NCBI RefSeq assembly: GCF_002937075.1 | Contig: NZ_NHSJ01000034.1 | Span: 1-64,000, forward strand | DNA from: Rhodoblastus sphagnicola | GTDB taxonomy: Bacteria > Pseudomonadota > Alphaproteobacteria > Rhizobiales > Beijerinckiaceae | Reading direction: 5' to 3' | Length of the DNA: 64,000 bases | Shown: positions 1-64,000 of the stretch, one piece after another | Layout: every line of letters starts with the position of its first letter | Numbering within the stretch: position 1 is the first letter of the stretch | Notes under the pieces: model-generated | What the model was told of the DNA's origin: nothing | What the model saw: the letters and a program-made list of their open reading frames with translations, nothing else | Databases searched by the model: none | Position numbers and translations under genes: made by a program

Positions 1-3
1 GGT

Positions 4-125
4 GAGGGGCTGAGGGGCATTGGCTTCAACGTCATCCTGTAAGCATTGGCCCCGTCGTCTCGACGACGCAGAGGCCAATGCCCAGCCCCTCATCCCCCGC
101 CTTCTCCCCGTAAACGGGGAGAAGG
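4..125. repeat. Nested inverted repeats beside the VWA gene
   Basis: Two palindromes lie in tandem. The outer one has arms at 4-24 and 74-91 that pair as GAGGGGCTG and GGCATTGGC, with three extra bases in the left arm. The second is a perfect 12-bp hairpin at 100-111 and 114-125 (CCTTCTCCCCGT with an AA loop). The second type is common between genes in rhizobial genomes. It lies just downstream of the VWA gene and could act in transcript termination, although no T tract follows it. No gene is seen in 1-157. Confidence 0.6.
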
Positions 126-157
126 AGCCAGATCGCACCTTTCATCCAACGAGGCCA

Positions 158-1333
158 TCACCGCGTCAATTCCCGCATCGCCGCCTCAAGTCCTTCCAGC
201 GTCAGCGGATACATGCGATTTTCCATGAGGCGCTGGATCATGCCGATTGACTGCGTATAGGACCAGTGCGTTTCCGGCGTCGGATTGAGCCAGATGGCGT
301 GAGGCCAGCAGGTCAGCGCCCGCTTCAGCCAGACTCGTCCGGACTCCTCGTTGATGTGCTCGACCGAACCGCCCTCCATCTCGATCTCATAGGGACTCAT
401 GGCGGCGTCGCCGACGAAAATCAGCTTGTAGTCGTGCGGAAAGGTGTGGAGCAGATCCCAGGTGGACATGCGCTCGGCATGGCGGCGCTGGTTGTTTTTC
501 CACACGCCCTCGTACAAGCAATTATGGAAATAGAAGTGCTCCAGATGCTTGAATTCGCAGCGCGCGGCGGAAAACAACTGCTCGACCAGGGCGACGTGCC
601 AGTCCATCGAGCCGCCGATGTCGAGCAGCAGCAGCACCTTGACCGCATTGCGCCGCTCCGGCCGCAGTTTCAGGTCCAAAAAACCCTGGCGCGCGGTGGC
701 TGATATTGTGCCGTCGAGATCGAGTTCATCCGCCGCGCCGGTGCGCGCCAGTTTGCGCAGGCGGCGCAGGGCCACCTTCATGTTGCGCGGCCCCAGCTCC
801 TCGGCGCCGTCGAGGTCCTTGAACTCGCGCTTGTCCCACACTTTGACCGCGCGGAAATTGCGGTTGCCGTCCTGGCCGATGCGGATGCCCTCGGGGTGAT
901 AACCATAGGCGCCGAAGGGCGAGGTCCCGGCCGTGCCGATCCATTTGGAGCCGCCCTGGTGGCGCTCCTTTTGCTCTTCAAGGCGCTGCTTCAGCGCCTC
1001 CATCAACTTGTCCCAGCCGAGCGCCTCGATCTCCCGCTTCTCCTCCTCGGTGAGGAATTTTTCGGCGAGCTTGCGCAGCCAGTCCTCGGGAATGTCGGCT
1101 TGGGCCGCAACATCCTCACCCGGCTGCAAACCCTTGAACACCGTTCCAAAAACGCGGTCGAACTTGTCGAGATTGCGCTCGTCCTTCACCAGCGCGGCGC
1201 GGGCGAGGAAATAGAAATCCTCCACCGACTTTTGCGCGAGGTCGCGCGAAAGCGCGTCGCAAAGGGTGAGATATTCGCGCAGCGAAACCGGAACCTGGGC
1301 CTCGCGCAGGGCGGAGAAGAAGGAGATCAGCAT
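158..1333 (-). CDS. VWA domain protein, CoxE-like
   Basis: A 391-residue protein. The C-terminal half (about 230-391) is a von Willebrand A domain of the kind found in CoxE/YeaD-like proteins that work with MoxR AAA ATPases, probably as chaperones that insert metals or remodel complexes. The metal site appears as D-I-G-G-S at 238-242, so the first Ser of the usual DxSxS is Gly. The N-terminal half is helical and charged. The ATG at 1333 starts the conserved reading MLISFFSALREA; the frame stays open further upstream but that part is low-complexity Arg/Ser and overlaps the neighbouring gene. A MoxR gene is at 4026 on the other strand, with two outer-membrane genes in between. The family call is firm; the client is unknown. 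Confidence 0.85.
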   Translation of the reverse strand: MLISFFSALREAQVPVSLREYLTLCDALSRDLAQKSVEDFYFLARAALVKDERNLDKFDRVFGTVFKGLQPGEDVAAQADIPEDWLRKLAEKFLTEEEKREIEALGWDKLMEALKQRLEEQKERHQGGSKWIGTAGTSPFGAYGYHPEGIRIGQDGNRNFRAVKVWDKREFKDLDGAEELGPRNMKVALRRLRKLARTGAADELDLDGTISATARQGFLDLKLRPERRNAVKVLLLLDIGGSMDWHVALVEQLFSAARCEFKHLEHFYFHNCLYEGVWKNNQRRHAERMSTWDLLHTFPHDYKLIFVGDAAMSPYEIEMEGGSVEHINEESGRVWLKRALTCWPHAIWLNPTPETHWSYTQSIGMIQRLMENRMYPLTLEGLEAAMRELTR

Positions 1334-1415
1334 GATCAGAGTATGCGCCGGTTTCCGCCAAAAAAAAACCACCGACGACGCGAGCCATCGGCGGCTGAAA
1401 GGCGGCAGACGACGC

Positions 1416-2372
1416 TCAATATTTGGCGGCGACAGCCTTGGGCGTTTCCGGGTTCCACAGCGGGATGATCGTGCGCAGCACGCCGCGGGTTTCCTTCTGC
1501 GGCCACCAGGGCGCGCCGAGGACGTTGTTGTCGGAATGCGCGTAGAGGTCGGTCGCGACCGTGAGCTGGGTGATGACCGGACCGAAATTGTAGCCGACCA
1601 GGCCACCGAGCGCGAACTGTGTGCAGCCGCTGCACGCATAGGGGAAGTTGGCGCTGCGAAGCTCGCTGTAAGACCCGGAATTCATGGTCGAGCCATAGGC
1701 GACCACGCCGAGTTCCCACCTGCCGAGGCTCTTGGTCAGGCCGAGGTCATAGATGAAGAAGTCGGCGTTCTTCTTGGGCGGGGCGGCCAGAAGCGGGCTG
1801 GAGGTTCCGTTGTCGCCGACGATGCCGTATTTCAGGTTGGCCGTCGCGTTCCAGCCGTCGTGGCGCCAGGCGAGACCGAGCACCTGGTAGAAGGTCGTCT
1901 CGTTCAGGGGATCCTTCACGAAGAGGTTGCCGCCGGCATAGAGATTGGTTCCGGTGATGCCGATATAGGCGCCCGCGAGATAGCTCGCCGAGAAGCCATT
2001 GCCGAGGTTCCAGCGGAGCTGGCCCGCAAGCAGCGGATTGTATATGCCGCGTGCGTAAAGCGAGGATTTCGAATCGAGCGAGACTTCCGGCGCCGCGCCG
2101 AGGAAAGTGAGGCGACCGCCGAGAATGTTCCAGGGGGTGGACCAGACCAGGGCCGGAACGTTGTAGTCGAAAGCGCCTTCGCCCTTGGCGCTGCGCAGGG
2201 AGCCGACCGAGCCAATGTTGACGAAGTAGACACCCTCCGGAAGAGGCGACGCGAGGTCGAGGCCGGCGGTCTCGCCCGGCGGCGGCGTGGGACCGGCGAT
2301 ACTTGCGTGCGCAACGCCCGAGAACGTCAGGGCGCCCACCAGCGCCGCAGCGAATTTCGCATTAATTTTCAT
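1416..2372 (-). CDS. Outer membrane protein, MetA-pathway (SphA-like) family, copy 1
   Basis: A 318-residue protein with a clear signal peptide (MKINAKF, hydrophobic stretch, cleavage near ASIAG). The body is made of alternating strands rich in Gly, Asn and aromatics and ends in an aromatic residue (AAKY), as in beta-barrels of the 'MetA-pathway of phenol degradation' type, which are thought to be outer-membrane channels. The start at 2372 has a strong GGAGGG site nine bases upstream. It is a tandem paralogue of the gene at 2749-3624, sharing the opening PPGE.AGLDLASPLPEGVYF and the ending ETRGVLRT.IPLWNPE.PKAV.AKY. A CSGC pair near residue 245 is found only in this copy. The substrate is unknown. 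Confidence 0.75.
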   Translation of the reverse strand: MKINAKFAAALVGALTFSGVAHASIAGPTPPPGETAGLDLASPLPEGVYFVNIGSVGSLRSAKGEGAFDYNVPALVWSTPWNILGGRLTFLGAAPEVSLDSKSSLYARGIYNPLLAGQLRWNLGNGFSASYLAGAYIGITGTNLYAGGNLFVKDPLNETTFYQVLGLAWRHDGWNATANLKYGIVGDNGTSSPLLAAPPKKNADFFIYDLGLTKSLGRWELGVVAYGSTMNSGSYSELRSANFPYACSGCTQFALGGLVGYNFGPVITQLTVATDLYAHSDNNVLGAPWWPQKETRGVLRTIIPLWNPETPKAVAAKY

Positions 2373-2411
2373 AGCATTACCCTCCACAAGCTCTGTTCTT
2401 TTCAGTTGTTT

Positions 2412-2443
2412 CACCCAACGGGCTATTCTGCCTCTTGTGGGTG
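2412..2443. promoter_or_regulatory. Inverted repeat in leader of outer-membrane gene copy 1
   Basis: CACCCA (2412-2417) and TGGGTG (2438-2443) form an inverted repeat with a 20-base spacer, 40 bases upstream of the start at 2372. The second paralogue has a similarly placed inverted repeat with exactly the same spacer length but different arms, which is why this short one is recorded. It may be a leader stem-loop or an operator. Confidence 0.35.
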
Positions 2444-2655
2444 CGCCAACAGTAATGAGCATATTTATGGTAAGTCACACTCGATGACCAAAGAAGTGGC
2501 GCCGGCGCAACAGCGCGTCAAAACCGTCACGCCCGGAAGTTCGCTGTTGAATGCATCAACGATAATTCGGACTTGCAGACTGAATGGGCTGTAAACCAGC
2601 GCCAATTCTTCCTGATCCATGGAGTCGCGACGGCGTCACGGCGAGCCAAAGGTCT

Positions 2656-2695
2656 TGCGCTAAAATAAAACCGCCGGTGGAGACCACCGGCGGTT
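2656..2695 (-). terminator. Rho-independent terminator of outer-membrane gene copy 2
   Basis: A perfect 12-bp stem (AACCGCCGGTGG at 2669-2680, loop AGA, matching arm 2684-2695). Read on the minus strand the stem is followed by TTTTATTTTA. It lies 53 bases after the stop codon of the gene at 2749-3624 and separates it from the first copy, so the two paralogues are transcribed separately. Confidence 0.85.
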
Positions 2696-2748
2696 GAGCA
2701 GCCAGCCCGAAGGCTGACCGCATGAGACAAGTCTCAGGACTTCAAATC

Positions 2749-3624
2749 TCAATACTTGGCGACGACAGCCTTCGGGGCTTCCGGGTTCCACAGCGGAATG
2801 ACCGTGCGCAGAACGCCACGGGTTTCCTTCTGGACGTAATTGGTTTCAACAAGGTCGGTCGAAACGGTCAACTGGGTGATGACCGGGCCGAAGTTGTAAC
2901 CGACCAAGCCGCCGAGAGCGAACTGCGACTGCATGGCATAGCTCGCATACGGACGACCCACGTCGGTCGAGCCGTAGCCCACGATACCAACTTCCCACTT
3001 GCCTATGGTCTTGGTCAAACCGAGGTCATAGTTGAAGTAGTCAGGGTTAGCGACGTGGGAAGTGTCGTTATTGCCGACGATGCCGTACATCAGGTTGGCT
3101 GTCGCGTTCCAGCCGCCGCCATGCCAAGCGAGAGCAAGCTGCTGGTGGAAGGTGGTCTGGTTCAGCGGATCCGTAGCGAGCACAGCGCCGTTATTGTAAT
3201 AGGCATTGGTGCCGCCAATTCCGATATAGGCGCCCGCCAAGTAGCTGACCGAGAAGCCGTTGCCGAGGTTCCAGGCGATCTGGCCGGCGACGAAGGGGTT
3301 GTAAAGGCCCCGCTCGTAAATGCCGTTGTGGGCGGAAGCGGAGATCGTGGGAATGGCGCCGAGGAACTGGATGCGGCCGTCGAGGATGGTCCAGGGGGTC
3401 GACCAAGCGAGGATCGGCACGTCATAGTCAAAGGCGTTATCACCCTTGGAACCGCGCCAGGAACCGACGGAACCGATGTTGAGGAAATACACGCCTTCCG
3501 GCAGCGGCGAGGCGAGATCGAGGCCGGCGCGTTCGCCGGGGGGGGTGGTTGAGCTGGCGAGGGCTGCGCCCGAGAAGGTCATGGCGCCGAGCAACGCGCC
3601 GGCGAATTTAGCGGTGAGTTTCAT
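2749..3624 (-). CDS. Outer membrane protein, MetA-pathway (SphA-like) family, copy 2
   Basis: A 291-residue paralogue of the preceding gene with the same plan: signal peptide (MKLTAKFAGALLGAMTFSGAALA), then a Gly/aromatic-rich barrel ending in VVAKY. The start at 3624 has a GGGAGGGG ribosome site. The two copies share most of their landmark motifs (WNLGNGFS, SYLAGAYIGI, DYDLGLTK-type segments, VGYNFGPVITQLTV), consistent with a local duplication followed by divergence. It has its own promoter region and its own terminator at 2656-2695. It is probably an outer-membrane pore for small or aromatic molecules; no substrate can be inferred here. Confidence 0.75.
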   Translation of the reverse strand: MKLTAKFAGALLGAMTFSGAALASSTTPPGERAGLDLASPLPEGVYFLNIGSVGSWRGSKGDNAFDYDVPILAWSTPWTILDGRIQFLGAIPTISASAHNGIYERGLYNPFVAGQIAWNLGNGFSVSYLAGAYIGIGGTNAYYNNGAVLATDPLNQTTFHQQLALAWHGGGWNATANLMYGIVGNNDTSHVANPDYFNYDLGLTKTIGKWEVGIVGYGSTDVGRPYASYAMQSQFALGGLVGYNFGPVITQLTVSTDLVETNYVQKETRGVLRTVIPLWNPEAPKAVVAKY

Positions 3625-3672
3625 TTTGAATACCCCTCCCGAGGGCTTCAGTGACACAACGAATATTTTTCG

Positions 3673-3710
3673 CCCGGTCGCTTTGCGTGTGGCCGATTGG
3701 TGCGACCGGG
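3673..3710. promoter_or_regulatory. 9-bp inverted repeat upstream of outer-membrane gene copy 2
   Basis: CCCGGTCGC (3673-3681) and GCGACCGGG (3702-3710) are perfect arms with a 20-base spacer, 49 bases upstream of the start at 3624. The position and spacer match the weaker repeat ahead of copy 1. The rest of the 400-base gap between this gene and moxR (3625-4025) shows no gene; it must hold both divergent promoters. Confidence 0.45.
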
Positions 3711-4025
3711 GGCTTCCGAGAACTTCACTTTAATCCAGCACCCTTGATCAAAGAAGACGCCTAGGCTGTGATCGGGGCGGAATCGGGCCAATATGGGTCA
3801 TTCTGAGGCAATACGTTGTAGAAATGTCACAGAAACGTCGCCCTCCACCCCCAATTCCACATTGTCTTGCGCAAGTCTAGCGCGTCCTCTTCGCCTTAAG
3901 GCGGGGTCTTGTTAATAGTTTCATAACCTTTGCGATAGATTCGCGCGGCGGCGGATTCGCTCGGGCGCGCTTGCCGCGGTCCTGTCGCGGCGCCACAATC
4001 GGGCGAACTCACACCGGACCTCGCC

Positions 4026-4871
4026 ATGCGCTTCAAGGGATCTGACCGCTATATCGCCACACGCGACCTGCAAGTCGCGGTCAATGCCGCGCTCGCGCTC
4101 GAGCGACCGCTGCTGGTGAAGGGCGAACCCGGAACGGGCAAGACGGTGCTGGCGGAAGAGGTGGCGGCGGCGCTAGGCGCGCCTTTGCTCACCTGGCACA
4201 TAAAATCCACCACCAAGGCCCAACAGGGCCTCTATGAATATGATGCGGTGTCGCGCCTGCGCGATTCGCAACTGGGCGACCCCAGGGTCGGCGACATCGG
4301 CGCCTATATCAAGCGGGGCAAGCTCTGGGACGCCTTCGCCTCCGACGCGCACACGGTTCTGCTGATCGACGAGATCGACAAGGCGGACATCGAATTCCCC
4401 AACGACCTGCTGCTCGAACTCGACCGCATGGAGTTCCACGTTTACGAGACCGGCGAGACGGTGCGGGCCAAGCGCCGCCCGCTGGTGATCATCACCTCCA
4501 ACAATGAGAAGGAACTGCCCGACGCCTTCCTGCGCCGATGCTTCTTCCACTACATTAAATTTCCCGACCGGGAGACGATGGAAGCCATTGTATCAGCGCA
4601 TTTCCCCGATCTGAAGAACGGGCTTGTCGAAGAGGCGCTGCGGCTGTTCTTCCAGATGCGCGAGGTTCCCGGACTGAAGAAAAAGCCTTCGACCTCGGAG
4701 TTGCTGGACTGGCTGAAGTTGCTGCTGTCCGAGGATATTTCCCCGGAGCACTTGCGCGAGTCCGATCAGTCGAAGCTGATCCCGCCGCTGCACGGCGCCC
4801 TGCTCAAAAACGAGCAGGACGTGCATATGTTCGAGCGGTTGGCGTTCCTGCACCGACGGGAGAAACGGTAA
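4026..4871 (+). CDS. MoxR-family AAA ATPase
   Basis: A 281-residue AAA+ ATPase of the MoxR group. Walker A is GEPGTGKT (33-40), Walker B LLIDEID (112-118), and the sensor region ITSNNEKELPDAFLRRC follows. MoxR ATPases act with VWA proteins to mature or activate enzyme complexes, for example methanol and CO dehydrogenases. The likely partner is the VWA protein at 158-1333, which is transcribed away from this gene on the other side of two outer-membrane genes. No dehydrogenase is nearby, so the client remains open. Confidence 0.9.
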   Translation: MRFKGSDRYIATRDLQVAVNAALALERPLLVKGEPGTGKTVLAEEVAAALGAPLLTWHIKSTTKAQQGLYEYDAVSRLRDSQLGDPRVGDIGAYIKRGKLWDAFASDAHTVLLIDEIDKADIEFPNDLLLELDRMEFHVYETGETVRAKRRPLVIITSNNEKELPDAFLRRCFFHYIKFPDRETMEAIVSAHFPDLKNGLVEEALRLFFQMREVPGLKKKPSTSELLDWLKLLLSEDISPEHLRESDQSKLIPPLHGALLKNEQDVHMFERLAFLHRREKR

Positions 4872-5000
4872 AGATCACGGATCACGCATCCTCCGAGCCG
4901 TCATGGCCGGCCATCCACGCCGGCAAGGTGGGCGAGTCTCTGTTCAGAAAGCGGAAAGTGAGATCCAGTTTCGAACCGTTGAAGCAACGTCCCGGCGTGG

Positions 5001-5023
5001 ATGCCCGGGACAAGCCCGGGCAT
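5001..5023. repeat. Dispersed palindrome (type ATGCCCGGG-N5-CCCGGGCAT)
   Basis: A 9-bp inverted repeat with the five-base loop ACAAG, between moxR and alaS, followed by GACGAC. Related copies occur at 35626-35646 and 48644-48664 with TGGCCGGG arms and the same loop or its complement, and a broken partial copy lies at about 4900-4925. This is the familiar rhizobial intergenic palindrome and marks non-coding DNA. Confidence 0.8.
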
Positions 5024-5043
5024 GACGACTGAGACAGTGAGCT

Positions 5044-7698
<2,655 letters not shown>

Positions 7699-7889
7699 GG
7701 AATGCACTCGAGCCCTTTATGCCTTGCCACTTGCCCGAACGCCGCATCGGGCGGTGGCGTTCACGGAGGCAAGCGGTCCTATCTAATGGAGGGGCGCGGC
7801 CGAGTCGAGACCCGCGGGCTGCGCGGATCGGAGAGCGCGGAGTTTTCGGGCTCTTCACCAGCCCGCGCGGGCGAGGGCCCCGTCCCGCC

Positions 7890-7930
7890 AGCGCGAAAAA
7901 TAGAACCGGCGCGTGGGGGAACGCGCCGGT
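7890..7930 (-). terminator. Rho-independent terminator of recA
   Basis: A perfect 10-bp stem (ACCGGCGCGT at 7905-7914 with its complement at 7921-7930, six-base loop). On the minus strand it is followed by TCTATTTTT. It lies 22 bases beyond the recA stop codon and separates recA from alaS. Confidence 0.85.
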
Positions 7931-7952
7931 CAGAGGGACGAAGAGGTTTGTT

Positions 7953-9026
7953 TTATTCCTCGTCGTCGGCGGAGGGTTCGGCGATTTCCAGAATCTTGTC
8001 GGCGATCAGCCCGGCGTTTTCGCGGATGGTCTGCTCGATTCGCGCAGCCGCTTCGGGATTGGCCCGCAGGTACGCCTTGGCGTTTTCGCGGCCCTGGCCG
8101 AGGCGCTGGCTGTCATAAGAGAACCAGGCGCCGGATTTTTCCACCACACCGGCCTTCACGCCGAGATCCACCAGTTCGCCCACCTTGGAAACGCCTTCGC
8201 CATACATGATGTCGAATTCGACCTGTTTGAACGGCGGCGCCACCTTGTTCTTGACCACCTTGACGCGGGTCTGGTTGCCGGTGACCTCCTCGCGGTCCTT
8301 GATCGAGCCGATACGGCGGATTTCAAGACGCACGGAAGCGTAGAACTTCAGGGCGTTGCCGCCGGTGGTGGTCTCCGGCGATCCATACATCACGCCGATC
8401 TTCATGCGGATCTGGTTGATGAAAATCACCATGGTCCGGGACTTGGAGATCGAGGCCGTCAGCTTGCGCATGGCCTGGCTCATCAACCGGGCCTGAAGAC
8501 CGGGCTGGACATCGCCCATTTCGCCGTCGATTTCCGCGCGGGGCACCAAAGCCGCCACCGAATCGACCACCAGTACGTCAATGGCGCCGGAGCGTACCAG
8601 CGTGTCGGTGATTTCCAGCGCCTGCTCGCCGGTGTCGGGCTGAGAAATCAGCAGGTCGTCGAGTTGCACGCCGAGTTTTCGCGCATAGACCGGATCGAGC
8701 GCATGTTCGGCGTCGACGAAGGCGCAGACGCCGCCGCGCTTCTGCGCTTCCGCGATGGTGTGCAGCGCGAGCGTGGTCTTGCCGGAGGATTCCGGCCCGA
8801 AGATTTCAATGACGCGGCCGCGCGGCAAGCCGCCGACTCCGAGCGCGATGTCGAGGCCGAGCGACCCCGTGGAGATGGTTTCGATTTCCGCGACCGGTTG
8901 ATTCTTGCCGAGCCGCATGATCGAGCCTTTGCCGAAGGCGCGTTCGATTTGCGACAGAGCGGCGTCCAGGGCCTTGGTCTTGTCCACTGAGGTTCCTTCC
9001 ACGAGGCGAAGATTCGCTTGCGACAT
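7953..9026 (-). CDS. recA: Recombinase RecA
   Basis: A 357-residue RecA, the strand-exchange ATPase of homologous recombination and co-protease of LexA. Walker A is GPESSGKTT, followed by the canonical [18 protein letters not shown] context. Loop L2 ([19 protein letters not shown]) and the acidic C-terminus (EPSADDEE) are intact. The start at 9026 ([11 protein letters not shown]) matches relatives; an in-frame extension upstream crosses the SOS box and is rejected. Expression is expected to rise on DNA damage through the operator at 9109-9123. Confidence 0.98.
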
Positions 9027-9108
9027 CGGCCTGACCCTTTTGACATAGTTCACGCGGCGCGTGCAACCGCGCATGGCCGGAATGTACGTTGTTTGTTCCT
9101 GTTTGCAA

Positions 9109-9123
9109 GTTCTTTTTTTGTTC
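9109..9123. promoter_or_regulatory. LexA operator (SOS box) of recA
   Basis: GTTC-TTTTTTT-GTTC is an exact match to the alphaproteobacterial LexA site GTTC-N7-GTTC. It lies 83 bases upstream of the recA start. The spacer is a run of seven T. Confidence 0.85.
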
Positions 9124-9297
9124 GCGTCCGAGGTTGTGGAGACGCTCCCGCCAGTGTGCCGCGCGGACCTCTGGAATTCTTCGCCTGCCCCGCGCAAGCT
9201 TGGTGCGGAGTCTTTCATGGCGCGTCTGCGGGCGCTCAAGGTGGCGTGCGGCGGGGCCGCCGTGGCGATGACAAACCGGTAATTTGTAACCGCTTGC

Positions 9298-9354
9298 CCC
9301 CTCGGTGAAGCTCAACCCTTTGGAAAAATTGGCTTCACGCCTGCATCCGAGGGG
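9298..9354. other. Two-part stem-loop between recA promoter and opg gene
   Basis: CCCCTCGG (9298-9305) pairs with CCGAGGGG (9347-9354), and inside it GTGAAGC (9305-9311) pairs with GCTTCAC (9332-9338), giving a long hairpin with an asymmetric bulge. There is no T tract on either strand. It could be the 3' end of the opg transcript or a small structured RNA. Nothing else is recognisable in the recA-opg gap (9124-9441). Confidence 0.35.
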
Positions 9355-9441
9355 CTCAAGTCTCGCTAGGCGACATAAACTCCGGAACAAAATCCCGGCC
9401 GGCGCCAACACGAAACTCAAATCGCTAATCGGAAAGGCTTG

Positions 9442-11013
9442 CTACTCCACGATCCACGGGATCAGCGCCGTTTCCGTCAGCGCCCTGGGACCCGCGCGCA
9501 AAAAGGCGCGGATTTCCGCGGAGGAGCCGGGATCGGTCTGCACGTCCACCATCGCCCGAAAACCCTGGATATGCGGGTTCGGCGCGATGAATGTGCGCAG
9601 GATTTTTCCGCGAGACGCGCTGGCGGAAATCTCCACCTGTCCGGGATCGGTCAGGAAATAGCTGAGGTCGCCACCGTCAAAATCCAGGATGAAGCGCCGC
9701 GAGCCGACTCCAACCTGCTCCGGCGATCCCAGCGCCTTGGGCGCCGTCTTCCAGACATTGCGCAACCGGCCGTTCGGCGAGAGGTCGGGCGCTTCCAGCA
9801 GCGCGCGGATGCGATAGGAATAATAGAAGGGCTTGTTGGCCTCGGGCCGATTCTGCAAGGTCCAGTAGGCGACGATATTGTCCGCCGTCTCGTCCTTGGT
9901 CGCCAGCTCCAGCAGTTCGATTCGGCCCTCGCCCCAATCGCCGTGCGGTTCGACGAAATATGTCGGGCGGACCTCGTAGTTCAATTCGATGTCCTGGTAA
10001 TGCTCGAAATTGCGGTCGCGCTGGACGAGCCCAAACCCCTTGATCGACTTGTCTTCGAACGTGGACATACCGCCAATGCGCGGCGCGCGCAGCGGGCGCC
10101 AGATCCACTCGCCGAAGCCGGTGTGCATGAGCAGGCCATCGGAATCATGCAGTTCGGGCCGGTAATCGTCCAGAGGACGCGGGCTGTCCTCGCCGGTGAA
10201 GAACATGGAGGTCAAAGGCGCCAGCCCGAACTTGACGTCGGGGCGGCGCGGAATGATGGCAGCGGAAACCTCCATAACGCTTTCGGCGCCGGGATAAAGG
10301 TCGAAGCGATAGGCGCCCGTCACGGAGGCGCTGTCGAGCAACGCGTAGATGGTCGCGCGCTCCGCCGACGCGTCGGAGACGTCGATCCAGAATTCGCGGA
10401 ACAGGGGAAATTCCTCGTCGTCGCCGCCGGTGTTGACGGAAAGGCCTCGCGCGGACAGGCCATAGGACTGGCCCCGGCCGAGGAAGCGGAAATAGGTCGC
10501 GCCGAGGAACGAGACCAGTTCGTCATTGCCGCGCGCGGAATTGAGCGGGTAATGCAGGCGGAAGCCGGCGAAGCCGAGATTGACCGGAAGATTGTGGTCG
10601 AACTTGTTGCGGCCGTAGTCGAACAGGTTGGCGGAATAGGGCACGGGCGTGGCGATGCCGTCGCGGATGGTGTTGACCACCACCGGACGCGTGTAGATGA
10701 AGCCCGGATGGAACAATTGCAGCCGGAACGGCCCGGCGTTCAGCGGCGACTTTTCCGCCTTGAAGCGAATGTCGCGATAGGAGTCGAAGTCGAGCTTGCC
10801 CAGGGCGTCCGGCAATTTCGGCGGCATCGAATCGTAGGGCGCGGCCGCGAGCTCCTTTGCGCGCTTGAGCACGTCCTCGAAACTGAAGCGTGGCGGCTGT
10901 TGCGGCAGACCCTTCTCCTGAGGTCCTGGCTGGGCAAAGGCGGGCCGCGCCAGCGCCGCTGCCCCCGAAGCGGCCAGGGCGGTTATCATGGAGCGGCGGT
11001 CAAGGGAGGTCAT
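9442..11013 (-). CDS. Periplasmic glucan biosynthesis protein (OpgG/OpgD family)
   Basis: A 523-residue protein of the MdoG/OpgG family, which shapes the osmoregulated periplasmic glucan backbone. The N-terminus has a twin Arg (LDRRSMITALAASGAAALARPAFA), suggesting Tat export, which favours the OpgD type over the Sec-exported OpgG. Family landmarks are the early beta-sandwich around FSFEDVLKRAKELA, the PGFIYTRPVVV segment, GRGQSYGLSARGLSVNT, and a C-terminal Ig-like domain. No opgH glucosyltransferase is adjacent. The family call is firm; G against D is not settled. Confidence 0.85.
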   Translation of the reverse strand: MTSLDRRSMITALAASGAAALARPAFAQPGPQEKGLPQQPPRFSFEDVLKRAKELAAAPYDSMPPKLPDALGKLDFDSYRDIRFKAEKSPLNAGPFRLQLFHPGFIYTRPVVVNTIRDGIATPVPYSANLFDYGRNKFDHNLPVNLGFAGFRLHYPLNSARGNDELVSFLGATYFRFLGRGQSYGLSARGLSVNTGGDDEEFPLFREFWIDVSDASAERATIYALLDSASVTGAYRFDLYPGAESVMEVSAAIIPRRPDVKFGLAPLTSMFFTGEDSPRPLDDYRPELHDSDGLLMHTGFGEWIWRPLRAPRIGGMSTFEDKSIKGFGLVQRDRNFEHYQDIELNYEVRPTYFVEPHGDWGEGRIELLELATKDETADNIVAYWTLQNRPEANKPFYYSYRIRALLEAPDLSPNGRLRNVWKTAPKALGSPEQVGVGSRRFILDFDGGDLSYFLTDPGQVEISASASRGKILRTFIAPNPHIQGFRAMVDVQTDPGSSAEIRAFLRAGPRALTETALIPWIVE

Positions 11014-11909
11014 CGGCGACTCGGAACAAAAACCAGAAAATTTACTTTGCTGGTAGCGGCCTTTTCGGGCTTCGGCAAGGCTCTGGCGCCGTCCGCGCGG
11101 GGCAAGCGGGGATTACATTTTGTTCATACCGCCTCTCCGCAAAGGCCGGAACCCGCAATTTTGCAACCACGGCCGCCAAAACATGGGGTGTGGCGCTTTT
11201 TTTTCTTGCATCTCCACCGTTTTGTGCCATCTATCCCCTCGCCCAAATCGCACGTGCCTGTGGTCGCGCGCCGGTTGGCGTCAAGCTGGACAAGCCCTAA
11301 AAGTCGGGGCGCAGGTCGGCGAGGCGCATCAAAAGCAACTGGCGGCCGGAAGCGAACCGGCGAACTCCCGTCTCGACGGAGGTTCGCGACTTAAAGCAAC
11401 GACGGACCGGGCTTTTTCGTCTCTGTTGGCCTCCAAAGCCAACGTACCGAAGAGGCTTGTCTTTCTTGCCGGGTGTGCGGATCGGGATCTCCCTTTCCAA
11501 TCGAAGGCCACAACAACCGGTTGAGCGTATCGCGCTTGCTCGGGTTGATGTGTCCACGGCGCAGCACCGGGTTCACGCGTTTCCGCGCGGAAAACCCTGG
11601 ATGGCCTGGTCGCACTTTCGTTCGCGTCTCCATCGCGCGGGCGAAAACGTCTGGAGCTCATCCGCTCGAAGTTGGTTCCGTGGCGCTGATACCGCGCCCT
11701 TCGAAGGGATGCCGCGATGCATATTCTGTTCAACCGCCTCCGATCATCGCGACGAAGTCCGCGCGCGCGACATTTCGCGCCATCGCAGGGCTAAGCCCGC
11801 TCTCACCGAGCCCCGAGTGATCTGAGTTTTCAGTTCGCGTGACGCCTCCTCCCCGCCGGCAGGTTAACCCTTCGCCGTCGGCGCGCCCTCTTGACCCGTG
11901 GAGGTCACC
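11014..11909. other. 900-base gap without a convincing gene
   Basis: This stretch separates the opg gene from the acetyltransferase. Open frames of 80-134 codons exist on the minus strand (for example 11329-11733) but they are Arg/Pro/Ser-rich, lack ribosome sites and show no recognisable motif. Several hairpins are visible, such as GTTGGC at 11425-11430 with GCCAAC at 11438-11443, and GAACTCC/GGAGGTTC near 11365-11390. The base composition is slightly less biased than in the genes. It may hold a decayed gene or a structured RNA; neither can be named. Confidence 0.4.
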
Positions 11910-12473
11910 ATGCATCCGTCCGCACACAGCCAAGCCGCCGCCGAAATCCTGATCCGGGACGAAGTCCCGCGCGACGGCTTCGCGCGCGAAATCCTGCTCG
12001 ACAAGGCGTTCGGGCTCAACCGTCACCGCAAGTCCAGCGAAAGGCTGCGCGAGGGCCGGCTTCCCGCCGAAGGCCTGGCCTTCACCGCCCTGCGCGACAA
12101 TGTGCTGGTCGGCACGCTGCGCCTGTGGGACATAGAGACCGGCGACGGCCGCAAGGCGCTGCTGCTCGGCCCGATCGCGATCTCGCCCACGCTGCGCTCC
12201 AAGGGCCTTGGCGGCCAGATGATCCGCATGGCGCTCGAAAAGGCCGCCGCCTTGGGCCACGAGGCCGTGATCCTGGTCGGCGACGAACCCTATTACCGGC
12301 GCTTTGGCTTCGCCCGGACCCAGATGGCCGGCCTCGACATGCCCGGCCCGGTCGATCCCGCGCGCTTCCTGGGCATTGAACTGCGCGAAGGCGCGCTCGA
12401 AGGGGCTTTCGGCCTGCTGCGCCCGGCCGGCCGCCCCGCCCCCGCCGACGCGCCGCGCCGCAAGGCGGCCTGA
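11910..12473 (+). CDS. GNAT N-acetyltransferase, YhbS-like
   Basis: A 187-residue acetyltransferase. The acetyl-CoA binding region is visible as LGPIAISPTLRSKGLGGQMIRMALEKA (about residues 91-117, V/I-x-x-x-x-R-x-x-G-x-G/A motif), and the end of the fold as VILVGDEPYYRRFGFART, typical of the YhbS branch. The start at 11910 has GGAGGT five bases upstream; an upstream in-frame ATG lacks this. The substrate is unknown. It precedes the homospermidine synthase gene by 124 bases on the same strand, so a polyamine link is possible but not shown. Confidence 0.8.
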   Translation: MHPSAHSQAAAEILIRDEVPRDGFAREILLDKAFGLNRHRKSSERLREGRLPAEGLAFTALRDNVLVGTLRLWDIETGDGRKALLLGPIAISPTLRSKGLGGQMIRMALEKAAALGHEAVILVGDEPYYRRFGFARTQMAGLDMPGPVDPARFLGIELREGALEGAFGLLRPAGRPAPADAPRRKAA

Positions 12474-12597
12474 TCGCGTCCAACTGTCACAATTTTGTGC
12501 AATTCGCTTGAGCATGGGCGGTTGCGCGCGAGGTCGCTTGACCTGGGGCGCCGCCTTAGCCATTACCGCCAAAACCTTCGCGGAAAAGGACGACAGC

Positions 12598-14031
12598 ATG
12601 ACCAAATCGCCCATCCACGGTCGCATCAGCGGCCCGATTGTGATGATCGGCTTCGGCTCCATCGGCAAGGGGGTCCTGCCGCTGATCGAACGCCATTTCG
12701 AATTCGATCACGCCCGGCTCACGGTGATCGATCCGACCGACAAGGACCGCAAGCTGGTGGATGAGCGCGGCTATGACTTCGTCCACGGCGCGGTGACCAA
12801 GGACAATTATCGCGAACTGCTGAAGCCTCTGCTGACCCAAGGCGGCGGCCAGGGTTTTTGCGTCAATCTTTCGGTGGACACCTCCTCGGTGGCGATCATG
12901 GAGTTCTGCCGCGAGATCGGCGCGCTTTACATCGACACCGTGGTCGAGCCCTGGGCCGGCTTCTATTTCGACAAGACCCGCGGCCCGGAGACCCGCACCA
13001 ATTACGCCTTGCGCGAGACCCTGCTGAAATCCAAGCGCGACAATCCCGGCGGCCCCACCGCCGTCTCCACCTGCGGCGCCAATCCCGGGATGGTGTCCTG
13101 GTTCGTCAAGCAGGCCCTGGTCAATCTCGCCAAGGATCTCGGCGACGCGCAGCCAGAGCCGAAGACACGCGAGGACTGGGCGGCGCTGGCGCAACGCCTG
13201 GGCGTCAAGGGCGTGCATATCGCCGAGCGCGACACCCAGCGCGCCAAAACCCCCAAGCCACGCGGCGTGTTCGTCAACACCTGGTCAGTGGACGGCTTTG
13301 TGTCCGAGGGCCTTCAACCGGCCGAACTCGGCTTCGGCACCCATGAAAAATGGATGCCTGAAAACGGCCGCAAGCATGAAACCGGCTGCGGAGCCGCCAT
13401 CTACCTGCTGCAGCCCGGCGCCAATACGCGCGTCAGAAGCTGGACGCCGACGCCCGGCGCGCAATACGGCTATCTCGTGACCCACAACGAGTCGATTTCG
13501 ATTGCGGATTACTACACCGTGCGCGATGCGAGCGGGGCGGCGGCCTATCGCCCGACCTGCCATTATGCCTATCACCCCGCCGACGATGCCGTGCTGTCGC
13601 TGCACGAAATGTTCGGCGCCGGCGGCGTTGCGCAGGAGAAGAACCACATCCTCGACGAGCACGAGATCGTGGACGGCATCGACGAACTCGGCGTGCTCTT
13701 GTTCGGCCACGCCAAGGGCGCCTACTGGTACGGATCGCAGCTTTCGGTCGAGGAGACCCGGACGCTGTGCCCCTATCAGAACGCCACGGGCATGCAGGTC
13801 TCCTCGGCGGTGCTGGCCGGCATGGTCTATGCGCTGGAAAACCCGACCTTGGGCATCATCGAGGCCGACGAAATGGACTACAAGCGCTGCCTGGAGATCC
13901 AGACCCCCTATCTCGGTCCGGTCGTCGGCGTCTATACCGACTGGACCCCGCTGCAGGGCCGTCCCGGCTTTTTCCCCGAGGACATCGACGAGAGCGACCC
14001 CTGGCAGTTCCGCAACATTCTCGTGCGGTAA
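12598..14031 (+). CDS. hss: Homospermidine synthase
   Basis: A 477-residue NAD-dependent homospermidine synthase, which makes sym-homospermidine from putrescine. The N-terminal Rossmann motif is IGFGSIGKGVLPLIERHF (residues 15-32), followed by the saccharopine dehydrogenase-like fold. The length equals that of the known Blastochloris and Rhodopseudomonas enzymes. The start at 12598 has AAGGA upstream; the frame remains open further upstream but overlaps the acetyltransferase. A hairpin terminator follows. Homospermidine is the typical long polyamine of many Hyphomicrobiales. Confidence 0.93.
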   Translation: MTKSPIHGRISGPIVMIGFGSIGKGVLPLIERHFEFDHARLTVIDPTDKDRKLVDERGYDFVHGAVTKDNYRELLKPLLTQGGGQGFCVNLSVDTSSVAIMEFCREIGALYIDTVVEPWAGFYFDKTRGPETRTNYALRETLLKSKRDNPGGPTAVSTCGANPGMVSWFVKQALVNLAKDLGDAQPEPKTREDWAALAQRLGVKGVHIAERDTQRAKTPKPRGVFVNTWSVDGFVSEGLQPAELGFGTHEKWMPENGRKHETGCGAAIYLLQPGANTRVRSWTPTPGAQYGYLVTHNESISIADYYTVRDASGAAAYRPTCHYAYHPADDAVLSLHEMFGAGGVAQEKNHILDEHEIVDGIDELGVLLFGHAKGAYWYGSQLSVEETRTLCPYQNATGMQVSSAVLAGMVYALENPTLGIIEADEMDYKRCLEIQTPYLGPVVGVYTDWTPLQGRPGFFPEDIDESDPWQFRNILVR

Positions 14032-14038
14032 TACAGGC

Positions 14039-14072
14039 GCGCGCCGGGCGGCTCTCGACCGCGCCGGCGCGC
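14039..14072 (+). terminator. Probable terminator of hss
   Basis: GCGCGCCGG (14039-14047) and CCGGCGCGC (14064-14072) form a 9-bp GC-rich stem just after the hss stop codon, followed by only TTTGTC. The stem is strong and the T tract short. Confidence 0.55.
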
Positions 14073-14135
14073 TTTGTCAAAAGACTTTCAAGAGCGCCGG
14101 GCTAATACCGCATGAACATCCAGTCGAGGAAGCCC

Positions 14136-15212
14136 ATGTCCGTTGATCGCCTAAAACCCGCGCTCGAAACCGGCGTGCCCGGCTGCATCTGGATCGTGCG
14201 CTTCGACGCTTCGGGCCAGGCCGAACCGGGGACGGCCGAGGACATCAAGCGCATCGGCTCGGGCGGCGAAGGCTACGTCTGGATCCATCTCGACCACATC
14301 AACCGGCGCATGGACGACATCCTGAACGACGTCCCCTCCATGACGCAGGAGGCGCGCGATGCGCTCGGCGGCGAGGTCGACCATCAGTTCGTGGAGCGGG
14401 TCGAAGGCGTCGTCTCCGGCGCCATCGTCGATCATCAGATCGGAATCGACGGCGCCAAGCCGGATTCGGACTTCCTGCGCTTCGCCTGCGGCCCTGACTT
14501 CGTCATCACGGCGCGGCGCGCGGCGCTTTATTCGGCGCAGATGACCCGGCGCGCGCTGTCGGACGGCGCCAAGGCGGAGACCCCCGCCCACTTGCTGGAA
14601 TTGCTGGTCTCGCGCCTGTGCGACTGCACGACGACCATGTGCCGCGCCATCGCCGCGACGCTCGATCAGATCGAGGAAAACGTCGTCATCGAGGGGCGCG
14701 GGCGCGACCAGCGCGCCGGCCTCGGCAAGGCCCGCCGCCAGGCCGTGCGTCTGTCGCGCCAGATCAACGGCCTGCATTCGACGCTCGAGCGCATGGAAGA
14801 AGAATCCGACGAGCAGGAGGACGAGGAATTCGCCACCATCGCCGCCGGCCTCGCCCAGCGCGCCGAATCGCTCACGCGCGACGTCGGCAACCTTCAGGAC
14901 CGCGCCCGCATGCTACAGGACGAGATCAACGCCATCCTGACGCTGGAGACCAACGACCGGCTCTACATGCTGACCCTGGTCACGGCCGTGCTGCTGCCGG
15001 CGACCTTCGTCACCGGCTATTTCGGCATGAACACCAAGAACCTCGTTTTCGCCGACAGCGACAACGGCACGTTCTATGCGACCGTGCTGTGCCTGGCGGC
15101 GGCTTTCGGCGCGCTCGCCCTGCTGATGCGCTCGGGCCTCGCCTCGCCGTCCGGCAAGTCCGAATCCCCCCGAAAAAAGCCGAAGGGCCGGCCGGGGTCG
15201 CCGCGCGCCTGA
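14136..15212 (+). CDS. CorA-family divalent metal ion transporter (ZntB-like)
   Basis: A 358-residue CorA-type channel. The large N-terminal cytoplasmic domain contains a long helix with acidic clusters (EEESDEQEDEEF). Two C-terminal membrane helices follow, the first ending in the signature G-M-N within GYFGMNTKNL, which forms the ion filter. The basic tail (SPRKKPKGRPGSPRA) is typical. The start at 14136 has GAGGAAG five bases upstream. Related proteins move Mg2+ or, in the ZntB branch, Zn2+; the sequence alone does not decide. It sits between hss and ppk2. Confidence 0.85.
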   Translation: MSVDRLKPALETGVPGCIWIVRFDASGQAEPGTAEDIKRIGSGGEGYVWIHLDHINRRMDDILNDVPSMTQEARDALGGEVDHQFVERVEGVVSGAIVDHQIGIDGAKPDSDFLRFACGPDFVITARRAALYSAQMTRRALSDGAKAETPAHLLELLVSRLCDCTTTMCRAIAATLDQIEENVVIEGRGRDQRAGLGKARRQAVRLSRQINGLHSTLERMEEESDEQEDEEFATIAAGLAQRAESLTRDVGNLQDRARMLQDEINAILTLETNDRLYMLTLVTAVLLPATFVTGYFGMNTKNLVFADSDNGTFYATVLCLAAAFGALALLMRSGLASPSGKSESPRKKPKGRPGSPRA

Positions 15213-15296
15213 GGGCCTAAGTTTTATAAAATCTGCACATGGCGGCTTTATCGTTCTTTCGCGCGTGTGCGCGGCCATTGAAGAGAGAGACGATCC

Positions 15297-16220
15297 TTGA
15301 CCGACGAGACCGACCCGAAAGCCGCTTTCCAGGACCGTGTGCGCGCCGACATGCTCGACAGTTTCGACGAGGAACTCGAAGAAGAGCTTGACGACGACCG
15401 CCTCGCAGCCCTGCTCGACCACGCCTCCGACCATCCCGACGAAAAGAGCGTCAGCCGGTCCGTCTATTTCAAGGAATTGTTCCGCCTCCAGCGCGAACTG
15501 GTGCGTCTCCAGGACTGGATCAGCAAGACCGGCGCCAAGGCGGTGGTGCTGTTCGAGGGCCGCGATTCCGCCGGCAAGGGCGGCGTGATCAAGCGCATCA
15601 CCCAGCGCCTCAATCCCCGCGTCTGCCGCGTGGTGGCGCTCACGGCGCCGTCCGAGCGCGAAAAGGGCCAATGGTATTTCCAGCGCTATGCGCCGCACCT
15701 GCCGGCGCGCGGCGAACTCGTGCTGTTCGACCGCTCCTGGTACAACCGCGCCGGCGTCGAGCGCGTGATGGGGTTCTGCACCGAGGACGAGGTCGAGGAA
15801 TTCTACCGCGCCGCGCCGGAATTCGAACGCATGCTGGTGCGCTCGGGCATCACGCTGATCAAATACTGGTTCTCCATCACCGACGAGCAGCAGCATTTCC
15901 GCTTCGAGATGCGCATCCACGATCCGCTCAAGCAATGGAAGCTGAGCCCGATGGATCTTCAGTCGCGCATCCGCTGGGAGGCCTACACCAAGGCCAAGGA
16001 AGACATGTTCGAGCGCACCCATATACCGGAGGCGCGCTGGTGGGTAATCGACGGCAACGATAAAAAGGCCGCCCGCCTGAACTGCATCAACCACCTGCTG
16101 ACGCAGTTCCCCTATACCGACGTCGAGCATCCCGAGGTGGTGCTGCCGCCGCGCGCGCACAATCCGGATTACAAGCGCGAGGAAATTCCGAAGGACATGT
16201 ACGTTCCCAACCTGTTCTGA
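15297..16220 (+). CDS. ppk2: Polyphosphate kinase 2
   Basis: A 307-residue PPK2, which transfers phosphate between polyphosphate and nucleoside diphosphates. Walker A is GRDSAGKGG, the lid contains RVVALTAPSEREKGQWYFQRY, and Walker B is LFDRSWYNRAGVE. The single-domain length fits a class I enzyme. The start is a TTG at 15297 after AAGAGAGAG; the next in-frame ATG (codon 19) would remove a conserved acidic leader. A polyphosphate enzyme fits an organism with a complete Pho regulon, encoded at 53-60 kb. Confidence 0.93.
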   Translation: MTDETDPKAAFQDRVRADMLDSFDEELEEELDDDRLAALLDHASDHPDEKSVSRSVYFKELFRLQRELVRLQDWISKTGAKAVVLFEGRDSAGKGGVIKRITQRLNPRVCRVVALTAPSEREKGQWYFQRYAPHLPARGELVLFDRSWYNRAGVERVMGFCTEDEVEEFYRAAPEFERMLVRSGITLIKYWFSITDEQQHFRFEMRIHDPLKQWKLSPMDLQSRIRWEAYTKAKEDMFERTHIPEARWWVIDGNDKKAARLNCINHLLTQFPYTDVEHPEVVLPPRAHNPDYKREEIPKDMYVPNLF

Positions 16221-16226
16221 CGGGCG

Positions 16227-16243
16227 CGCCGCCTTGGGCGGCG
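16227..16243 (+). terminator. GC-rich hairpin after ppk2
   Basis: CGCCGCC (16227-16233) and GGCGGCG (16237-16243) form a tight hairpin six bases after the ppk2 stop, followed by ACCCTTT. It is a plausible terminator. The remaining gap to 16568 shows no gene and must contain the promoter of the ATP-grasp operon. Confidence 0.5.
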
Positions 16244-16568
16244 ACCCTTTGCCGGAGCTGTTCCGGCCGGATTCGGCGGCGGCGGTCTCCCAGATCGGGG
16301 CCGACCGCCCATCGCCGCCAGCCCCCGCGCGGCGAATTTTCCCCCACGCGACGCGCCGCCAAAGCGCCCTGACGTGGGTTAAGCCTGTTTTCTGGGCAAT
16401 CCTGGCCGCTCGCACATCGATTGGGCCAAATAGTCACCGTCTGACCACAATTTAGGCTATCGCAGCCTTTCACAAGGCATTTAAGCTAGGCCAGCGCGAC
16501 AAGGACGAGGCGATTCAAGCGCCGCGTCTTCGGCGCGGACCGTGTGCTTGCCAGGGGCGATTCAGCCG

Positions 16569-17996
16569 ATGTCCCAGTTTTTTGACGAGATGACCAATGG
16601 CGCGACGGAACCGCGCCCCCTCTACGACCGAATCGCCGAATGGCTGCGCGTCTCCCCGCCCGCACTGCTCGATTCCCGCCGCGAACAGGCGGAAATTCTA
16701 TTCCGCAAGATCGGCATCACCTTCGCCGTCTATGGCGACAAGGAGGCCGCCGAACGCCTCATCCCCTTCGACATCATTCCCCGCCTGCTCGGCCGCGACG
16801 AATGGACCAGGCTGGAAGCCGGCCTGATCCAGCGCGTCAAGGCGCTGAACATGTTCCTGACCGACATCTACGGCCGCCAGGACATTTTGCGCGCCGGAAT
16901 CGTCCCCTCGGACCTGATCTTCCGCAACGAATGCTACCGGCCGGAAATGCAGGGCCATAGCGCGCCCCACGACATCTGGACCCATATCGCCGGGATCGAC
17001 ATCGTCCGCATCGACGAAGAGGACTTCTATGTCCTCGAAGACAATTGCCGCACGCCATCGGGCGTGTCCTACATGCTGGAAGACCGCGAGATGATGATGC
17101 GGTTGCTGCCCGGCCTGTTCTCGCAGCACGCCGTGCTGCCGGTGGACAATTATCCCGACAATTTGCTGGCGTCGCTGCGCTCCGTCGCCCCGCCCCATTG
17201 CCCCGGCGATCCCTGCATCATCATTCTCACCCCTGGCCAGTTCAATTCGGCCTATTACGAGCATTCGTTCCTGGCCGACAAACTCGGCGTCGAACTGGTC
17301 GAGGGCCGCGACCTCACGGTGCGCGACGACGTGGTCTACATGCGCACCACCGAAGGGCTGAAGCGCGTGGACGTGATTTACCGCCGCGTCGACGACGATT
17401 TCCTCGACCCGCTGGTGTTCCGGCCGGACAGCGCGCTCGGCGTCGCCGGGTTGATGGGCGCGTATCTCGCCGGCAATGTCACGTTGGCCAACGCGCCGGG
17501 CGCAGGCGTCGCCGACGACAAGGCTGTCTATACCTACATGCCCGACATCATCCGCTTCTATCTCGGCGAGGAAGCCAAGCTCAAGAATGTGCGGACATGG
17601 CGCTGCCGCGAGCCCGATTCGCTCAAATATGTGCTCGAACACCTGTCCGAACTGGTGGTGAAGGAGGTCAACGGCTCCGGCGGCTATGGCATGCTGGTCG
17701 GCCCGCACGCCAGCAAGGAGCAGATCGAGACCTTCCGCCAAAAGCTGCTCAGCGATCCCGACGGTTTCATCGCCCAACCGACGCTATCGCTTTCGACCTG
17801 CCCCACGTCCTTCCCGGGCGGGGTGGCTCCACGCCACGTCGACCTGCGCCCCTTCGTGCTGTCGAGCGCGGACGGCGCGCGCATCGTGCCGGGCGGCCTC
17901 ACCCGCGTGGCGCTGAAAGAGGGCTCGCTCGTGGTCAATTCCAGCCAGGGCGGCGGCACCAAGGACACCTGGGTTCTGGCAACGAACGCAAAATAG
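16569..17996 (+). CDS. Circularly permuted ATP-grasp protein (DUF404/DUF407)
   Basis: A 475-residue circularly permuted type 2 ATP-grasp protein. Landmarks are FYVLEDNCRTPSGVSYMLEDR, the KEVNGSGGYGMLVGP glycine loop and the C-terminal VDLRPFVLSS...PGGLTRVA segment. Such enzymes are predicted amide or peptide-bond ligases and occur in a conserved operon with an alpha-E protein and a transglutaminase, as in Mycobacterium Rv2411c-Rv2409c. The same order follows here with gaps under 10 bases. The start at 16569 (MSQFFDEMTNG) is chosen over an ATG nine codons upstream by comparison with relatives. The exact substrate has not been established. Confidence 0.88.
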   Translation: MSQFFDEMTNGATEPRPLYDRIAEWLRVSPPALLDSRREQAEILFRKIGITFAVYGDKEAAERLIPFDIIPRLLGRDEWTRLEAGLIQRVKALNMFLTDIYGRQDILRAGIVPSDLIFRNECYRPEMQGHSAPHDIWTHIAGIDIVRIDEEDFYVLEDNCRTPSGVSYMLEDREMMMRLLPGLFSQHAVLPVDNYPDNLLASLRSVAPPHCPGDPCIIILTPGQFNSAYYEHSFLADKLGVELVEGRDLTVRDDVVYMRTTEGLKRVDVIYRRVDDDFLDPLVFRPDSALGVAGLMGAYLAGNVTLANAPGAGVADDKAVYTYMPDIIRFYLGEEAKLKNVRTWRCREPDSLKYVLEHLSELVVKEVNGSGGYGMLVGPHASKEQIETFRQKLLSDPDGFIAQPTLSLSTCPTSFPGGVAPRHVDLRPFVLSSADGARIVPGGLTRVALKEGSLVVNSSQGGGTKDTWVLATNAK

Positions 17997-18004
17997 GACA
18001 AGAC

Positions 18005-18964
18005 ATGCTCGCCCGCACCGCAGACAACATCTACTGGGTCTCGCGCTATCTGGAGCGCGCCGACTTCCTCGCCCGCCTGATCGAGGCCTCAAACCGCATT
18101 TCAGCCCTGCCCACGGCTTACGCCGCCAAACAGGACGAATGGACCAGCGTGCTGATCGCCTCCGGCGCCGACGAAACCTTTCCGGAGCATTTCGACGTCG
18201 CCAATGAAGGCAATGTCATCGCCTATCTGGCTTTCGACCCGCGCAATGCGTCGAGCATCCGCAACTGCATCGAGTTCGCCCGCACCAACGCCCGCGCCGT
18301 GCGCACCGCCCTCACCGTGGAGATGTGGGAACATATCAACAGCGCCTGGATCAAGCTGAAAAGCTTCGAGGGCCGAAACGGGGAGCCGACGGCCATCGAC
18401 CGCGAGGCGCTGATCGGCTTTCTGGATTTCGTCAAGGAAACGTCCAGCCTCTACGACGGCTTCGCCTATCGCACCATGCTGCGCAACGACGTCTATTATT
18501 TCTCGCGGCTCGGCGTCTCGATCGAACGCGCCGACAACACCGCGCGCGTGCTCGACGTGAAATACCAGCTTCTGTTGCCCGAGCATGAGCCGTTGGGCGG
18601 CTCGGTCGATTTCTTCCAGTGGAGCGCCATTTTACGCTCGGTTTCGGCGCTCACGGCCTATCACTGGGTCTATCGCGAGAGCATCAAGCCGTGGAACGTC
18701 GCCGACCTCCTGATCCTCAGGCCGGAAATGCCGCGTTCGCTGATTTCCTGCTATGGCGAGGTGGTGCGCTGGCTCGACGCGATCGGCAATCAATACGGCC
18801 GCCACGGCGACCCGCAACGGCAGGCGCGCGCCATCAAGCGCAAGCTGGAGGGCGCCTCGATCAAGGAGATTTTCCAGTCGGGCCTGCACGAATTCGTCGA
18901 TGGATTCATCACGGACAACAATGGCCTCGCTGGAGCCATCGCCGAACACTATCTGCTGGGTTAA
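18005..18964 (+). CDS. Alpha-E domain protein (DUF403)
   Basis: A 319-residue all-helical alpha-E protein, starting MLARTADNIYWVSRYLERADFLARL, the hallmark of the family. It also has DVYYFSRLGVSIERADNTARVLDVKY in the middle. It begins eight bases after the ATP-grasp stop codon and ends ten bases before the transglutaminase-like gene. In known operons this protein is thought to assist the ATP-grasp enzyme; its biochemical role is not known. Confidence 0.9.
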   Translation: MLARTADNIYWVSRYLERADFLARLIEASNRISALPTAYAAKQDEWTSVLIASGADETFPEHFDVANEGNVIAYLAFDPRNASSIRNCIEFARTNARAVRTALTVEMWEHINSAWIKLKSFEGRNGEPTAIDREALIGFLDFVKETSSLYDGFAYRTMLRNDVYYFSRLGVSIERADNTARVLDVKYQLLLPEHEPLGGSVDFFQWSAILRSVSALTAYHWVYRESIKPWNVADLLILRPEMPRSLISCYGEVVRWLDAIGNQYGRHGDPQRQARAIKRKLEGASIKEIFQSGLHEFVDGFITDNNGLAGAIAEHYLLG

Positions 18965-18973
18965 GGTTCCGTC

Positions 18974-19786
18974 ATGCGCGCGCGAGTGTCCCTTCAGATC
19001 GAAGCAAGCTATTCCGAGCCGACGCGCTCGGCCAACCAGGTGCTGCGGCTGACGCCGCGTCCGTTCGACGGCCTGCATGTGCTCGACTGGTTCGTCGGCG
19101 TCGAGCCGGTCGCCACTCTGCGCCGGAGCGAGGACGGGTTCGGCAATATCGTCCATTCCTGCTCTCATGCGGGTCCCTTGGAAAAAATCGTCATCACGGC
19201 GGAAGGCCTGGTCGAGACCCAGGACGTGGCGGGCGTGGCGCGCGGACTGAACGAGAAGCAGCCGCTCGATCTGTTCCTGCGCCCCCATGAGGACGCCGAG
19301 GAAATCGCCGCCTTCGCGGCGAAAGAGCTCGGCGGCGAAAAGGACCGGCTGAGCCGCCTGCACCTGCTGATGGCGGCGTTGCACGAAAAGCTCAACCATG
19401 CGCCCTCCGACGCGGCGCCCCGCCCCGTGGCGGATGTCTTTGCCGACGGCGAAGGGTCGGCGCGCGAAATCGCTCAGGTCCTTGTCGCGGCGATGCGGGC
19501 GCAAGACATTCCAGCGCGTTTCGTCTCCGGCCTGCTGCTCGACGGCGCGGAGGGGGCGGCGTTTCATGCCTGGGCCGAAGCGTATATCGATGACATCGGC
19601 TGGATCGGCTTCGACGCCGCGCTTGGCTTCTGTCCGCGCGACACCCATCTGCGTCTCGCCCATGGCGTCGGTTTCTTCGGCGCGGCGCCCCGGCGCGCGG
19701 CCATTTCCGGCTATGCCGAGGAAAAGGTCGAGAAGCGACTGACAATTTCGGCCGCTCGGCAGGCCAGCTGGCAGATCCAGCAATAG
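18974..19786 (+). CDS. Transglutaminase-fold protein lacking the catalytic cysteine
   Basis: A 270-residue protein with the bacterial transglutaminase N-terminal domain (LRLTPRPFDG..VLDWFVGVEP) and a transglutaminase core. In active members the core reads G-x-C-x-D-x-A-H; here it reads G-S-A-R-E-I-A-Q (161-168), so the nucleophile is Ala163. The His (HAW, 198) and Asp (FDA, 214) of the triad are kept, as is the IPARFVSG segment. The DNA (GGG TCG GCG CGC) shows this is not a reading error within the given sequence. It is the third gene of the ATP-grasp/alpha-E operon and its stop codon touches the next ATG. It is probably a non-catalytic binding or scaffold subunit. Confidence 0.82.
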   Translation: MRARVSLQIEASYSEPTRSANQVLRLTPRPFDGLHVLDWFVGVEPVATLRRSEDGFGNIVHSCSHAGPLEKIVITAEGLVETQDVAGVARGLNEKQPLDLFLRPHEDAEEIAAFAAKELGGEKDRLSRLHLLMAALHEKLNHAPSDAAPRPVADVFADGEGSAREIAQVLVAAMRAQDIPARFVSGLLLDGAEGAAFHAWAEAYIDDIGWIGFDAALGFCPRDTHLRLAHGVGFFGAAPRRAAISGYAEEKVEKRLTISAARQASWQIQQ

Positions 19787-20269
19787 ATGAAGACTCTCGA
19801 CGCCATCGACCGGAAGATCCTCGCGCTGCTGCAGGAGGACGCGACCGTCGCGCTCGCGGATCTCTCTCGCGCGGTGGGCCTGTCGCCGACGCCGTGCTGG
19901 AAGCGCGTTCAAAAGCTGGAGAAGGCGGGCGTCATCACCGGGCGCGTCGCCCTGCTCGACCCGCGCAAGATCGGCTTGAGCCTGACCGTGTTCGTCTCGA
20001 TCGAGACCGATGACCACTCCCAGCCCTGGCTGGCGAAATTCGCTTCCGCCGTCTCGGCCATGCCCGAGGTGATGGATGTCTATCGCATGGCCGGAGACGT
20101 CGATTACCTGCTGCGCGTGGTCGCGCCCGATACGGCGGCTTATGACGACTTTTACCAGCGTCTCATCGCCGCCGTTCCTTTGAAGAAGGTCACCTCGCGC
20201 TTCGCCATGGAGCGGATCAAGGCGACCACCGTCTATCGCCTTCCAACGCCTGAAATTTCCGACGATTGA
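19787..20269 (+). CDS. Lrp/AsnC-family transcriptional regulator
   Basis: A 160-residue Lrp-type regulator. The N-terminal winged helix (LDAIDRKILALLQEDA, SPTPCWKRVQKLEKAGVI) binds DNA, and the C-terminal RAM domain binds amino acids (PEVMDVYRMAGDVDYLLRVV). The ATG follows the stop of the transglutaminase-like gene without a gap (TAGATG), so it is translated from the same mRNA. That placement suggests it senses a small molecule linked to the ATP-grasp system, but Lrp proteins often act elsewhere. Confidence 0.92.
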   Translation: MKTLDAIDRKILALLQEDATVALADLSRAVGLSPTPCWKRVQKLEKAGVITGRVALLDPRKIGLSLTVFVSIETDDHSQPWLAKFASAVSAMPEVMDVYRMAGDVDYLLRVVAPDTAAYDDFYQRLIAAVPLKKVTSRFAMERIKATTVYRLPTPEISDD

Positions 20270-20434
20270 GCCGGCAATACCTGACGTTACGTGAAGATAT
20301 TGTTCTTGCGGTAGATCAATTGCCGGTTGCGTCCGAGGTGCTACGGGCCTATCTTTCCAACGTCAGACTGGGACAGCCGCAAAAGCGGCGGCCGCGCGAC
20401 GGCGACCCAGGTCGGACGTGGAGGGGAGGACATC

Positions 20435-20728
20435 ATGAACATTTTTGCCCGGGGCGCATCGCAGCCCCAGGATTTCATTTCGCACGATCTGCCTGCGGGA
20501 CATGACACATTGTGGGGTTGGGTGGCAAAGTGGTCGCCCGAGGATCTCACCGCCGCGAGCGACCCGTTCAGAATTTTCGCCAGTGAAACCACCGAGCTGA
20601 CGCAGCGCAGCGTTGCGGAAGGCTATTCGGTGGTGGATGTCGAGGCGCCGCGCGCCTTGCGCGCGTTGGGTTTCACCAAGGTTCCCGCTTTCGACACGCA
20701 ACTGCTGTTCATGGCGTCACGAAGCTAA
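20435..20728 (+). CDS. Hypothetical small protein
   Basis: A 97-residue protein, MNIFARGASQPQ..., with no recognised domain, no signal peptide and no Cys. It has a central amphipathic segment (SDPFRIFASETTELTQRSV). The start at 20435 has a very strong GGAGGGGAGG ribosome site, which is the main reason to believe it is expressed. It stands alone between the Lrp gene and a palindromic repeat. Confidence 0.6.
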   Translation: MNIFARGASQPQDFISHDLPAGHDTLWGWVAKWSPEDLTAASDPFRIFASETTELTQRSVAEGYSVVDVEAPRALRALGFTKVPAFDTQLLFMASRS

Positions 20729-20749
20729 AACGTTCGCGCGGGACGCGTT

Positions 20750-20801
20750 CCCTCTCCCCGCAAAACCCGCCGCAAGACGGGCGTCCCATGCGGAGAGAGG
20801 G
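20750..20801. repeat. Intergenic palindrome
   Basis: CCCTCTCCCCGC (20750-20761) and GCGGAGAGAGGG (20790-20801) pair with one mismatch around an inner CCCG/CGGG stem. It lies between two convergent small genes and may stop transcripts from both sides. It resembles the CTTCTCCCCG palindrome at 100-125. Confidence 0.65.
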
Positions 20802-20817
20802 CGCGAGCCTCTCCGTT

Positions 20818-21165
20818 TCAGAGACCGGCGATAAAGCGGCGACGCCATTCCGGCGTGCGGAACACCTCATGCAGCAACCGCGTCATATTGCGCTGCAACC
20901 GCAGGGTTTCCTCGTGGGAGCGGCGGAATGCGGCTAGGTACGCGACCATTTCCTCGAGTTGACGGGCCTGGGCGAAGAGATCGTGGCCGTCCTGCTCCAG
21001 CGACCCCGAGAAGCGCCGGAGCAGACGGTCGAGTCGGCGGGCGACGCTGGCGGGTTGATGCGCGAGATCCCCGTGGCACTGTTCAAGACAAAGTCGAACG
21101 TCCGTCCGGGTGCGTGGCTCGAGGTCCGGCGCCGCAGTGGCCGGTCTGCAATAGGCGAGCTTCAT
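20818..21165 (-). CDS. Hypothetical protein
   Basis: A 115-residue helical protein rich in Arg and Leu (ARRLDRLLRRFSGSLEQDG, QARQLEEMVAYLAAFRRSHEE), ending in FRTPEWRRRFIAGL. No family is recognised. The start at 21165 has GAGG eight bases upstream; a longer frame to 21234 is open but lacks a site. The helical heptad-like pattern suggests a coiled coil. Confidence 0.5.
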   Translation of the reverse strand: MKLAYCRPATAAPDLEPRTRTDVRLCLEQCHGDLAHQPASVARRLDRLLRRFSGSLEQDGHDLFAQARQLEEMVAYLAAFRRSHEETLRLQRNMTRLLHEVFRTPEWRRRFIAGL

Positions 21166-21611
21166 GCTCAGATCCTCTGTGGCGCCTTCTTCATGAAGGC
21201 ATTCAGATACTAGCCTACACATTATGAACAACAACTTAACAGTGTGAGCCCGTGACGTATAGTCGCTGACATTAAATATATTATTACAACATTAGCATTC
21301 TTACGTAACGTAATTTATTGTCCAATTGTTTCTTTTTGCGTTTTCACGACTTACACCCACGCCGAGCCAAGCCAAGAACAATGACGTCACCCCGCTGCTC
21401 AAGCTTTGACGTCTTGCGCGGCGTGAAGATAAGTTCTGCGCTGGACGGCGAATTCAATTTTGGCAGGCCGAGAGCGGCGTAACAAGCGGCGCTCCTCCGG
21501 CTGACGACATTCGTCAGATGGCTGTTTCCCGACAATCCCCATGAAGCCGCTGTCGCCGCCGCAATCAGCGAACGGCGCGCGCGACCATAGCCCGCGATCT
21601 CTTCCGCGCCC
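21166..21611. other. AT-richer gap without a gene
   Basis: This 446-base gap separates the hypothetical gene from the ABC permease gene. The part from 21235 to 21345 is clearly richer in A and T than its surroundings (ATTAAATATATTATTACAAC) and contains TACGTAACGTAA, a near-palindrome. It probably holds the promoter of the minus-strand gene ending at 20818. No open frame in the gap is convincing. Confidence 0.4.
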
Positions 21612-23129
21612 TCAGGCGAACTGCGGCGCCGCTCGCGCCTTGCGCGGCGCGTTGAGCCACAACAGCGCCAGAGCCGCGCCGACCGGCGCAACCGCCTCCC
21701 AGCGGTCGAGGCAGGCCAGCAGCGCGGCGATGGCCCAGGCCAGCGACAGGCCGTGTTCGACGAGACCCACCAGCTTGTTCTGCGCGTGGGTTTTGATCAG
21801 GTCGCCACGGCGGTTTTGCAGCGGTTTCCAGAAATTGAGCGCCGCCGTCGAGGCCGCCGCCGCAAGGGCGAAAGCTATCGTGACGACTCCAACGAAGGCG
21901 TCGGCCCAGACCAGCGCGGCGAGCGGCAAGGCCAGGAACAGGGCGACCGGCGCGGCCACCGCCTCCAGCTTGCGCCGCAGCAGTTCATGCGGCGAGACCG
22001 GCGCGGTGGCCACGAAATCGCCGGCCTCCTCGCTCGACGCCGCCAAAAACGCCAGCGCGGCGGCAAGTTGCGCCGCGACGGCGACCAGCGCCGGCGACAC
22101 CGAAACCGCCACGCTTCCGACGCCGAGCGCCTTCCAGATCACCAGCGCGATCGGCAGGGTGTAGAGCGATTGCAGCAGCACCTGCGACACGAGATAGGGA
22201 TCGCGCGCCAGCAGCCGCCATTCCTTGCGGCGCAACGCGCCCGCGCGGTCGCAGCGGAATTTTTTGTCTTTTTCGCGCCCGCCGTCGCTGACCTGCGCCT
22301 CGCCCGCCGCGCTCAGGGCGCCGCGCGTAAAAGCGTGGCCGAGCAAAGCGACGGAAGCGACAAACACAGCCACCCCCAGCAGGGTCCACAGCGCCAGCGG
22401 CGCCAACTGCCCGGCCGCCGCCCGCGCCGGCAGCCACCACGGCGTCGCCGGATCGAACAGCCCGCCGGGCGCCGGATGGTCCATCTGGACCCGCAGGGCG
22501 TCGCGCCAATCCGCCGGCAGAAAATTGAAGATTTGCGCGCAGATCACAAACCATGCGCCGACCAGCGTCGCGAAAACCTGCCCGACGCTGCGGGTGCGCT
22601 TGGGACCGAGCAGCGCGAACAGGCCGAGCGTGGCGGCAAGCGCGAGGCCGGTGGTCAGCAGCACGGTGGCGGCCAGCGCTGGAGCCACCGCGAGCCAGAC
22701 CGCCCCGCCCTGCAAGGCCGCGTCATCGGCGATGGGCAGCAGGAACAGGCCGACCGCGCCAAAACTTTCGATCGCCACGGCCAGCGCCCGCGAGGTCAGG
22801 ATTTTGCGCGGCGACAGCGGCGAAGAAAACAGCAGATCGAGATCGCCGCGCGAATAGAGCGCCCGCGTCGCCCCGGTCAGCCCCTGCGAAAACAGCCAGG
22901 GCAGCACGATCACCATGCCCAGCGCCATCAGATAAACCCTGCCGTCGCTTTCGGCCCATTGCGTCAGCGAGGTCGCGAACGGCCAGGCCACGACATGAAG
23001 CGCGGCGACCACGGCGCCGACGATGACAAGCCCCCGCGCATTGGTTTTCGCGCGCAAAAACGCGCACAGCCGGCGCCAGGAAATCGTAAGATCGTGGCGC
23101 AGCAGGCGCGGGAGCGAGAGCGAATTCAC
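21612..23129 (-). CDS. ABC-2 type transporter permease
   Basis: A 505-residue membrane protein with about ten to twelve hydrophobic segments, beginning with a basic cytoplasmic stretch (RLLRHDLTISWRRLCAFLRAK). Characteristic elements are SRGDLDLLFSSPLSPRKILTSR after the second membrane segment and its internal repeat SSEEAGDFVATAPVSPHELLRRK near residue 390, as in large exporters with a duplicated half. It overlaps the ATPase gene by four bases (ATGA), so the two form one transporter. The substrate is not evident. Confidence 0.8.
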   Translation of the reverse strand: MNSLSLPRLLRHDLTISWRRLCAFLRAKTNARGLVIVGAVVAALHVVAWPFATSLTQWAESDGRVYLMALGMVIVLPWLFSQGLTGATRALYSRGDLDLLFSSPLSPRKILTSRALAVAIESFGAVGLFLLPIADDAALQGGAVWLAVAPALAATVLLTTGLALAATLGLFALLGPKRTRSVGQVFATLVGAWFVICAQIFNFLPADWRDALRVQMDHPAPGGLFDPATPWWLPARAAAGQLAPLALWTLLGVAVFVASVALLGHAFTRGALSAAGEAQVSDGGREKDKKFRCDRAGALRRKEWRLLARDPYLVSQVLLQSLYTLPIALVIWKALGVGSVAVSVSPALVAVAAQLAAALAFLAASSEEAGDFVATAPVSPHELLRRKLEAVAAPVALFLALPLAALVWADAFVGVVTIAFALAAAASTAALNFWKPLQNRRGDLIKTHAQNKLVGLVEHGLSLAWAIAALLACLDRWEAVAPVGAALALLWLNAPRKARAAPQFA

Positions 23130-23893
23130 GCGGCGGCCCCATTTACGCCCGGCTCGCGTGGCGCGGTGAGATCGAGGAAGACCTCCTCAAGACTGGCGGT
23201 CTGCGCCGCGCTCAAACTGCGCAAATGGTTCAAATCGCCCTCGGCGATCAGCCGTCCGTCGGCGATGATCCCGATCCGGTCGGCGATCTTTTCCGCCACC
23301 TCAAGAATATGCGTGGTGAGGATCACCGCCACGCCGGCGCGGGTCTGCTCGACCAGCATGTCCTTGACCTGCCGCGCGGCGCCGGCGTCAAGCCCGGTCA
23401 GCGGTTCATCCAGCATGAGCAGGCGCGGCTCATGGATCAGCGCGCCCGCCAGCACGGTTTTTTGCCGCATCCCCCGCGAAAACCCCTCGCAACGCTGGTT
23501 GCGCTGCTCCCAAAGATTCAACCGGCGCAGCAGTTCTTCCGCGCGAGGGCCGGCGCGCTCGGCCGTCATGCCCCACAGGCCCGCGACAAATTCCAGATAT
23601 TCCAGCGGCGTCAGCTTGTCATACAGCAGCGGTTCATCCGGCAGCCAGGCGATGCGCTGCTTGGCCGCGATCGGGTTTTTCCGCGCATCGACGCCGTCAA
23701 CGAAAATCTCGCCCGCATCGGGCTGCAACAGGCCGGCGACCATGCGCAGGGTCGTGGTCTTGCCCGCGCCATTGGCGCCGAGCAGGGCGTAGAATTCGCC
23801 TGGGCGGATGGTCAGGTCGAGACCGTCCACGGCCTTCTTGCCGAAAGACTTATGCAGATTGCGCAGGCGCAGGGCGTCGGGAAGATCGGTCAT
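23126..23893 (-). CDS. ABC transporter ATP-binding protein
   Basis: A 255-residue ABC ATPase. Walker A is GANGAGKTT, the signature region FSRGMRQKTVLAGAL, Walker B LLMLDEPLTGLDAG, and the switch His is in TTHILEVAEKIADRIGII. The signature FSRGMRQK replaces the common LSGGQ, as in the CcmA/NatA-like exporter branch. It is translationally coupled to the permease gene downstream. It is probably an ABC-2 exporter; the cargo is unknown. Confidence 0.88.
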   Translation of the reverse strand: MTDLPDALRLRNLHKSFGKKAVDGLDLTIRPGEFYALLGANGAGKTTTLRMVAGLLQPDAGEIFVDGVDARKNPIAAKQRIAWLPDEPLLYDKLTPLEYLEFVAGLWGMTAERAGPRAEELLRRLNLWEQRNQRCEGFSRGMRQKTVLAGALIHEPRLLMLDEPLTGLDAGAARQVKDMLVEQTRAGVAVILTTHILEVAEKIADRIGIIADGRLIAEGDLNHLRSLSAAQTASLEEVFLDLTAPREPGVNGAAA

Positions 23894-24024
23894 GAGCCAT
23901 CCAGAAACAAGAGGACATCAGGCTAGAGGACGCAGCTTTCCTTTGGGTTAAACGGCAAAGGCCGGATTGAGCGGCGCGGGTGTTTGCGCGATAGTCGCGC
24001 ATCGCAACGCCAGAGGCCAGATTT

Positions 24025-24486
24025 TTGACCCCCAAGACCATCAAGGTCCAGCCGCAGGCTTTCGACGCCGGCCACGCCAGCGCCGCGCTCACCTTCGGGC
24101 GCACGGATGTCGGCGCGCTGGTCAGTTTCGTCGGCCTGTGCCGCGACGAGGCGGGCAGTCTGGCGGCGCTGGAGCTGGAGCATTATCCCGGCATGGCCGA
24201 GGCCGAACTGGAGCGCATCGCCGCCGAGGCCGAAAACCGCTGGCCGCTGCAGGGGCTGACGGTGATCCATCGCTACGGAAAAATCGCGCCGGGCGAACCG
24301 ATCGTCCTCGTCGCCGCGACCAGCGCCCATCGCGCCGCCGCCTTCGCGGCGGCCGAATTCATCATGGACTTTTTGAAAAGCCGCGCGCCGTTCTGGAAAA
24401 AAGAGCACCGCGTCGATGGAACGCAAGGCGGCTGGGTCGAGGCCAAGGACGCCGACGAACAGGCGCTGGCGCGGTGGGAGACGTAA
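24025..24486 (+). CDS. moaE: Molybdopterin synthase catalytic subunit
   Basis: A 153-residue MoaE, which with thiocarboxylated MoaD converts precursor Z to molybdopterin. Landmarks are ALVSFVGLCRDE, LELEHYPGMAEAEL, VIHRYGKIAPGE and FLKSRAPFWKKEHRVDG, which carries the active-site Lys residues. The start is a TTG at 24025 (no ATG is available in range), giving the usual MTPKTIKVQ opening. moaD is not adjacent. Molybdopterin is needed for enzymes such as nitrate reductase and formate dehydrogenase. Confidence 0.92.
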   Translation: MTPKTIKVQPQAFDAGHASAALTFGRTDVGALVSFVGLCRDEAGSLAALELEHYPGMAEAELERIAAEAENRWPLQGLTVIHRYGKIAPGEPIVLVAATSAHRAAAFAAAEFIMDFLKSRAPFWKKEHRVDGTQGGWVEAKDADEQALARWET

Positions 24487-25023
24487 AGCCGCCGCGCCCA
24501 TTACGGCAAATTCGGGCAGGAGTGAAAATCGAAAAATCGGGGAACAGCCATTTTGGCGAAACTTTGTTCGCTTTTCGTTCCACGTGAAACGCTCTTTTTC
24601 CCAACACAAACAATTGTTTTAAAACATAATAAACAAAACGCTTCTCCCGCCCTGCCCCCGCTTGCGGAAATTTTCACCCCCGCAACCCAAAGGTTGTTAC
24701 GCGCAAAATGCGGTTCCTTTTTTCAAGATACGCACGGTTTTTGCCAAAACGGCGCGTTCTTCGCGCGTTATGCGCGGGTGCGATTCAATCAAAAATAGAA
24801 TTTAGACGAATTCCCGCTCCGGCGCGCCATTGCGCCGGGGCCAAAAGCAGGCCACGGGGATGCGGGGTCGGCCCCGGCGGAAAACGGCGATGATCGTGCG
24901 CCGGTCCTCCAAGGCGATTTTCGCCCCTTCGTTGCGCTCCGGCGCAAACCGGCGCTGACCCCTCTCCCTCCCGATGGCCAGCGCAGGCGATTTGGAAACC
25001 CGCGTCGAAATCAATGCGGCGGA
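24487..25023. other. Gap without a gene, AT-rich in part
   Basis: No coding frame is convincing in this 537-base stretch between moaE and the sigma54 activator. From about 24560 to 24800 it is AT-richer. It contains a parS-like site (24577-24590), a weak hairpin GCGAA/TTCGC near 24556-24571 followed by TTTTCGTT that could terminate moaE, and a longer inverted repeat CGCCGGGGCC (24833-24842) with GGCCCCGGCG (24870-24879). Confidence 0.45.
24577..24590. promoter_or_regulatory. parS-like palindrome
   Basis: GTTCCACGTGAAAC matches the widely conserved ParB-binding core GTTTCACGTGAAAC at 13 of 14 positions. It is intergenic. A genuine parS would normally cluster near the origin with parAB, which are not in this window, so this may be a stray site. 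Confidence 0.35.
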
Positions 25024-26136
25024 TCACTGGCGAGCGGATCGTCCCTTCAATATGCCAAGCTTTGCAAGATGGGATCGCAACGTGTTTCGGCTGATTCCAA
25101 GCAGAGAGGCCGCTCGAACCTGATTTCCCTGGCTTTTCTCGTAGGCGATGGTGATAAGGGATCTGGTGACGTCTTCAAAGATGTTGGGCCGCTGCTCGTC
25201 GATCGCCGCCGCGATCGCGGTTTGTATTGAACCGGGCTGCGCAGTGGTCAGCCCGGAATTCTCCGACGTGAACGCGGGAAGGTTGAGATCGTCAGGGGTC
25301 AGCAGGCGCGCCTTCGACACGAGGAGCGCGTAGTGAATGACGTTTTCCAGCTCCCGGATGTTTCCGGGCCAGGGATAGCTTTCGAGTTTCCTGACCGCCG
25401 CTTCCGCCAGTTCGACGCGGCCCATGCCCAATTTTTCCGTATAGGTTTTCAGGAAATGTCGGGCGAGCGGCTCGATGTCGCGCGTCCGCTCCCGCAGCGG
25501 CGGCAGCGAGATGGACGCGACCTTGATCCTGTAGAACAGGTCTTCCCGGAACTTTCCCGCCGCCATGGCCTTGTCGACGTTCACATTGGTGGCGGTGATC
25601 AGACGCACGTCGATGGGAATGGCCTGGCGCGAGCCGACGCGAACGACTTCCCGCTGCTGCAGCACGCGCAACAGCTTGCATTGCAGATTGAGCGAGAGTT
25701 CGCCGATTTCATCGAGAAAGAGCGTGCCGTTGTTGGCGATTTCGAACCAGCCGGCGGTGGTGACGTGCGCGCCGGTGAAAGCGCCGCGCTGGTGCCCGAA
25801 CAATTCGCTCTCGGCGAGACTTTCGCACAGCGAAGCGCAATTGACCGCGACGAACGGCTGGCTCTTGCGCCGGCTCAGGTCGTGGAGGCGCCGGGCGGCG
25901 AGTTCCTTGCCCGTGCCGGTTTCGCCGACGATGAGGATGTTGGCGTCGCTGGGCGCCAGACATTCGATCTGCCGCGCGACCTCCCGGGATTTCGGATCTT
26001 CGAAGACAATCGCGCTCGCCGCGATGATGCGCGGGTTGGTTTGACTCCCGACCATCGCGACCAGTTCGCCCGAGGGCGCGCTTTCGAAGTCGCCGTCTGG
26101 CCGACCGGCCTTTTTCAAATGAGCTTGGGTTCGCAT
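25024..26136 (-). CDS. Sigma54-dependent transcriptional activator without sensory domain
   Basis: A 370-residue bacterial enhancer-binding protein. After a short N-terminal leader it has a complete AAA+ domain: Walker A GETGTGKE (71-78), the sigma54-contacting GAFTGA loop (118-123), Walker B LFLDEIGE (139-146) and WPGNIRELEN (256-265). A Fis-type helix-turn-helix is at about 338-362. There is no receiver, GAF or PAS domain, which recalls PspF, so control must come from a partner or from its own level. It is transcribed away from the ABC/GTPase/NifS/Fe-S cassette and its presumed target promoter is at 26254-26269. A second Met at residue 28 is a possible start. Confidence 0.9.
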   Translation of the reverse strand: MRTQAHLKKAGRPDGDFESAPSGELVAMVGSQTNPRIIAASAIVFEDPKSREVARQIECLAPSDANILIVGETGTGKELAARRLHDLSRRKSQPFVAVNCASLCESLAESELFGHQRGAFTGAHVTTAGWFEIANNGTLFLDEIGELSLNLQCKLLRVLQQREVVRVGSRQAIPIDVRLITATNVNVDKAMAAGKFREDLFYRIKVASISLPPLRERTRDIEPLARHFLKTYTEKLGMGRVELAEAAVRKLESYPWPGNIRELENVIHYALLVSKARLLTPDDLNLPAFTSENSGLTTAQPGSIQTAIAAAIDEQRPNIFEDVTRSLITIAYEKSQGNQVRAASLLGISRNTLRSHLAKLGILKGRSARQ

Positions 26137-26154
26137 GGGGCGCGATTCAAATCT

Positions 26155-26173
26155 CTGCTGGCTATATAGCAGG
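26155..26173. promoter_or_regulatory. Candidate upstream activator site
   Basis: A perfect 10-bp palindrome, GCTATATAGC (26161-26170), lies inside a wider CTGCT...AGCAG repeat about 85 bases upstream of the sigma54 promoter and just inside the intergenic region next to the activator gene. The distance and symmetry suit an enhancer for a Fis-type dimer. No NifA-type TGT-N10-ACA site is present in this region. Confidence 0.35.
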
Positions 26174-26253
26174 TATTGCTCTTATCTGCTGCTTTTGCAA
26201 CAATAATTTTCTCCATTTTGTTTAAAATACAAGAATATCAAAGTATTGCAACA

Positions 26254-26269
26254 TGGCCCGCTCCTTGCA
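26254..26269 (+). promoter_or_regulatory. Sigma54 promoter (-24/-12) of the cofactor cassette
   Basis: TGGCCCGCTCCTTGCA matches the consensus TGGCACG-N4-TTGCA at all but one position. GG is at 26255-26256 and GC at 26267-26268, the required 12-base offset. The expected start is near 26280, followed by AAGGAG at 26283-26288 and the ATG at 26296. Confidence 0.85.
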
Positions 26270-26295
26270 AACTCGTTGTGCAAAGGAGCTTTGGC

Positions 26296-27180
26296 ATGGC
26301 AAATCAGGCGTCGATCGACTGGAGTGGCGTGAACGGACGGGGTGGTCAGCTTTCCGCGAACAGCCCTTTGGATCAGGGTGGCCACCAGCAGAGCGTAATC
26401 CGCCAGGTCTCCATCATCGGAGGCAAGGGCCGCGATGGGCTTCACGACGCCATCGATCGCCTCGACCTGAACATGGGGGATGTCGTCAGCGTCGTCGGCC
26501 CGACCGGCTCGGGCAAGACGACCCTGATCAACGACATGGAATTGTTCGCCGACGGCGACACGCCGACCGGGCGTCGCATCCTGATCAACGGCGAGACGCC
26601 GCCGGAGGTTTTCCGGGACGATCCGTCGCGCAATCCGATCGCGCTCATCACGCAGCACACGTCGTTCCTGTCGGACCTTCCCGTCGACGTGTTTCTTCAC
26701 ACGCACGCCGGCATTCGGCGCTCATCGTCGCGCGAAGCCGATGAACTCGTGAGACAAACGCTCGATTTCGCCAATCAGCTCACGGGCGAGCCGATTTCGC
26801 TGTCCAGCAGCATGACGGAATTGTCGGGCGGCCAGACACGATCCCTGCTCATCGCCGACGCGACCATCATCTGCGACACGCCGATCGTCCTGCTCGACGA
26901 GGTCGAGAACGCCGGCATCAACCGCTCGCGCGCGCTGGAATTGTTGAGGGGATACAAGAAGATCTTCATCTTCGTCACCCATGACCCGCGCATCGCGCTG
27001 TTGTCGGATTACCGGATCATCCTGCGCGACGGCCGCATCGCCGACGTGCTCAAGACCGACGCGCGCGAGCGCGCGCTGGCGCCGACAGTCGCCCGCTTCG
27101 ACGATGTGCTTTCGGACATTCGCGACCGGCTGCGCCAGGGTCTGCGCATCGAAAACTTCGACTTCGGAGACGTGGCATGA
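26296..27180 (+). CDS. Stand-alone ABC-type ATPase of the sigma54-linked cassette
   Basis: A 294-residue soluble ABC ATPase. Walker A is GPTGSGKT (68-75), Q-loop Gln120, signature LSGGQ (176-180), Walker B PIVLLDE (196-202) and the switch His229. An unusual 60-residue N-terminal extension rich in Gly, Ser and Gln precedes it. No permease is encoded nearby, so it is unlikely to be a conventional transporter. It is the first gene after the sigma54 promoter, with AAGGAG seven bases before the ATG, and overlaps the GTPase gene by four bases. An ATPase that drives assembly or reduction of a metal cofactor is an inference from the neighbours. Confidence 0.82.
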   Translation: MANQASIDWSGVNGRGGQLSANSPLDQGGHQQSVIRQVSIIGGKGRDGLHDAIDRLDLNMGDVVSVVGPTGSGKTTLINDMELFADGDTPTGRRILINGETPPEVFRDDPSRNPIALITQHTSFLSDLPVDVFLHTHAGIRRSSSREADELVRQTLDFANQLTGEPISLSSSMTELSGGQTRSLLIADATIICDTPIVLLDEVENAGINRSRALELLRGYKKIFIFVTHDPRIALLSDYRIILRDGRIADVLKTDARERALAPTVARFDDVLSDIRDRLRQGLRIENFDFGDVA

Positions 27181-27878
27181 AACTGGCCATTTGCGCGGGA
27201 ACCGCGACCACCGGAAAATCGGCGCTGCTGCATCACGTCATTCCGCGCCTCCAACGGCGCGGCTGGTCGGTGGCCTTCCTCAAGATCGACGTGCAATATG
27301 CCGACGAGGACGAGCGCTTCGCCAGGGACTTCTCCATTCCCACGCGAAAAGTCTATTCCGGCGACCTCTGCCCCGATCATTGCAACGTCATGGTGCTCGG
27401 CGACGCCGTGCAGTGGGCGGAAAAGTCCGGCGCCGACATCCTTCTGGTCGAGACCGCCGGCCTGTGCCTGCGCTGCGCGCCCTATGTCGATCGCGGTCTG
27501 GGCATTGTCGTCGTGGAGGCGACCAGCGGCATGAATCTGCCGCGCAAGATCGGCCCGATCCTGTCGCTCGCCGACATCGCCGTCGTCACCAAGATCGACC
27601 GCGTTTCCCAGGCCGAGCGCGAAGTGTTCCGCGCCCGCATCATGGAGGCCGCGCCGCAGGTGCGCATTCGCGAGGTCAATGCGCTGCATGGCATCGGCGT
27701 CGATCCGATCGCCGACGCCATCGCGAGGCAGCCCGACATCGACGCCGAGCTGACGCTGCGCGGCAATCCGCCGGTGGGGACCTGCACGATCTGCGTCGGC
27801 AAGAAGACCATCGGCTGGCAATCGCATTTCGGCGTCGTGCGCGCGCTCGAAAACCAGACGTTCTATCGGGGCGAGTGA
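27177..27878 (+). CDS. HypB/UreG-like GTP-binding protein
   Basis: A 233-residue SIMIBI-class GTPase. The P-loop is GTATTGKS (8-15), and the guanine motif appears as TKID (138-141). Three Cys-containing motifs look metal-binding: GDLCPDHC (62-69), ETAGLCLRC (92-100) and CTIC (203-206). HypB and UreG use similar GTPase cores and Cys/His sites to deliver nickel. The gene is coupled to the ABC gene by ATGA and followed at once by the cysteine desulfurase. It is probably a metallochaperone; the metal and client are not known from this window. Confidence 0.8.
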   Translation: MKLAICAGTATTGKSALLHHVIPRLQRRGWSVAFLKIDVQYADEDERFARDFSIPTRKVYSGDLCPDHCNVMVLGDAVQWAEKSGADILLVETAGLCLRCAPYVDRGLGIVVVEATSGMNLPRKIGPILSLADIAVVTKIDRVSQAEREVFRARIMEAAPQVRIREVNALHGIGVDPIADAIARQPDIDAELTLRGNPPVGTCTICVGKKTIGWQSHFGVVRALENQTFYRGE

Positions 27879-27879
27879 C

Positions 27880-29043
27880 GTGACCATCTATTTCGACAAT
27901 TCGGCGACGACGCCGGTCGATCCCCGCGTCGCCGAGGCGATGGCGCCGTGGCATTCGGCGGCGTTCGGCAATCCGTCGAGCCTGCACGCCCTCGGCCGCG
28001 CCGCGCGCGAGGCCGTGGAGGCCGCGCGCGAACAGGTGGCGGCGCTGATCGGCGCGAAGGCAAAGGAGATCGTCTTCGTCGCCAGCGGCACCGAGGCCGA
28101 CAACCTCGCGCTGGCCGGCGCGTTCCGCGCATCGCCCTCGGACCGCGATGGCGTCATCGTTTCCGCAATCGAGCATCCGGCCGTGCTGGAGACGGCCAAG
28201 GCCTTGCGCAGCCAAGGCGCAGCCCTGACACTCGCGCCCGTCGACTCCGACGGTTTGGCTGATACGGACTGGTTTCGTCGTCACGTGAGCGCGACGACCC
28301 GGATCGTGTCGCTGATGGCGGCCAACAATGTGATCGGAACGGTTCAGCCGTTCGCCGAAGTGGCCGCGATCGCCCGGCAGGCCGGCGCCTTGTTCCATAC
28401 CGATGCGGTTCAGGCGGCCGGACGGATTCCCCTCGACGTGCGCGCCGCGCCAATCGATCTGCTCTCGATTTCGGCGCACAAACTTCATGGGCCCAAGGGC
28501 GTCGGCGCCTTGTACGTCCGCGACGGCGTCGCGCTCGCGCCGATCATTCACGGCGGCGGCCAGGAACGCGGCCTGCGCTCGGCGACCGAGAATGTCGCTG
28601 GAATCGTCGGCTTCGGATGGGCCGCGGAACTCGCGCGCGAGCAAGGCGCGGCGGACAACGTCCGCCTCGTCGCGCTGCGCGAGCGGCTGATCGAGGGCGT
28701 GTTCGCGGCCTGCCCGCAAGCCTATGTCATCGGGCATCGCCACCGGCGGCTGCCCGGCCATGTCGCCCTGGCGTTTTCCGGCCAGGAAGGCGAAGCCATC
28801 CGGCTGATGCTGGCGCTCGACGAAGCGGGCGTCGCCGCATCGACCGGCAGCGCGTGCAGCGCCTCCCATGCCGACGAGCCCTCCTACGTGCTGCGGGCGC
28901 TGGGGTTCGATCCCTTCAGGGCGCGCGGCGCCCTGCGGCTGACGCTGGGCCGGTTCAACACGGAAGCAGAAGTCGATCGCGTCGTTTCGGTTTTGCCAGG
29001 ACTGGTCGGCGGCCTGCGCCGCATCGCGACGGCGCGGCGTTGA
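27880..29043 (+). CDS. Cysteine desulfurase, NifS/IscS family
   Basis: A 387-residue PLP enzyme that mobilises sulfur from cysteine. The opening YFDNSATTPVD, His99 (IEHPAV), the Schiff-base Lys201 (SAHKLHGPKG) and the active Cys326 (STGSACSASHADEPS) are all present. The start is GTG at 27880, one base after the GTPase stop codon. Its place within a cassette of ATPase, GTPase and Fe-S protein points to a dedicated sulfur supply for one cofactor rather than the general Isc or Suf system. Confidence 0.93.
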   Translation: MTIYFDNSATTPVDPRVAEAMAPWHSAAFGNPSSLHALGRAAREAVEAAREQVAALIGAKAKEIVFVASGTEADNLALAGAFRASPSDRDGVIVSAIEHPAVLETAKALRSQGAALTLAPVDSDGLADTDWFRRHVSATTRIVSLMAANNVIGTVQPFAEVAAIARQAGALFHTDAVQAAGRIPLDVRAAPIDLLSISAHKLHGPKGVGALYVRDGVALAPIIHGGGQERGLRSATENVAGIVGFGWAAELAREQGAADNVRLVALRERLIEGVFAACPQAYVIGHRHRRLPGHVALAFSGQEGEAIRLMLALDEAGVAASTGSACSASHADEPSYVLRALGFDPFRARGALRLTLGRFNTEAEVDRVVSVLPGLVGGLRRIATARR

Positions 29044-29070
29044 ATTTCCAATTTCGAGAGGATGAAGGCC

Positions 29071-29754
29071 ATGTTGTCTCAAACCGTCGAGCTTCCGGGC
29101 GCCAATTGCGGCGTCTGCGGCTATCGCACCTGCGACGCCTTGGCGGCGGAGCTTGAAAGAAAGCCGGACTTGATCAATCGCTGCCTCACGCGAGCGGCCA
29201 ACGTCATCGAACCCGCCGACAAGGCCGTTTCCGCCCGTTCGCACATCGCGGAAGATCTGGATCGACCGGCGCAAGACTCGCGCGCGACCTTGCGCGACAG
29301 TCTGGATCGCGAGTTCGACTTCTACCTGGAGCACTTTCCCGAGGACCCCGGTCCGAAGGAGATCATCATCCCGCACAATCCCATGCTGACGCGAGAGCTG
29401 GAGATTTCCGTCGGCGACCTGATGGTGGGCCGCCCCCTGGGCATGTCCTGCGGTTGCCCGATCACGCATTGCGGCGTCGTTGTCGAGGTCGATCGCCGCA
29501 CCGGCGTGATCGTCTGGTGCGTCACGGGTCCGCTGGGTCCGCGCAACAAAGGCTTCAAGGATATCGGCTATTACATTGCCGAGGGTTACGAGGGGCTGAT
29601 CACGGACGCGCGCGTCGATATCAAGATCGGCATGCGCTATTTCTTCCAGCCGCGCAGATGTATGCTGCAATGGCGCCACAGCGGCCTGGTGAATTACATC
29701 AACAAATCGAAGGATGGCCTTCAAGTTCGACTCGAAGGCCTCTGGATCGGTTGA
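29071..29754 (+). CDS. 4Fe-4S domain protein of the sigma54-linked cassette
   Basis: A 227-residue protein. The N-terminus carries C-x2-C-x4-C-x16-C (13, 16, 21, 38; context GANCGVCGYRTC), the 4Fe-4S pattern of the PF04060 domain also seen in RnfB and the CODH/acetyl-CoA synthase corrinoid subunit. A second region has MSCGCPITHC (Cys127, 129, 134) and further Cys residues in VWCVTG and RRCMLQW, so a second metal site is likely. The start at 29071 is chosen because GAGAGG is then at a proper distance; an ATG three codons upstream is too close to it. It ends the cassette. No exact function can be assigned. Confidence 0.78.
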   Translation: MLSQTVELPGANCGVCGYRTCDALAAELERKPDLINRCLTRAANVIEPADKAVSARSHIAEDLDRPAQDSRATLRDSLDREFDFYLEHFPEDPGPKEIIIPHNPMLTRELEISVGDLMVGRPLGMSCGCPITHCGVVVEVDRRTGVIVWCVTGPLGPRNKGFKDIGYYIAEGYEGLITDARVDIKIGMRYFFQPRRCMLQWRHSGLVNYINKSKDGLQVRLEGLWIG

Positions 29755-30108
29755 AGTCGTCTTCGATCTGAAGCCATAGACCCCGATTGTTGGACGAACC
29801 GTGTTGGCTTGTCCAACGACGCCGGCAAGGGATCGCTCCGCGAAGAAAATCGTGGCTGTTGCGCGGTTCGAAGCGCGGGGGCGAGCGCGCCGCAATCGAA
29901 TCCGCTCGGGCGGGCCGATCATGCAGGCCGAAAAGCAGTTCGGCGAAACCGGGGACGCGAATTTTCGTCCAGGCGGGCGCGAGGCTGGCGACACCGCGTC
30001 CTCGTTGCAAAGTTTCCATGATTTTCGTCGGGTCTTCGCAACAAAATTGGGTTCGACGCTTGCGGGGCGGCGGAACGCCAATTATGGTCCGCGCCGACTC
30101 GCGTGTTT
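29755..30108. other. Gap between Fe-S gene and tRNA-Gln
   Basis: No convincing gene is seen. TTGGAC (29790-29795) and GTCCAA (29811-29816) form a small hairpin 35 bases after the Fe-S gene, which may end its transcript though no T tract follows. Frames on either strand are Arg-rich and lack ribosome sites. Confidence 0.4.
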
Positions 30109-30183
30109 TGGGGCGTCGCCAAGTGGTAAGGCAGCGGATTTTGATTCCGCCATCCGTAGGTTCGAATCCTGCCGCCCCAGCCA
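30109..30183 (+). tRNA. tRNA-Gln (anticodon TTG)
   Basis: A full cloverleaf can be drawn. The acceptor stem is TGGGGCG with CGCCCCA, the anticodon stem GCGGA/TCCGC holds the loop TTTTGAT with TTG at the anticodon, and the T arm reads TAGGTTCGAATCCTG. The discriminator is G and the CCA end is encoded (30181-30183). The D arm contains AGTGGTAAGGC. Confidence 0.96.
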
Positions 30184-30364
30184 AGTCTCGAAATCCAGCC
30201 ATAAAGCCTTGAATTTTAAGGGATGATGGGCCCAGCAGCGTCGCACGCGCCTGTCCCCAGGGGTGTGATCGGTGTGGGTCTGTGTCAGCATGTTTATCGC
30301 CGCGGGGGCATCTATTGGTGGCGACTGCGACTCGCTTCCTCTTCGAGTTCTTGCTATGTTCATG

Positions 30365-30475
30365 TCAGCATGAGATTGAGGTGATGACGTCTGGCGGATC
30401 GGTGAGCTTGTTCCAGGCGGCGCCGGCCGCTATCCAAGCGAGAAGCAGGCATCCTCGCACGATTGGGTGATCGTC
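30365..30475 (-). pseudogene. Possible C-terminal remnant of an IS630-type transposase
   Basis: A minus-strand frame ending at 30365 reads ...AAGAAWNKLTDPPDVITSISC, which resembles the AWN-x-L-x(3)-P-x(2)-I-x-S-I tail of IS630-family transposases. No upstream part is found. The rest of the tRNA-apbE gap (30184-30562) shows nothing else. The match is short and from memory, so this is tentative. Confidence 0.3.
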
Positions 30476-30562
30476 GAGGCTTGGCGCCGCCGGGCGCCGA
30501 ACGCGAACGACCGTTGAGAATTTCAACGTCGGCGATCAAACCCAAGCGGTTTTCACATGCGA

Positions 30563-31507
30563 TTAATCAAATACCGCATGCGTCTCGCCGTTCCTGGTGA
30601 CGAAAATGGCGCGCAAGCCGAGGCGGCGCGAGAGGACGGAGCCGGCGTCCTCGCCCAGAACCATCAGCGCCGTCGCCCAAGCGTCCGCCACCATGGCCGT
30701 TGGCGCCAGCACGGTGACGGAGGCGAGATCGTTGGCGAGCGGCGCGGCGCGGCGGGGATCGATGGTGTGGGCGTGTCCGCGCCCGTCAATGTCCTGGACA
30801 TGGCGATAGTCGCCCGATGTGGCGACCGCGCCGTCGTCGAGTTCGATCACGCCCATGAGGGCGCGCGCCTCACGGCTCGGCCTTTCGTGACCGACCGCCC
30901 AAGGCTTGCCGTCCGGCTTGCCCCCCGCCGCGCGCATTTCGCCGTCGATGCCGACCAGCCAGGATGACAGGCCCGCCGCCTTCATGATGGCGTCGAGTTC
31001 ATCGACGCCGAACCCCTTGGCGATACCGGAGAGATCGAGCCGCAACGGCGCCAGTTTTTTCGCCCGCGACGACGCTGGATCGAGGCGCAGGTTTTGCGGC
31101 GGCGGCGACCGCCGGCGCCCGGACAGGCTGGCGATCCCGACGGCGTCAGGGGTGCGAGACCCCGCGCCAAGGCCCCAGGCCTTCACCAGATCGCCGACGC
31201 CGATGTCGAAGGCGCCGTCCGAGAGTTCGCCCACCAGCAGCGCTTCTTGCAGGACCCGCATCAGCTTGCGCGGCACATCGACCCAGACGCCGGTTGGCGC
31301 GCGATTGAGCCGCTCCAGATCCGAATCGGGACGCCAGACGGACATCTGGCGCTCCACCTCGTCGACCGCCTGCTGCAAGCCCACCGCCAGCGCCGAAGTG
31401 TCGAACGCGTCATCGGCGTAAAACACCGCCGACCAGCGCGCGCCCATCGCGGGTCCGTTGAGCGCGCGCCGGTGGAGTCCGTCGCGCTGCAAGGCGTCAG
31501 TAGACAT
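30563..31507 (-). CDS. apbE: FAD:protein FMN transferase
   Basis: A 314-residue ApbE, which covalently attaches FMN from FAD to a Thr or Ser in target proteins outside the cytoplasm. Landmarks are GAFDIGVGDLVKAWGLG, LRLDLSGIAKGFGVDELD, the IDGEMRAAG turn and DLASVTVLAPTAMVADAWATALMVLG. No signal peptide is evident. The ATG at 31507 overlaps the end of the reductase gene by 11 bases and has GGAAGG upstream; a TTG two codons earlier is possible. The DUF2271 protein two genes upstream carries a matching acceptor motif and is the likely substrate. Confidence 0.92.
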   Translation of the reverse strand: MSTDALQRDGLHRRALNGPAMGARWSAVFYADDAFDTSALAVGLQQAVDEVERQMSVWRPDSDLERLNRAPTGVWVDVPRKLMRVLQEALLVGELSDGAFDIGVGDLVKAWGLGAGSRTPDAVGIASLSGRRRSPPPQNLRLDPASSRAKKLAPLRLDLSGIAKGFGVDELDAIMKAAGLSSWLVGIDGEMRAAGGKPDGKPWAVGHERPSREARALMGVIELDDGAVATSGDYRHVQDIDGRGHAHTIDPRRAAPLANDLASVTVLAPTAMVADAWATALMVLGEDAGSVLSRRLGLRAIFVTRNGETHAVFD

Positions 31508-33662
31508 CTTCAAGATACCTTCCGTTCGATTTCAGCGTGGCCAGATCGAGCCCGAGCGGGCGCACCACGGCTTCAATTGTTTCCGCGACCGCGCGCGCCA
31601 TGTCGCGGCCGCCGCACACCAGGATTTGCGCCTCCGCGCGAATGAGGACGCGCAGCCGATGCGCGTCATCGGCGACGCGATCCTGCACATAGGCGGCGTC
31701 GGCGGGATGGCGGGAGAAGGCCGTGCGCAAACTGGTCAGGCGGCGTTGCGCCAGCCGCTCGGCGAGTTCGTGCTCATAGAGGAAATCCGAAGCCGCCGAG
31801 CGTCCGCCCCAATAAAGGTGCATCGGGCGCTCCGAGTCATTGGCGCGGACAAAGCCGGCCAGCGGCGCTATGCCGGCGCCCGCGCCGATCAGGATCAGCG
31901 GCGCGCGCCCTTCGACCGGACGAAAGCTCGGGTTGTCCCGGATGAAGGCCTCGATCTGTTCGCCGGCCTTCAGACTGTGCAGCCAGGTCGAGCACAGGCC
32001 GCCCGGTTGCAGGCGGACGCAGATTTCCAGCACGCCGTCGCGCCGCGACGAAACCAGCGAATAGAAGCGCGGCATGGCGCTGCCGGGCGGGACGATTCCG
32101 ACGAGATCGCCGGCCTCGAAACGCGGCGCGTTTCCGGGCGACGCGAAGCGCAGGATGGCGACAGGGGCGCCGACCGCCTCGCCATAGGTTTCGCGGCCGA
32201 CGAGGGCGAAGGCGTTCGTCTTCGGCGGTTCCGCGACATGTTCCAGCGTCAGCGCGCAACCGAGCGCCGCGCCAAGGTCGCGGCCCCATTGCGCGAATTC
32301 CTGCGCCGATTGTCTATCGATGCGCTTGGGCGCGATCAGGCGCGGCCAGCCCTGCGCGTCGAGCGCGGCGACGACCCTTTCGGCGTAGCCGCAGAAGCTG
32401 GGAAAAGTGCGGTCGCCAAACCCGAGCACGGCGACGGGAATGCGGCGCTCCAGTCCGCCGAGCTTTTCGAGAAATTTTTTGGCCGAGGCGGGCGCGTCGC
32501 CATCGCCATAAGTCGCGGCGAGGATGACAAGTTTTTGCGCGCGGAGATGTGCGTTGTCGATGTCATCCATGGCGGCGAGGCTGACGCGCTGGCCGGCTTC
32601 GCTCAGAGCGCGCGAAAGCGTTTGCGCGAAGCCCCAGGTCGAGCCGCCCTCGCTGCCGACGAGGATCACAGTGTCGGCGTCGGCGGTGGGCGCGGGCGCG
32701 ATCACGCGCGGGGTGGCGCGACGGCGTCGCCACATCAGGAACCCGGTCGCGCCGAGAACGGGCGCGGCGGCGGTCGAGAGGCCGAGGAAAAGCGCGAACG
32801 CCCAGGAAAAGCGTCCGGTGTGCAAGGCATTGGCCAAGCGGCCGATCCGGTCCATCGTCGATGTCGGCGTGAACGCGAGAATGCGGCCGGTCGAAGGATC
32901 GACCACGGCCTCGCCCCTGGACTGGCGCAGCGTGAAGACATCCGTTGGATCATTGCGCGCGGGAAAAGTCAGGCGTTCGAGATCGGCGACATCGACGGCG
33001 GCGAGTCCCGCGAGTCGTCCGACAGGCGCAGCCGGGCCGCCTTTGGCCGCGACAGCCGGCGCCGGGTTTTCCGCGCCGGGCAGCAGGCCGAAGGTCGTCG
33101 CGGAGAGAAACGTCCCCGTCAGCGCGGAGAGCAAAAGGCCCGCGAGCGCGAGGCGGCCGAGTTCGCCATGCCAACGCCGCGCCGCGCCGCCCCGGACCGG
33201 CCGCAGCAGCGCGCCGGCGCCGCCGAGGCTGCGCGCCAGCATGACAGCGCCGGTCAGGCTCAACGCGAGCAGGCCGAGCGCCGACAAGGCGACGGCGATG
33301 CGGCCGGAATCGCCCATCAGCAGCGAGCGGTGCATATCGGCCAGCCAGCGGAACGTCTCGGACGGACGATAGGCGCCAAGCCCCGCGCCGGTGCGGGGAT
33401 CGACGATCTCGACCTGCTTGCCGGCGCCGTCGTTGAAACTCACGGTCACCGCGCCGCCGCCGCTCACACGGATCGCGTCGACACGTTGATGGCGCGCCGC
33501 GACGGCTTTCGCGAGGGCGGCGACGCTGACGCCCGGCGCGATCGCCGGCGCGGCGAGCCGATCGACGGCCGGTTGCAAGGAAAGGCCGACGCCCGTCGCC
33601 GCGATGGCGACGAGCAGCAGCGCGAGCGCGAGGCCCGCGACCGAATGAAGACGGCGCAACAT
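31497..33662 (-). CDS. PepSY membrane domain fused to flavodoxin and NAD(P)H reductase
   Basis: A 721-residue fusion. The first 315 residues are a PepSY-type membrane domain with four hydrophobic helices (near 5-30, 121-145, 164-190, 288-312) and His in WLADMHRSLL and WHGELGRL, suited to haem. A flavodoxin domain follows (ILVGSEGGSTWGFAQTLS, about 335-465), then a CysJ-like FAD/NADPH module with PRFYSLVSS, GGLCSTWL and the nucleotide loop GAGAGIAPLAGF. It can carry electrons from NAD(P)H across the inner membrane to a periplasmic acceptor. Genes for a DUF2271 protein and apbE flank it in one operon. Confidence 0.88.
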   Translation of the reverse strand: MLRRLHSVAGLALALLLVAIAATGVGLSLQPAVDRLAAPAIAPGVSVAALAKAVAARHQRVDAIRVSGGGAVTVSFNDGAGKQVEIVDPRTGAGLGAYRPSETFRWLADMHRSLLMGDSGRIAVALSALGLLALSLTGAVMLARSLGGAGALLRPVRGGAARRWHGELGRLALAGLLLSALTGTFLSATTFGLLPGAENPAPAVAAKGGPAAPVGRLAGLAAVDVADLERLTFPARNDPTDVFTLRQSRGEAVVDPSTGRILAFTPTSTMDRIGRLANALHTGRFSWAFALFLGLSTAAAPVLGATGFLMWRRRRATPRVIAPAPTADADTVILVGSEGGSTWGFAQTLSRALSEAGQRVSLAAMDDIDNAHLRAQKLVILAATYGDGDAPASAKKFLEKLGGLERRIPVAVLGFGDRTFPSFCGYAERVVAALDAQGWPRLIAPKRIDRQSAQEFAQWGRDLGAALGCALTLEHVAEPPKTNAFALVGRETYGEAVGAPVAILRFASPGNAPRFEAGDLVGIVPPGSAMPRFYSLVSSRRDGVLEICVRLQPGGLCSTWLHSLKAGEQIEAFIRDNPSFRPVEGRAPLILIGAGAGIAPLAGFVRANDSERPMHLYWGGRSAASDFLYEHELAERLAQRRLTSLRTAFSRHPADAAYVQDRVADDAHRLRVLIRAEAQILVCGGRDMARAVAETIEAVVRPLGLDLATLKSNGRYLEDVY

Positions 33663-33674
33663 GGTCTCGTCTCC

Positions 33675-34145
33675 TTAAAACGTCACCTTGAACGACTTGA
33701 CATAGCCATCGCCGGCGATGGGTTTGCGCGAGGCCGAGGCGTCAAGCGGGGCGACCACTTCCGAAGGATTGTCCATGCCGTCCTCGACGGAGGTGTCGAC
33801 ATGAATTTTGTAGCCGGCGTTGATCAGCGCATCGGCGATATCGACGGTGATCTTCAGCGTCTTGCCGGAGCCGACGCTGGCGCCGGTGATGCCGTCCACT
33901 TCCGCGAGGCGCCCCCCGGAGGCGCGCGTCCAGTCGGACAGGTGGCGATAGTACTTGGTCTTGTCGCCGGCCATCCACAGCGTGCCCTTGTACTTGCCGG
34001 CGCCGTCGAGCAGGTAGAGCGCGACATAGGCCTCGTTGCCGCCATAGGCCTTCAATGTGGTCTCGAACGTCACCTGACGGGCTTGCGCGAGCGTCGGCGC
34101 GATGAAAACGGCGGTGGCCGCGAGCATGGGGAGAGCACGTTTCAT
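33675..34145 (-). CDS. DUF2271 periplasmic protein with a flavinylation motif
   Basis: A 156-residue protein with a signal peptide (MKRALPMLAATAVFIAPTLAQA). The mature part is a beta-rich DUF2271 domain. Residues 84-90 read D-G-I-T-G-A-S, matching the ApbE acceptor pattern D-x-x-(S/T)-G-A-(S/T), so Thr87 is probably modified with FMN. This fits the apbE gene two genes downstream and the reductase between them. It would be the periplasmic one- or two-electron carrier of the operon. The start at 34145 is taken because the signal peptide begins there. Confidence 0.85.
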   Translation of the reverse strand: MKRALPMLAATAVFIAPTLAQARQVTFETTLKAYGGNEAYVALYLLDGAGKYKGTLWMAGDKTKYYRHLSDWTRASGGRLAEVDGITGASVGSGKTLKITVDIADALINAGYKIHVDTSVEDGMDNPSEVVAPLDASASRKPIAGDGYVKSFKVTF

Positions 34146-34171
34146 TTTTCCGGATCCTTTCCGCGCGGCGT

Positions 34172-34567
34172 TCATTGCACTTCGACCTTGGGACGGGTCT
34201 TGCCGGAAAAAACGCCATTGTCGGGCACGGGCGCGGTGGCGGCGTTGGGATCGGCTGGCCGGCTGTCGCCACCGCGTCCGGCGCGGTCGCCGTGATGGTC
34301 GCGGTCGCCATCGTGTTCGCCGTGGTGGCGATGGTGATGGCGTTCGCCGTCGTCATCGTCGTCATCGTCCCAATGGCGGCCATGATGGCGGCGCTCGCCA
34401 TGGCGATCATTGTCACGGTCGTGCTCGAACCCGCCGGCGAGACGGGTCGGCTGCTGTTGCGATTGCGCGCTTGGGGAAGCGTTCGGGTCGGCGGCGGAGG
34501 CGCCCGACACGGCGCTGATTGCTGCGGCGGAAACAAGCGCCGCAAAGATGAGGGCAGGTGTTTTCAT
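34172..34567 (-). CDS. His/Asp-rich secreted protein
   Basis: A 131-residue protein with a signal peptide (MKTPALIFAALVSAAAISAVSGASA) and then a low-complexity region dominated by His, Asp, Arg and Gly, including a run of seven Asp and clusters such as HHHRHHGEHDGDRDHH. Such a composition strongly suggests binding of transition metals (Fe, Cu, Ni or Zn) in the periplasm. It is the first gene of the DUF2271/PepSY-reductase/apbE operon (26 bases from the next start), which suggests the operon handles a metal, perhaps by reductive release of iron. No TonB receptor is adjacent. Confidence 0.72.
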   Translation of the reverse strand: MKTPALIFAALVSAAAISAVSGASAADPNASPSAQSQQQPTRLAGGFEHDRDNDRHGERRHHGRHWDDDDDDDGERHHHRHHGEHDGDRDHHGDRAGRGGDSRPADPNAATAPVPDNGVFSGKTRPKVEVQ

Positions 34568-34851
34568 GGATCGAAACTCTCGATTGAACCGGGAGCACAT
34601 TCGACCTTGCGCCTGACAGCGAGCTGAAACGGGCGCCGATTTGCGTTCAGCCTGGCGTCAGAAATGGACCGTCGCGCAAAAAACCTCGCCCGCGCCGGGG
34701 AGAGCTGGCCCCGGGTGTCGGAACAGTTTCTCGCGAAAGATAGGTGGTTTTCTGCCGGGTTTCGTTCGTTGCGGGCGCCGTTGCGTTGGGTGTGACGCAG
34801 GGAGCGTGTCGCCCGACCGTAGTCGCATCCGACGCCACGGCGGCGGAAAAC

Positions 34852-35489
34852 TCAGGCCACCTCCAGACAGGGCGTCAGTTCGAAGCAGGCCTCGTCCGGC
34901 GTGCGTCGGTCAAGGGGCGAATGCGGGCGCCGGCGATATATACGTGATGTCGGTCGCCAAGGCCGGTTCGGCTTCTCGACTTTCACGCCGCGCAACAGAT
35001 GCGGATAAATCTTGTGGCCATAAGATCGCGGAACGCGATCCATCCCGGATCGCTATGGCGGCGGCCAATCGAAACGCCGCCACGACTGAGAAAGTCGCCC
35101 AACATCCGGCTTCCGGCGAACGGATATTCCAGATGCAGTTCGTCGATCCTCCCCATGATTGTGAGGCCTCGGGCGACACGGGCCGGGGCCTGTAGTAGAC
35201 GCCGCCCCGGCTGAAGTTCAAAACCTTCGCCTGCCGGACGAGGGAAAGATCGTGATCCCTGTCGATCATCGTTTTGCGCTCGGAAAACCCGCTTTGGTGA
35301 GCGCGCCTTCCAAAAATTCGCTTCGCGGACCTACGGTTCGTTCTCCAGCGCCAACTCTCCGATCTTGGCATGCAGAGCCTTCAAATCGACGGCCGGCGCG
35401 GAAGCTTGGCTCCCGCCATGCCCGAAAACCCCGGCCGCGCCTTCAAGAAGCTGGGCCTTCCATTGCGTGATTTGGTTGGCCGATCGCCG
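34852..35489 (-). pseudogene. Decayed IS3-family transposase (OrfA and OrfB remnants)
   Basis: On the minus strand an OrfA piece (35489-35331: NQITQWKAQLLEGAAGVFG ... DLKALHAKIGELALEN) runs into a stop. An OrfB start follows in another frame (TMIDRDHDLSLVRQAKVL, SRGGVYYRPRP), then a frameshift to RIDELHLEYPFAGSRMLGDF, then GHKIYPHLLRGVKVEKPN. After DITYI-like residues the sequence jumps to PHSPLDRRTPDEACFE, the usual C-terminus, so the catalytic middle with its DDE residues is deleted. At least three frame changes and the deletion show it is inactive. The 34568-34851 stretch upstream holds no gene. Confidence 0.85.
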
Positions 35490-35625
35490 AAACAAAACGG
35501 GTCGTTTTGCCGCCACCCCGCTGACGTCATGCCCTCCCCGGACTCGATCCAGGGGATTGCGCCGAGCCTGCACGCCGACCCGCGCGACGCACTGTCGAAC
35601 ATTTCGCGCTGCATCGCCGCTTGGA

Positions 35626-35646
35626 TGGCCGGGACAAGCCCGGCCA
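35626..35646. repeat. Dispersed palindrome (TGGCCGGG-ACAAG-CCCGGCCA)
   Basis: Perfect 8-bp arms (35626-35633, 35639-35646) with the loop ACAAG, between the transposase remnant and ilvE. It is the same family as the copies at 5001-5023 and 48644-48664. The stretch from 35490 to 35679 is otherwise non-coding. Confidence 0.8.
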
Positions 35647-35679
35647 CGCGGCGGCGACAGCGAGGCTTGCCGTCGAGGC

Positions 35680-36564
35680 TTACGCCAGCACCTTCGGCTG
35701 CACTTCAGCGGCATAGGCCTCGACCAGCGTGCGCGAAATCGCGCCCGGAACAAAATTGTAAGGCCCGATCTCCGCCACCGGCGTCACTTCCGCGCCCGTG
35801 CCGACAATGAAACACTCTTCAAAACCCGCCAGTTCCTCCGGCAGGATGCGGCGCTCGTTGACCTTGATCCCCTTGTCACGGGCGAGGCCGATCACGGTCT
35901 GGCGGGTGATGCCGTTCAAGAAACAATCGGCGATCGGCGTATGGATTTCCCCGCCCTTGGTGAAGAGAATGTTCGCTCCGGTGCATTCGGCGACGCGGCC
36001 CTGCCAGTCCAGCATCATGGCGTCGGCATAGCCGCGCCGCTCCGCGCGATGCTTTGAGATCGTGCAGATCATGTAGAGGCCGGCGGCCTTGGAGGCGCAG
36101 GGCGCGCAGGCCGGATCGGGGCGGCGGTACTCGGCGATGTCGAGCCTGATCCCCTTCATCTTGGTGGCGATGTCGAACATGGACGGCCAGTCCCACACCG
36201 CGATGGCGACGTGAATCTTCGCGTTTTGCGCGGCGACCGCCATCATTTCCGAACCGCGCCACGCCACCGGGCGCACATAGCAATTGGTGAGATTGTTCTT
36301 GGCGACGGTCAGAATCTTGGCCGCCTCGATTTCCTCCACCGAATAGGGAATTTCGAAATCGAGCAATTCCGCCGACTTCTTGAACCGCTCGGCATGCTGG
36401 CGCGACTTGTAGATCACGCCATTATAGGCGCGCTCGCCCTCGAACACGCAGGAGCCGTAATGCAAGCCGTGGGAGAGAACGTGAACCTTGGCGTCTTTCC
36501 ATGGAACCAGCTCGCCGTTTTTCCAGATGAAGCCATCACGCTGGTCGAAAGGCAAAACGGACAT
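35680..36564 (-). CDS. ilvE: Branched-chain amino acid aminotransferase
   Basis: A 294-residue class IV aminotransferase, last step of Leu, Ile and Val synthesis. Landmarks are HVLSHGLHYGSCVFEGERAY near the N-terminus, YVRPVAWRGSEMM, the SKAAGLYMICTISKHRAERRGYADAMMLD segment, and CTGANILF with GITRQTVIGLARDKG. The start at 36564 has AGGAG upstream. It is divergent from a MarR/response regulator/kinase operon, an arrangement common in alphaproteobacteria, and shares the operator-like palindrome at 36677-36706. Confidence 0.95.
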   Translation of the reverse strand: MSVLPFDQRDGFIWKNGELVPWKDAKVHVLSHGLHYGSCVFEGERAYNGVIYKSRQHAERFKKSAELLDFEIPYSVEEIEAAKILTVAKNNLTNCYVRPVAWRGSEMMAVAAQNAKIHVAIAVWDWPSMFDIATKMKGIRLDIAEYRRPDPACAPCASKAAGLYMICTISKHRAERRGYADAMMLDWQGRVAECTGANILFTKGGEIHTPIADCFLNGITRQTVIGLARDKGIKVNERRILPEELAGFEECFIVGTGAEVTPVAEIGPYNFVPGAISRTLVEAYAAEVQPKVLA

Positions 36565-36676
36565 GTCGCGCTCCTGCAAAACTGCCGGGAAAGTGTGCGG
36601 GCGGCTTTTTTCGGGGATCACGGCTCGCGCCGGCTCGATCGCCGCTCTGGGTAAGCTTGACGAGTAGCAACCGACC

Positions 36677-36706
36677 TGAAATATGTCAATAGAACTGACA
36701 TATTCA
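36677..36706. promoter_or_regulatory. Operator-like palindrome for the MarR regulator
   Basis: ATATGTCA (36681-36688) and TGACATAT (36696-36703) are perfect arms with a seven-base spacer, extended by TGA and TCA to about 36677-36706. It lies 23 bases upstream of the MarR gene and 113 bases from ilvE. MarR proteins bind such palindromes, so autoregulation and control of ilvE are plausible. Confidence 0.65.
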
Positions 36707-36728
36707 GCCGCCGGGAAAGAGGCCCCCG

Positions 36729-37214
36729 ATGGACCAAGCCTTGCAGCGTCAATCTCCGCCGCCCGTTTCCGCCTGCGAAAAGATCGAGCCCGAACCGATG
36801 TTCGACCTGATCGAGGCCCTGTTCTTCGCCTATCGCGATTTCGTTGGCGAAGCGGACCGGCTGCTGCTGCGCTACAATTTCGGCCGCGCCCATCATCGCG
36901 TGCTCTATTTCGTCGATCGCCGCCCCGGCCTGTCGGTGGCGGAGCTGCTCGACCTGCTGAAAATCACCAAGCAGAGCCTGAGCCGCGTGCTCAAAGAGCT
37001 GCTCGACCAGACCTACATCGAGCAGCGGCCCGGACAGGCCGACCGGCGCCAGCGCCTGCTGTTTCCCACCGAGGCCGGCCACGCCCTCGCGCTGGAAATC
37101 GCCCAAGTGCAATCGCGCCGGTTCGCGCGGGCGCTTGAAAAGCTGCCCGCCGGCGCGCGGGCGCAGGGCGCGGCCTTTCTCGCCGCCATCAGCGATGCAC
37201 GGGAGGACGCATGA
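36729..37214 (+). CDS. petP: MarR-family regulator (PetP-like)
   Basis: A 161-residue winged-helix regulator: FGRAHHRVLYFVDRRPGLSVAELLDLLKITKQSLSRVLKELL is the DNA-binding core and GQADRRQRLLFPT the wing. It is the first gene of an operon with an OmpR-type regulator and a kinase, with ATGA overlap. In Rhodobacter capsulatus the equivalent petP-petR pair affects cytochrome bc1 genes; the symbol is given on that order and type. AGAGG lies six bases before the ATG. Confidence 0.82.
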   Translation: MDQALQRQSPPPVSACEKIEPEPMFDLIEALFFAYRDFVGEADRLLLRYNFGRAHHRVLYFVDRRPGLSVAELLDLLKITKQSLSRVLKELLDQTYIEQRPGQADRRQRLLFPTEAGHALALEIAQVQSRRFARALEKLPAGARAQGAAFLAAISDAREDA

Positions 37215-37933
37215 GTTCCGCCGAAATTCCGCCCCCCACCGACGACGCGCCCCATATCCTGCTGGTGGACGACGACCGCCGCATCCGCCACCTGCTGTCG
37301 CGGGTGCTGCAACGCGAGGGCTATCGCGTCACCACCGCCGACAGCGCCGAGGACGCCGGCGCGCGCATACGCGGCCTGCATTTCGACCTGATCGTGCTCG
37401 ACGTGATGATGCCCGGCGAAAACGGCTACCAGTTCGCGGCAAGGCTGCGCGCCGAAAACGCGCCGATCGCGGAAGCGCCGATCCTGATGCTCACCGCCCG
37501 CGCGGAAATCGAGGACCGCATCCAGGGCCTGGAGGCCGGCGCCGACGATTATCTGGCCAAACCCTATGACGTGCGCGAACTGACCCTGCGCGTCGCCGCC
37601 CTCTTGCGTCGCGCGACGCGGTCGGCCGCGGCCGCCTCGTCCAATCCGGCGCGCTTCGGCGAATTCCATTTCGATCCCGAGCGCGGCGAATTGAAGAAGG
37701 GCGACGAGATCATCCGCATCACCGAGCGCGAGCGAGACATGCTGCGCATCCTGAGCGAAAAGCCCGGCGAAACGGTTTCGCGCGAGGCGCTGGGCGGCGG
37801 CGAGGCCGCCAACGAACGCACGGTGGACGTGCAGGTCAACCGTCTCCGGCGCAAGATCGAGGAAGACCCTGCCAATCCCCTGCTGCTGCAAACCGTGCGC
37901 GGCATCGGCTACCGGCTGGCGGCGGAGCGATGA
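37211..37933 (+). CDS. petR: OmpR-family response regulator (PetR-like)
   Basis: A 240-residue response regulator. The receiver has LLVDDDRRIR, the phosphorylated Asp in LIVLDVMMPGENGY, and LTARAEIEDRIQGLEAGADDYLAKPY. The C-terminal winged helix is ITERERDMLRILSEKPGETVSREAL...VDVQVNRLRRKIEEDP. It overlaps both neighbours by four bases, so regulator, receiver and kinase are made from one transcript. Confidence 0.92.
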   Translation: MSSAEIPPPTDDAPHILLVDDDRRIRHLLSRVLQREGYRVTTADSAEDAGARIRGLHFDLIVLDVMMPGENGYQFAARLRAENAPIAEAPILMLTARAEIEDRIQGLEAGADDYLAKPYDVRELTLRVAALLRRATRSAAAASSNPARFGEFHFDPERGELKKGDEIIRITERERDMLRILSEKPGETVSREALGGGEAANERTVDVQVNRLRRKIEEDPANPLLLQTVRGIGYRLAAER

Positions 37934-39285
37934 GTTTTTCCGCGGGGCTCCTCGCCGTCTGGCAGGGATTTGCGCGCACGATCGCGAGCGTGATGCCCAA
38001 GGGGCTTTACGCCCGCTCGCTCTTGATCGTCATCGTTCCCATGGTGATCCTGCAATCGGCCATCGCCGTGGTGTTCATGGAGCGCCACTGGAACCTCGTC
38101 ACCTTCCGCCTGTCCAACGCCGTCAGCCAGGACATAGCGGCGCTGATCGACATTCACCGGAATTTTTCCGCTGATGACCCCGGCAATGACAGACTGGAAA
38201 CCATCGCGCGCAAACGCTTCGGCTTTGAAGCGGAAATCCTGCCGCCGGGGCCGCTGCCGCCCGCCCTGCCCCGGCCGTTCTTCTCCCTGCTCGACCGCGC
38301 CATGTCGCAGGAAATCGGCCGGCTGATCACTTTACCCTTCTGGATCGACACGGTCGGCCAGTCGGATTTCATCGAAGTGCGCATCGACCTGGGCGACGGC
38401 GTGCTGCGCGTGGTGGCGCGACGCAGCCAGGCCTATGCCTCCAACACCCATATTTTCATCGTGTGGATGGTGGGCACGGCGGCGGTGCTGATCGTGGTGG
38501 CCATCCTGTTCATGCGCAACCAGATTCGCCCGATCATGGCGCTGGCCGACGCGGCCGAGGAATTCGGCAAGGGCCGCGAGGTCGAATTTCGCCCGCGCGG
38601 CGCCCGCGAGGTGCGCCGCGCCGCCTACGCCTTCCTGGAGATGAAGCGCCGCATCGAGCGCGCCATCGAGCAGCGCACCACCATGCTCAACGGCGTCAGC
38701 CACGACCTGCGCACCATTTTGACCCGGTTCAAACTGTCGCTGGCCCTGCTGCCCGACGAACCGGAAGTGCAGGACATGGCGGGCGACGTCAACGAGATGC
38801 AGCGCATGCTCGAAGCCTATCTGGCCTTTGCGCGCGGCGATATCGGCGAAGCCGCAGCGCCCAGCGACATTCCCGCCTTGCTCGAAACCTTGCGCCAGGA
38901 GGCCGAACGTCTGGGACACGAGGCCCGCGTGACCTATGCCGGCGAACCCATCGCCACCGTGCGTCCCGACGCCTTCAAGCGCTGCCTCGCCAATCTGCTC
39001 GCCAATGCCTTGCGCCACGGCGGCGCCATCGCGCTGGAAGGCTCCTGCGACCGCAAATTCCTGCAAATCCATGTCGACGACGACGGGCCGGGCATTCCCG
39101 CCGACAAGCGCGAGGAGGTGTTTCGCCCCTTCGTGCGGCTCGACGAGGCGCGCAACCAGGACGAGGGCGGCACCGGCCTCGGCCTCGCCATCGCCCGCGA
39201 CATCGCCCGCTCGCACGGCGGCGACGTCTATCTCTCCACCAGCCCGCTCGGCGGGTTGCGCGCCAGCGTGCGCGTGCCGGTCTGA
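37930..39285 (+). CDS. Sensor histidine kinase, partner of the PetR-like regulator
   Basis: A 451-residue EnvZ-like kinase. Two membrane helices (near 27-52 and 177-198) enclose a periplasmic domain of about 120 residues, followed by HAMP (MRNQIRPIMALADAAEEFGKG), the H box GVSHDLRTILTRFKLSLALL, the N box, and ATP-binding motifs DDGPGIP and GTGLGLAIA. It is the third gene of the operon, overlapping the regulator by four bases. The signal is unknown. Confidence 0.93.
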   Translation: MSFSAGLLAVWQGFARTIASVMPKGLYARSLLIVIVPMVILQSAIAVVFMERHWNLVTFRLSNAVSQDIAALIDIHRNFSADDPGNDRLETIARKRFGFEAEILPPGPLPPALPRPFFSLLDRAMSQEIGRLITLPFWIDTVGQSDFIEVRIDLGDGVLRVVARRSQAYASNTHIFIVWMVGTAAVLIVVAILFMRNQIRPIMALADAAEEFGKGREVEFRPRGAREVRRAAYAFLEMKRRIERAIEQRTTMLNGVSHDLRTILTRFKLSLALLPDEPEVQDMAGDVNEMQRMLEAYLAFARGDIGEAAAPSDIPALLETLRQEAERLGHEARVTYAGEPIATVRPDAFKRCLANLLANALRHGGAIALEGSCDRKFLQIHVDDDGPGIPADKREEVFRPFVRLDEARNQDEGGTGLGLAIARDIARSHGGDVYLSTSPLGGLRASVRVPV

Positions 39286-39345
39286 CCCGATTTCCGAATT
39301 CTCCCGCCTCGCAGTATAGAGAGCGCTTACGTGCTGGGGGCCTCC

Positions 39346-40206
39346 ATGAACCTTGTCGAAATCGCGCTCGTCGATCTGTCTGGCGCCGAAACCTTTCCGC
39401 TCGACGCGCTGATGACGCTGCGCCAGAAATGGGTTGACGCGCGAGACCCTTTGTTAGCGGCGCTTGAAACCTACGCCTCCGGCGCCGACCGTTCCGACGA
39501 AAACGCCTCAAAAGCGTTTTTCGGCCTGCATCTGCTGGCGGAAAAGCGCGATACCGCCGCTTTCGCGCCGCTGGTCGCCGTGGCGCTGGAAGGCGATCAT
39601 CTCTACGACCTGCTCGGCGACGCCACCACCGAAACCCTGCCCTCGCTGTTGATCAGCCTGTGCGGCGGCGACTTCGTCACGCTGCAAAACATCGTCGAAA
39701 CGCCCGCGGCCGACGAATGGGCGCGCGTCGCCGCCATCGAAGCCTTCGCCTGGTTCGTCCACACCGGCGATATTCCGCTGGCCACGGCGCGCGCGACCTT
39801 CGCCAACTGGTTCGAGACGCTGGAGCCGCGCGAGACTCATACCGTCTGGTACGGCCTGCAAGCCGGCGTGGCGCTGCTCGGTCTTGGCGATCTGGAGCCC
39901 CTGGTCGCCCGCGCCTTCCGGCAGAAACTGGTGGATGCGTCCATCCTCACTTTCGAGGACTTTCAGGAAGACTTGCGCGCCGCCCGCGCCGACCGCGACG
40001 GCTTTTTCAAAGAGCGCGGCCTCGGCCCGATCGAGGACGCCGTGGCCGCGCTGGAGGTGTTCGATCTCGACGAGGATGATCTGGAGCCGCCGCCGCCGGC
40101 GGAAAACAAGTTCAGGAATGTCGGCCGTAACGACCCCTGCCCATGCGGCAGCGGGAAGAAATACAAGAAGTGCTGTTTGGGGGCGAGCGGTTCGGGTTCC
40201 GAATGA
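39346..40206 (+). CDS. DUF1186/SEC-C motif protein
   Basis: A 286-residue protein made of helical repeats (DUF1186-type: [51 protein letters not shown]) and ending in a zinc-binding SEC-C motif, [23 protein letters not shown] tails occur in SecA and many proteins that contact ribosomes or partners. The ATG at 39346 is preferred over a GTG five codons upstream. Its function is not known. Confidence 0.8.
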
Positions 40207-40352
40207 TCCATTCGGATTTCGCATGACAGCCTCGGGCAAGCCATGGAGCCGATCTTCTCAACCGAGTTGATTGAGTCGCGGTTCGCAATTCGTGCTCGTG
40301 AGACGCGATTACGGATTCCAGTGCGGCGTCGGATCAAATCCGCGAGGGTAGC

Positions 40353-41006
40353 ATGGCCGAAAGTAATGTAGATCTTATTGTTCGCGAGCATTTTTTTAAA
40401 AATGCCGACAAAGGAATATTCCTGGAAGTCGGGGCGGCGCACCCCGACTGGCTTTCCGTCAGCGCGAGCTTTCGCGCCGCCGGCTGGCGGATCATCCCCA
40501 TCGAGCCGAACCCGGAATTTTGTCGGCTGCATCGCCAGCGCGGCTATGAAATCCTGGAATATGCTTGCGGCGATCACGACCAGGACGACGTGTCCTTCAC
40601 GGTCGTGGACACGTCCGGCGTGATTTATGATGGCGCTCCCATCACTTACGAATCCTACTCCTCGCTCGGGATGCGGGGCGACTATCTCAAGCAGTTTCAT
40701 CGGGACGCGCCGGTCGGCAATTACAAGATCATGCCGATTTCGGTCAAGATGCGCCGACTTGACGGCATTCTCGCCGCCCATGCGGCCGATGTGACGCAGA
40801 TCGATATTGTGTCGGTCGATGTCGAAGGCTGGGAGCTGGAGGTCATGAAGGGCCTCGACATGGACAGGTTCAAGCCCAAGGTTCTGGTGATCGAGAACCT
40901 TTTCAACGCATCCGAATATCGCGAATTCTTCGCGGAGCGCGGTTATCAGTTGTGGAACTGCCTGGCGCCGAACGACATCTATGTCCGGACCGACGCCGCG
41001 CTGTGA
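40353..41006 (+). CDS. FkbM-family methyltransferase
   Basis: A 217-residue SAM-dependent methyltransferase of the FkbM type. Motif I appears as GIFLEVGAAHPDWLS, the acidic end of strand 2 as IIPIEPNPEFCRLH, and the family signature as VSVDVEGWELEVMKGLDMDRFKPKVLVIEN. Such enzymes O-methylate sugars or natural products. Its neighbour at 41196 on the other strand looks like a polysaccharide gene, which fits a role in surface glycan decoration. GAGGG lies just upstream of the ATG. Confidence 0.85.
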   Translation: MAESNVDLIVREHFFKNADKGIFLEVGAAHPDWLSVSASFRAAGWRIIPIEPNPEFCRLHRQRGYEILEYACGDHDQDDVSFTVVDTSGVIYDGAPITYESYSSLGMRGDYLKQFHRDAPVGNYKIMPISVKMRRLDGILAAHAADVTQIDIVSVDVEGWELEVMKGLDMDRFKPKVLVIENLFNASEYREFFAERGYQLWNCLAPNDIYVRTDAAL

Positions 41007-41059
41007 TCCTCAAGCGCGATCGCACGCCGGCCAAATAAGGCGCGAGCCAATCGGCTGAG

Positions 41060-41089
41060 CTTCCCCCGCTGCGCTTGAAGCGGGGGAAG
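41060..41089. terminator. Hairpin between two convergent genes
   Basis: CTTCCCCCGCT (41060-41070) and AGCGGGGGAAG (41079-41089) form a perfect 11-bp stem with an eight-base loop. It lies between the convergent FkbM and polysaccharide genes and probably ends both transcripts, although T tracts are weak. Confidence 0.65.
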
Positions 41090-41195
41090 ATTCATATTCC
41101 CTTGAAAACGCATAGTCTTTTCACAAGACCGGCGCCCGCGATCCTTGCAATGGGTTCGACAGGCCGGCATCGCGCAGCCTGCTCCCCCAAGGGGA

Positions 41196-42059
41196 TCAGC
41201 GCTCCACACACTCCCGCAAATGCTCCCAGCAAGCCCCCGCGCCGATTTCGTCCACCGTCCACTGGCGGTAGGCGAGATTGGCCAGCCACTGCGCGCGGTC
41301 GCCGCGCCAGGGCTTTTCCAGGTTGGTGAGGCGGTGGCCGGAGACCTCCCAGGCGAAATTGTTCGGGCTGAGGCAGATGCTCGGCACGCCGGCCATCACG
41401 GCGTCGATCGCCGAACCGCTGGTGAACGACACCCAGGCGCCGGCGACGGCGAGATCCTCGCTCAGGGGGCGCCGGGACATATCGGCGCCGAGGGCGGCGG
41501 CGACGGCGATCCACTGCGCCGACGTATCCAGCGGATGCGGCCGCAGCACGATTTGCCGGCGCCATTTGCGATCGATATGGCTGGCGGCGTCGAAAGCCCA
41601 TTCCAGCGCATCGACGCCGTCGAGCGAATAATCGCCCGGTAATTGCCCGGCGATGAACACGGGACCGTCGCCGTCCTTCCAGGGCTGCGCCACGAGTTTC
41701 ATCGCCCGCGCCCGATCCGCCGGCATGTCGCGGCTGAAAAACCGGCCGGCGCGATGAACATGATCGAAACCGGCGCGGAAATACCATTGGTCGAAATCGC
41801 GCAGGATCGGCGTTTCCAAAATGAGCAGGTTGCGGCTGTGCAAATGGCGGATTTTTCGCGCGGCGCGCGCCCGCTCGACCGCACCGCCGCGCGGCGACCA
41901 CAGGATCACCGCGACATCGCATTCGTCATAATCGAGCGACGTCACCTTGACCTTGTCGTTGGCGACCGCGAGGCCAGGAACAAGGCGCTTGTGGATGAAA
42001 TCGATTTCGTTGCGGTTTTGCGCGGTTCGGTCAAAAATCGTTATTTTCAAGCTCGGCAA
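41196..42059 (-). CDS. Putative capsule/surface polysaccharide biosynthesis protein
   Basis: A 287-residue cytoplasmic protein. The C-terminal half has VVLRPHP-like IVLRPHPLDTS, followed by AGAWVSFTSGSAIDAVMAGVPSICLSP, the pattern of KpsC/KpsS-type capsule glycosyltransferases and related retaining enzymes. It is short compared with those families, so only one Rossmann half is well matched. The start is a TTG at 42059 after GGGGA. The neighbouring methyltransferase supports a glycan role; the acceptor is unknown. Confidence 0.55.
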   Translation of the reverse strand: MPSLKITIFDRTAQNRNEIDFIHKRLVPGLAVANDKVKVTSLDYDECDVAVILWSPRGGAVERARAARKIRHLHSRNLLILETPILRDFDQWYFRAGFDHVHRAGRFFSRDMPADRARAMKLVAQPWKDGDGPVFIAGQLPGDYSLDGVDALEWAFDAASHIDRKWRRQIVLRPHPLDTSAQWIAVAAALGADMSRRPLSEDLAVAGAWVSFTSGSAIDAVMAGVPSICLSPNNFAWEVSGHRLTNLEKPWRGDRAQWLANLAYRQWTVDEIGAGACWEHLRECVER

Positions 42060-42180
42060 GATCGGTCCCCGTCTCGGTTCGTCGCGCGCGGGCGTAGCGC
42101 CAAATATATCGAATCACTGATTATCTAATGCCCATGATTAAAATGCGAAATAGCGAATGAACGTTGCCCCGGCCTTTCGG

Positions 42181-42258
42181 CTATCGTCCCCCGATGATCC
42201 GACTGGCCAAGCTGATCAGCGGATTGACCAGCGGCGCCAAGGTTTTATGCGCTTCATC
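42181..42258 (-). pseudogene. Detached C-terminal fragment of a TetR-family gene
   Basis: A 25-codon in-frame fragment reading DEAHKTLAPLVNPLISLASR followed by IIGGR and a stop. It matches the C-terminus of the TetR gene at 43139-43819 (DEAHKALAPLANPLIGLASK...) at most positions. It has no start and no upstream portion and lies on the far side of the HNH gene. It is either the displaced original 3' end or the rest of a second paralogue. Confidence 0.85.
42203..42258. repeat. Left copy of a 56-bp direct repeat flanking the HNH gene
   Basis: This copy matches 43164-43219 at 51 of 56 positions in the same orientation. The right copy is inside the 3' end of the intact TetR gene. The 905 bases between the copies contain the HNH gene and little else. 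Confidence 0.9.
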
Positions 42259-42276
42259 AAGGCAGCAGATAACTTT

Positions 42277-43113
42277 TCATGGTCCATCGCTGACCGAGCT
42301 TCGCTTTAGCTTTCTCCAATATTCGCGAGCCTTCCACAATCGCTCTCGTTTATTTGGCCAAGAAACAATAGCTCCCCCGTATGGCGTCGCGGGTAATGAT
42401 ACCTGATCTTGTTTTATCTCTAACGCAAGCCCCACAAGGGCAAAGTTTTGCATCGAAACCCTAATTGGAGGATCAGAATTCGATCTTAGAGAGATTTTGT
42501 CCTTAGATATGTTTGCGACGTGCCCGCCTTTATAAAACACACCCTGAAACTCTAGCGGCTGCGCTTTCGCATTCAGACAAACAGAAACTTTTCTAGAATT
42601 ATCTCTGATTCTCAAATATTGCCAACGAGCTTCGATATCCCAGGGGAGAGGATCGCCTGAAACCCATTCATTGTTTTCTATTTCAAGAATAAGGTTATCG
42701 CTTTCATCGTATAACCTAAGAGATATATGCAAAGAATTATCTATGTTATTGAGACTAACAACATTTTCCCCGTCCATTACAAGAAATGGCCCCTCATTAA
42801 CGACAATTATCCCACCTAAATCCGCCGCGCAATAATCCTGGAATACCTCAAGCTTACCACGCACTCTACCCTCTCTTATGTTTAGTGGCGCAGCCTTGTA
42901 TTGCCTCTGAACATGCTGAGGCATCGCTCCCGCTGTAACTTGAGCATGATGATTCGGGCATAATACCATCATGTCTTCCGGACGATAATGTTGTTCACCA
43001 GCCCACTGCACGATGTGGTGATATTCTATAAATGGCCGCCCACAGACACAGCAGCCAAAGCCGGCCTCTTTTCGTAACCGCCTCGCAACATCAGTCGGAA
43101 TCTTTGACCTCAT
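42277..43113 (-). CDS. HNH endonuclease
   Basis: A 278-residue protein. The N-terminal HNH domain is clear: CCVCGRPFIEYHHIVQWA, then MMVLCPNHHAQV, giving the two Cys-x2-Cys halves around the catalytic HH and the final N-H-H. The remaining 200 residues are beta-rich, with no named family. The gene is distinctly AT-richer than every neighbour and uses codons rare elsewhere in the window (ATA, AGA, TTA), so it is foreign. It is flanked by a 56-bp direct repeat of the tetR 3' end. It may be a solitary defence or homing-like nuclease. Confidence 0.82.
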   Translation of the reverse strand: MRSKIPTDVARRLRKEAGFGCCVCGRPFIEYHHIVQWAGEQHYRPEDMMVLCPNHHAQVTAGAMPQHVQRQYKAAPLNIREGRVRGKLEVFQDYCAADLGGIIVVNEGPFLVMDGENVVSLNNIDNSLHISLRLYDESDNLILEIENNEWVSGDPLPWDIEARWQYLRIRDNSRKVSVCLNAKAQPLEFQGVFYKGGHVANISKDKISLRSNSDPPIRVSMQNFALVGLALEIKQDQVSLPATPYGGAIVSWPNKRERLWKAREYWRKLKRSSVSDGP

Positions 43114-43138
43114 TAATTCCTCTTAATGCATCGAAGCA

Positions 43139-43819
43139 CTATGGTTTGAAGTTGAAAATCTTGCTGGCCAGCCCGATCAGCGGATTGGCCAGCGGCGCCA
43201 AGGCTTTATGCGCTTCATCCAGCCGCTCGGCCCAGACTTTTCCGCGCGCGAGTTCGTGATCGAGCGCGGCCATGGTGATCGCGGAATCCTCGGTGTCATC
43301 GCCGAGCCAGACATGGAACACCCGCAGCCACGCCACCACCAGACCCTGCAATTTCACCGCGCCGACCGGGCTTTCGCTGCCCTGGCCGGCGGCTTCGAGC
43401 ATGAAGCGCAGCGAATTGACCGCGAGTCGGTTGAGTTCGACCACAGCGAACGGGTCGCGCATCGCCCAGGCGTCGATGTTCACCAGCGCCGCCTTATAGG
43501 GCTTCAAGGCGTCGAAACGGCGCATCAGCACGTCAAACAGCCGGTCCTTGACGGTTTCATCCGCCAGATCGTCCGTCGTCGCGTCGAGCACGATGCGGTC
43601 GATGCGCCGCGAGAAGCCGCCGAGCACCGCGCCTTTGGACGGAAAGGCGTCGCGGAACCGCGCCAGCGACAGCCCGGCCCGCGCCGCCACCTCGGCGAGC
43701 GAAATCTCGGCCCAGGGCTTTTCCGCCGCCAGCGCCATCAGCGCGTCGACGACTTCTTCGCGCGCGTCCCCTGGCTTGAACTCCGAAGACTCATCCGAAT
43801 TTTGTTTATGAGCGTTCAT
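43139..43819 (-). CDS. TetR-family transcriptional regulator
   Basis: A 226-residue regulator with the N-terminal helix-turn-helix VVDALMALAAEKPWAEISLAEVAARAGLSLARFRDAFPSK and a helical ligand domain (RFDALKPYKAALVNIDAWAMRDP). Its last 25 codons occur again beyond the HNH gene. The C-terminal residues after the repeat (IFNFKP) differ from those of the detached copy (RIIGGR). Its target is unknown; proC lies 50 bases upstream on the same strand. Confidence 0.87.
   Translation of the reverse strand: MNAHKQNSDESSEFKPGDAREEVVDALMALAAEKPWAEISLAEVAARAGLSLARFRDAFPSKGAVLGGFSRRIDRIVLDATTDDLADETVKDRLFDVLMRRFDALKPYKAALVNIDAWAMRDPFAVVELNRLAVNSLRFMLEAAGQGSESPVGAVKLQGLVVAWLRVFHVWLGDDTEDSAITMAALDHELARGKVWAERLDEAHKALAPLANPLIGLASKIFNFKP
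43164..43219. repeat. Right copy of the 56-bp direct repeat flanking the HNH gene
   Basis: It lies within the 3' end of the TetR gene and matches 42203-42258 with five substitutions (91 per cent identity). Confidence 0.9.
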
Positions 43820-43868
43820 GGACCGGCCTCCGCGCCTAACATGGGTAGAAGCGCGTCGGGACGCAAGT

Positions 43869-44675
43869 TCAGCCGGACAAATCCTCGGCGCGTTTCCGGG
43901 CGGCCTCGGCGGCGCGGGCCATCAGTTCGGCCAAGCCGTCGGGGGCCATCAGCACGTCGAGCGCGGCCTGCGTGGTGCCGCCGGGCGAGGTGACGTTTTT
44001 CCGCAAGATTTCGGCGGAAATTTCGGGCTGGCGATGCAGCAGCTCGCCCGACCCCTCCACCGTGGCGCGGGCGAGGCGCAGGGCGAGATCGGCGGGCAGG
44101 CCCAGGCGCCGCCCGGCTTCGGCGAGCGCCTCGACCAGATAGAACACATAGGCCGGCCCCGAGCCGGAAATGGCCGTCACCGCGTCGATCAGCGCCTCGC
44201 GCTCGACCCATTCCACGCCGCCGACGCCCGAAAGCAGGAATTGCGCCTTGGCGCGCTGGTCGGAGCTGGTCGCCGGATTGGCGAACACCCCTGTCACGCC
44301 GCGCCCGACCGCCGCCGGCGTATTGGGCATGGCGCGCAGGATGGCGGAAACCGGCAGGCGGGCCGAGAGATTGTCGACCGTCTTTCCCGCGATAATCGAC
44401 AGCAGAAAGGTGTCGCGGCCAAACAGCGAGGCGATGCCGGCGGCGACCGCATCCAGCGCCTGCGGCTTCACCGCGAGCACCACCGCTTCGGCGGCCGCGT
44501 GGGGCGGATTCAAGGCGAAACCCTTTTCCGCAGCCAGCGCGCGCAAGGACTCCGACGGGGCGGGATCGTGAACGGCGATGCGGCCCGGCTCGACCCCAGC
44601 CGCGAGCCAGCCGCCAAGCAGCGCCGAGCCCATCTTGCCGGCGCCGACCAGCGCCAAAGTGTCCGGCGCGCTCAT
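43869..44675 (-). CDS. proC: Pyrroline-5-carboxylate reductase
   Basis: A 268-residue ProC, which makes proline from pyrroline-5-carboxylate with NAD(P)H. The Rossmann loop is LVGAGKMGSALLGGW, the central motif ILRAMPNTPAAVGRG, and the C-terminal signature AISGSGPAYVFYLVEAL with KNVTSPGGTTQAAL. The ATG overlaps the stop of the ybjN-like gene by four bases, so the two are cotranscribed. Confidence 0.96.
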   Translation of the reverse strand: MSAPDTLALVGAGKMGSALLGGWLAAGVEPGRIAVHDPAPSESLRALAAEKGFALNPPHAAAEAVVLAVKPQALDAVAAGIASLFGRDTFLLSIIAGKTVDNLSARLPVSAILRAMPNTPAAVGRGVTGVFANPATSSDQRAKAQFLLSGVGGVEWVEREALIDAVTAISGSGPAYVFYLVEALAEAGRRLGLPADLALRLARATVEGSGELLHRQPEISAEILRKNVTSPGGTTQAALDVLMAPDGLAELMARAAEAARKRAEDLSG

Positions 44676-45175
44676 GCTTCGCCACGCGTCTCGAACAGGG
44701 CGCTCGCCAGCGCCTCTTCCGCCGACTTATTGGCCCAGACCACGAACTGGAACGCCTGATAATAGCGTTCGCAGGCGTCGAGCGCGGCCGACAGCATGGC
44801 CTCGCATTGCGCCATGCCCGGTTGCGCGCCGCCGGCCAGCGGCAGGGCGTGACGGAACATCACCACGCCGTCGCGCGACCAGACGTCGAAATGGCCGATC
44901 CACATCTGCTCGTTGATTTTTGTCACCAGACGCGCGGTCTCGGCGCGGCGGCGCTCGGGCGCCTTGAGATCGAAGGCGCAGCCGAGATGCAGCGCCTCGC
45001 ATTCGCCGAGCCACGTGAAGGCGATATCGTAATCCGCCCAGGCGCCGGTCACACCGAGCGAGATCTCATCGATATCGTCGCGATCGAAGTTCCAGTCCTT
45101 CAAACAGGCGAGCCGCTCGATCACATCGACCGGGTGCTCAAATCTCTCGCTATGGTCAATTTCAGTAAGCAGCAT
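44672..45175 (-). CDS. YbjN domain protein
   Basis: A 167-residue YbjN-domain protein (FEHPVDVIERLACLKDWNFDRDD, DYDIAFTWLGECEALHLGCAFD, FDVWSRDGVVMFRHALPL). The fold resembles a type III secretion chaperone. It is commonly found just upstream of proC in alphaproteobacteria, as here with ATGA overlap. The start at 45175 (MLLTEIDHSERF) is preferred; a longer frame is open upstream. Its molecular role is not known. Confidence 0.85.
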   Translation of the reverse strand: MLLTEIDHSERFEHPVDVIERLACLKDWNFDRDDIDEISLGVTGAWADYDIAFTWLGECEALHLGCAFDLKAPERRRAETARLVTKINEQMWIGHFDVWSRDGVVMFRHALPLAGGAQPGMAQCEAMLSAALDACERYYQAFQFVVWANKSAEEALASALFETRGEA

Positions 45176-45429
45176 GGTTCGTTTCCGGCGCGCTATGCGC
45201 GAAGGAGTGAGGAAGTGGCTGTACTCGCGCCGATACTTTTTCGCCGTGCAGGCGCCTTGCGCCACCGCCCAGGGGGTGGTGTGGAAAGCGGCGGCGAATC
45301 ACCTGACAAGGCCAATATAGCCGCATCGACCCCGAAGGTGAATCGTCCCTAACGACACATTCAAACTGCTGGATTCGCGAAGTTTAGTCCATGCTGCTAA
45401 AAAAAAGTCCACAGCTATCGTAGCGGCGC

Positions 45430-45702
45430 CTACGGCTTGGCCTCAGGCGCGGAGGCGGCGGCGAGTCTGGCTTCCAGATCGGCGATGCGCCGTTCGAGGG
45501 CGTCATTGGCGTTGCGCGCGGCGATGGCCATGTCGCGAACGGCTTCGAATTCCTCGCGGGTGACGATGTCCATGGTCGACATCATCCGCTCGACCTGCGC
45601 CTTGATCATCGTTTCGGCTTCCTTGCCGATATTTTTCGCGGCGCCGGCGGCGTCGTTGAACAAGCGCGACATATCTTCGAAAATACGGGGGCGTTCCTGC
45701 AT
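45430..45702 (-). CDS. ubiK: Ubiquinone biosynthesis accessory factor UbiK (BMFP)
   Basis: A 90-residue membrane-fusogenic protein of the UbiK/YqiC family, MQERPRIFEDMSRLFNDAAGAA followed by a long amphipathic and coiled-coil region (VTREEFEAVRDMAIAARNANDALERRIADLEARLAA). It assists the ubiquinone biosynthetic complex with lipid in enterobacteria. It is divergent from lgt. Length and ending are typical. Confidence 0.85.
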   Translation of the reverse strand: MQERPRIFEDMSRLFNDAAGAAKNIGKEAETMIKAQVERMMSTMDIVTREEFEAVRDMAIAARNANDALERRIADLEARLAAASAPEAKP

Positions 45703-45898
45703 GGCGGGGCTCCAAGGTTATCGGCGTTGAGATGGGGCTTTTCGACCGTCAAAGCAAGTTTTTCACGCAAGCTTTGCAAAAAGGCCTATTGTGCTGTATG
45801 CGCGGCTTGAGACTCGTTGTAATCCGCCTTTCTTGTTGGGGGCGCAGTCTTATCCGAATCCGGGTCCGCTTTTCGGGACCATGCGCCAGGGATTGCTC

Positions 45899-46738
45899 GT
45901 GCCGCTGTTCGTCATGCCCTATCCCATCATCGATCCGGTCATGGTCCACCTCGGACCGCTGCCGATCCGCTGGTATGCCCTCAGCTACATTGTTTCGCTC
46001 GTCTTCGGCTGGCTGATCGCGCGACGGCTGGTCGGACGCGAGGCCCTGTGGGGCGGAATCGCGCGTCCCTCCGCGCAAAGCCTCGACGACCTGCTGGTTT
46101 ACGTTGCGTTCGGCGCCGTGCTCGGCGGCCGGCTGTTTTACGTGCTGTTCTACAACCTGACGTTCTTCCTGGCGCATCCGCTGGAGATTCCCGCCGTCTG
46201 GCAGGGCGGCATGTCGTTTCACGGCGGCATGACCGGCGCGGCGCTCGGCGCTTTCCTGTTCGCCCGCCGCGAAAAGGTGCTGTTTCTTTCGGTCGGCGAC
46301 CTCTGCTGCGCCGTCGCGCCGATCGGGCTTTTCCTCGGCCGCATCGCCAATTTCATCAAGCCGGAGCTATGGGGCCGGCCGACGGACGTCCCTTGGGCCA
46401 TGGTCTTCCCCGGCGCGGGGCCTGACCCGCGCCATCCCAGCCAGCTCTACGAAGCCGGCCTCGAAGGGCTGGCGCTTGGCCTCCTGATGCTTTTGGCGGT
46501 CCGCGCCGGCGCCTGCAAGAAACCGGGCCTGACCAGCGGGCTGTTCCTGACGGGCTACGCGCTGGCGCGCATCTTCTGCGAATTCTTTCGCGAACCGGAC
46601 CCGCAGCTCGGTTTCCTGTTCGGCGGCGCCACAATGGGGATGCTGCTGTCCGCGCCGCTGGCGCTCGCCGGCGGCGCCCTGATCATCTTCGCCCTGCGCC
46701 GGCGGGCGCGCGCGCAATTGGAGGCGGAACATGGCTGA
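45899..46738 (+). CDS. lgt: Prolipoprotein diacylglyceryl transferase
   Basis: A 279-residue inner-membrane enzyme with seven hydrophobic segments that transfers diacylglycerol to lipoprotein Cys. Landmarks are PIRWYALSYI, FGAVLGGRLFYVLFYN, GGMSFHGGMTGA and the signature GRIANFIKPELWG, in which the usual N after I is K. The GTG at 45899, with AGGGA upstream, gives VPLFVMPYPIIDPV, which aligns with relatives; ATG starts at 45881 and 45914 are alternatives. It overlaps the next gene by eight bases. Confidence 0.93.
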   Translation: MPLFVMPYPIIDPVMVHLGPLPIRWYALSYIVSLVFGWLIARRLVGREALWGGIARPSAQSLDDLLVYVAFGAVLGGRLFYVLFYNLTFFLAHPLEIPAVWQGGMSFHGGMTGAALGAFLFARREKVLFLSVGDLCCAVAPIGLFLGRIANFIKPELWGRPTDVPWAMVFPGAGPDPRHPSQLYEAGLEGLALGLLMLLAVRAGACKKPGLTSGLFLTGYALARIFCEFFREPDPQLGFLFGGATMGMLLSAPLALAGGALIIFALRRRARAQLEAEHG

Positions 46739-47840
46739 ACCCGACGATCTCGGCGCCGAAATCCGTGAAATCATCGCCCATGACGGCCCGATCTCGGTCG
46801 AGCGCTTCATGGCGCTGGCGCTCACCCACCCGTCAAAAGGCTATTACACCTCCCGCGACCCGTTCGGCGCGGCCGGAGACTTCATCACCTCGCCGGAAAT
46901 CTCGCAAATGTTCGGCGAATTGCTCGGCCTGTGGGCGGCGGACCTGTGGGAGCGCATCGGCGCCCCGCCGGAGCTGCGGCTGGTCGAACTCGGACCGGGG
47001 CGCGGCGCGCTCATGTCCGATTTTCTGCGCGCGGCGCGAGTCGCCCCCGGCTTTTTCGATGCGCTCGACGTCCATCTGGTCGAGGCCAGCGACAAGCTCG
47101 CCGACCGCCAGAGCGAGGCCCTGGCCGGCTGCGGCCGCCCGGTCAGCTGGCATCGCACCATAGACGGGGTTCCGCCGGGACCGGCGATCTTCATCGCCAA
47201 CGAATTCTTCGACGCCCTCCCGGTCCGCCACTATATAAAGACTCCGGAGGGCTGGCGCGAAAGGCTGATCGGCCTGGATCACGAGGGCCGGCTCGCCTAC
47301 GGCCTCGGCGTGGAGGTCGAGCCTTTCCTGAAGGCCGCCGCGGAGGACGGCGAAATTCTCGAAATCAACGCGGCGGCGCAACGGGTGATGTCGCAAATCG
47401 CCTCGCGCATCGTCGAGCAGAACGGCGCGCTGCTGGCGGTGGATTACGGCTATCTGCGCACCGGCTTCGGCGAGACCTTGCAGGCGATCAAGGCCCATGA
47501 ATTCGTCGATCCCCTGGCCGAACCGGGGCAGGCCGACCTCACCACCCATGTCGATTTTTCCGCCCTGTCCCGCGCGGCGCGCTCCGCCCATGCCGAGACG
47601 CACGGGCCGGTGACGCAGGGCCGCTTCCTGATCGACATCGGCATCGTCCAGCGCGCCGAAGCGCTGGCGAGCCGCGCCGATGAACATGAGAGGGCGCGGA
47701 TCGACGCCGCCCTTGGACGGCTGACCGACATGGAAGAGACCGGCATGGGCGCCCTGTTCAAGGTCCTGGCCGTCACGCGCCGGGGCCTGCGCGACCTGCC
47801 CGGCTTTACCGAGCTTGACGAGGGGGCGCATGACGCTTGA
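46731..47840 (+). CDS. MidA/NDUFAF7-family SAM-dependent methyltransferase
   Basis: A 369-residue protein of the NDUFAF7 (MidA) family, which in mitochondria methylates an Arg of a complex I subunit during assembly. Landmarks are GPISVERFMALALTHPSKGYYTSRDPFGAAGDFITSPE, the SAM loop LVELGPGRGALM, and IFIANEFFDALPVRHY. It is coupled to lgt upstream and to pgeF downstream (11-base overlap), the usual alphaproteobacterial order. It probably assists respiratory complex I. Confidence 0.9.
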   Translation: MAEPDDLGAEIREIIAHDGPISVERFMALALTHPSKGYYTSRDPFGAAGDFITSPEISQMFGELLGLWAADLWERIGAPPELRLVELGPGRGALMSDFLRAARVAPGFFDALDVHLVEASDKLADRQSEALAGCGRPVSWHRTIDGVPPGPAIFIANEFFDALPVRHYIKTPEGWRERLIGLDHEGRLAYGLGVEVEPFLKAAAEDGEILEINAAAQRVMSQIASRIVEQNGALLAVDYGYLRTGFGETLQAIKAHEFVDPLAEPGQADLTTHVDFSALSRAARSAHAETHGPVTQGRFLIDIGIVQRAEALASRADEHERARIDAALGRLTDMEETGMGALFKVLAVTRRGLRDLPGFTELDEGAHDA

Positions 47841-48600
47841 GGCGATCGGGTCGCAGGCGCTGGCTGGCGTCAGCCATGGCTTTTTCACGCGCAAGGGCGG
47901 GGTGTCCCAGGGGATTTACGCCACGCTGAACGGCGGCGTCGGCTCGCGGGACGCGCCCGAGGCGGTCGCGGAAAACCGCGCGCGCATGGCGGGGTTTTTA
48001 GGCGTCGCGCCGGAAAATTTCCTGGTCCCCTATCAAATCCATTCCGCCGACGCGCTCGCGGTCTCGGCGCCCTGGCCGCCTGAGGCTCGGCCGCGCTGCG
48101 ACGGTCTGGTCACCAACACCCCCGGCCTCGGCCTCGGCGTGACCGGCGCCGATTGCGGCGTGCTCTTGATGGCCGACACGAAAGCGGGCGTGATCGGCGC
48201 CGCCCATTCCGGCTGGAAGGGCGCCCTCGCCGGCATGGTCGAGGCCCTTGTCGCCGCCATGGAAGTTTTAGGCGCACGAAGGGCGGACATTTCGGGCGCT
48301 TTGGGGCCGACCATCGGCCCGCGCTCCTACGAGGTCGGGCCGGAGTTTTTCGAGCAATTCATCGCGAAAAACGCCGATTACGCCCGCTTCTTCACCGCAT
48401 CCGCACAGGCCGGACATTTCATGTTCGACCTGCCCGGCCTGATCGAGTTTCGGGCGGAGGCGACGGGAATCGGCCGTTTCGAAAATCTGCGCCTCGACAC
48501 CTACGCCGACGAGGAGCGCTTCTTCTCCTATCGCCGCACGACACATAGGAAAGAGCCGGATTACGGACGGCTGGTCGCGGGCATCGCGCTGCCGACGTGA
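47830..48600 (+). CDS. pgeF: Peptidoglycan editing factor PgeF (laccase-domain family)
   Basis: A 256-residue protein of the CNF1/YfiH-like fold. The catalytic Zn/Cu site residues are visible in YQIHSADAL, GVTGADCGVLLM and AAHSGWKGALAGM (His, Cys, His). PgeF removes wrongly inserted L-Ser from muropeptides in E. coli; older annotations call it polyphenol oxidase. The ATG at 47830 overlaps the methyltransferase gene and has GAGGGGG upstream. Confidence 0.92.
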   Translation: MTLEAIGSQALAGVSHGFFTRKGGVSQGIYATLNGGVGSRDAPEAVAENRARMAGFLGVAPENFLVPYQIHSADALAVSAPWPPEARPRCDGLVTNTPGLGLGVTGADCGVLLMADTKAGVIGAAHSGWKGALAGMVEALVAAMEVLGARRADISGALGPTIGPRSYEVGPEFFEQFIAKNADYARFFTASAQAGHFMFDLPGLIEFRAEATGIGRFENLRLDTYADEERFFSYRRTTHRKEPDYGRLVAGIALPT

Positions 48601-48643
48601 GAGTTTGAAGGGGGCTGCGTAAGCCCCGACCTCTCAGTCGTCA

Positions 48644-48664
48644 TGGCCGGGCTTGTCCCGGCCA
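48644..48664. repeat. Dispersed palindrome (TGGCCGGG-CTTGT-CCCGGCCA)
   Basis: Perfect 8-bp arms with loop CTTGT, the inverse orientation of the copies at 5001-5023 and 35626-35646. A GGGGCT/AGCCCC hairpin lies just before it (48612-48627). Together they separate the convergent pgeF and yqeY-like genes. Confidence 0.8.
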
Positions 48665-48682
48665 GAACGGCGTTGTTCAATT

Positions 48683-49144
48683 TCACCCCGCCAGCGCGGC
48701 CTTCACCAGCCCGCTGACCTTGCCGAAATCCATTTTTCCGGCATGGGCCGCCTTGAGCGCGGCCACAACCTTGCCCATGTCCTTGATCGAACTGGCGCCG
48801 GTCTCGGCAATCGCCGCCTTGATCGCCTCGGCGGTTTCCTCTTCGCTCAACGGTTGCGGCAGGAAGGACGAAATCACCGCGATTTCCTCGCGCTCCTGCG
48901 CGGCCAGTTCCGGACGGGCGTTGGCCTCATAGATCGCCATCGATTCCTGACGGCTCTTCACCAGCTTCTGCAACAGCGCGAGAATGTCCTCCTCGGTGAC
49001 GTCCTTGGTGGAGGTGCGCGCTTCGATATCCTTGTCCTTGAGCGCGGCGGTGATCATGCGGATCGTTTCGACGCGGCGCTTGTCGCCCGCCTTCATGGCT
49101 GTCTTCAGTTCGGCTGTGAATTTTTCGCGCAACATGTCGGACAT
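48683..49144 (-). CDS. GatB/YqeY domain protein
   Basis: A 153-residue YqeY-type protein (LREKFTAELKTAMKAGDKRRVETIRMITAALKDKDIEAR, ISSFLPQPLSEEE, MGKVVAALKAAHAGKMDFGKVSGLVKAAL). The family shares the C-terminal domain of the amidotransferase subunit GatB and may bind tRNA; its role is not settled. It is divergent from carA, as often seen. The start at 49144 (MSDMLREKF) is chosen from relatives; an ATG three codons later is possible. Confidence 0.9.
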   Translation of the reverse strand: MSDMLREKFTAELKTAMKAGDKRRVETIRMITAALKDKDIEARTSTKDVTEEDILALLQKLVKSRQESMAIYEANARPELAAQEREEIAVISSFLPQPLSEEETAEAIKAAIAETGASSIKDMGKVVAALKAAHAGKMDFGKVSGLVKAALAG

Positions 49145-49287
49145 CCCGGGTCGGCCAAAGGGTTGGCATTGACGATTGACCCTCGAATGCCTAGGTTGCA
49201 CCCGGATTTCAACCCCCGTATGGAAAAAAGCCGCTTTCGTCCCTGGCGAAGCGGTTTCGCACGCGCCCATTCCAGATCGAGACCAAC

Positions 49288-50466
49288 ATGACCGAAGACA
49301 AAGGCTGGACCACGCCCACCCACACCGCCCTGCTGGTTCTGGCGGACGGGACGGTGATCGAGGGGTTCGGACTGGGCGCCACGGGCGTCGCGGTCGGCGA
49401 GGTCTGCTTCAACACCGCCATGACCGGCTATCAGGAAATCCTCACCGACCCGTCCTATGCCGGCCAGATCGTCACCTTCACCTTTCCCCATATCGGCAAT
49501 GTCGGCGCCAATGAGGAAGACATCGAGACGGTGGACATGGCGCGGATCGAGGGCGCCCGCGGCGTGATCGTGCGCGCCCCGATCACGGACCCTTCCAATT
49601 ATCGCGCGCTGAAACATTTCGACACTTGGCTAAAGGCGCGCAACATCGTCGGCCTGTCGGGAATTGACACCCGCGCGCTCACGGCGCTGATCCGCGAAAA
49701 GGGCATGCCCAACGCCGTGATCGCCCATAACCCCGACGGCAAGTTCGACCTGGAGGCGCTGAAAGCCCAGGCCGCCGCCTGGCCGGGGATCGACGGCATG
49801 GACCTCGTGCCCGGCGTGACGGCGCAACAGGAATTTTCCTGGACCGAGACCACGTGGCGGCTCGAAACCGGCTATGGCGCCCAGGAAAAAACCGCCTACA
49901 GAGTGGTGGCGCTCGATTTCGGCGTGAAGCGCAACATTCTGCGCCTGCTGGCGGAGGCCGGCTGCGAGGTCAAGGTGGTGCCCGCGACCACGCCGGCGGA
50001 ACACATCCTGGCGCTTAAACCCGACGGCGTGTTCCTGTCCAACGGGCCGGGCGATCCCGCCGAAACCGGCAAATACGCCGTTCCGACCATCCGCGCGCTT
50101 CTCGAAGCGAAAATCCCGACCTTCGGCATCTGCCTGGGCCATCAGATGATGGCGCTGGCGGTGGGCGCAAAAACCGAAAAAATGCACCAGGGCCACCACG
50201 GCGCCAATCATCCGGTCAAGGATTTCACCACCCAGAAAGTCGAGATCGTCTCGATGAATCATGGGTTCGCGGTGGACCCCAAAACCCTGCCGGCCAATGC
50301 GGTGGAAACCCACCGCTCGCTGTTCGACGGCACGAACTGCGGCATCGCGCTGACCGACCGCCCCGCCTTTTCCGTACAGCATCACCCGGAAGCCTCGCCC
50401 GGCCCGCGAGACAGCCATTACCTGTTCGTGCGTTTCGTCGAGATGATGAAGGCGCGGGCGGCCTGA
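49288..50466 (+). CDS. carA: Carbamoyl-phosphate synthase small chain
   Basis: A 392-residue glutamine amidotransferase subunit that feeds ammonia to CarB for arginine and pyrimidine synthesis. The N-terminal domain has [33 protein letters not shown], and the class I amidotransferase domain has FLSNGPGDP, the nucleophile Cys in [11 protein letters not shown], and the His-x-Glu in [11 protein letters not shown]. carB is not adjacent. The last 34 bases recur beyond the helix-hairpin-helix gene at 50821-50854. Confidence 0.96.
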
Positions 50467-50467
50467 G
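50434..50467. repeat. Left copy of a 34-bp direct repeat (carA 3' end)
   Basis: It covers the last eleven codons of carA and one base beyond. It matches 50821-50854 at 33 of 34 positions, with 29 consecutive identical bases. The 353 bases between the copies hold a single small gene. Confidence 0.9.
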
Positions 50468-50475
50468 TGCGTCAT

Positions 50476-50778
50476 TCAGGGCGCGGGGGGCGCGGGAAAA
50501 TCCCCGCTGGCCTGACGCCGCTTCCGCGCCGGCGTGAACGCCCACCAATCCAAAGCCTCGCCCGTCTTCGCCTGATGGATAGCCGCCGCGAAGACGTCGT
50601 GAACGCAGGGATCATGCCGTCGCCCGGTCATCAGGCAGAGCCGCGCATAAAGGCTGTCGGCGTCTTCGCGCGCAAGCTGGCTGACACTGGCGATGCCGAG
50701 CAGCTTGAAATCAGCCAGCGCGGCCTTGCCGACATTGCGCAGGCGCGCCAGCGGGGCCATTTCCGCTTTCCTGGGCAT
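50476..50778 (-). CDS. Helix-hairpin-helix protein (Cdd1/pathogenicity-locus family)
   Basis: A 100-residue protein with LARLRNVGKAALADFKLLGIASVSQLAREDADSLYARLC followed by MTGRRHDPCVHDVFAAAIH, the pattern of the Cdd1 family, whose core is a helix-hairpin-helix fold that often binds DNA. Its role is not known. The ATG at 50778 has GAGGAAG upstream; a TTG nine codons earlier is open. It is convergent with carA and flanked by two copies of the carA 3' end, so it looks inserted. Confidence 0.75.
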   Translation of the reverse strand: MPRKAEMAPLARLRNVGKAALADFKLLGIASVSQLAREDADSLYARLCLMTGRRHDPCVHDVFAAAIHQAKTGEALDWWAFTPARKRRQASGDFPAPPAP

Positions 50779-50820
50779 GGGCGACAGCTTCCTCTTATGT
50801 TCCAATCGAGATCGCCATGA

Positions 50821-50854
50821 TTCGCCGAGATGATGAAGGCGCGGGCGGCCTGAG
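50821..50854. repeat. Right copy of the 34-bp direct repeat (carA 3' end fragment)
   Basis: In frame it would encode [10 protein letters not shown] and a stop, a detached copy of the CarA C-terminus ([10 protein letters not shown]). It has one substitution from the left copy and no gene attached. Confidence 0.9.
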
Positions 50855-50856
50855 GT

Positions 50857-51153
50857 TCAAGATAATTTCGACGGCCACTCCTGAGCGGCGTGCATGACTG
50901 TCAGAATGTCAACGGCGTCCGGCGTGACGCGATAGGCGACGATGTAAGGAATGTCGGCGAAAACCAACTCGCGGGTTTCCGCAATCCGACCGGGTCGTCC
51001 CATGGCCGGGCGCTCCGCGAGATTGTCCACCGCTGAAACGATCCGCGCGATGACACGGGTGGCCGCGTCGGGACTGTCCTGCGCGATGGAGCCGCCAAGC
51101 TGATCGAGCCGCCGCAAGGCGCGCTTCGTCCACCGGACGACGCGGCTGTTCAT
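50857..51153 (-). CDS. RelE/ParE-family toxin
   Basis: A 98-residue toxin of the ParE/RelE fold: WTKRALRRLDQLGGSIAQDSPDAATRVIARI, PAMGRPGRIAETRELVF, and the C-terminal PYIVAYRVTPDAVDILTVMHAAQEWP. The ending with a conserved Arg/His-rich strand is typical of ParE. The ATG overlaps the antitoxin stop (ATGA), antitoxin first, as is usual. It is probably a gyrase poison or mRNA interferase; which cannot be told here. Confidence 0.88.
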   Translation of the reverse strand: MNSRVVRWTKRALRRLDQLGGSIAQDSPDAATRVIARIVSAVDNLAERPAMGRPGRIAETRELVFADIPYIVAYRVTPDAVDILTVMHAAQEWPSKLS

Positions 51154-51395
51154 GACGGAAGGACGGGATTCACGTACTTTCCAACGACATGCGCAATATC
51201 GGCCGAGGTCGCGAACTCGTCCCGCTCGGCCTCGGCCAGACCAGCCTCGATTTCAGCGAGTTGCCAGGCTTCCCGCGCCACAAAATCCTCGATGGCCCGC
51301 GCCGCGACATAGGACCGAGGCCGCGCCATTTTTTCCGCCAGCTTGTCAAGCTTCTCGGCTGTTTCGTCCGGCACGCGAACGGTAAAGGCGGTCAT
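51150..51395 (-). CDS. Ribbon-helix-helix antitoxin (CopG-like)
   Basis: An 81-residue antitoxin. The N-terminal ribbon-helix-helix is MTAFTVRVPDETAEKLDKLAEKMARPRSYVAARAIEDFV, followed by an acidic helix for toxin binding (EIEAGLAEAERDEFA). The start at 51395 has GAGGAT upstream; an ATG five codons earlier lacks a site. It neutralises the downstream toxin and likely represses the pair. Confidence 0.88.
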   Translation of the reverse strand: MTAFTVRVPDETAEKLDKLAEKMARPRSYVAARAIEDFVAREAWQLAEIEAGLAEAERDEFATSADIAHVVGKYVNPVLPS

Positions 51396-51576
51396 GGCCC
51401 GCATCCTCATGGGTTCAATGTGAATGTGAGCGCATCGCTATGGTTCGTCAAGGTTTGATCCCGCGCGCCCGACAAAGCCGTCGGACGGCGGACAGCGCCT
51501 GTCGGCTTCGCCTCCCGATTGCGCGAGCCGCAACACGAATTTCGTCGCGCAAGCCCGCGCCCGCCGGAGTTCGCAA

Positions 51577-51592
51577 AGGCACGCCTCTTGCT
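51577..51592 (+). promoter_or_regulatory. Sigma54 promoter (-24/-12) of the FeSII-like gene
   Basis: AGGCACGCCTCTTGCT matches TGGCACG-N4-TTGCT at all but the first position. GG is at 51578-51579 and GC at 51590-51591, the required 12-base offset. It is 50 bases upstream of the ferredoxin ATG. No TGT-N10-ACA NifA site was found in the 170 bases upstream. Confidence 0.75.
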
Positions 51593-51641
51593 GCCCGCGC
51601 GTTGGGGACGTTCGTCTCCGACAAACCCGAGGGACAACCCA

Positions 51642-52043
51642 ATGGCCAATGTGACCTTTACCTCGCCGAAACTGTCTCGCGATGTGACCGTTTACGCCGT
51701 GGCGGGCGCGCGCGGCACGCTGCTCGAGCTCGCCAAGGAACACAAGGTTCCGATTCCCTTCGACTGTCAGGACGGCGAATGCGGCTCCTGCCTGGTCGAA
51801 GTGTCGATCCTGAGCAAGACGCCGCGCGCTATTTCCCTGACCGAGAAAGAAAAGGAAGTGTTGAAGCAGATCGGCAAGATTTCCACCGTGGAAGTCGCCA
51901 ATGCCGAGGTTAACGACATGCCCCCCCATTACCGGCTCGCCTGCCAATACATCGTTCGCGACGAGGACATCATCGTGAAGTTCGAAGGCGACGAGAGCAC
52001 GCCAGTCAAGGTGAGCAAGTCGTCCGCCACGGTCATCAGCTGA
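51642..52043 (+). CDS. 2Fe-2S ferredoxin, FeSII (Shethna protein II)-like
   Basis: A 133-residue plant-type 2Fe-2S protein. The cluster ligands are in PFDCQDGECGSCLV and YRLACQYIV. Between them is a long insert (LTEKEKEVLKQIGKISTVE..NAEVNDMPPHYR) that ordinary ferredoxins lack but the Azotobacter FeSII protein has; the opening TFTSP and the VAGARGTLL segment also agree with FeSII. FeSII binds oxidised nitrogenase and shields it from oxygen. The start at 51642 has AGGGAC upstream, and a sigma54 promoter lies at 51577-51592. No nif gene is in the window. Confidence 0.82.
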   Translation: MANVTFTSPKLSRDVTVYAVAGARGTLLELAKEHKVPIPFDCQDGECGSCLVEVSILSKTPRAISLTEKEKEVLKQIGKISTVEVANAEVNDMPPHYRLACQYIVRDEDIIVKFEGDESTPVKVSKSSATVIS

Positions 52044-52223
52044 TCCAGGCTGACTAAAGGCGCCGGTTGCGATCCCATGTCGCAAACGGCGCCAATGCCT
52101 TTGCGGCGCCCGAACGTATCGCGAGAAGCTGGAACGAGCCTGGGAGCTTGCCGAACCCCGCTCGGCGCCCTAAATCAACTCCAAATAAGTCCGGCGGCCG
52201 TTCGGACAAACGGCAGTTGGGCA

Positions 52224-53321
52224 ATGGAACGAATGAGCAGCGATTTCGGGCGCGACGACGCCGCCGCACACGAGGCAGACCCGGACGCCCCCCCCGCGGC
52301 CGGCGCCAAACGCCGTGAGCTCGCGCCGATTCCGCCGAAGCGTTACAGCCAGAAGTTCAAGGCGCTGGTCGGGGCCGGCGCCAGCCTGCTGCTGGTGATG
52401 GTGGCCTTCTTCGTCCTGTCGCGGACGCTCGCCAAACTCGATCTCGCGGAACTGAGCACCGCCGTCGCGGCGACCTCCTGGAACCAGATCGGCTACGGCC
52501 TGCTGTTCACCGCCTGCTCCTATCTGATGCTGACCGGCTATGACGCCATCGCGCTGAAGCAATTGCGCCTGAAAGTGCCTTACAAGACCACGGCGCTCGG
52601 CTCCTTCGCCTCCTATGCGGTCTCGTTCACGCTGGGCTTCCCGATCTTCACCGGCGGCACGGTGCGCTACTGGATCTATTCGCGCGCGGGGGTGAAGCCG
52701 GGCAAGATCGCCAGCCTCACCGTGGTGGCGGGCGTCACCTTCTGGCTGGGCATGGCCGTGGTCATCGGCTTCGGCCTGATGATCGAGGCCGAATCCATCG
52801 CGGAAATCAACCAGTTCGCGGTGATTCTCAACCGGATGATCGGCGCGGCGGTCGTGGGCGCCGTCGGCGGCTACCTCTATTGGGTGTCGGCGCGGCCAAG
52901 GCGCGCGAAACTGCAAGGCATGACGTTCGAACTGCCGGGCCTCGGCCTGACGCTGGGCCAGATGGCGCTGGGCGTGCTCGACCTGTGCAGCGCGGCGGCC
53001 GTGCTCTATGTGCTGCTGCCGAGCCACGAGGGCCTCGATTTCTTCACCTTCGCCGCCGTTTACGTGTTCGCCTGCCTGCTTGGCATCGCCAGCCACGCGC
53101 CGGGCGGCATCGGCGTGTTCGAGGCGACCATGCTCAAGGCCCTGCCCGCCCCCTCGCAGGAAGCGCTGCTGGCCTCGCTGCTGATGTTCCGCATTCTTTA
53201 TTATGTCATCCCCTTCGTGTTGGCTCTGGTTCTGCTGGGCGCCACCGAGGGCGGGCGCCGCTGGGACGCCCTGCGCGACACCGTGAACCGGGCCGAGGGC
53301 GGAAAGGACGACGCCCATTGA
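52224..53321 (+). CDS. UPF0104/lysylphosphatidylglycerol synthase-type membrane protein
   Basis: A 365-residue inner-membrane protein with about eight hydrophobic helices after a 45-residue polar leader (SSDFGRDDAAAHEADPDAPPAAG). Landmarks of the family are YDAIALKQLRLKVPYKTTALGSFASYAVSFTLGFPIFTGGTVRYW and GIASHAPGGIGVFEATML. It matches the flippase-like half of MprF without the synthase half, so it may move lipids. Start at 52224 or 52233. It ends nine bases before phoR. Confidence 0.82.
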   Translation: MERMSSDFGRDDAAAHEADPDAPPAAGAKRRELAPIPPKRYSQKFKALVGAGASLLLVMVAFFVLSRTLAKLDLAELSTAVAATSWNQIGYGLLFTACSYLMLTGYDAIALKQLRLKVPYKTTALGSFASYAVSFTLGFPIFTGGTVRYWIYSRAGVKPGKIASLTVVAGVTFWLGMAVVIGFGLMIEAESIAEINQFAVILNRMIGAAVVGAVGGYLYWVSARPRRAKLQGMTFELPGLGLTLGQMALGVLDLCSAAAVLYVLLPSHEGLDFFTFAAVYVFACLLGIASHAPGGIGVFEATMLKALPAPSQEALLASLLMFRILYYVIPFVLALVLLGATEGGRRWDALRDTVNRAEGGKDDAH

Positions 53322-53330
53322 GGAGACGGC

Positions 53331-54368
53331 ATGACCGCAGGCCGGGACGCCACGCTGATTTCGGCCTTGATCGACGCCATGCCGGAGCCGGTGCTGGTCA
53401 TCGGCGACTCGCTGCGGCTGGTCGCGGCCAATGCGCCGGCCCGCGCGCTGTTTCCGCATCTGCGCCTCGACGCGCCGCTGGCCTCGTCGATTCGCGCCGT
53501 CGATCTCCATGACGCCGTCGCCCGCGTCCTGAGCGGCGGCGCCGTGGAAGACATTTCCTGGCTGGCGCGCGCCCCGGTGGAGCGGCTCTACCAAGCCCAT
53601 GTCGCGGCGTTTTCCGGCGAGGACAGGCAAGTGGCGGTGACCCTGCATGACGCGACCGAATCGCGCCGGCTGGAACAGATGCGCGTCGATTTCGTCGCCA
53701 ACGCCAGCCATGAATTGCGCACGCCGCTGGCCTCGCTGCTCGGCTTCATCGAGACCCTGCTGGGGCCGGCCCGCGAGGACACGGCCGCGCGCGAAAAATT
53801 CTTAGGCATCATGCTGCACCAGGCCCGGCGCATGGCGCGGCTGGTGGACGACCTGTTGTCGCTGTCGCGCATCGAGCAGACGCTGCATGTCCAGCCGCGC
53901 GCGGCGGTCGATCTCGCCGCCGTCGCCGAACAGGTCCGCGACGCCCTGTCGCCGCTTGCCGAGGACAGCCGCGTCGATCTCGTGATCGAGGCCCGCAAGA
54001 CGATGGTGCGCGGCGAGCGCGACGAACTTTTGCGCGTCGCCGAAAACCTGATCGAGAACGCCATCAAATACGGCGCGCCCGAACCGGGCGGACCCGAGCG
54101 GAAAGTCTGGATCACGGTCGAGCCGCGCGAAGGCGTGGGCGTGCTGTCGGTGCGCGACGAAGGGCCGGGCATCGCGCCGGAGAACATTCCGCGCCTGACC
54201 GAGCGATTCTTTCGCGTCGATGTCGGCCAGAGCCGCGCCAAGGGCGGCACCGGACTCGGCCTCGCCCTGGTCAAGCACATTCTCGCCCGCCATCGCGGAC
54301 GGTTGGAAATCCGGTCAAACCTTGGTGAAGGCGCCACCTTCACGGCGCGTACACCGTTGTTTGATTGA
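53331..54368 (+). CDS. phoR: Phosphate regulon sensor kinase PhoR
   Basis: A 345-residue kinase at the head of the pst-phoU-phoB cluster. An N-terminal PAS domain (MPEPVLVIGDSLRLVAANAPARALF) is followed by the H box VDFVANASHELRTPLASLLGFIETL and the ATP-binding motifs NLIENAIKYG, VRDEGPGIAPE and GGTGLGLALVKHI. No membrane helix is seen, unlike E. coli PhoR, so it must reach the Pst complex from the cytoplasm, presumably through PhoU. It lacks its own obvious promoter and may be cotranscribed with the membrane gene upstream. Confidence 0.93.
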   Translation: MTAGRDATLISALIDAMPEPVLVIGDSLRLVAANAPARALFPHLRLDAPLASSIRAVDLHDAVARVLSGGAVEDISWLARAPVERLYQAHVAAFSGEDRQVAVTLHDATESRRLEQMRVDFVANASHELRTPLASLLGFIETLLGPAREDTAAREKFLGIMLHQARRMARLVDDLLSLSRIEQTLHVQPRAAVDLAAVAEQVRDALSPLAEDSRVDLVIEARKTMVRGERDELLRVAENLIENAIKYGAPEPGGPERKVWITVEPREGVGVLSVRDEGPGIAPENIPRLTERFFRVDVGQSRAKGGTGLGLALVKHILARHRGRLEIRSNLGEGATFTARTPLFD

Positions 54369-54415
54369 GATAATTTCGAGAGCCAAGCGGAGCCGGCCCC
54401 GGTTCGCGCCGGCCG

Positions 54416-54444
54416 CTGTCACATAACCGTCATGCTACTGTCGT
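54416..54444 (+). promoter_or_regulatory. Pho box with three PhoB half-sites
   Basis: CTGTCAC (54416-54422), CCGTCAT (54427-54433) and CTGTCGT (54438-54444) are separated by four bases each, giving the 11-base repeat that PhoB binds. It lies 46-74 bases upstream of the pstS ATG. It should switch the pst operon on when phosphate is low. Confidence 0.88.
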
Positions 54445-54489
54445 AGAGAGTTTCCGCGCGCAAAGCGCGTTCCCTCCCAAGAGGTCCCA

Positions 54490-55536
54490 ATGTCGAAATT
54501 CCTCATGCGCACCGTCGTTGTCGCGGCCTTGGCCACGGCCGCAGCTCCGGTCCTGGCCGCCGACATCTCCGGCGCCGGCGCCACCTTCCCCTATCCGATT
54601 TACGCCAAATGGGCGGACAGCTACAAGACTCAGACCGGTCTCGGCCTGAACTACCAGTCGATCGGCTCGGGCGGCGGCATCAAGCAGATCATCGCCAACA
54701 CCGTGACCTTCGGCGCCACCGACAAGCCGCTCAAGATCGAGGAACTGGAAAAGAACGGCCTGGTGCAATGGCCGCAGGTGATGGGCGGCATCGTGCCGAT
54801 CATCAACATCGACGGCGTCGCCACCGAGCAACTCGTGCTCAGCGGCGACGTTCTGGCCAAGATCTTCCTGGGCGAAATCAAGGCCTGGAACGATCCGGCC
54901 ATCGCCAAGTTGAATCCGAAGCTGAAGCTCTCGGAGGCCCCGATCGCCGTGGTCCATCGTTCGGACGGCTCCGGCACCACCTTCAACTTCACCGACTATC
55001 TCGCCAAGGTTTCGGCCGACTGGAAGACCAAGGTCGGCTCGGACGCCGCGGTGGAATGGCCGGTCGGCCTCGCCGCCAAGGGCAATGAAGGCGTCGCCAA
55101 CACCGTCACCAACACCAAGGGTTCGATCGGCTACGTCGAATACGCCTACGCCAAGCAGAACAAGATCGCCTTCGCCGATCTCGTCAACAAGGATGGCAAG
55201 ACGGTCGCCCCGACCACGGAAGCCTTCCAGGCCGCCGCCGCCAACGCCGACTGGGCCCACGCCCCCGGCTTTTACCAGATCCTGACCAACCAGCCCGGAC
55301 CCAAGTCCTGGCCGATCACCGCCGCCACCTTCATCCTGGTGCACAAGCAGCCGGCCAACCCGGCCGATGTCGCGGACGCCATCAAATTCTTCGACTGGGC
55401 GTTCAAGAACGGCGCCAAGGAAGCGGCGGCCCTCGACTACATCCCGTTGCCCGATAATGTCATCGGCCTGATCCGCAAGACCTGGGCGACCGAAATCAAG
55501 GGCGCCGACGGCAAGACGGTTTACGACGCCAAGTAA
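54490..55536 (+). CDS. pstS: Phosphate ABC transporter substrate-binding protein PstS
   Basis: A 348-residue periplasmic protein. The signal peptide is [24 protein letters not shown]. Phosphate-binding landmarks are [35 protein letters not shown] and [18 protein letters not shown]. Most of the hydrogen-bonding Ser, Thr, Arg and Asp residues of PstS are there. It is first in pstSCAB-phoU-phoB and directly behind the Pho box, so it should be the most strongly expressed. Confidence 0.97.
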
Positions 55537-55589
55537 TCCAATTTTCCGGGCCGGGGGCGCGCCCCCGGCTCTCTCTCGAAAGGCGCATC

Positions 55590-56585
55590 ATGTCGGAGGC
55601 GGTCTTGTCCGAGCAGACAAAACGGGTGTCCTATGGCGACACCCGCGCAAAAGTGCTCAAACTGTTCAATCTGGGCGACACCGCCTTCCACATCCTCACC
55701 AAATCCTGCGCCGTCGCCGTCCTCGTCCTGCTTGGCGGCGTCATCGTCTCGCTGATCCACGGCTCGGCGCCGGCGCTCCGCGAGTTCGGCCTGGGCTTCC
55801 TGACCTCGCAGTCCTGGAACCCGGTCACGGAAAAATTCGGCGCGGCGCCGGCCATTTACGGCACGCTCGTCACCTCCTTCATCGCGCTGCTGATCGCCGC
55901 GCCGATGGGGTTTGGCATCGCCGTCTTCCTCACCGAACTCTGCCCCTACCAGTTGCGCAGACCCGTGGGCATAGCCGTGGAATTGCTCGCCGGCATTCCC
56001 TCGATCATCTACGGCATCTGGGGCATGTTCGTGCTCGCCCCGTTCCTGCAGGAACATGTGCAGCCCGGCCTGATCGCGGCCTTCGCCGGCGTCCCCTGGC
56101 TTGAGAATGTGTTTTCCGGCCCGCCCTACGGCATCGGCATCGCCACCGCCTCGATCATCCTCGCCATCATGATCCTGCCGCTGGTCTCCTCCATCTCGCG
56201 CGACGTGTTCGAAACCGTGCCGCCGGTGCTGAAAGAGGCCGCTTACGGCGTCGGCTGCACCCGATGGGAGGTGATGCGCAGGATCGTCGCGCCTTATACC
56301 GGGGTCGGTCTCGTCGGCGGCATCATGCTGGCGCTCGGCCGCGCCTTGGGCGAGACCATGGCGGTGACCTTCGTGATCGGCAACGCGCACAAGATTTCGC
56401 CCTCGATCCTCGGGCCGGGCACCACGATTTCCGCGACCATCGCCAACGAGTTCACCGAAGCCGACGGCGCGCTCTACACCTCCTCGCTGATCGCGCTCGG
56501 CCTGCTGCTGTTCGTCATCACCTTCTTCGTGCTGGCGGCCTCGCGCCTGCTGCTGGCCCGCATCCAGAGACAGGAAGGACGCTGA
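55590..56585 (+). CDS. pstC: Phosphate ABC transporter permease PstC
   Basis: A 331-residue inner-membrane permease with six hydrophobic helices. Landmarks are [24 protein letters not shown] and the EAA loop [22 protein letters not shown], which contacts PstB. The opening [16 protein letters not shown] is typical. It pairs with PstA, which starts one base after its stop codon. Confidence 0.96.
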
Positions 56586-56586
56586 C

Positions 56587-57426
56587 ATGGCCCTCGCCGC
56601 AACGCGCAAATTACGCAGCTCCATCGCGATGACGGCCTGCGTCGCCGCCGCCGCCATCGGCCTGATCGCCCTGGCGCTGATCCTCGGCGCCCTGCTGTGG
56701 AACGGCTTCACCAGCCTCAACCTCGCCGTGTTCACCCAGAACACGCCGCCGCCCGGCGCGGCCGGCGGCCTGCTCAACGCCATTGTCGGCTCGCTGATCA
56801 TGACTTCGCTCGGCGTGGCGATCGGCGCGCCGCTTGGTCTGCTCGCCGGCACCTATATGGCGGAATACGGCCGCTATTCGAAGCTCACCACCGTCGTGCG
56901 CTTCATCAACGACATCCTGCTGTCGGCGCCTTCGATCGTGATCGGCCTGTTCGTCTATGAGATCACCGTGATGCAGATGGGCCATTTCTCGGGCCTGGCC
57001 GGCGCCATAGCGCTGGCGCTGCTGGTGGTTCCCGTCGTCGTGCGCACCACCGAGGACATGCTCAACCTCGTGCCCGGGGGCCTGCGCGAGGCCGCCGCCT
57101 CGCTCGGCCTGCCGCGCGCGCTGATCATCCGGCACATCGCCTACAAGGCGGCCCGCGCCGGCCTGATCACCGGCCTGCTGCTGGCGGTGGCCCGCGTCTC
57201 CGGCGAGACCGCGCCGCTGCTGTTCACCGCCCTGAACAACCAGTTCTTCAGCACCAACCTCAACGCGCCGATGGCGAGCCTTCCGGCCGTGATTTTCCAG
57301 TTCGCCTTGTCGCCTTACAAGGACTGGCAAAACCTCGCCTGGGCCGGCGCCCTGCTGATCACCGTCACGGTGCTCGCCCTGTCCATCACCGCCCGCATCC
57401 TCGGCGCGCAAAAAACCAGCAAGTGA
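56587..57426 (+). CDS. pstA: Phosphate ABC transporter permease PstA
   Basis: A 279-residue permease, second half of the membrane channel. Landmarks are [37 protein letters not shown] and the EAA loop [37 protein letters not shown], followed by [16 protein letters not shown]. It follows pstC by one base and precedes pstB by 13. Confidence 0.96.
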
Positions 57427-57439
57427 ACGAGATCGCCCC

Positions 57440-58315
57440 ATGACCGAATCCCCGGCTCAAGAGACGGCCAGCCCCGTGCCCGAATCCGAGACCCAGCCCC
57501 TGCCCCAGCAGCCTGTGAACCCGGGCGCCCCCGCCCGCGAAGCCCTGGCGGGCGCCGCCCTGCCCTTGAAAATGTCGGTGCGCAATCTCGACTTCTTCTA
57601 TGGCGACAACCAGGCGCTGAAATCCGTCAACGTGCCGCTCTACGACCGACACGCGACCGCCTTCATCGGCCCATCCGGCTGCGGCAAGTCCACGCTGCTG
57701 CGCGTGCTCAACCGCATGTACGACCTCTATCCCGGCCAACGCGCCACCGGCGACGTGCTGCTCGACGGCGAGAACGTGCTCGACCCCAAGCTCGACCTCA
57801 ATTCGCTGCGCGCCCGCGTCGGCATGGTGTTCCAGAAGCCCACGCCCTTCCCCATGACCATTTACGAGAACATCGCCTTCGGCGTGCGGCTCTACGAGAA
57901 TCTGGGCAAGGCCGACATGGATGACCGCGTCGAAAAGGCCCTGCGCGGCGCCGCGATCTGGGACGAGGTCAAGGACAAGCTCAACGCCTCCGGCCTGTCG
58001 CTGTCGGGCGGCCAGCAGCAGCGCCTGTGCATCGCCCGCACCGTGGCGATCCAGCCGGAAGTGATCCTGTTCGACGAGCCCTGCTCGGCGCTCGACCCCA
58101 TTTCCACGGCAAAGGTGGAAGAACTGATCGACGAATTGCGTAACCACTACACCATCGCCATCGTCACCCATAACATGCAGCAGGCGGTCCGCGTCTCGCA
58201 GTACACCGCCTTCATGTATCTCGGCGAAATGGTGGAGTTCGGGGAAACCGGCCAGATTTTCCAGACGCCGCGTGAAAGCCGCACCCAGGACTATATCACC
58301 GGCCGCTTCGGCTGA
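57440..58315 (+). CDS. pstB: Phosphate ABC transporter ATP-binding protein PstB
   Basis: A 291-residue ATPase. A 45-residue Pro/Glu-rich N-terminal extension precedes the ABC core: Walker [18 protein letters not shown], signature [13 protein letters not shown], Walker [15 protein letters not shown] and the switch His in [14 protein letters not shown]. The C-terminal [10 protein letters not shown]...DYITGRFG is typical. The extension is longer than in E. coli and has no evident role. Confidence 0.97.
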
Positions 58316-58340
58316 GCCTCCTTGAACTGGATTTCCGCCC

Positions 58341-59042
58341 ATGGTCGAACAACACACCGTCAGATCCTTCGACGCCGAGCTTGAACTGCTCGGCCGCCAC
58401 ATTTCCGAAATGGGCGGCATTGCCGAAAAGATGCTCGCCGACGCCATGGACGCGCTGGCCGGCATGAACGCCGAACTGGCGCGACAGGTCATCAGCGCCG
58501 ACGCGCGGCTGGACGCGTTGCAGCGCACGGTCGAAGAAGAGACCGTCGCCGTGATCGCCCGCCGCCAGCCGGTCGCCGTGGACCTGCGCGAAATCATCGG
58601 CGCGCTGCGCATTTCCGGCGATCTCGAACGCGTCGGCGATCTGGCGAAAAACATCGCCAAGCGCGCCGCCAAGATCGCCGGCGAGGGCCGCATGCCGCGC
58701 GCCATGGTCGGCCTGAAGAGCATGCACGACCTCGCGGTGATGCAACTCAACGACGTGCTCGACGCCTATGCCCAACGCGACGCCGAGCGCGCCAAGGCGG
58801 TGTGGCTGCGCGACGCCGAACTCGATTCGCTGGAGGATTCCGTGTTCCGCGATCTCCTCACCCACATGATGGAAGACCCGCGCAACATCACCTTCTGCAC
58901 CCATCTGCTGTTCTGCTCGAAAAATCTCGAGCGGGTCGGCGACCACACCACCAATATCGCCGAGACGGTGTTCTATATCCGCACCGGCCGCCCCCTGCCC
59001 AACGAACGGCCGCGCGGCGCCGCTTCCACCGACCTCGCGTAA
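58341..59042 (+). CDS. phoU: Phosphate signalling complex protein PhoU
   Basis: A 233-residue helical protein of two three-helix bundles. Metal-binding repeats are visible as RISGDLERVGDLAKNIAKRA and CSKNLERVGDHTTNIAETV (E-R-x-G-D). PhoU links PstSCAB to PhoR and silences the regulon when phosphate is plentiful. It begins 25 bases after pstB and ends 11 before phoB. Confidence 0.96.
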   Translation: MVEQHTVRSFDAELELLGRHISEMGGIAEKMLADAMDALAGMNAELARQVISADARLDALQRTVEEETVAVIARRQPVAVDLREIIGALRISGDLERVGDLAKNIAKRAAKIAGEGRMPRAMVGLKSMHDLAVMQLNDVLDAYAQRDAERAKAVWLRDAELDSLEDSVFRDLLTHMMEDPRNITFCTHLLFCSKNLERVGDHTTNIAETVFYIRTGRPLPNERPRGAASTDLA

Positions 59043-59053
59043 GAGAAACGGCC

Positions 59054-59797
59054 ATGAACGAGACGCGCGTAAACACCATTACCGCGGCCTCTCCCGGAGG
59101 GGCGCCGCGCATCCTGGTGGTCGAGGACGAATCCGCCCTGTCGCTGCTGCTGGCCTATAATCTGGAGGCCGAAGGCTATGTGGTGGAGCGGGTCGAGCGC
59201 GGCGACGAGGCGGAATTGCGGCTGGAGGAAGCCGCGCCCGATCTGGTGATCCTCGACTGGATGCTGCCCGGCGTCTCCGGCCTGGAAATCTGCCGCCGTT
59301 TACGCGCGAGAGAAGCCACGCGCACGCTGCCGGTGATCATGCTGACCGCGCGCGGGGAAGAAGGCGAGCGCGTGCGCGGCCTCTCGGTCGGCGCCGACGA
59401 TTACGTGGTCAAACCGTTTTCGGTTCCCGAATTGATGGCCCGTGTGCGCGCCCTGCTGCGCCGCGCCCGCCCGGAGCGCGTGGCGACCAAACTCGCCGCC
59501 GGCGACATCGAACTCGACCGCGAAACCCGCCGCGTCCGCCGCTCCGGCCGCGATATCCACCTGGGGCCAACCGAATTCCGCCTGCTGGAATATCTGATGG
59601 AAAAGCCGGGCCGGGTGTTCGCGCGCTCGCAACTGCTGGACAGCGTGTGGGGATTTTCCGCGGAGATCGACGAGCGCACCGTGGACGTCCACGTCGGCCG
59701 CCTGCGCAAGGCGTTGGCGCAGGGCGGCGAGGACGACCCGATCCGCACCGTGCGCGGGGCGGGCTACGCTTTTGACGAGACCTTCGGCAGAGGCTGA
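59054..59797 (+). CDS. phoB: Phosphate regulon response regulator PhoB
   Basis: A 247-residue OmpR-type regulator. The receiver has ILVVEDESALSLLLAYNLEAEG, the phosphorylated Asp in LVILDWMLPGVSG and IMLTARGEEGERVRGLSVGADDYVVKPFS. The winged helix has LGPTEFRLLEYLMEKPGRVFARSQLLDSVWG and DERTVDVHVGRLRKAL. It begins at 59054 with a 15-residue extra leader. It closes the regulon and should bind the site at 54416-54444. Confidence 0.97.
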   Translation: MNETRVNTITAASPGGAPRILVVEDESALSLLLAYNLEAEGYVVERVERGDEAELRLEEAAPDLVILDWMLPGVSGLEICRRLRAREATRTLPVIMLTARGEEGERVRGLSVGADDYVVKPFSVPELMARVRALLRRARPERVATKLAAGDIELDRETRRVRRSGRDIHLGPTEFRLLEYLMEKPGRVFARSQLLDSVWGFSAEIDERTVDVHVGRLRKALAQGGEDDPIRTVRGAGYAFDETFGRG

Positions 59798-59864
59798 ACG
59801 CGCGCGATCAGAGTTTTTTCACGTTTCGTGGAAACATGAAAAAGCTCTCGGGTCTTGCTTTAAC

Positions 59865-59976
59865 GCATTTTCTTAACGCGAACCGGTGTCCACTTCGCTT
59901 GAAAATGCTCTAGACTCTTTATTTTCGCATGATCTTTTCCAAAAACCGGTGTCCACTTCTTGGGATCATGCTCTAG
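59865..59976. repeat. Two tandem rhizobial intergenic repeats sharing AACCGGTGTCCACTTC
   Basis: Unit A (59865-59914) has arms GCATTTTC and GAAAATGC; unit B (59927-59976) has arms GCATGATC and GATCATGC. Both carry AACCGGTGTCCACTTC in the loop and end in GCTCTAG. The last TAG (read on the minus strand) of unit B is the stop codon of phyR. An imperfect palindrome of T and A runs (59811-59847) precedes them. These belong to a family seen throughout Bradyrhizobium and its relatives. Confidence 0.85.
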
Positions 59977-60782
59977 GCGGCGGTCGCCGGCTCCCGCCCC
60001 GCCCTGGCGTCGAAGAACAGCGCCTGGCTGACCACGGCGCGCACCATGGCTTCCTCGAACGGCTTGGCGATCAGGAAGGTTGGCTCGGGACGCTGGCCGG
60101 TGAGCAATGTCTCGGGATAGGCGGTGATGAAGATCACCGGCGCCGCAAGAAACTTCAAAATTTCGTCAACCGCCTCCAGGCCCGAGCTGCCGTCGGCGAG
60201 GCGAATGTCCGCCAGCACCAGACCCGGCCGCAGCCGTTCGGCCATTTCGACCGCCTCGGCGCGGGTGCGGGCGTTGCCGCACACCTGATGGCCGAGGCCC
60301 TTCATGATGCTTTCGAGGTCCAGGGCGATGATCGGCTCGTCCTCGACGATCAGGACGGTGGTCGCCACCTGCTCGCCGATTTCGCGACCCGCCACCTCGA
60401 TCAATTGGGACAAGTCCGCCAGCGAACGCTCCAGCACCCGCGCCGCCTGCTCGCAGGTAAATCCTTCGACGGCGGTGAGGAGGAAGGCCTGGCGCGGCAA
60501 GGGCGTGAGGCCCTCCACGCGTCGCTCGGCGGGCGCGCCGGCTTCGCGCCCCCGCGCCGCCACCGCCGCCGAATTGAGCGGCAAGGCGTTCCAGATTCGC
60601 GAGAACGCGCGGTAAGTCGCCACGCGCGCTTCGCAATCGCTGTCGAACAGCGTGGGATCCTCGACCAGAGCTTCGAGCATGGCGACGACATAGGCGTCGC
60701 CGCTCGCCTGACCGCCGCTCAGCGCGCGCGCATAGCGGCGCAGGAACGGAAGCTGCGGACCCACAAGAGCGGCAAGAGACAT
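59973..60782 (-). CDS. phyR: General stress response regulator PhyR
   Basis: A 269-residue protein with an EcfG sigma-like N-terminal domain (MSLAALVGPQLPFLRRYARALSGGQASGDAYV, LPLNS, LTPLPRQAFLLTAVEGFTCEQAARVL) and a C-terminal receiver (VLIVEDEPIIALDLESIM, Asp in LVLADIRLADGSSGLEA, FITAYPE, AKPFEE). On phosphorylation PhyR captures the anti-sigma factor NepR and frees sigma EcfG. The usual neighbours nepR and ecfG are not here. The start at 60782 fits relatives; a TTG lies one codon upstream. An EcfG-type promoter is at 60814-60839. Confidence 0.93.
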   Translation of the reverse strand: MSLAALVGPQLPFLRRYARALSGGQASGDAYVVAMLEALVEDPTLFDSDCEARVATYRAFSRIWNALPLNSAAVAARGREAGAPAERRVEGLTPLPRQAFLLTAVEGFTCEQAARVLERSLADLSQLIEVAGREIGEQVATTVLIVEDEPIIALDLESIMKGLGHQVCGNARTRAEAVEMAERLRPGLVLADIRLADGSSGLEAVDEILKFLAAPVIFITAYPETLLTGQRPEPTFLIAKPFEEAMVRAVVSQALFFDARAGREPATAA

Positions 60783-60813
60783 CAATAAACTCCCGTCCGG
60801 CTAACCGCCCCTC

Positions 60814-60839
60814 AACGCCAAGACTCCGGGTTGGGTTCC
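60814..60839 (-). promoter_or_regulatory. Candidate sigma EcfG promoter of phyR
   Basis: On the minus strand GGAAC (60839-60835) and CGTT (60817-60814) are separated by 17 bases, matching GGAAC-N16/17-CGTT. The -10 element is 31 bases before the phyR ATG. Positive autoregulation of phyR is known in relatives. Confidence 0.6.
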
Positions 60840-60902
60840 CGGCTTCAGAAAAAAAGCCGCGCTTCAGCCATGGGCCGCGCCTTCGCGCATTCTCAAGCGA
60901 CT

Positions 60903-62051
60903 TTAGACCCAGCGCGTCAGATGGTCCAAGGCGCGTTCGAGCGTGTCGCGCTGCTTGGCGAAACAGAAGCGGATGTGGCCGCGCAGGTCGCGGCGCGCGT
61001 AAAAAGCCGAGAGCGGAATGGCGGCGACGCCGGCTTGCGCCACCATGCGCCGGCAGAAGGCGAGATCGTCGCCCGCGCGGTCGAAGGCGGTGAAGTCGGC
61101 CACGGCGAAATAGGTCGCCTGCGCCGGGCGGACGACAAAACCAAGTTGGTTGAGGCCCTTGGTGAGGACATCGCGGCGGTCCCGCAGCGCCTGTTTCAGC
61201 CCGGCGAAATAGCTGTCCGGCAGGACCAGCCCCGCCGCGACCGCCGCCTGAAGGGCGGGCGGCGTCGTAAAGGTGACGAACTGGTGGGCGCGCGCGATCG
61301 GGCCGAGCAGTTTGGCGTCGGCCATGACGTAACCAACCTTCCAGCCGGTCACCGAAAACGTCTTGCCCGCCGAGCCGATCCGCGCGACGCGGTCGCGGAC
61401 GTCCGCAAAGCCGAACAGGCTGGCGTGGCGCGCGTCGTCGAACACCAGATGTTCGTAAACCTCGTCGCAGATGGCGACGAGATCGTGCTCAAGCATGAGA
61501 TCGGCGAGGAAACGCAGTTCGGTTTCGTCAAAAACCTTGCCGATCGGGTTCATCGGCGTGTTGACGACGAGCGCGCGGGTGCGCGGCGTGATCGCCGCCC
61601 GCACCTGCTCGAACGGCAGGCGCCAGTCCGGCGGCGCCAGTTTGACCGCAACCGGAACCGCGCCGCCGCGCCGGATGATCGGCGCGTAGGAATCATAGAC
61701 CGGCTCGAACACGATGACCTCGTCGCCCGGCTCCAGCAAAGCGAGGAAGCAATCCGCCAGCGCCTCGGTGGCGCCCGACGTCACCATGACCTCGCGCTCC
61801 CAATCGGCGTCGAGGCCGAAAAAGCGGCGGGAATTGTCGGCGACCGCCTGGCGCAAAGCCGGCAGGCCCATCATCGGCGGATATTGATGCGGGCCGCCGC
61901 GCAGCGCCGCGACCGCCGCCTCGATCAGCTCCCGCGGCTCCAACCCTTCGGGAAACCCCTGTCCGAGATTGATGGCGCCGCTGTCGCGCGCGAGCGCGGA
62001 CATGATTTCAAAAATCGAGGTTTCGACTTGGGAAAAGGTGGAGTTCGCCAT
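60903..62051 (-). CDS. Class I/II aminotransferase
   Basis: A 382-residue PLP enzyme. The opening INLGQGFPEGLEP, the substrate loop MMGLPALRQAVAD, NTPMNPIGKVFD and the PLP Lys in GSAGKTFSVTGWKVGY place it in the fold-type I group near kynurenine/methionine aminotransferases. The physiological substrate cannot be told. Its ATG at 62051 shares a base with the purK stop (TGATG), so it is translated from the purEK transcript. Confidence 0.85.
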   Translation of the reverse strand: MANSTFSQVETSIFEIMSALARDSGAINLGQGFPEGLEPRELIEAAVAALRGGPHQYPPMMGLPALRQAVADNSRRFFGLDADWEREVMVTSGATEALADCFLALLEPGDEVIVFEPVYDSYAPIIRRGGAVPVAVKLAPPDWRLPFEQVRAAITPRTRALVVNTPMNPIGKVFDETELRFLADLMLEHDLVAICDEVYEHLVFDDARHASLFGFADVRDRVARIGSAGKTFSVTGWKVGYVMADAKLLGPIARAHQFVTFTTPPALQAAVAAGLVLPDSYFAGLKQALRDRRDVLTKGLNQLGFVVRPAQATYFAVADFTAFDRAGDDLAFCRRMVAQAGVAAIPLSAFYARRDLRGHIRFCFAKQRDTLERALDHLTRWV

Positions 62052-63136
62052 CACGTCTTCAGAAAGGTGACATGGCCCATCTTGCGGCCGGGGCGCGCTT
62101 CGCTCTTGCCGTAGAGATGCAGGCAGGCGCCGGGCTGGCGCAGCAACTCGCGCCAGTTTTCGACGTCGTCGCCGATCAGGTTGCGCATCACCACCGGGCC
62201 GTGGGCGCGCGTCGAGCCGAGCGGGAAGCCGCAGACCGCGCGGATGTGCTGCTCGAATTGCGAGGTCACGGCGCCGTCGAGGGTCCAGTGGCCGGAATTG
62301 TGCACGCGCGGCGCGATCTCGTTGACCAGCAGTTTTTGCCCGTCCGGACCGTCCACGACGAACATTTCCACCGCGAGCACGCCGACATAGTCCAGCGCCT
62401 CGGCGATCCGCCGCGCCATGTCATGGGCGCGGTGACGCAGATCGTCGGAAATATTGGCGGGAACGGTGGTGGTGTCGAGAATATGGTTGTCGTGGAGGTT
62501 TTCGCCGACGTCCCAGGCCAGGAATTCGCCGTCGCTCCCGCGCGCCGCCACCACCGAGACCTCGGCGCTGAAGGGCACGAAACCTTCGAGAATGGAGGGC
62601 GTCCCGCCGAGCGACCGGAAGGCGACGGCGAGATCGGAGCCTTCCTTGAGCAGGGCCTGGCCCTTGCCGTCATAGCCGAACCGCCGCGTTTTCAGGATCG
62701 ACGGCCGCCCGATGCGCGCCACGGCGCGGGCGAGCGCGCCGGGATCGTCCACTTGCGCATAGGGCGCGACCTCGATGCCCAATTTCGCGACGAAATCCTT
62801 TTCGACCAGTCGGTCCTGGGTCAGCGCCAGCACGCGCGGCGAGGGCCGCACCGGCTTGAGCTTTTGCAGGAATTCCGCCGTCGCGGCGGGAATGTTCTCG
62901 AATTCATAGGTCACGACATCGACGCTGTCGGCGAAACGCGCCAGCGCCTGCTGGTCGTCATAGGCCGCGAGGGTGGCGCGCGCGGCGACTTCGATCGCCG
63001 GTTCGTCCGCGCCGGGCGTAAAAATATGGCAGGACAAGCCGAGCCGCGCGGCGGCCAGCGCCAGCATGCGGCCGAGTTGGCCGCCGCCGACAATGCCGAT
63101 CCGCGCGCCGGGCGCCAGCGCCCTGTCCGTGTTCAT
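62051..63136 (-). CDS. purK: N5-carboxyaminoimidazole ribonucleotide synthase
   Basis: A 361-residue ATP-grasp enzyme of purine synthesis, converting AIR, bicarbonate and ATP to N5-CAIR. Landmarks are IGIVGGGQLGRMLALAAARLG, the mid-domain RRFGYDGKGQALL glycine loop, EGFVPFSAEVSVVAAR and VNEIAPRVHNSGHWTLDG. It is 15 bases downstream of purE and is followed by the coupled aminotransferase. Confidence 0.96.
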   Translation of the reverse strand: MNTDRALAPGARIGIVGGGQLGRMLALAAARLGLSCHIFTPGADEPAIEVAARATLAAYDDQQALARFADSVDVVTYEFENIPAATAEFLQKLKPVRPSPRVLALTQDRLVEKDFVAKLGIEVAPYAQVDDPGALARAVARIGRPSILKTRRFGYDGKGQALLKEGSDLAVAFRSLGGTPSILEGFVPFSAEVSVVAARGSDGEFLAWDVGENLHDNHILDTTTVPANISDDLRHRAHDMARRIAEALDYVGVLAVEMFVVDGPDGQKLLVNEIAPRVHNSGHWTLDGAVTSQFEQHIRAVCGFPLGSTRAHGPVVMRNLIGDDVENWRELLRQPGACLHLYGKSEARPGRKMGHVTFLKT

Positions 63137-63151
63137 CTCGGCGCGCCCCTG

Positions 63152-63643
63152 TCAGTCATGCGGCCGCTCCGCCACCTTTTCGGTCTGGCGCGCGCGCCAG
63201 GCGTCGAGCCGTTTCGCCAGCGCGGGATCGTTCAGCGCCAGGATCGCGGCGGCGAGCAGGCCGGCGTTGATCGCCCCGGCCTTGCCGATCGCCAGCGCGC
63301 CCACGGGTACGCCCCCGGGCATCTGCACGATCGACAACAGCGAATCCTGCCCAGACAGCGCCTTGGATTCGACGGGAACGCCCAAAACCGGCAGCGGCGT
63401 CATGGCGGCGGTCATGCCCGGCAGATGCGCGGCGCCCCCCGCTCCGGCGATGATCACCTTGAAACCGGCGTCGCGCGCGCCCTTGGCGAAGGCGAACAAC
63501 CGGTCCGGGGTGCGATGCGCGGAGACGATGCGGGCATCCGCGGAAATTCCTAACTCTTCGAGCGTTTCGGCGGCATGACGCATGGTCGCCCAATCGGACT
63601 GGCTGCCCATGATGATGGCGACGGGGCTGTTTGTGTTCGACAC
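63152..63643 (-). CDS. purE: N5-carboxyaminoimidazole ribonucleotide mutase
   Basis: A 163-residue mutase, next step after PurK. Signatures are [27 protein letters not shown] and [17 protein letters not shown], with the C-terminal [19 protein letters not shown]. The start is GTG at 63643; no ATG fits. No good ribosome site precedes it. Confidence 0.95.
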
Positions 63644-63717
63644 TGAAATCGGTTCCGAAAAAAGCGAAGCCGTGGTCCTATGGCGCCAAGCGCGGAAGTA
63701 AAAGCGAAATCTAAGGT

Positions 63718-63924
63718 TCAGGCGATAATATCGGGCGTCAGCGCATCTTCGAGGAAGGTGATGCGGTCGCGCAACACGAGCTTGCGTTTTTTCAGACGCT
63801 GCAATTGCAACCTGTCGTAGGCGCCAACGGCGGTCAGCGCGCCGATGGCGGCGTCGAGGTCGCGGTGCTCCTCGCGCAATCTCTCCAGTTCCGTAGCGAA
63901 TTCGGCCCGTTCTTCGTCACTCAT
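63718..63924 (-). CDS. DUF465 (YdcH-like) small protein
   Basis: A 68-residue helical protein, [27 protein letters not shown] followed by [30 protein letters not shown]. The last part is the family mark. Proteins like this are found just upstream of purE in most alphaproteobacteria. Its role is unknown. GAGAGAC lies ahead of the 63924 start; another ATG four codons earlier is open. Nothing is seen between 63937 and the window end. Confidence 0.85.
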
Positions 63925-64000
63925 GTCTCTCGTCATCGGCCATTCCGCCGCCCGTTCCGCCGCGCCCGCCGCGCGGCGCGGATTATGTCCGCATGCGCGG

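Follow-up and report, generated by a model that had tools for sequence, protein, structure and literature searches.

A homologue of Azotobacter FeSII with a conserved sigma54 promoter in Rhodoblastus sphagnicola, and its proposed ferritin-like partner

Known FeSII systems

In Azotobacter vinelandii, FeSII (Shethna protein II) binds the MoFe and Fe proteins of nitrogenase in an inactive, oxygen-stable complex; the 2024 paper describing this states that protection by FeSII is demonstrated for no more than two species, both of Azotobacter (PMC11301756). A Lys pair and a His of the A. vinelandii protein (K14/K15 and H55) are called important in a further source (PMC3045800). In Rhodobacter capsulatus, a purple bacterium, a fesII-like gene encodes the [2Fe-2S] protein FdxD (FdV), which is NifA-dependent and is said to protect the Mo-nitrogenase. 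A ferredoxin termed 'fer2' is given NifA sites in Rhizobiales and Rhodospirillales in a paper on the NifA regulon (PMC4999443).

The new point here is the ferritin-like fusion and partner of FeSII. Neither the fusion nor the partner was found in print in the open-licence literature searched, where the top-ranked paper naming both FeSII and ferritin uses FeSII for a metal cluster. The gene described below lies in a window of 64,000 nucleotides (the whole stretch of R. sphagnicola DNA that was analysed). It codes for a true homologue of FeSII in a nitrogen-fixing organism, and its sigma54 promoter is conserved.

The FeSII protein of the window

The coding features are as follows.

51642 to 52043, plus strand: ORF of an FeSII-family [2Fe-2S] ferredoxin, 133 aa, identified by phmmer, Pfam, alignment, tree and model fold
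51996 to 52040, plus strand: 15-residue C-terminal tail beyond the ferredoxin domain, of low confidence in the model

The ORF starts at ATG 51642, and its stop codon ends at 52043. A longer form from TTG 51519, present in the ORF list, was rejected: in a related locus (L064) the open frame starts one codon before the matching ATG, and the promoter would fall inside the longer form.

Assignment of the protein to the FeSII family, which the first-pass annotation had proposed from the letters, is borne out by sequence, tree and model fold. Among solved structures, phmmer finds three chains, all of Azotobacter FeSII (9iey, 4e-34; 5ffi, 1.3e-33; 9cu1_N, 6.7e-32), with matches spanning residues 1–117, and beyond these chains no match to solved structures is better than 0.0018. 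The Pfam Fer2 domain is matched at 1.7e-9. Alignment with A. vinelandii FeSII gives 51% identity; the four cluster cysteines (C42, C47, C50 and C101) are invariant, and the long loop that separates the third cysteine from the fourth (residues 59–96) has one single-residue gap relative to Azotobacter FeSII. In the AlphaFold2 model (mean pLDDT 74.9, pTM 0.66, with residues 119–132 of the tail below 50), helices 68–76 and 82–90 lie within this loop over the cluster. The model matches 9cu1_N, the FeSII chain of a filamentous MoFeP:FeP:FeSII complex, with an E value of 1.1e-14 and TM scores of 0.80/0.87.

In a tree of 112 rows, an analysis that had been suggested as a check on the assignment, the window protein falls inside the FeSII clade and not outside it. 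It groups with three Rhodoblastus acidophilus copies (94/99), and the 99-row clade that unites it with both Azotobacter FeSII chains is separated with support of 100/100 from an outgroup of 13 ferredoxins, of which 12 have nifD within 7 kb. The tree rests on few columns and leaves many forks open; no plant-type or Isc ferredoxins are among its rows, which represent 13 of the 16 outgroup-type genomes and do not include the 12 phylum loci L140–L151.

Likeness to the FeSII of A. vinelandii and A. beijerinckii (5ffi, 9cu0-2, 9iey) consists in the homology of residues 1–117, the cluster cysteines, the two-helix loop and the model fold. The window protein differs from Azotobacter FeSII in that the identity is 51%, the Lys pair and the His are replaced, an extra tail is present, the gene has a sigma54 promoter, and the protein belongs to a clade in which fusion to, or pairing with, a ferritin-like protein is frequent. 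The residues V, T and I stand in the alignment at the positions of the Lys pair and the His, which were matched by the KK pair and the His because the numbering of the source is one off from a count from the first Met (PMC3045800). This replacement counts against a simple transfer of the Azotobacter mechanism. The three residues are implicated in nitrogenase binding in A. vinelandii and are not strictly family-defining; the Lys pair occurs in none of ten aligned relatives and the His in three of them.

The same replacement would fit a protein that is no shield at all, namely an electron-transfer ferredoxin of the nif regulon feeding nitrogenase, cofactor assembly or the ferritin-like partner. 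The [2Fe-2S] ferredoxin fold is consistent with such a role, and the fusion of relatives to a ferritin-like domain is what might be expected of a protein that supplies electrons to a diiron centre. However, the fold search places 14 FeSII chains on top, all at 8.1e-11 or better, with the next ferredoxin at 1.1e-5. In addition, the R. capsulatus sources list FdD as a non-donor to Mo-nitrogenase in vitro and describe growth on Fe-nitrogenase that is not slowed by FdD deletion. A purely electron-transferring function is rather unlikely.

Promoter and candidate NifA sites

Three upstream features were recognized.

51577 to 51591, plus strand: sigma54 (-24/-12) promoter AGGCACG-CCTC-TTGC, one mismatch to TGGCACG-N4-TTGC, conserved
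51520 to 51535, plus strand: candidate NifA activator site of degenerate form (TGT-N10-ACA with one mismatch), weak alone
51479 to 51494, plus strand: another such degenerate candidate, CGT-N10-ACA, likewise with one mismatch

The -24/-12 site had been placed 50 bases upstream of the gene, and the distance from the end of the site to ATG 51642 is indeed 50 bases. The window holds four sites of that score, the FeSII site among them. The site is above chance, as none of 300 single-base shuffles of the 300 upstream bases reaches its score and as it is conserved and aligned in the five other Rhodoblastus loci. In all six loci it starts 63–73 bases before the ATG, and GGCA, a following G and TTGCT are invariant. 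Among the 80 nearest named orthologues, 58 have a site scoring at least 13.5 within 300 bp, versus 29 of 466 other predicted ORFs of the same loci; the sigma54 weights and the 13.5 cut are the author's own, and the background comprises ORFs of 150 aa or more picked by a simple rule.

The candidate NifA site nearer to the promoter has a one-mismatch counterpart at the equivalent position in each of the five other short loci of Rhodoblastus, and the second is also present in L060, L061 and L062 and absent from L063 and L064. An exact TGT-N10-ACA was not found upstream of the window gene, and only one-mismatch versions occur there and in the R. acidophilus-type short forms. Upstream of the orthologues, exact NifA-type sites occur in 39 of 79 cases, versus 4.0 expected from shuffles.

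Sigma54 control of FeSII is not universal, because 22 of the 80 orthologues stay below the site score and because the fused FeSII genes of Rhodomicrobium have neither a sigma54 nor a NifA-type site within 1 kb. The Rhodomicrobium-type fused genes (L024–L027, L077 and L084) share an upstream near-palindrome, TTACACTTAGTGTAA, perhaps a site of another regulator.

Co-occurrence with nitrogenase

The organism has nitrogenase, whose absence would have spoken against the FeSII assignment in the first-pass annotation: NifD, VnfD and AnfD are over the cut-offs in the window genome, indicating Mo, V and Fe-only nitrogenases, and NifA is over its cut-off as well. In this 5.09-Mb genome a single FeSII was found, on contig C34. 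The description of the gene as standing alone, outside any nif cluster, holds within the window, where neither the NifH family nor the NifD model has a match, but not as an oddity, since this is the rule among the nearest relatives. NifH and NifD matches lie on the same 131-kb contig, with nifD at 125236–126645, about 73 kb downstream of FeSII. A nif structural gene is found within 6 kb, or within the shorter stretch available, in two of the 80 named loci, some of which end early at contig ends so that such linkage is partly invisible there. The R. capsulatus fdxD gene, unlike the window gene, reportedly lies directly upstream of nifHDK, as Hoffmann is said to have described in 2014.

In a sample of 397 genomes of the order, an FeSII homologue (threshold 1e-10) is present in 33, all of which have nifD over the cut-off, whereas nifD is over the cut-off in 67 of the 397 (Fisher 8e-30). 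In a phylum sample of 398 genomes, 14 have a homologue and 41 have nifD, with an overlap of 13 of the 14; the exception, G455, has a weaker match to the nifD model, read as the nifE kind. Two genomes (G000 and G238) are in both samples, and the genomes are kin and not independent, so that the Fisher values overstate the case.

As the Vnf and Anf systems are present and FeSII was found in single copy, the protein might protect all three nitrogenases, or mainly the alternative ones, and not specifically the Mo-nitrogenase. This is quite improbable: Mo-type nifD is present in all 33 homologue-bearing genomes of the order, and FdD of R. capsulatus is implicated for the Mo and not the Fe enzyme.

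Ferritin-like fusion in relatives

In 74 of the 80 nearest named orthologues, the FeSII half is followed by a ferritin-like half, giving proteins of 286–311 aa (two are cut by a contig end). The six short forms are five from Rhodoblastus and one from Pinisolibacter. These 80 are the best 80 of 242 confirmed orthologues, so that the fused share is biased to near relatives; in the less biased order sample, 8 of 17 FeSII-clade genomes have the fused form. In the fusion proteins of Methylocystis, Rhodopseudomonas, Rhodomicrobium, Novosphingobium and others, the FeSII half is 63–73% identical to the window protein. Like the window gene, their genes mostly have a sigma54 site and rarely have nif structural genes within 6 kb; unlike the window protein, they have about 165 extra residues related to PDB 2oh3 (tested on L092). 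Two of the alignments used (A2 and A3) hold 48 sequences each, those of A3 being 48 of the 74 fused proteins.

The second half matches Pfam Rubrerythrin in the two fused proteins tested (5.9e-12 and 1.8e-6), and that of L092 matches 2oh3 by sequence at 3.4e-18. In a fold search with a fused model (pTM 0.48), 2oh3 at Z 16.6 is the match relied on, ferritin rows at Z of about 14 being barely above the chance level for helical bundles. A second ferritin-like gene follows within 1 kb downstream on the same strand in 43 of the 74 fused loci; among the others, five have a ferritin-like gene elsewhere in the locus (one overlaps the end of the fused gene), two loci break off too early for a judgement and 24 have none. 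The fused rows form one tree group of 82 (81/59), suggesting that the fusion may have arisen once.

The window copy, at 133 aa, is unfused, and its 15-residue tail sits where the linker and the ferritin-like domain occur in many relatives. No ferritin-like remnant was found downstream of it by inspection of three frames by eye and by a profile run on the window ORFs. The prevalence of fusion among the best 80 orthologues and the position of the tail at the linker start might indicate that the gene was once fused, shed its ferritin-like domain and can now be dispensed with. Such a loss is very unlikely, given that the five other short Rhodoblastus copies have the same 133-aa form with the promoter kept, that the tree, with the root used, needs one change, a gain of fusion (fused group 81/59), and that Azotobacter FeSII is unfused. 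Two strains, Rhodoblastus sp. 17X3 (L063 and L092) and BP08 (L064 and L089), have both short and fused FeSII, and each of these genomes has two separate ferritin-like genes.

The separate ferritin-like partner

The window genome encodes a separate ferritin-like protein of 157 aa (C4:7174–7644), on another contig than FeSII. Close orthologues of this partner are present in 17 genomes of the order sample, and 16 of the 17 FeSII-clade genomes have one, whereas it is absent from all 16 genomes whose ferredoxin is of the outgroup kind (Fisher 2.5e-13 among the 67 genomes with nifD). Close orthologues are matches at 3e-59 or better, a limit chosen once a gap in the list had become apparent; weaker matches occur in 14 further genomes. 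The exceptions are G313, which has FeSII without the partner, and G296, which has the partner and in which FeSII was not found; the latter genome is 83% complete, and the partner match starts at base 114 of its contig. The partner was also found in all five other Rhodoblastus genomes tested.

The partner lies beside FeSII in 10 of the 16 genomes and apart from it in six, including the window genome. In six order genomes with short FeSII (G027, G165, G249, G137, G324 and G266), a separate ferritin-like gene comes next, with 72–106 bases between the matches, and in G027, G249 and G266 nifD is nearby on the same contig. RPA1927/1928 of R. palustris are, we presume, such an FeSII/ferritin-like pair under NifA control. 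Comparison of the partner contig with four fused-gene loci for synteny matched the partner gene alone. No good sigma54 site was found before the separate partner in the window genome, the five Rhodoblastus genomes or three Rhodomicrobium-type genomes; in G337, whose partner and FeSII genes are on separate contigs, the partner is preceded by a perfect sigma54 site and by three NifA-type sites.

The residues E15, H51, E105, E135 and H138 are kept in all 52 separate copies and in 70–74 of the 74 fused ones. They are residues of the kinds that bind iron. When the ligand positions of rubrerythrins are used for comparison, however, the second-helix Glu is a Ser where it was inspected.

Proposed role

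The gene probably encodes a NifA/sigma54-controlled FeSII that protects nitrogenase from oxygen in phototrophic Rhodoblastus. Family, model fold, promoter conservation and co-occurrence with nifD and with the partner are the parts of this explanation that rest on results; oxygen protection by the window protein is most likely by homology to A. vinelandii FeSII. When N2 fixation is on, NifA and sigma54 would direct the synthesis of FeSII as a presumed [2Fe-2S] dimer. A rise in oxygen would oxidise the FeSII cluster, and the oxidised protein would then lock the MoFe and Fe proteins into a complex that is inactive but stable to oxygen; once oxygen falls, nitrogenase would be set free again. Within its clade, FeSII would work together with the ferritin-like protein, to which it is joined in many relatives and whose gene lies apart in the window genome. 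Because of the fusion and the co-occurrence with FeSII, a role is suggested also for the partner, which might scavenge oxygen or peroxide, or else pass electrons to or from FeSII.

A more tentative extension, possible but short of probable, is a two-part device in many alpha- and betaproteobacterial diazotrophs, in which FeSII docks on nitrogenase and the ferritin-like diiron protein removes oxygen or peroxide there or resets oxidised FeSII. If so, shielding of nitrogenase would be coupled to enzymatic oxygen removal, and the two halves would be separate genes in the R. acidophilus group. A conserved, mostly sigma54-controlled FeSII in many diazotrophs, often fused to or accompanied by a ferritin-like protein, would make oxygen shielding a common strategy. 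The ferritin-like protein would then be a further candidate for testing, which could also help in the engineering of nitrogenases that function in air.

Genomic neighbourhood

The window FeSII is 88–92% identical to the copies of three R. acidophilus genomes, and most genes around it are about 75–90% identical to their R. acidophilus counterparts. The toxin–antitoxin pair noted beside the gene was confirmed as a ParE toxin (2e-18) and an RHH antitoxin (2.5e-6), located upstream of FeSII on the opposite strand (50857–51410, minus). This pair is incidental and comes and goes beside a fixed FeSII, because the toxin was matched near only one of the five other Rhodoblastus short copies, that of R. 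acidophilus DSM 142; the RHH antitoxin was traced only via an overlapping ORF on the other strand. A Cdd1 (PF11731) protein (50476–50805, minus) adjoins the pair; of the five other short loci of Rhodoblastus, two have a match to it. Downstream of FeSII lie an LPG-synthase-like membrane protein and, further on, a sensor kinase and phosphate-transport genes, these last identified by ORF sequence only.

Elsewhere in the window (25024–29754), a sigma54 activator (25024–26136, minus) stands opposite a gene block that has a -24/-12 site at 26254–26268 and includes an ABC ATPase, a CobW/HypB-like GTPase, a class-V aminotransferase (cysteine desulfurase-like) and a PF04060 Fe-S protein. The first-pass annotation had linked this 26–29 kb cassette to a low-oxygen, nitrogen-linked state; no tie to nitrogenase was found for it in this analysis. 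Its -24/-12 site ends just 9 bases before the start taken at 26278, and a later start may apply. On contig C18 of G000 (L013:5952–9806), a nitrogenase-like set combines a NifH-like protein over the nifH cut-off with two adjoining NifD/K-like subunits that are far below the nitrogenase cut-offs.
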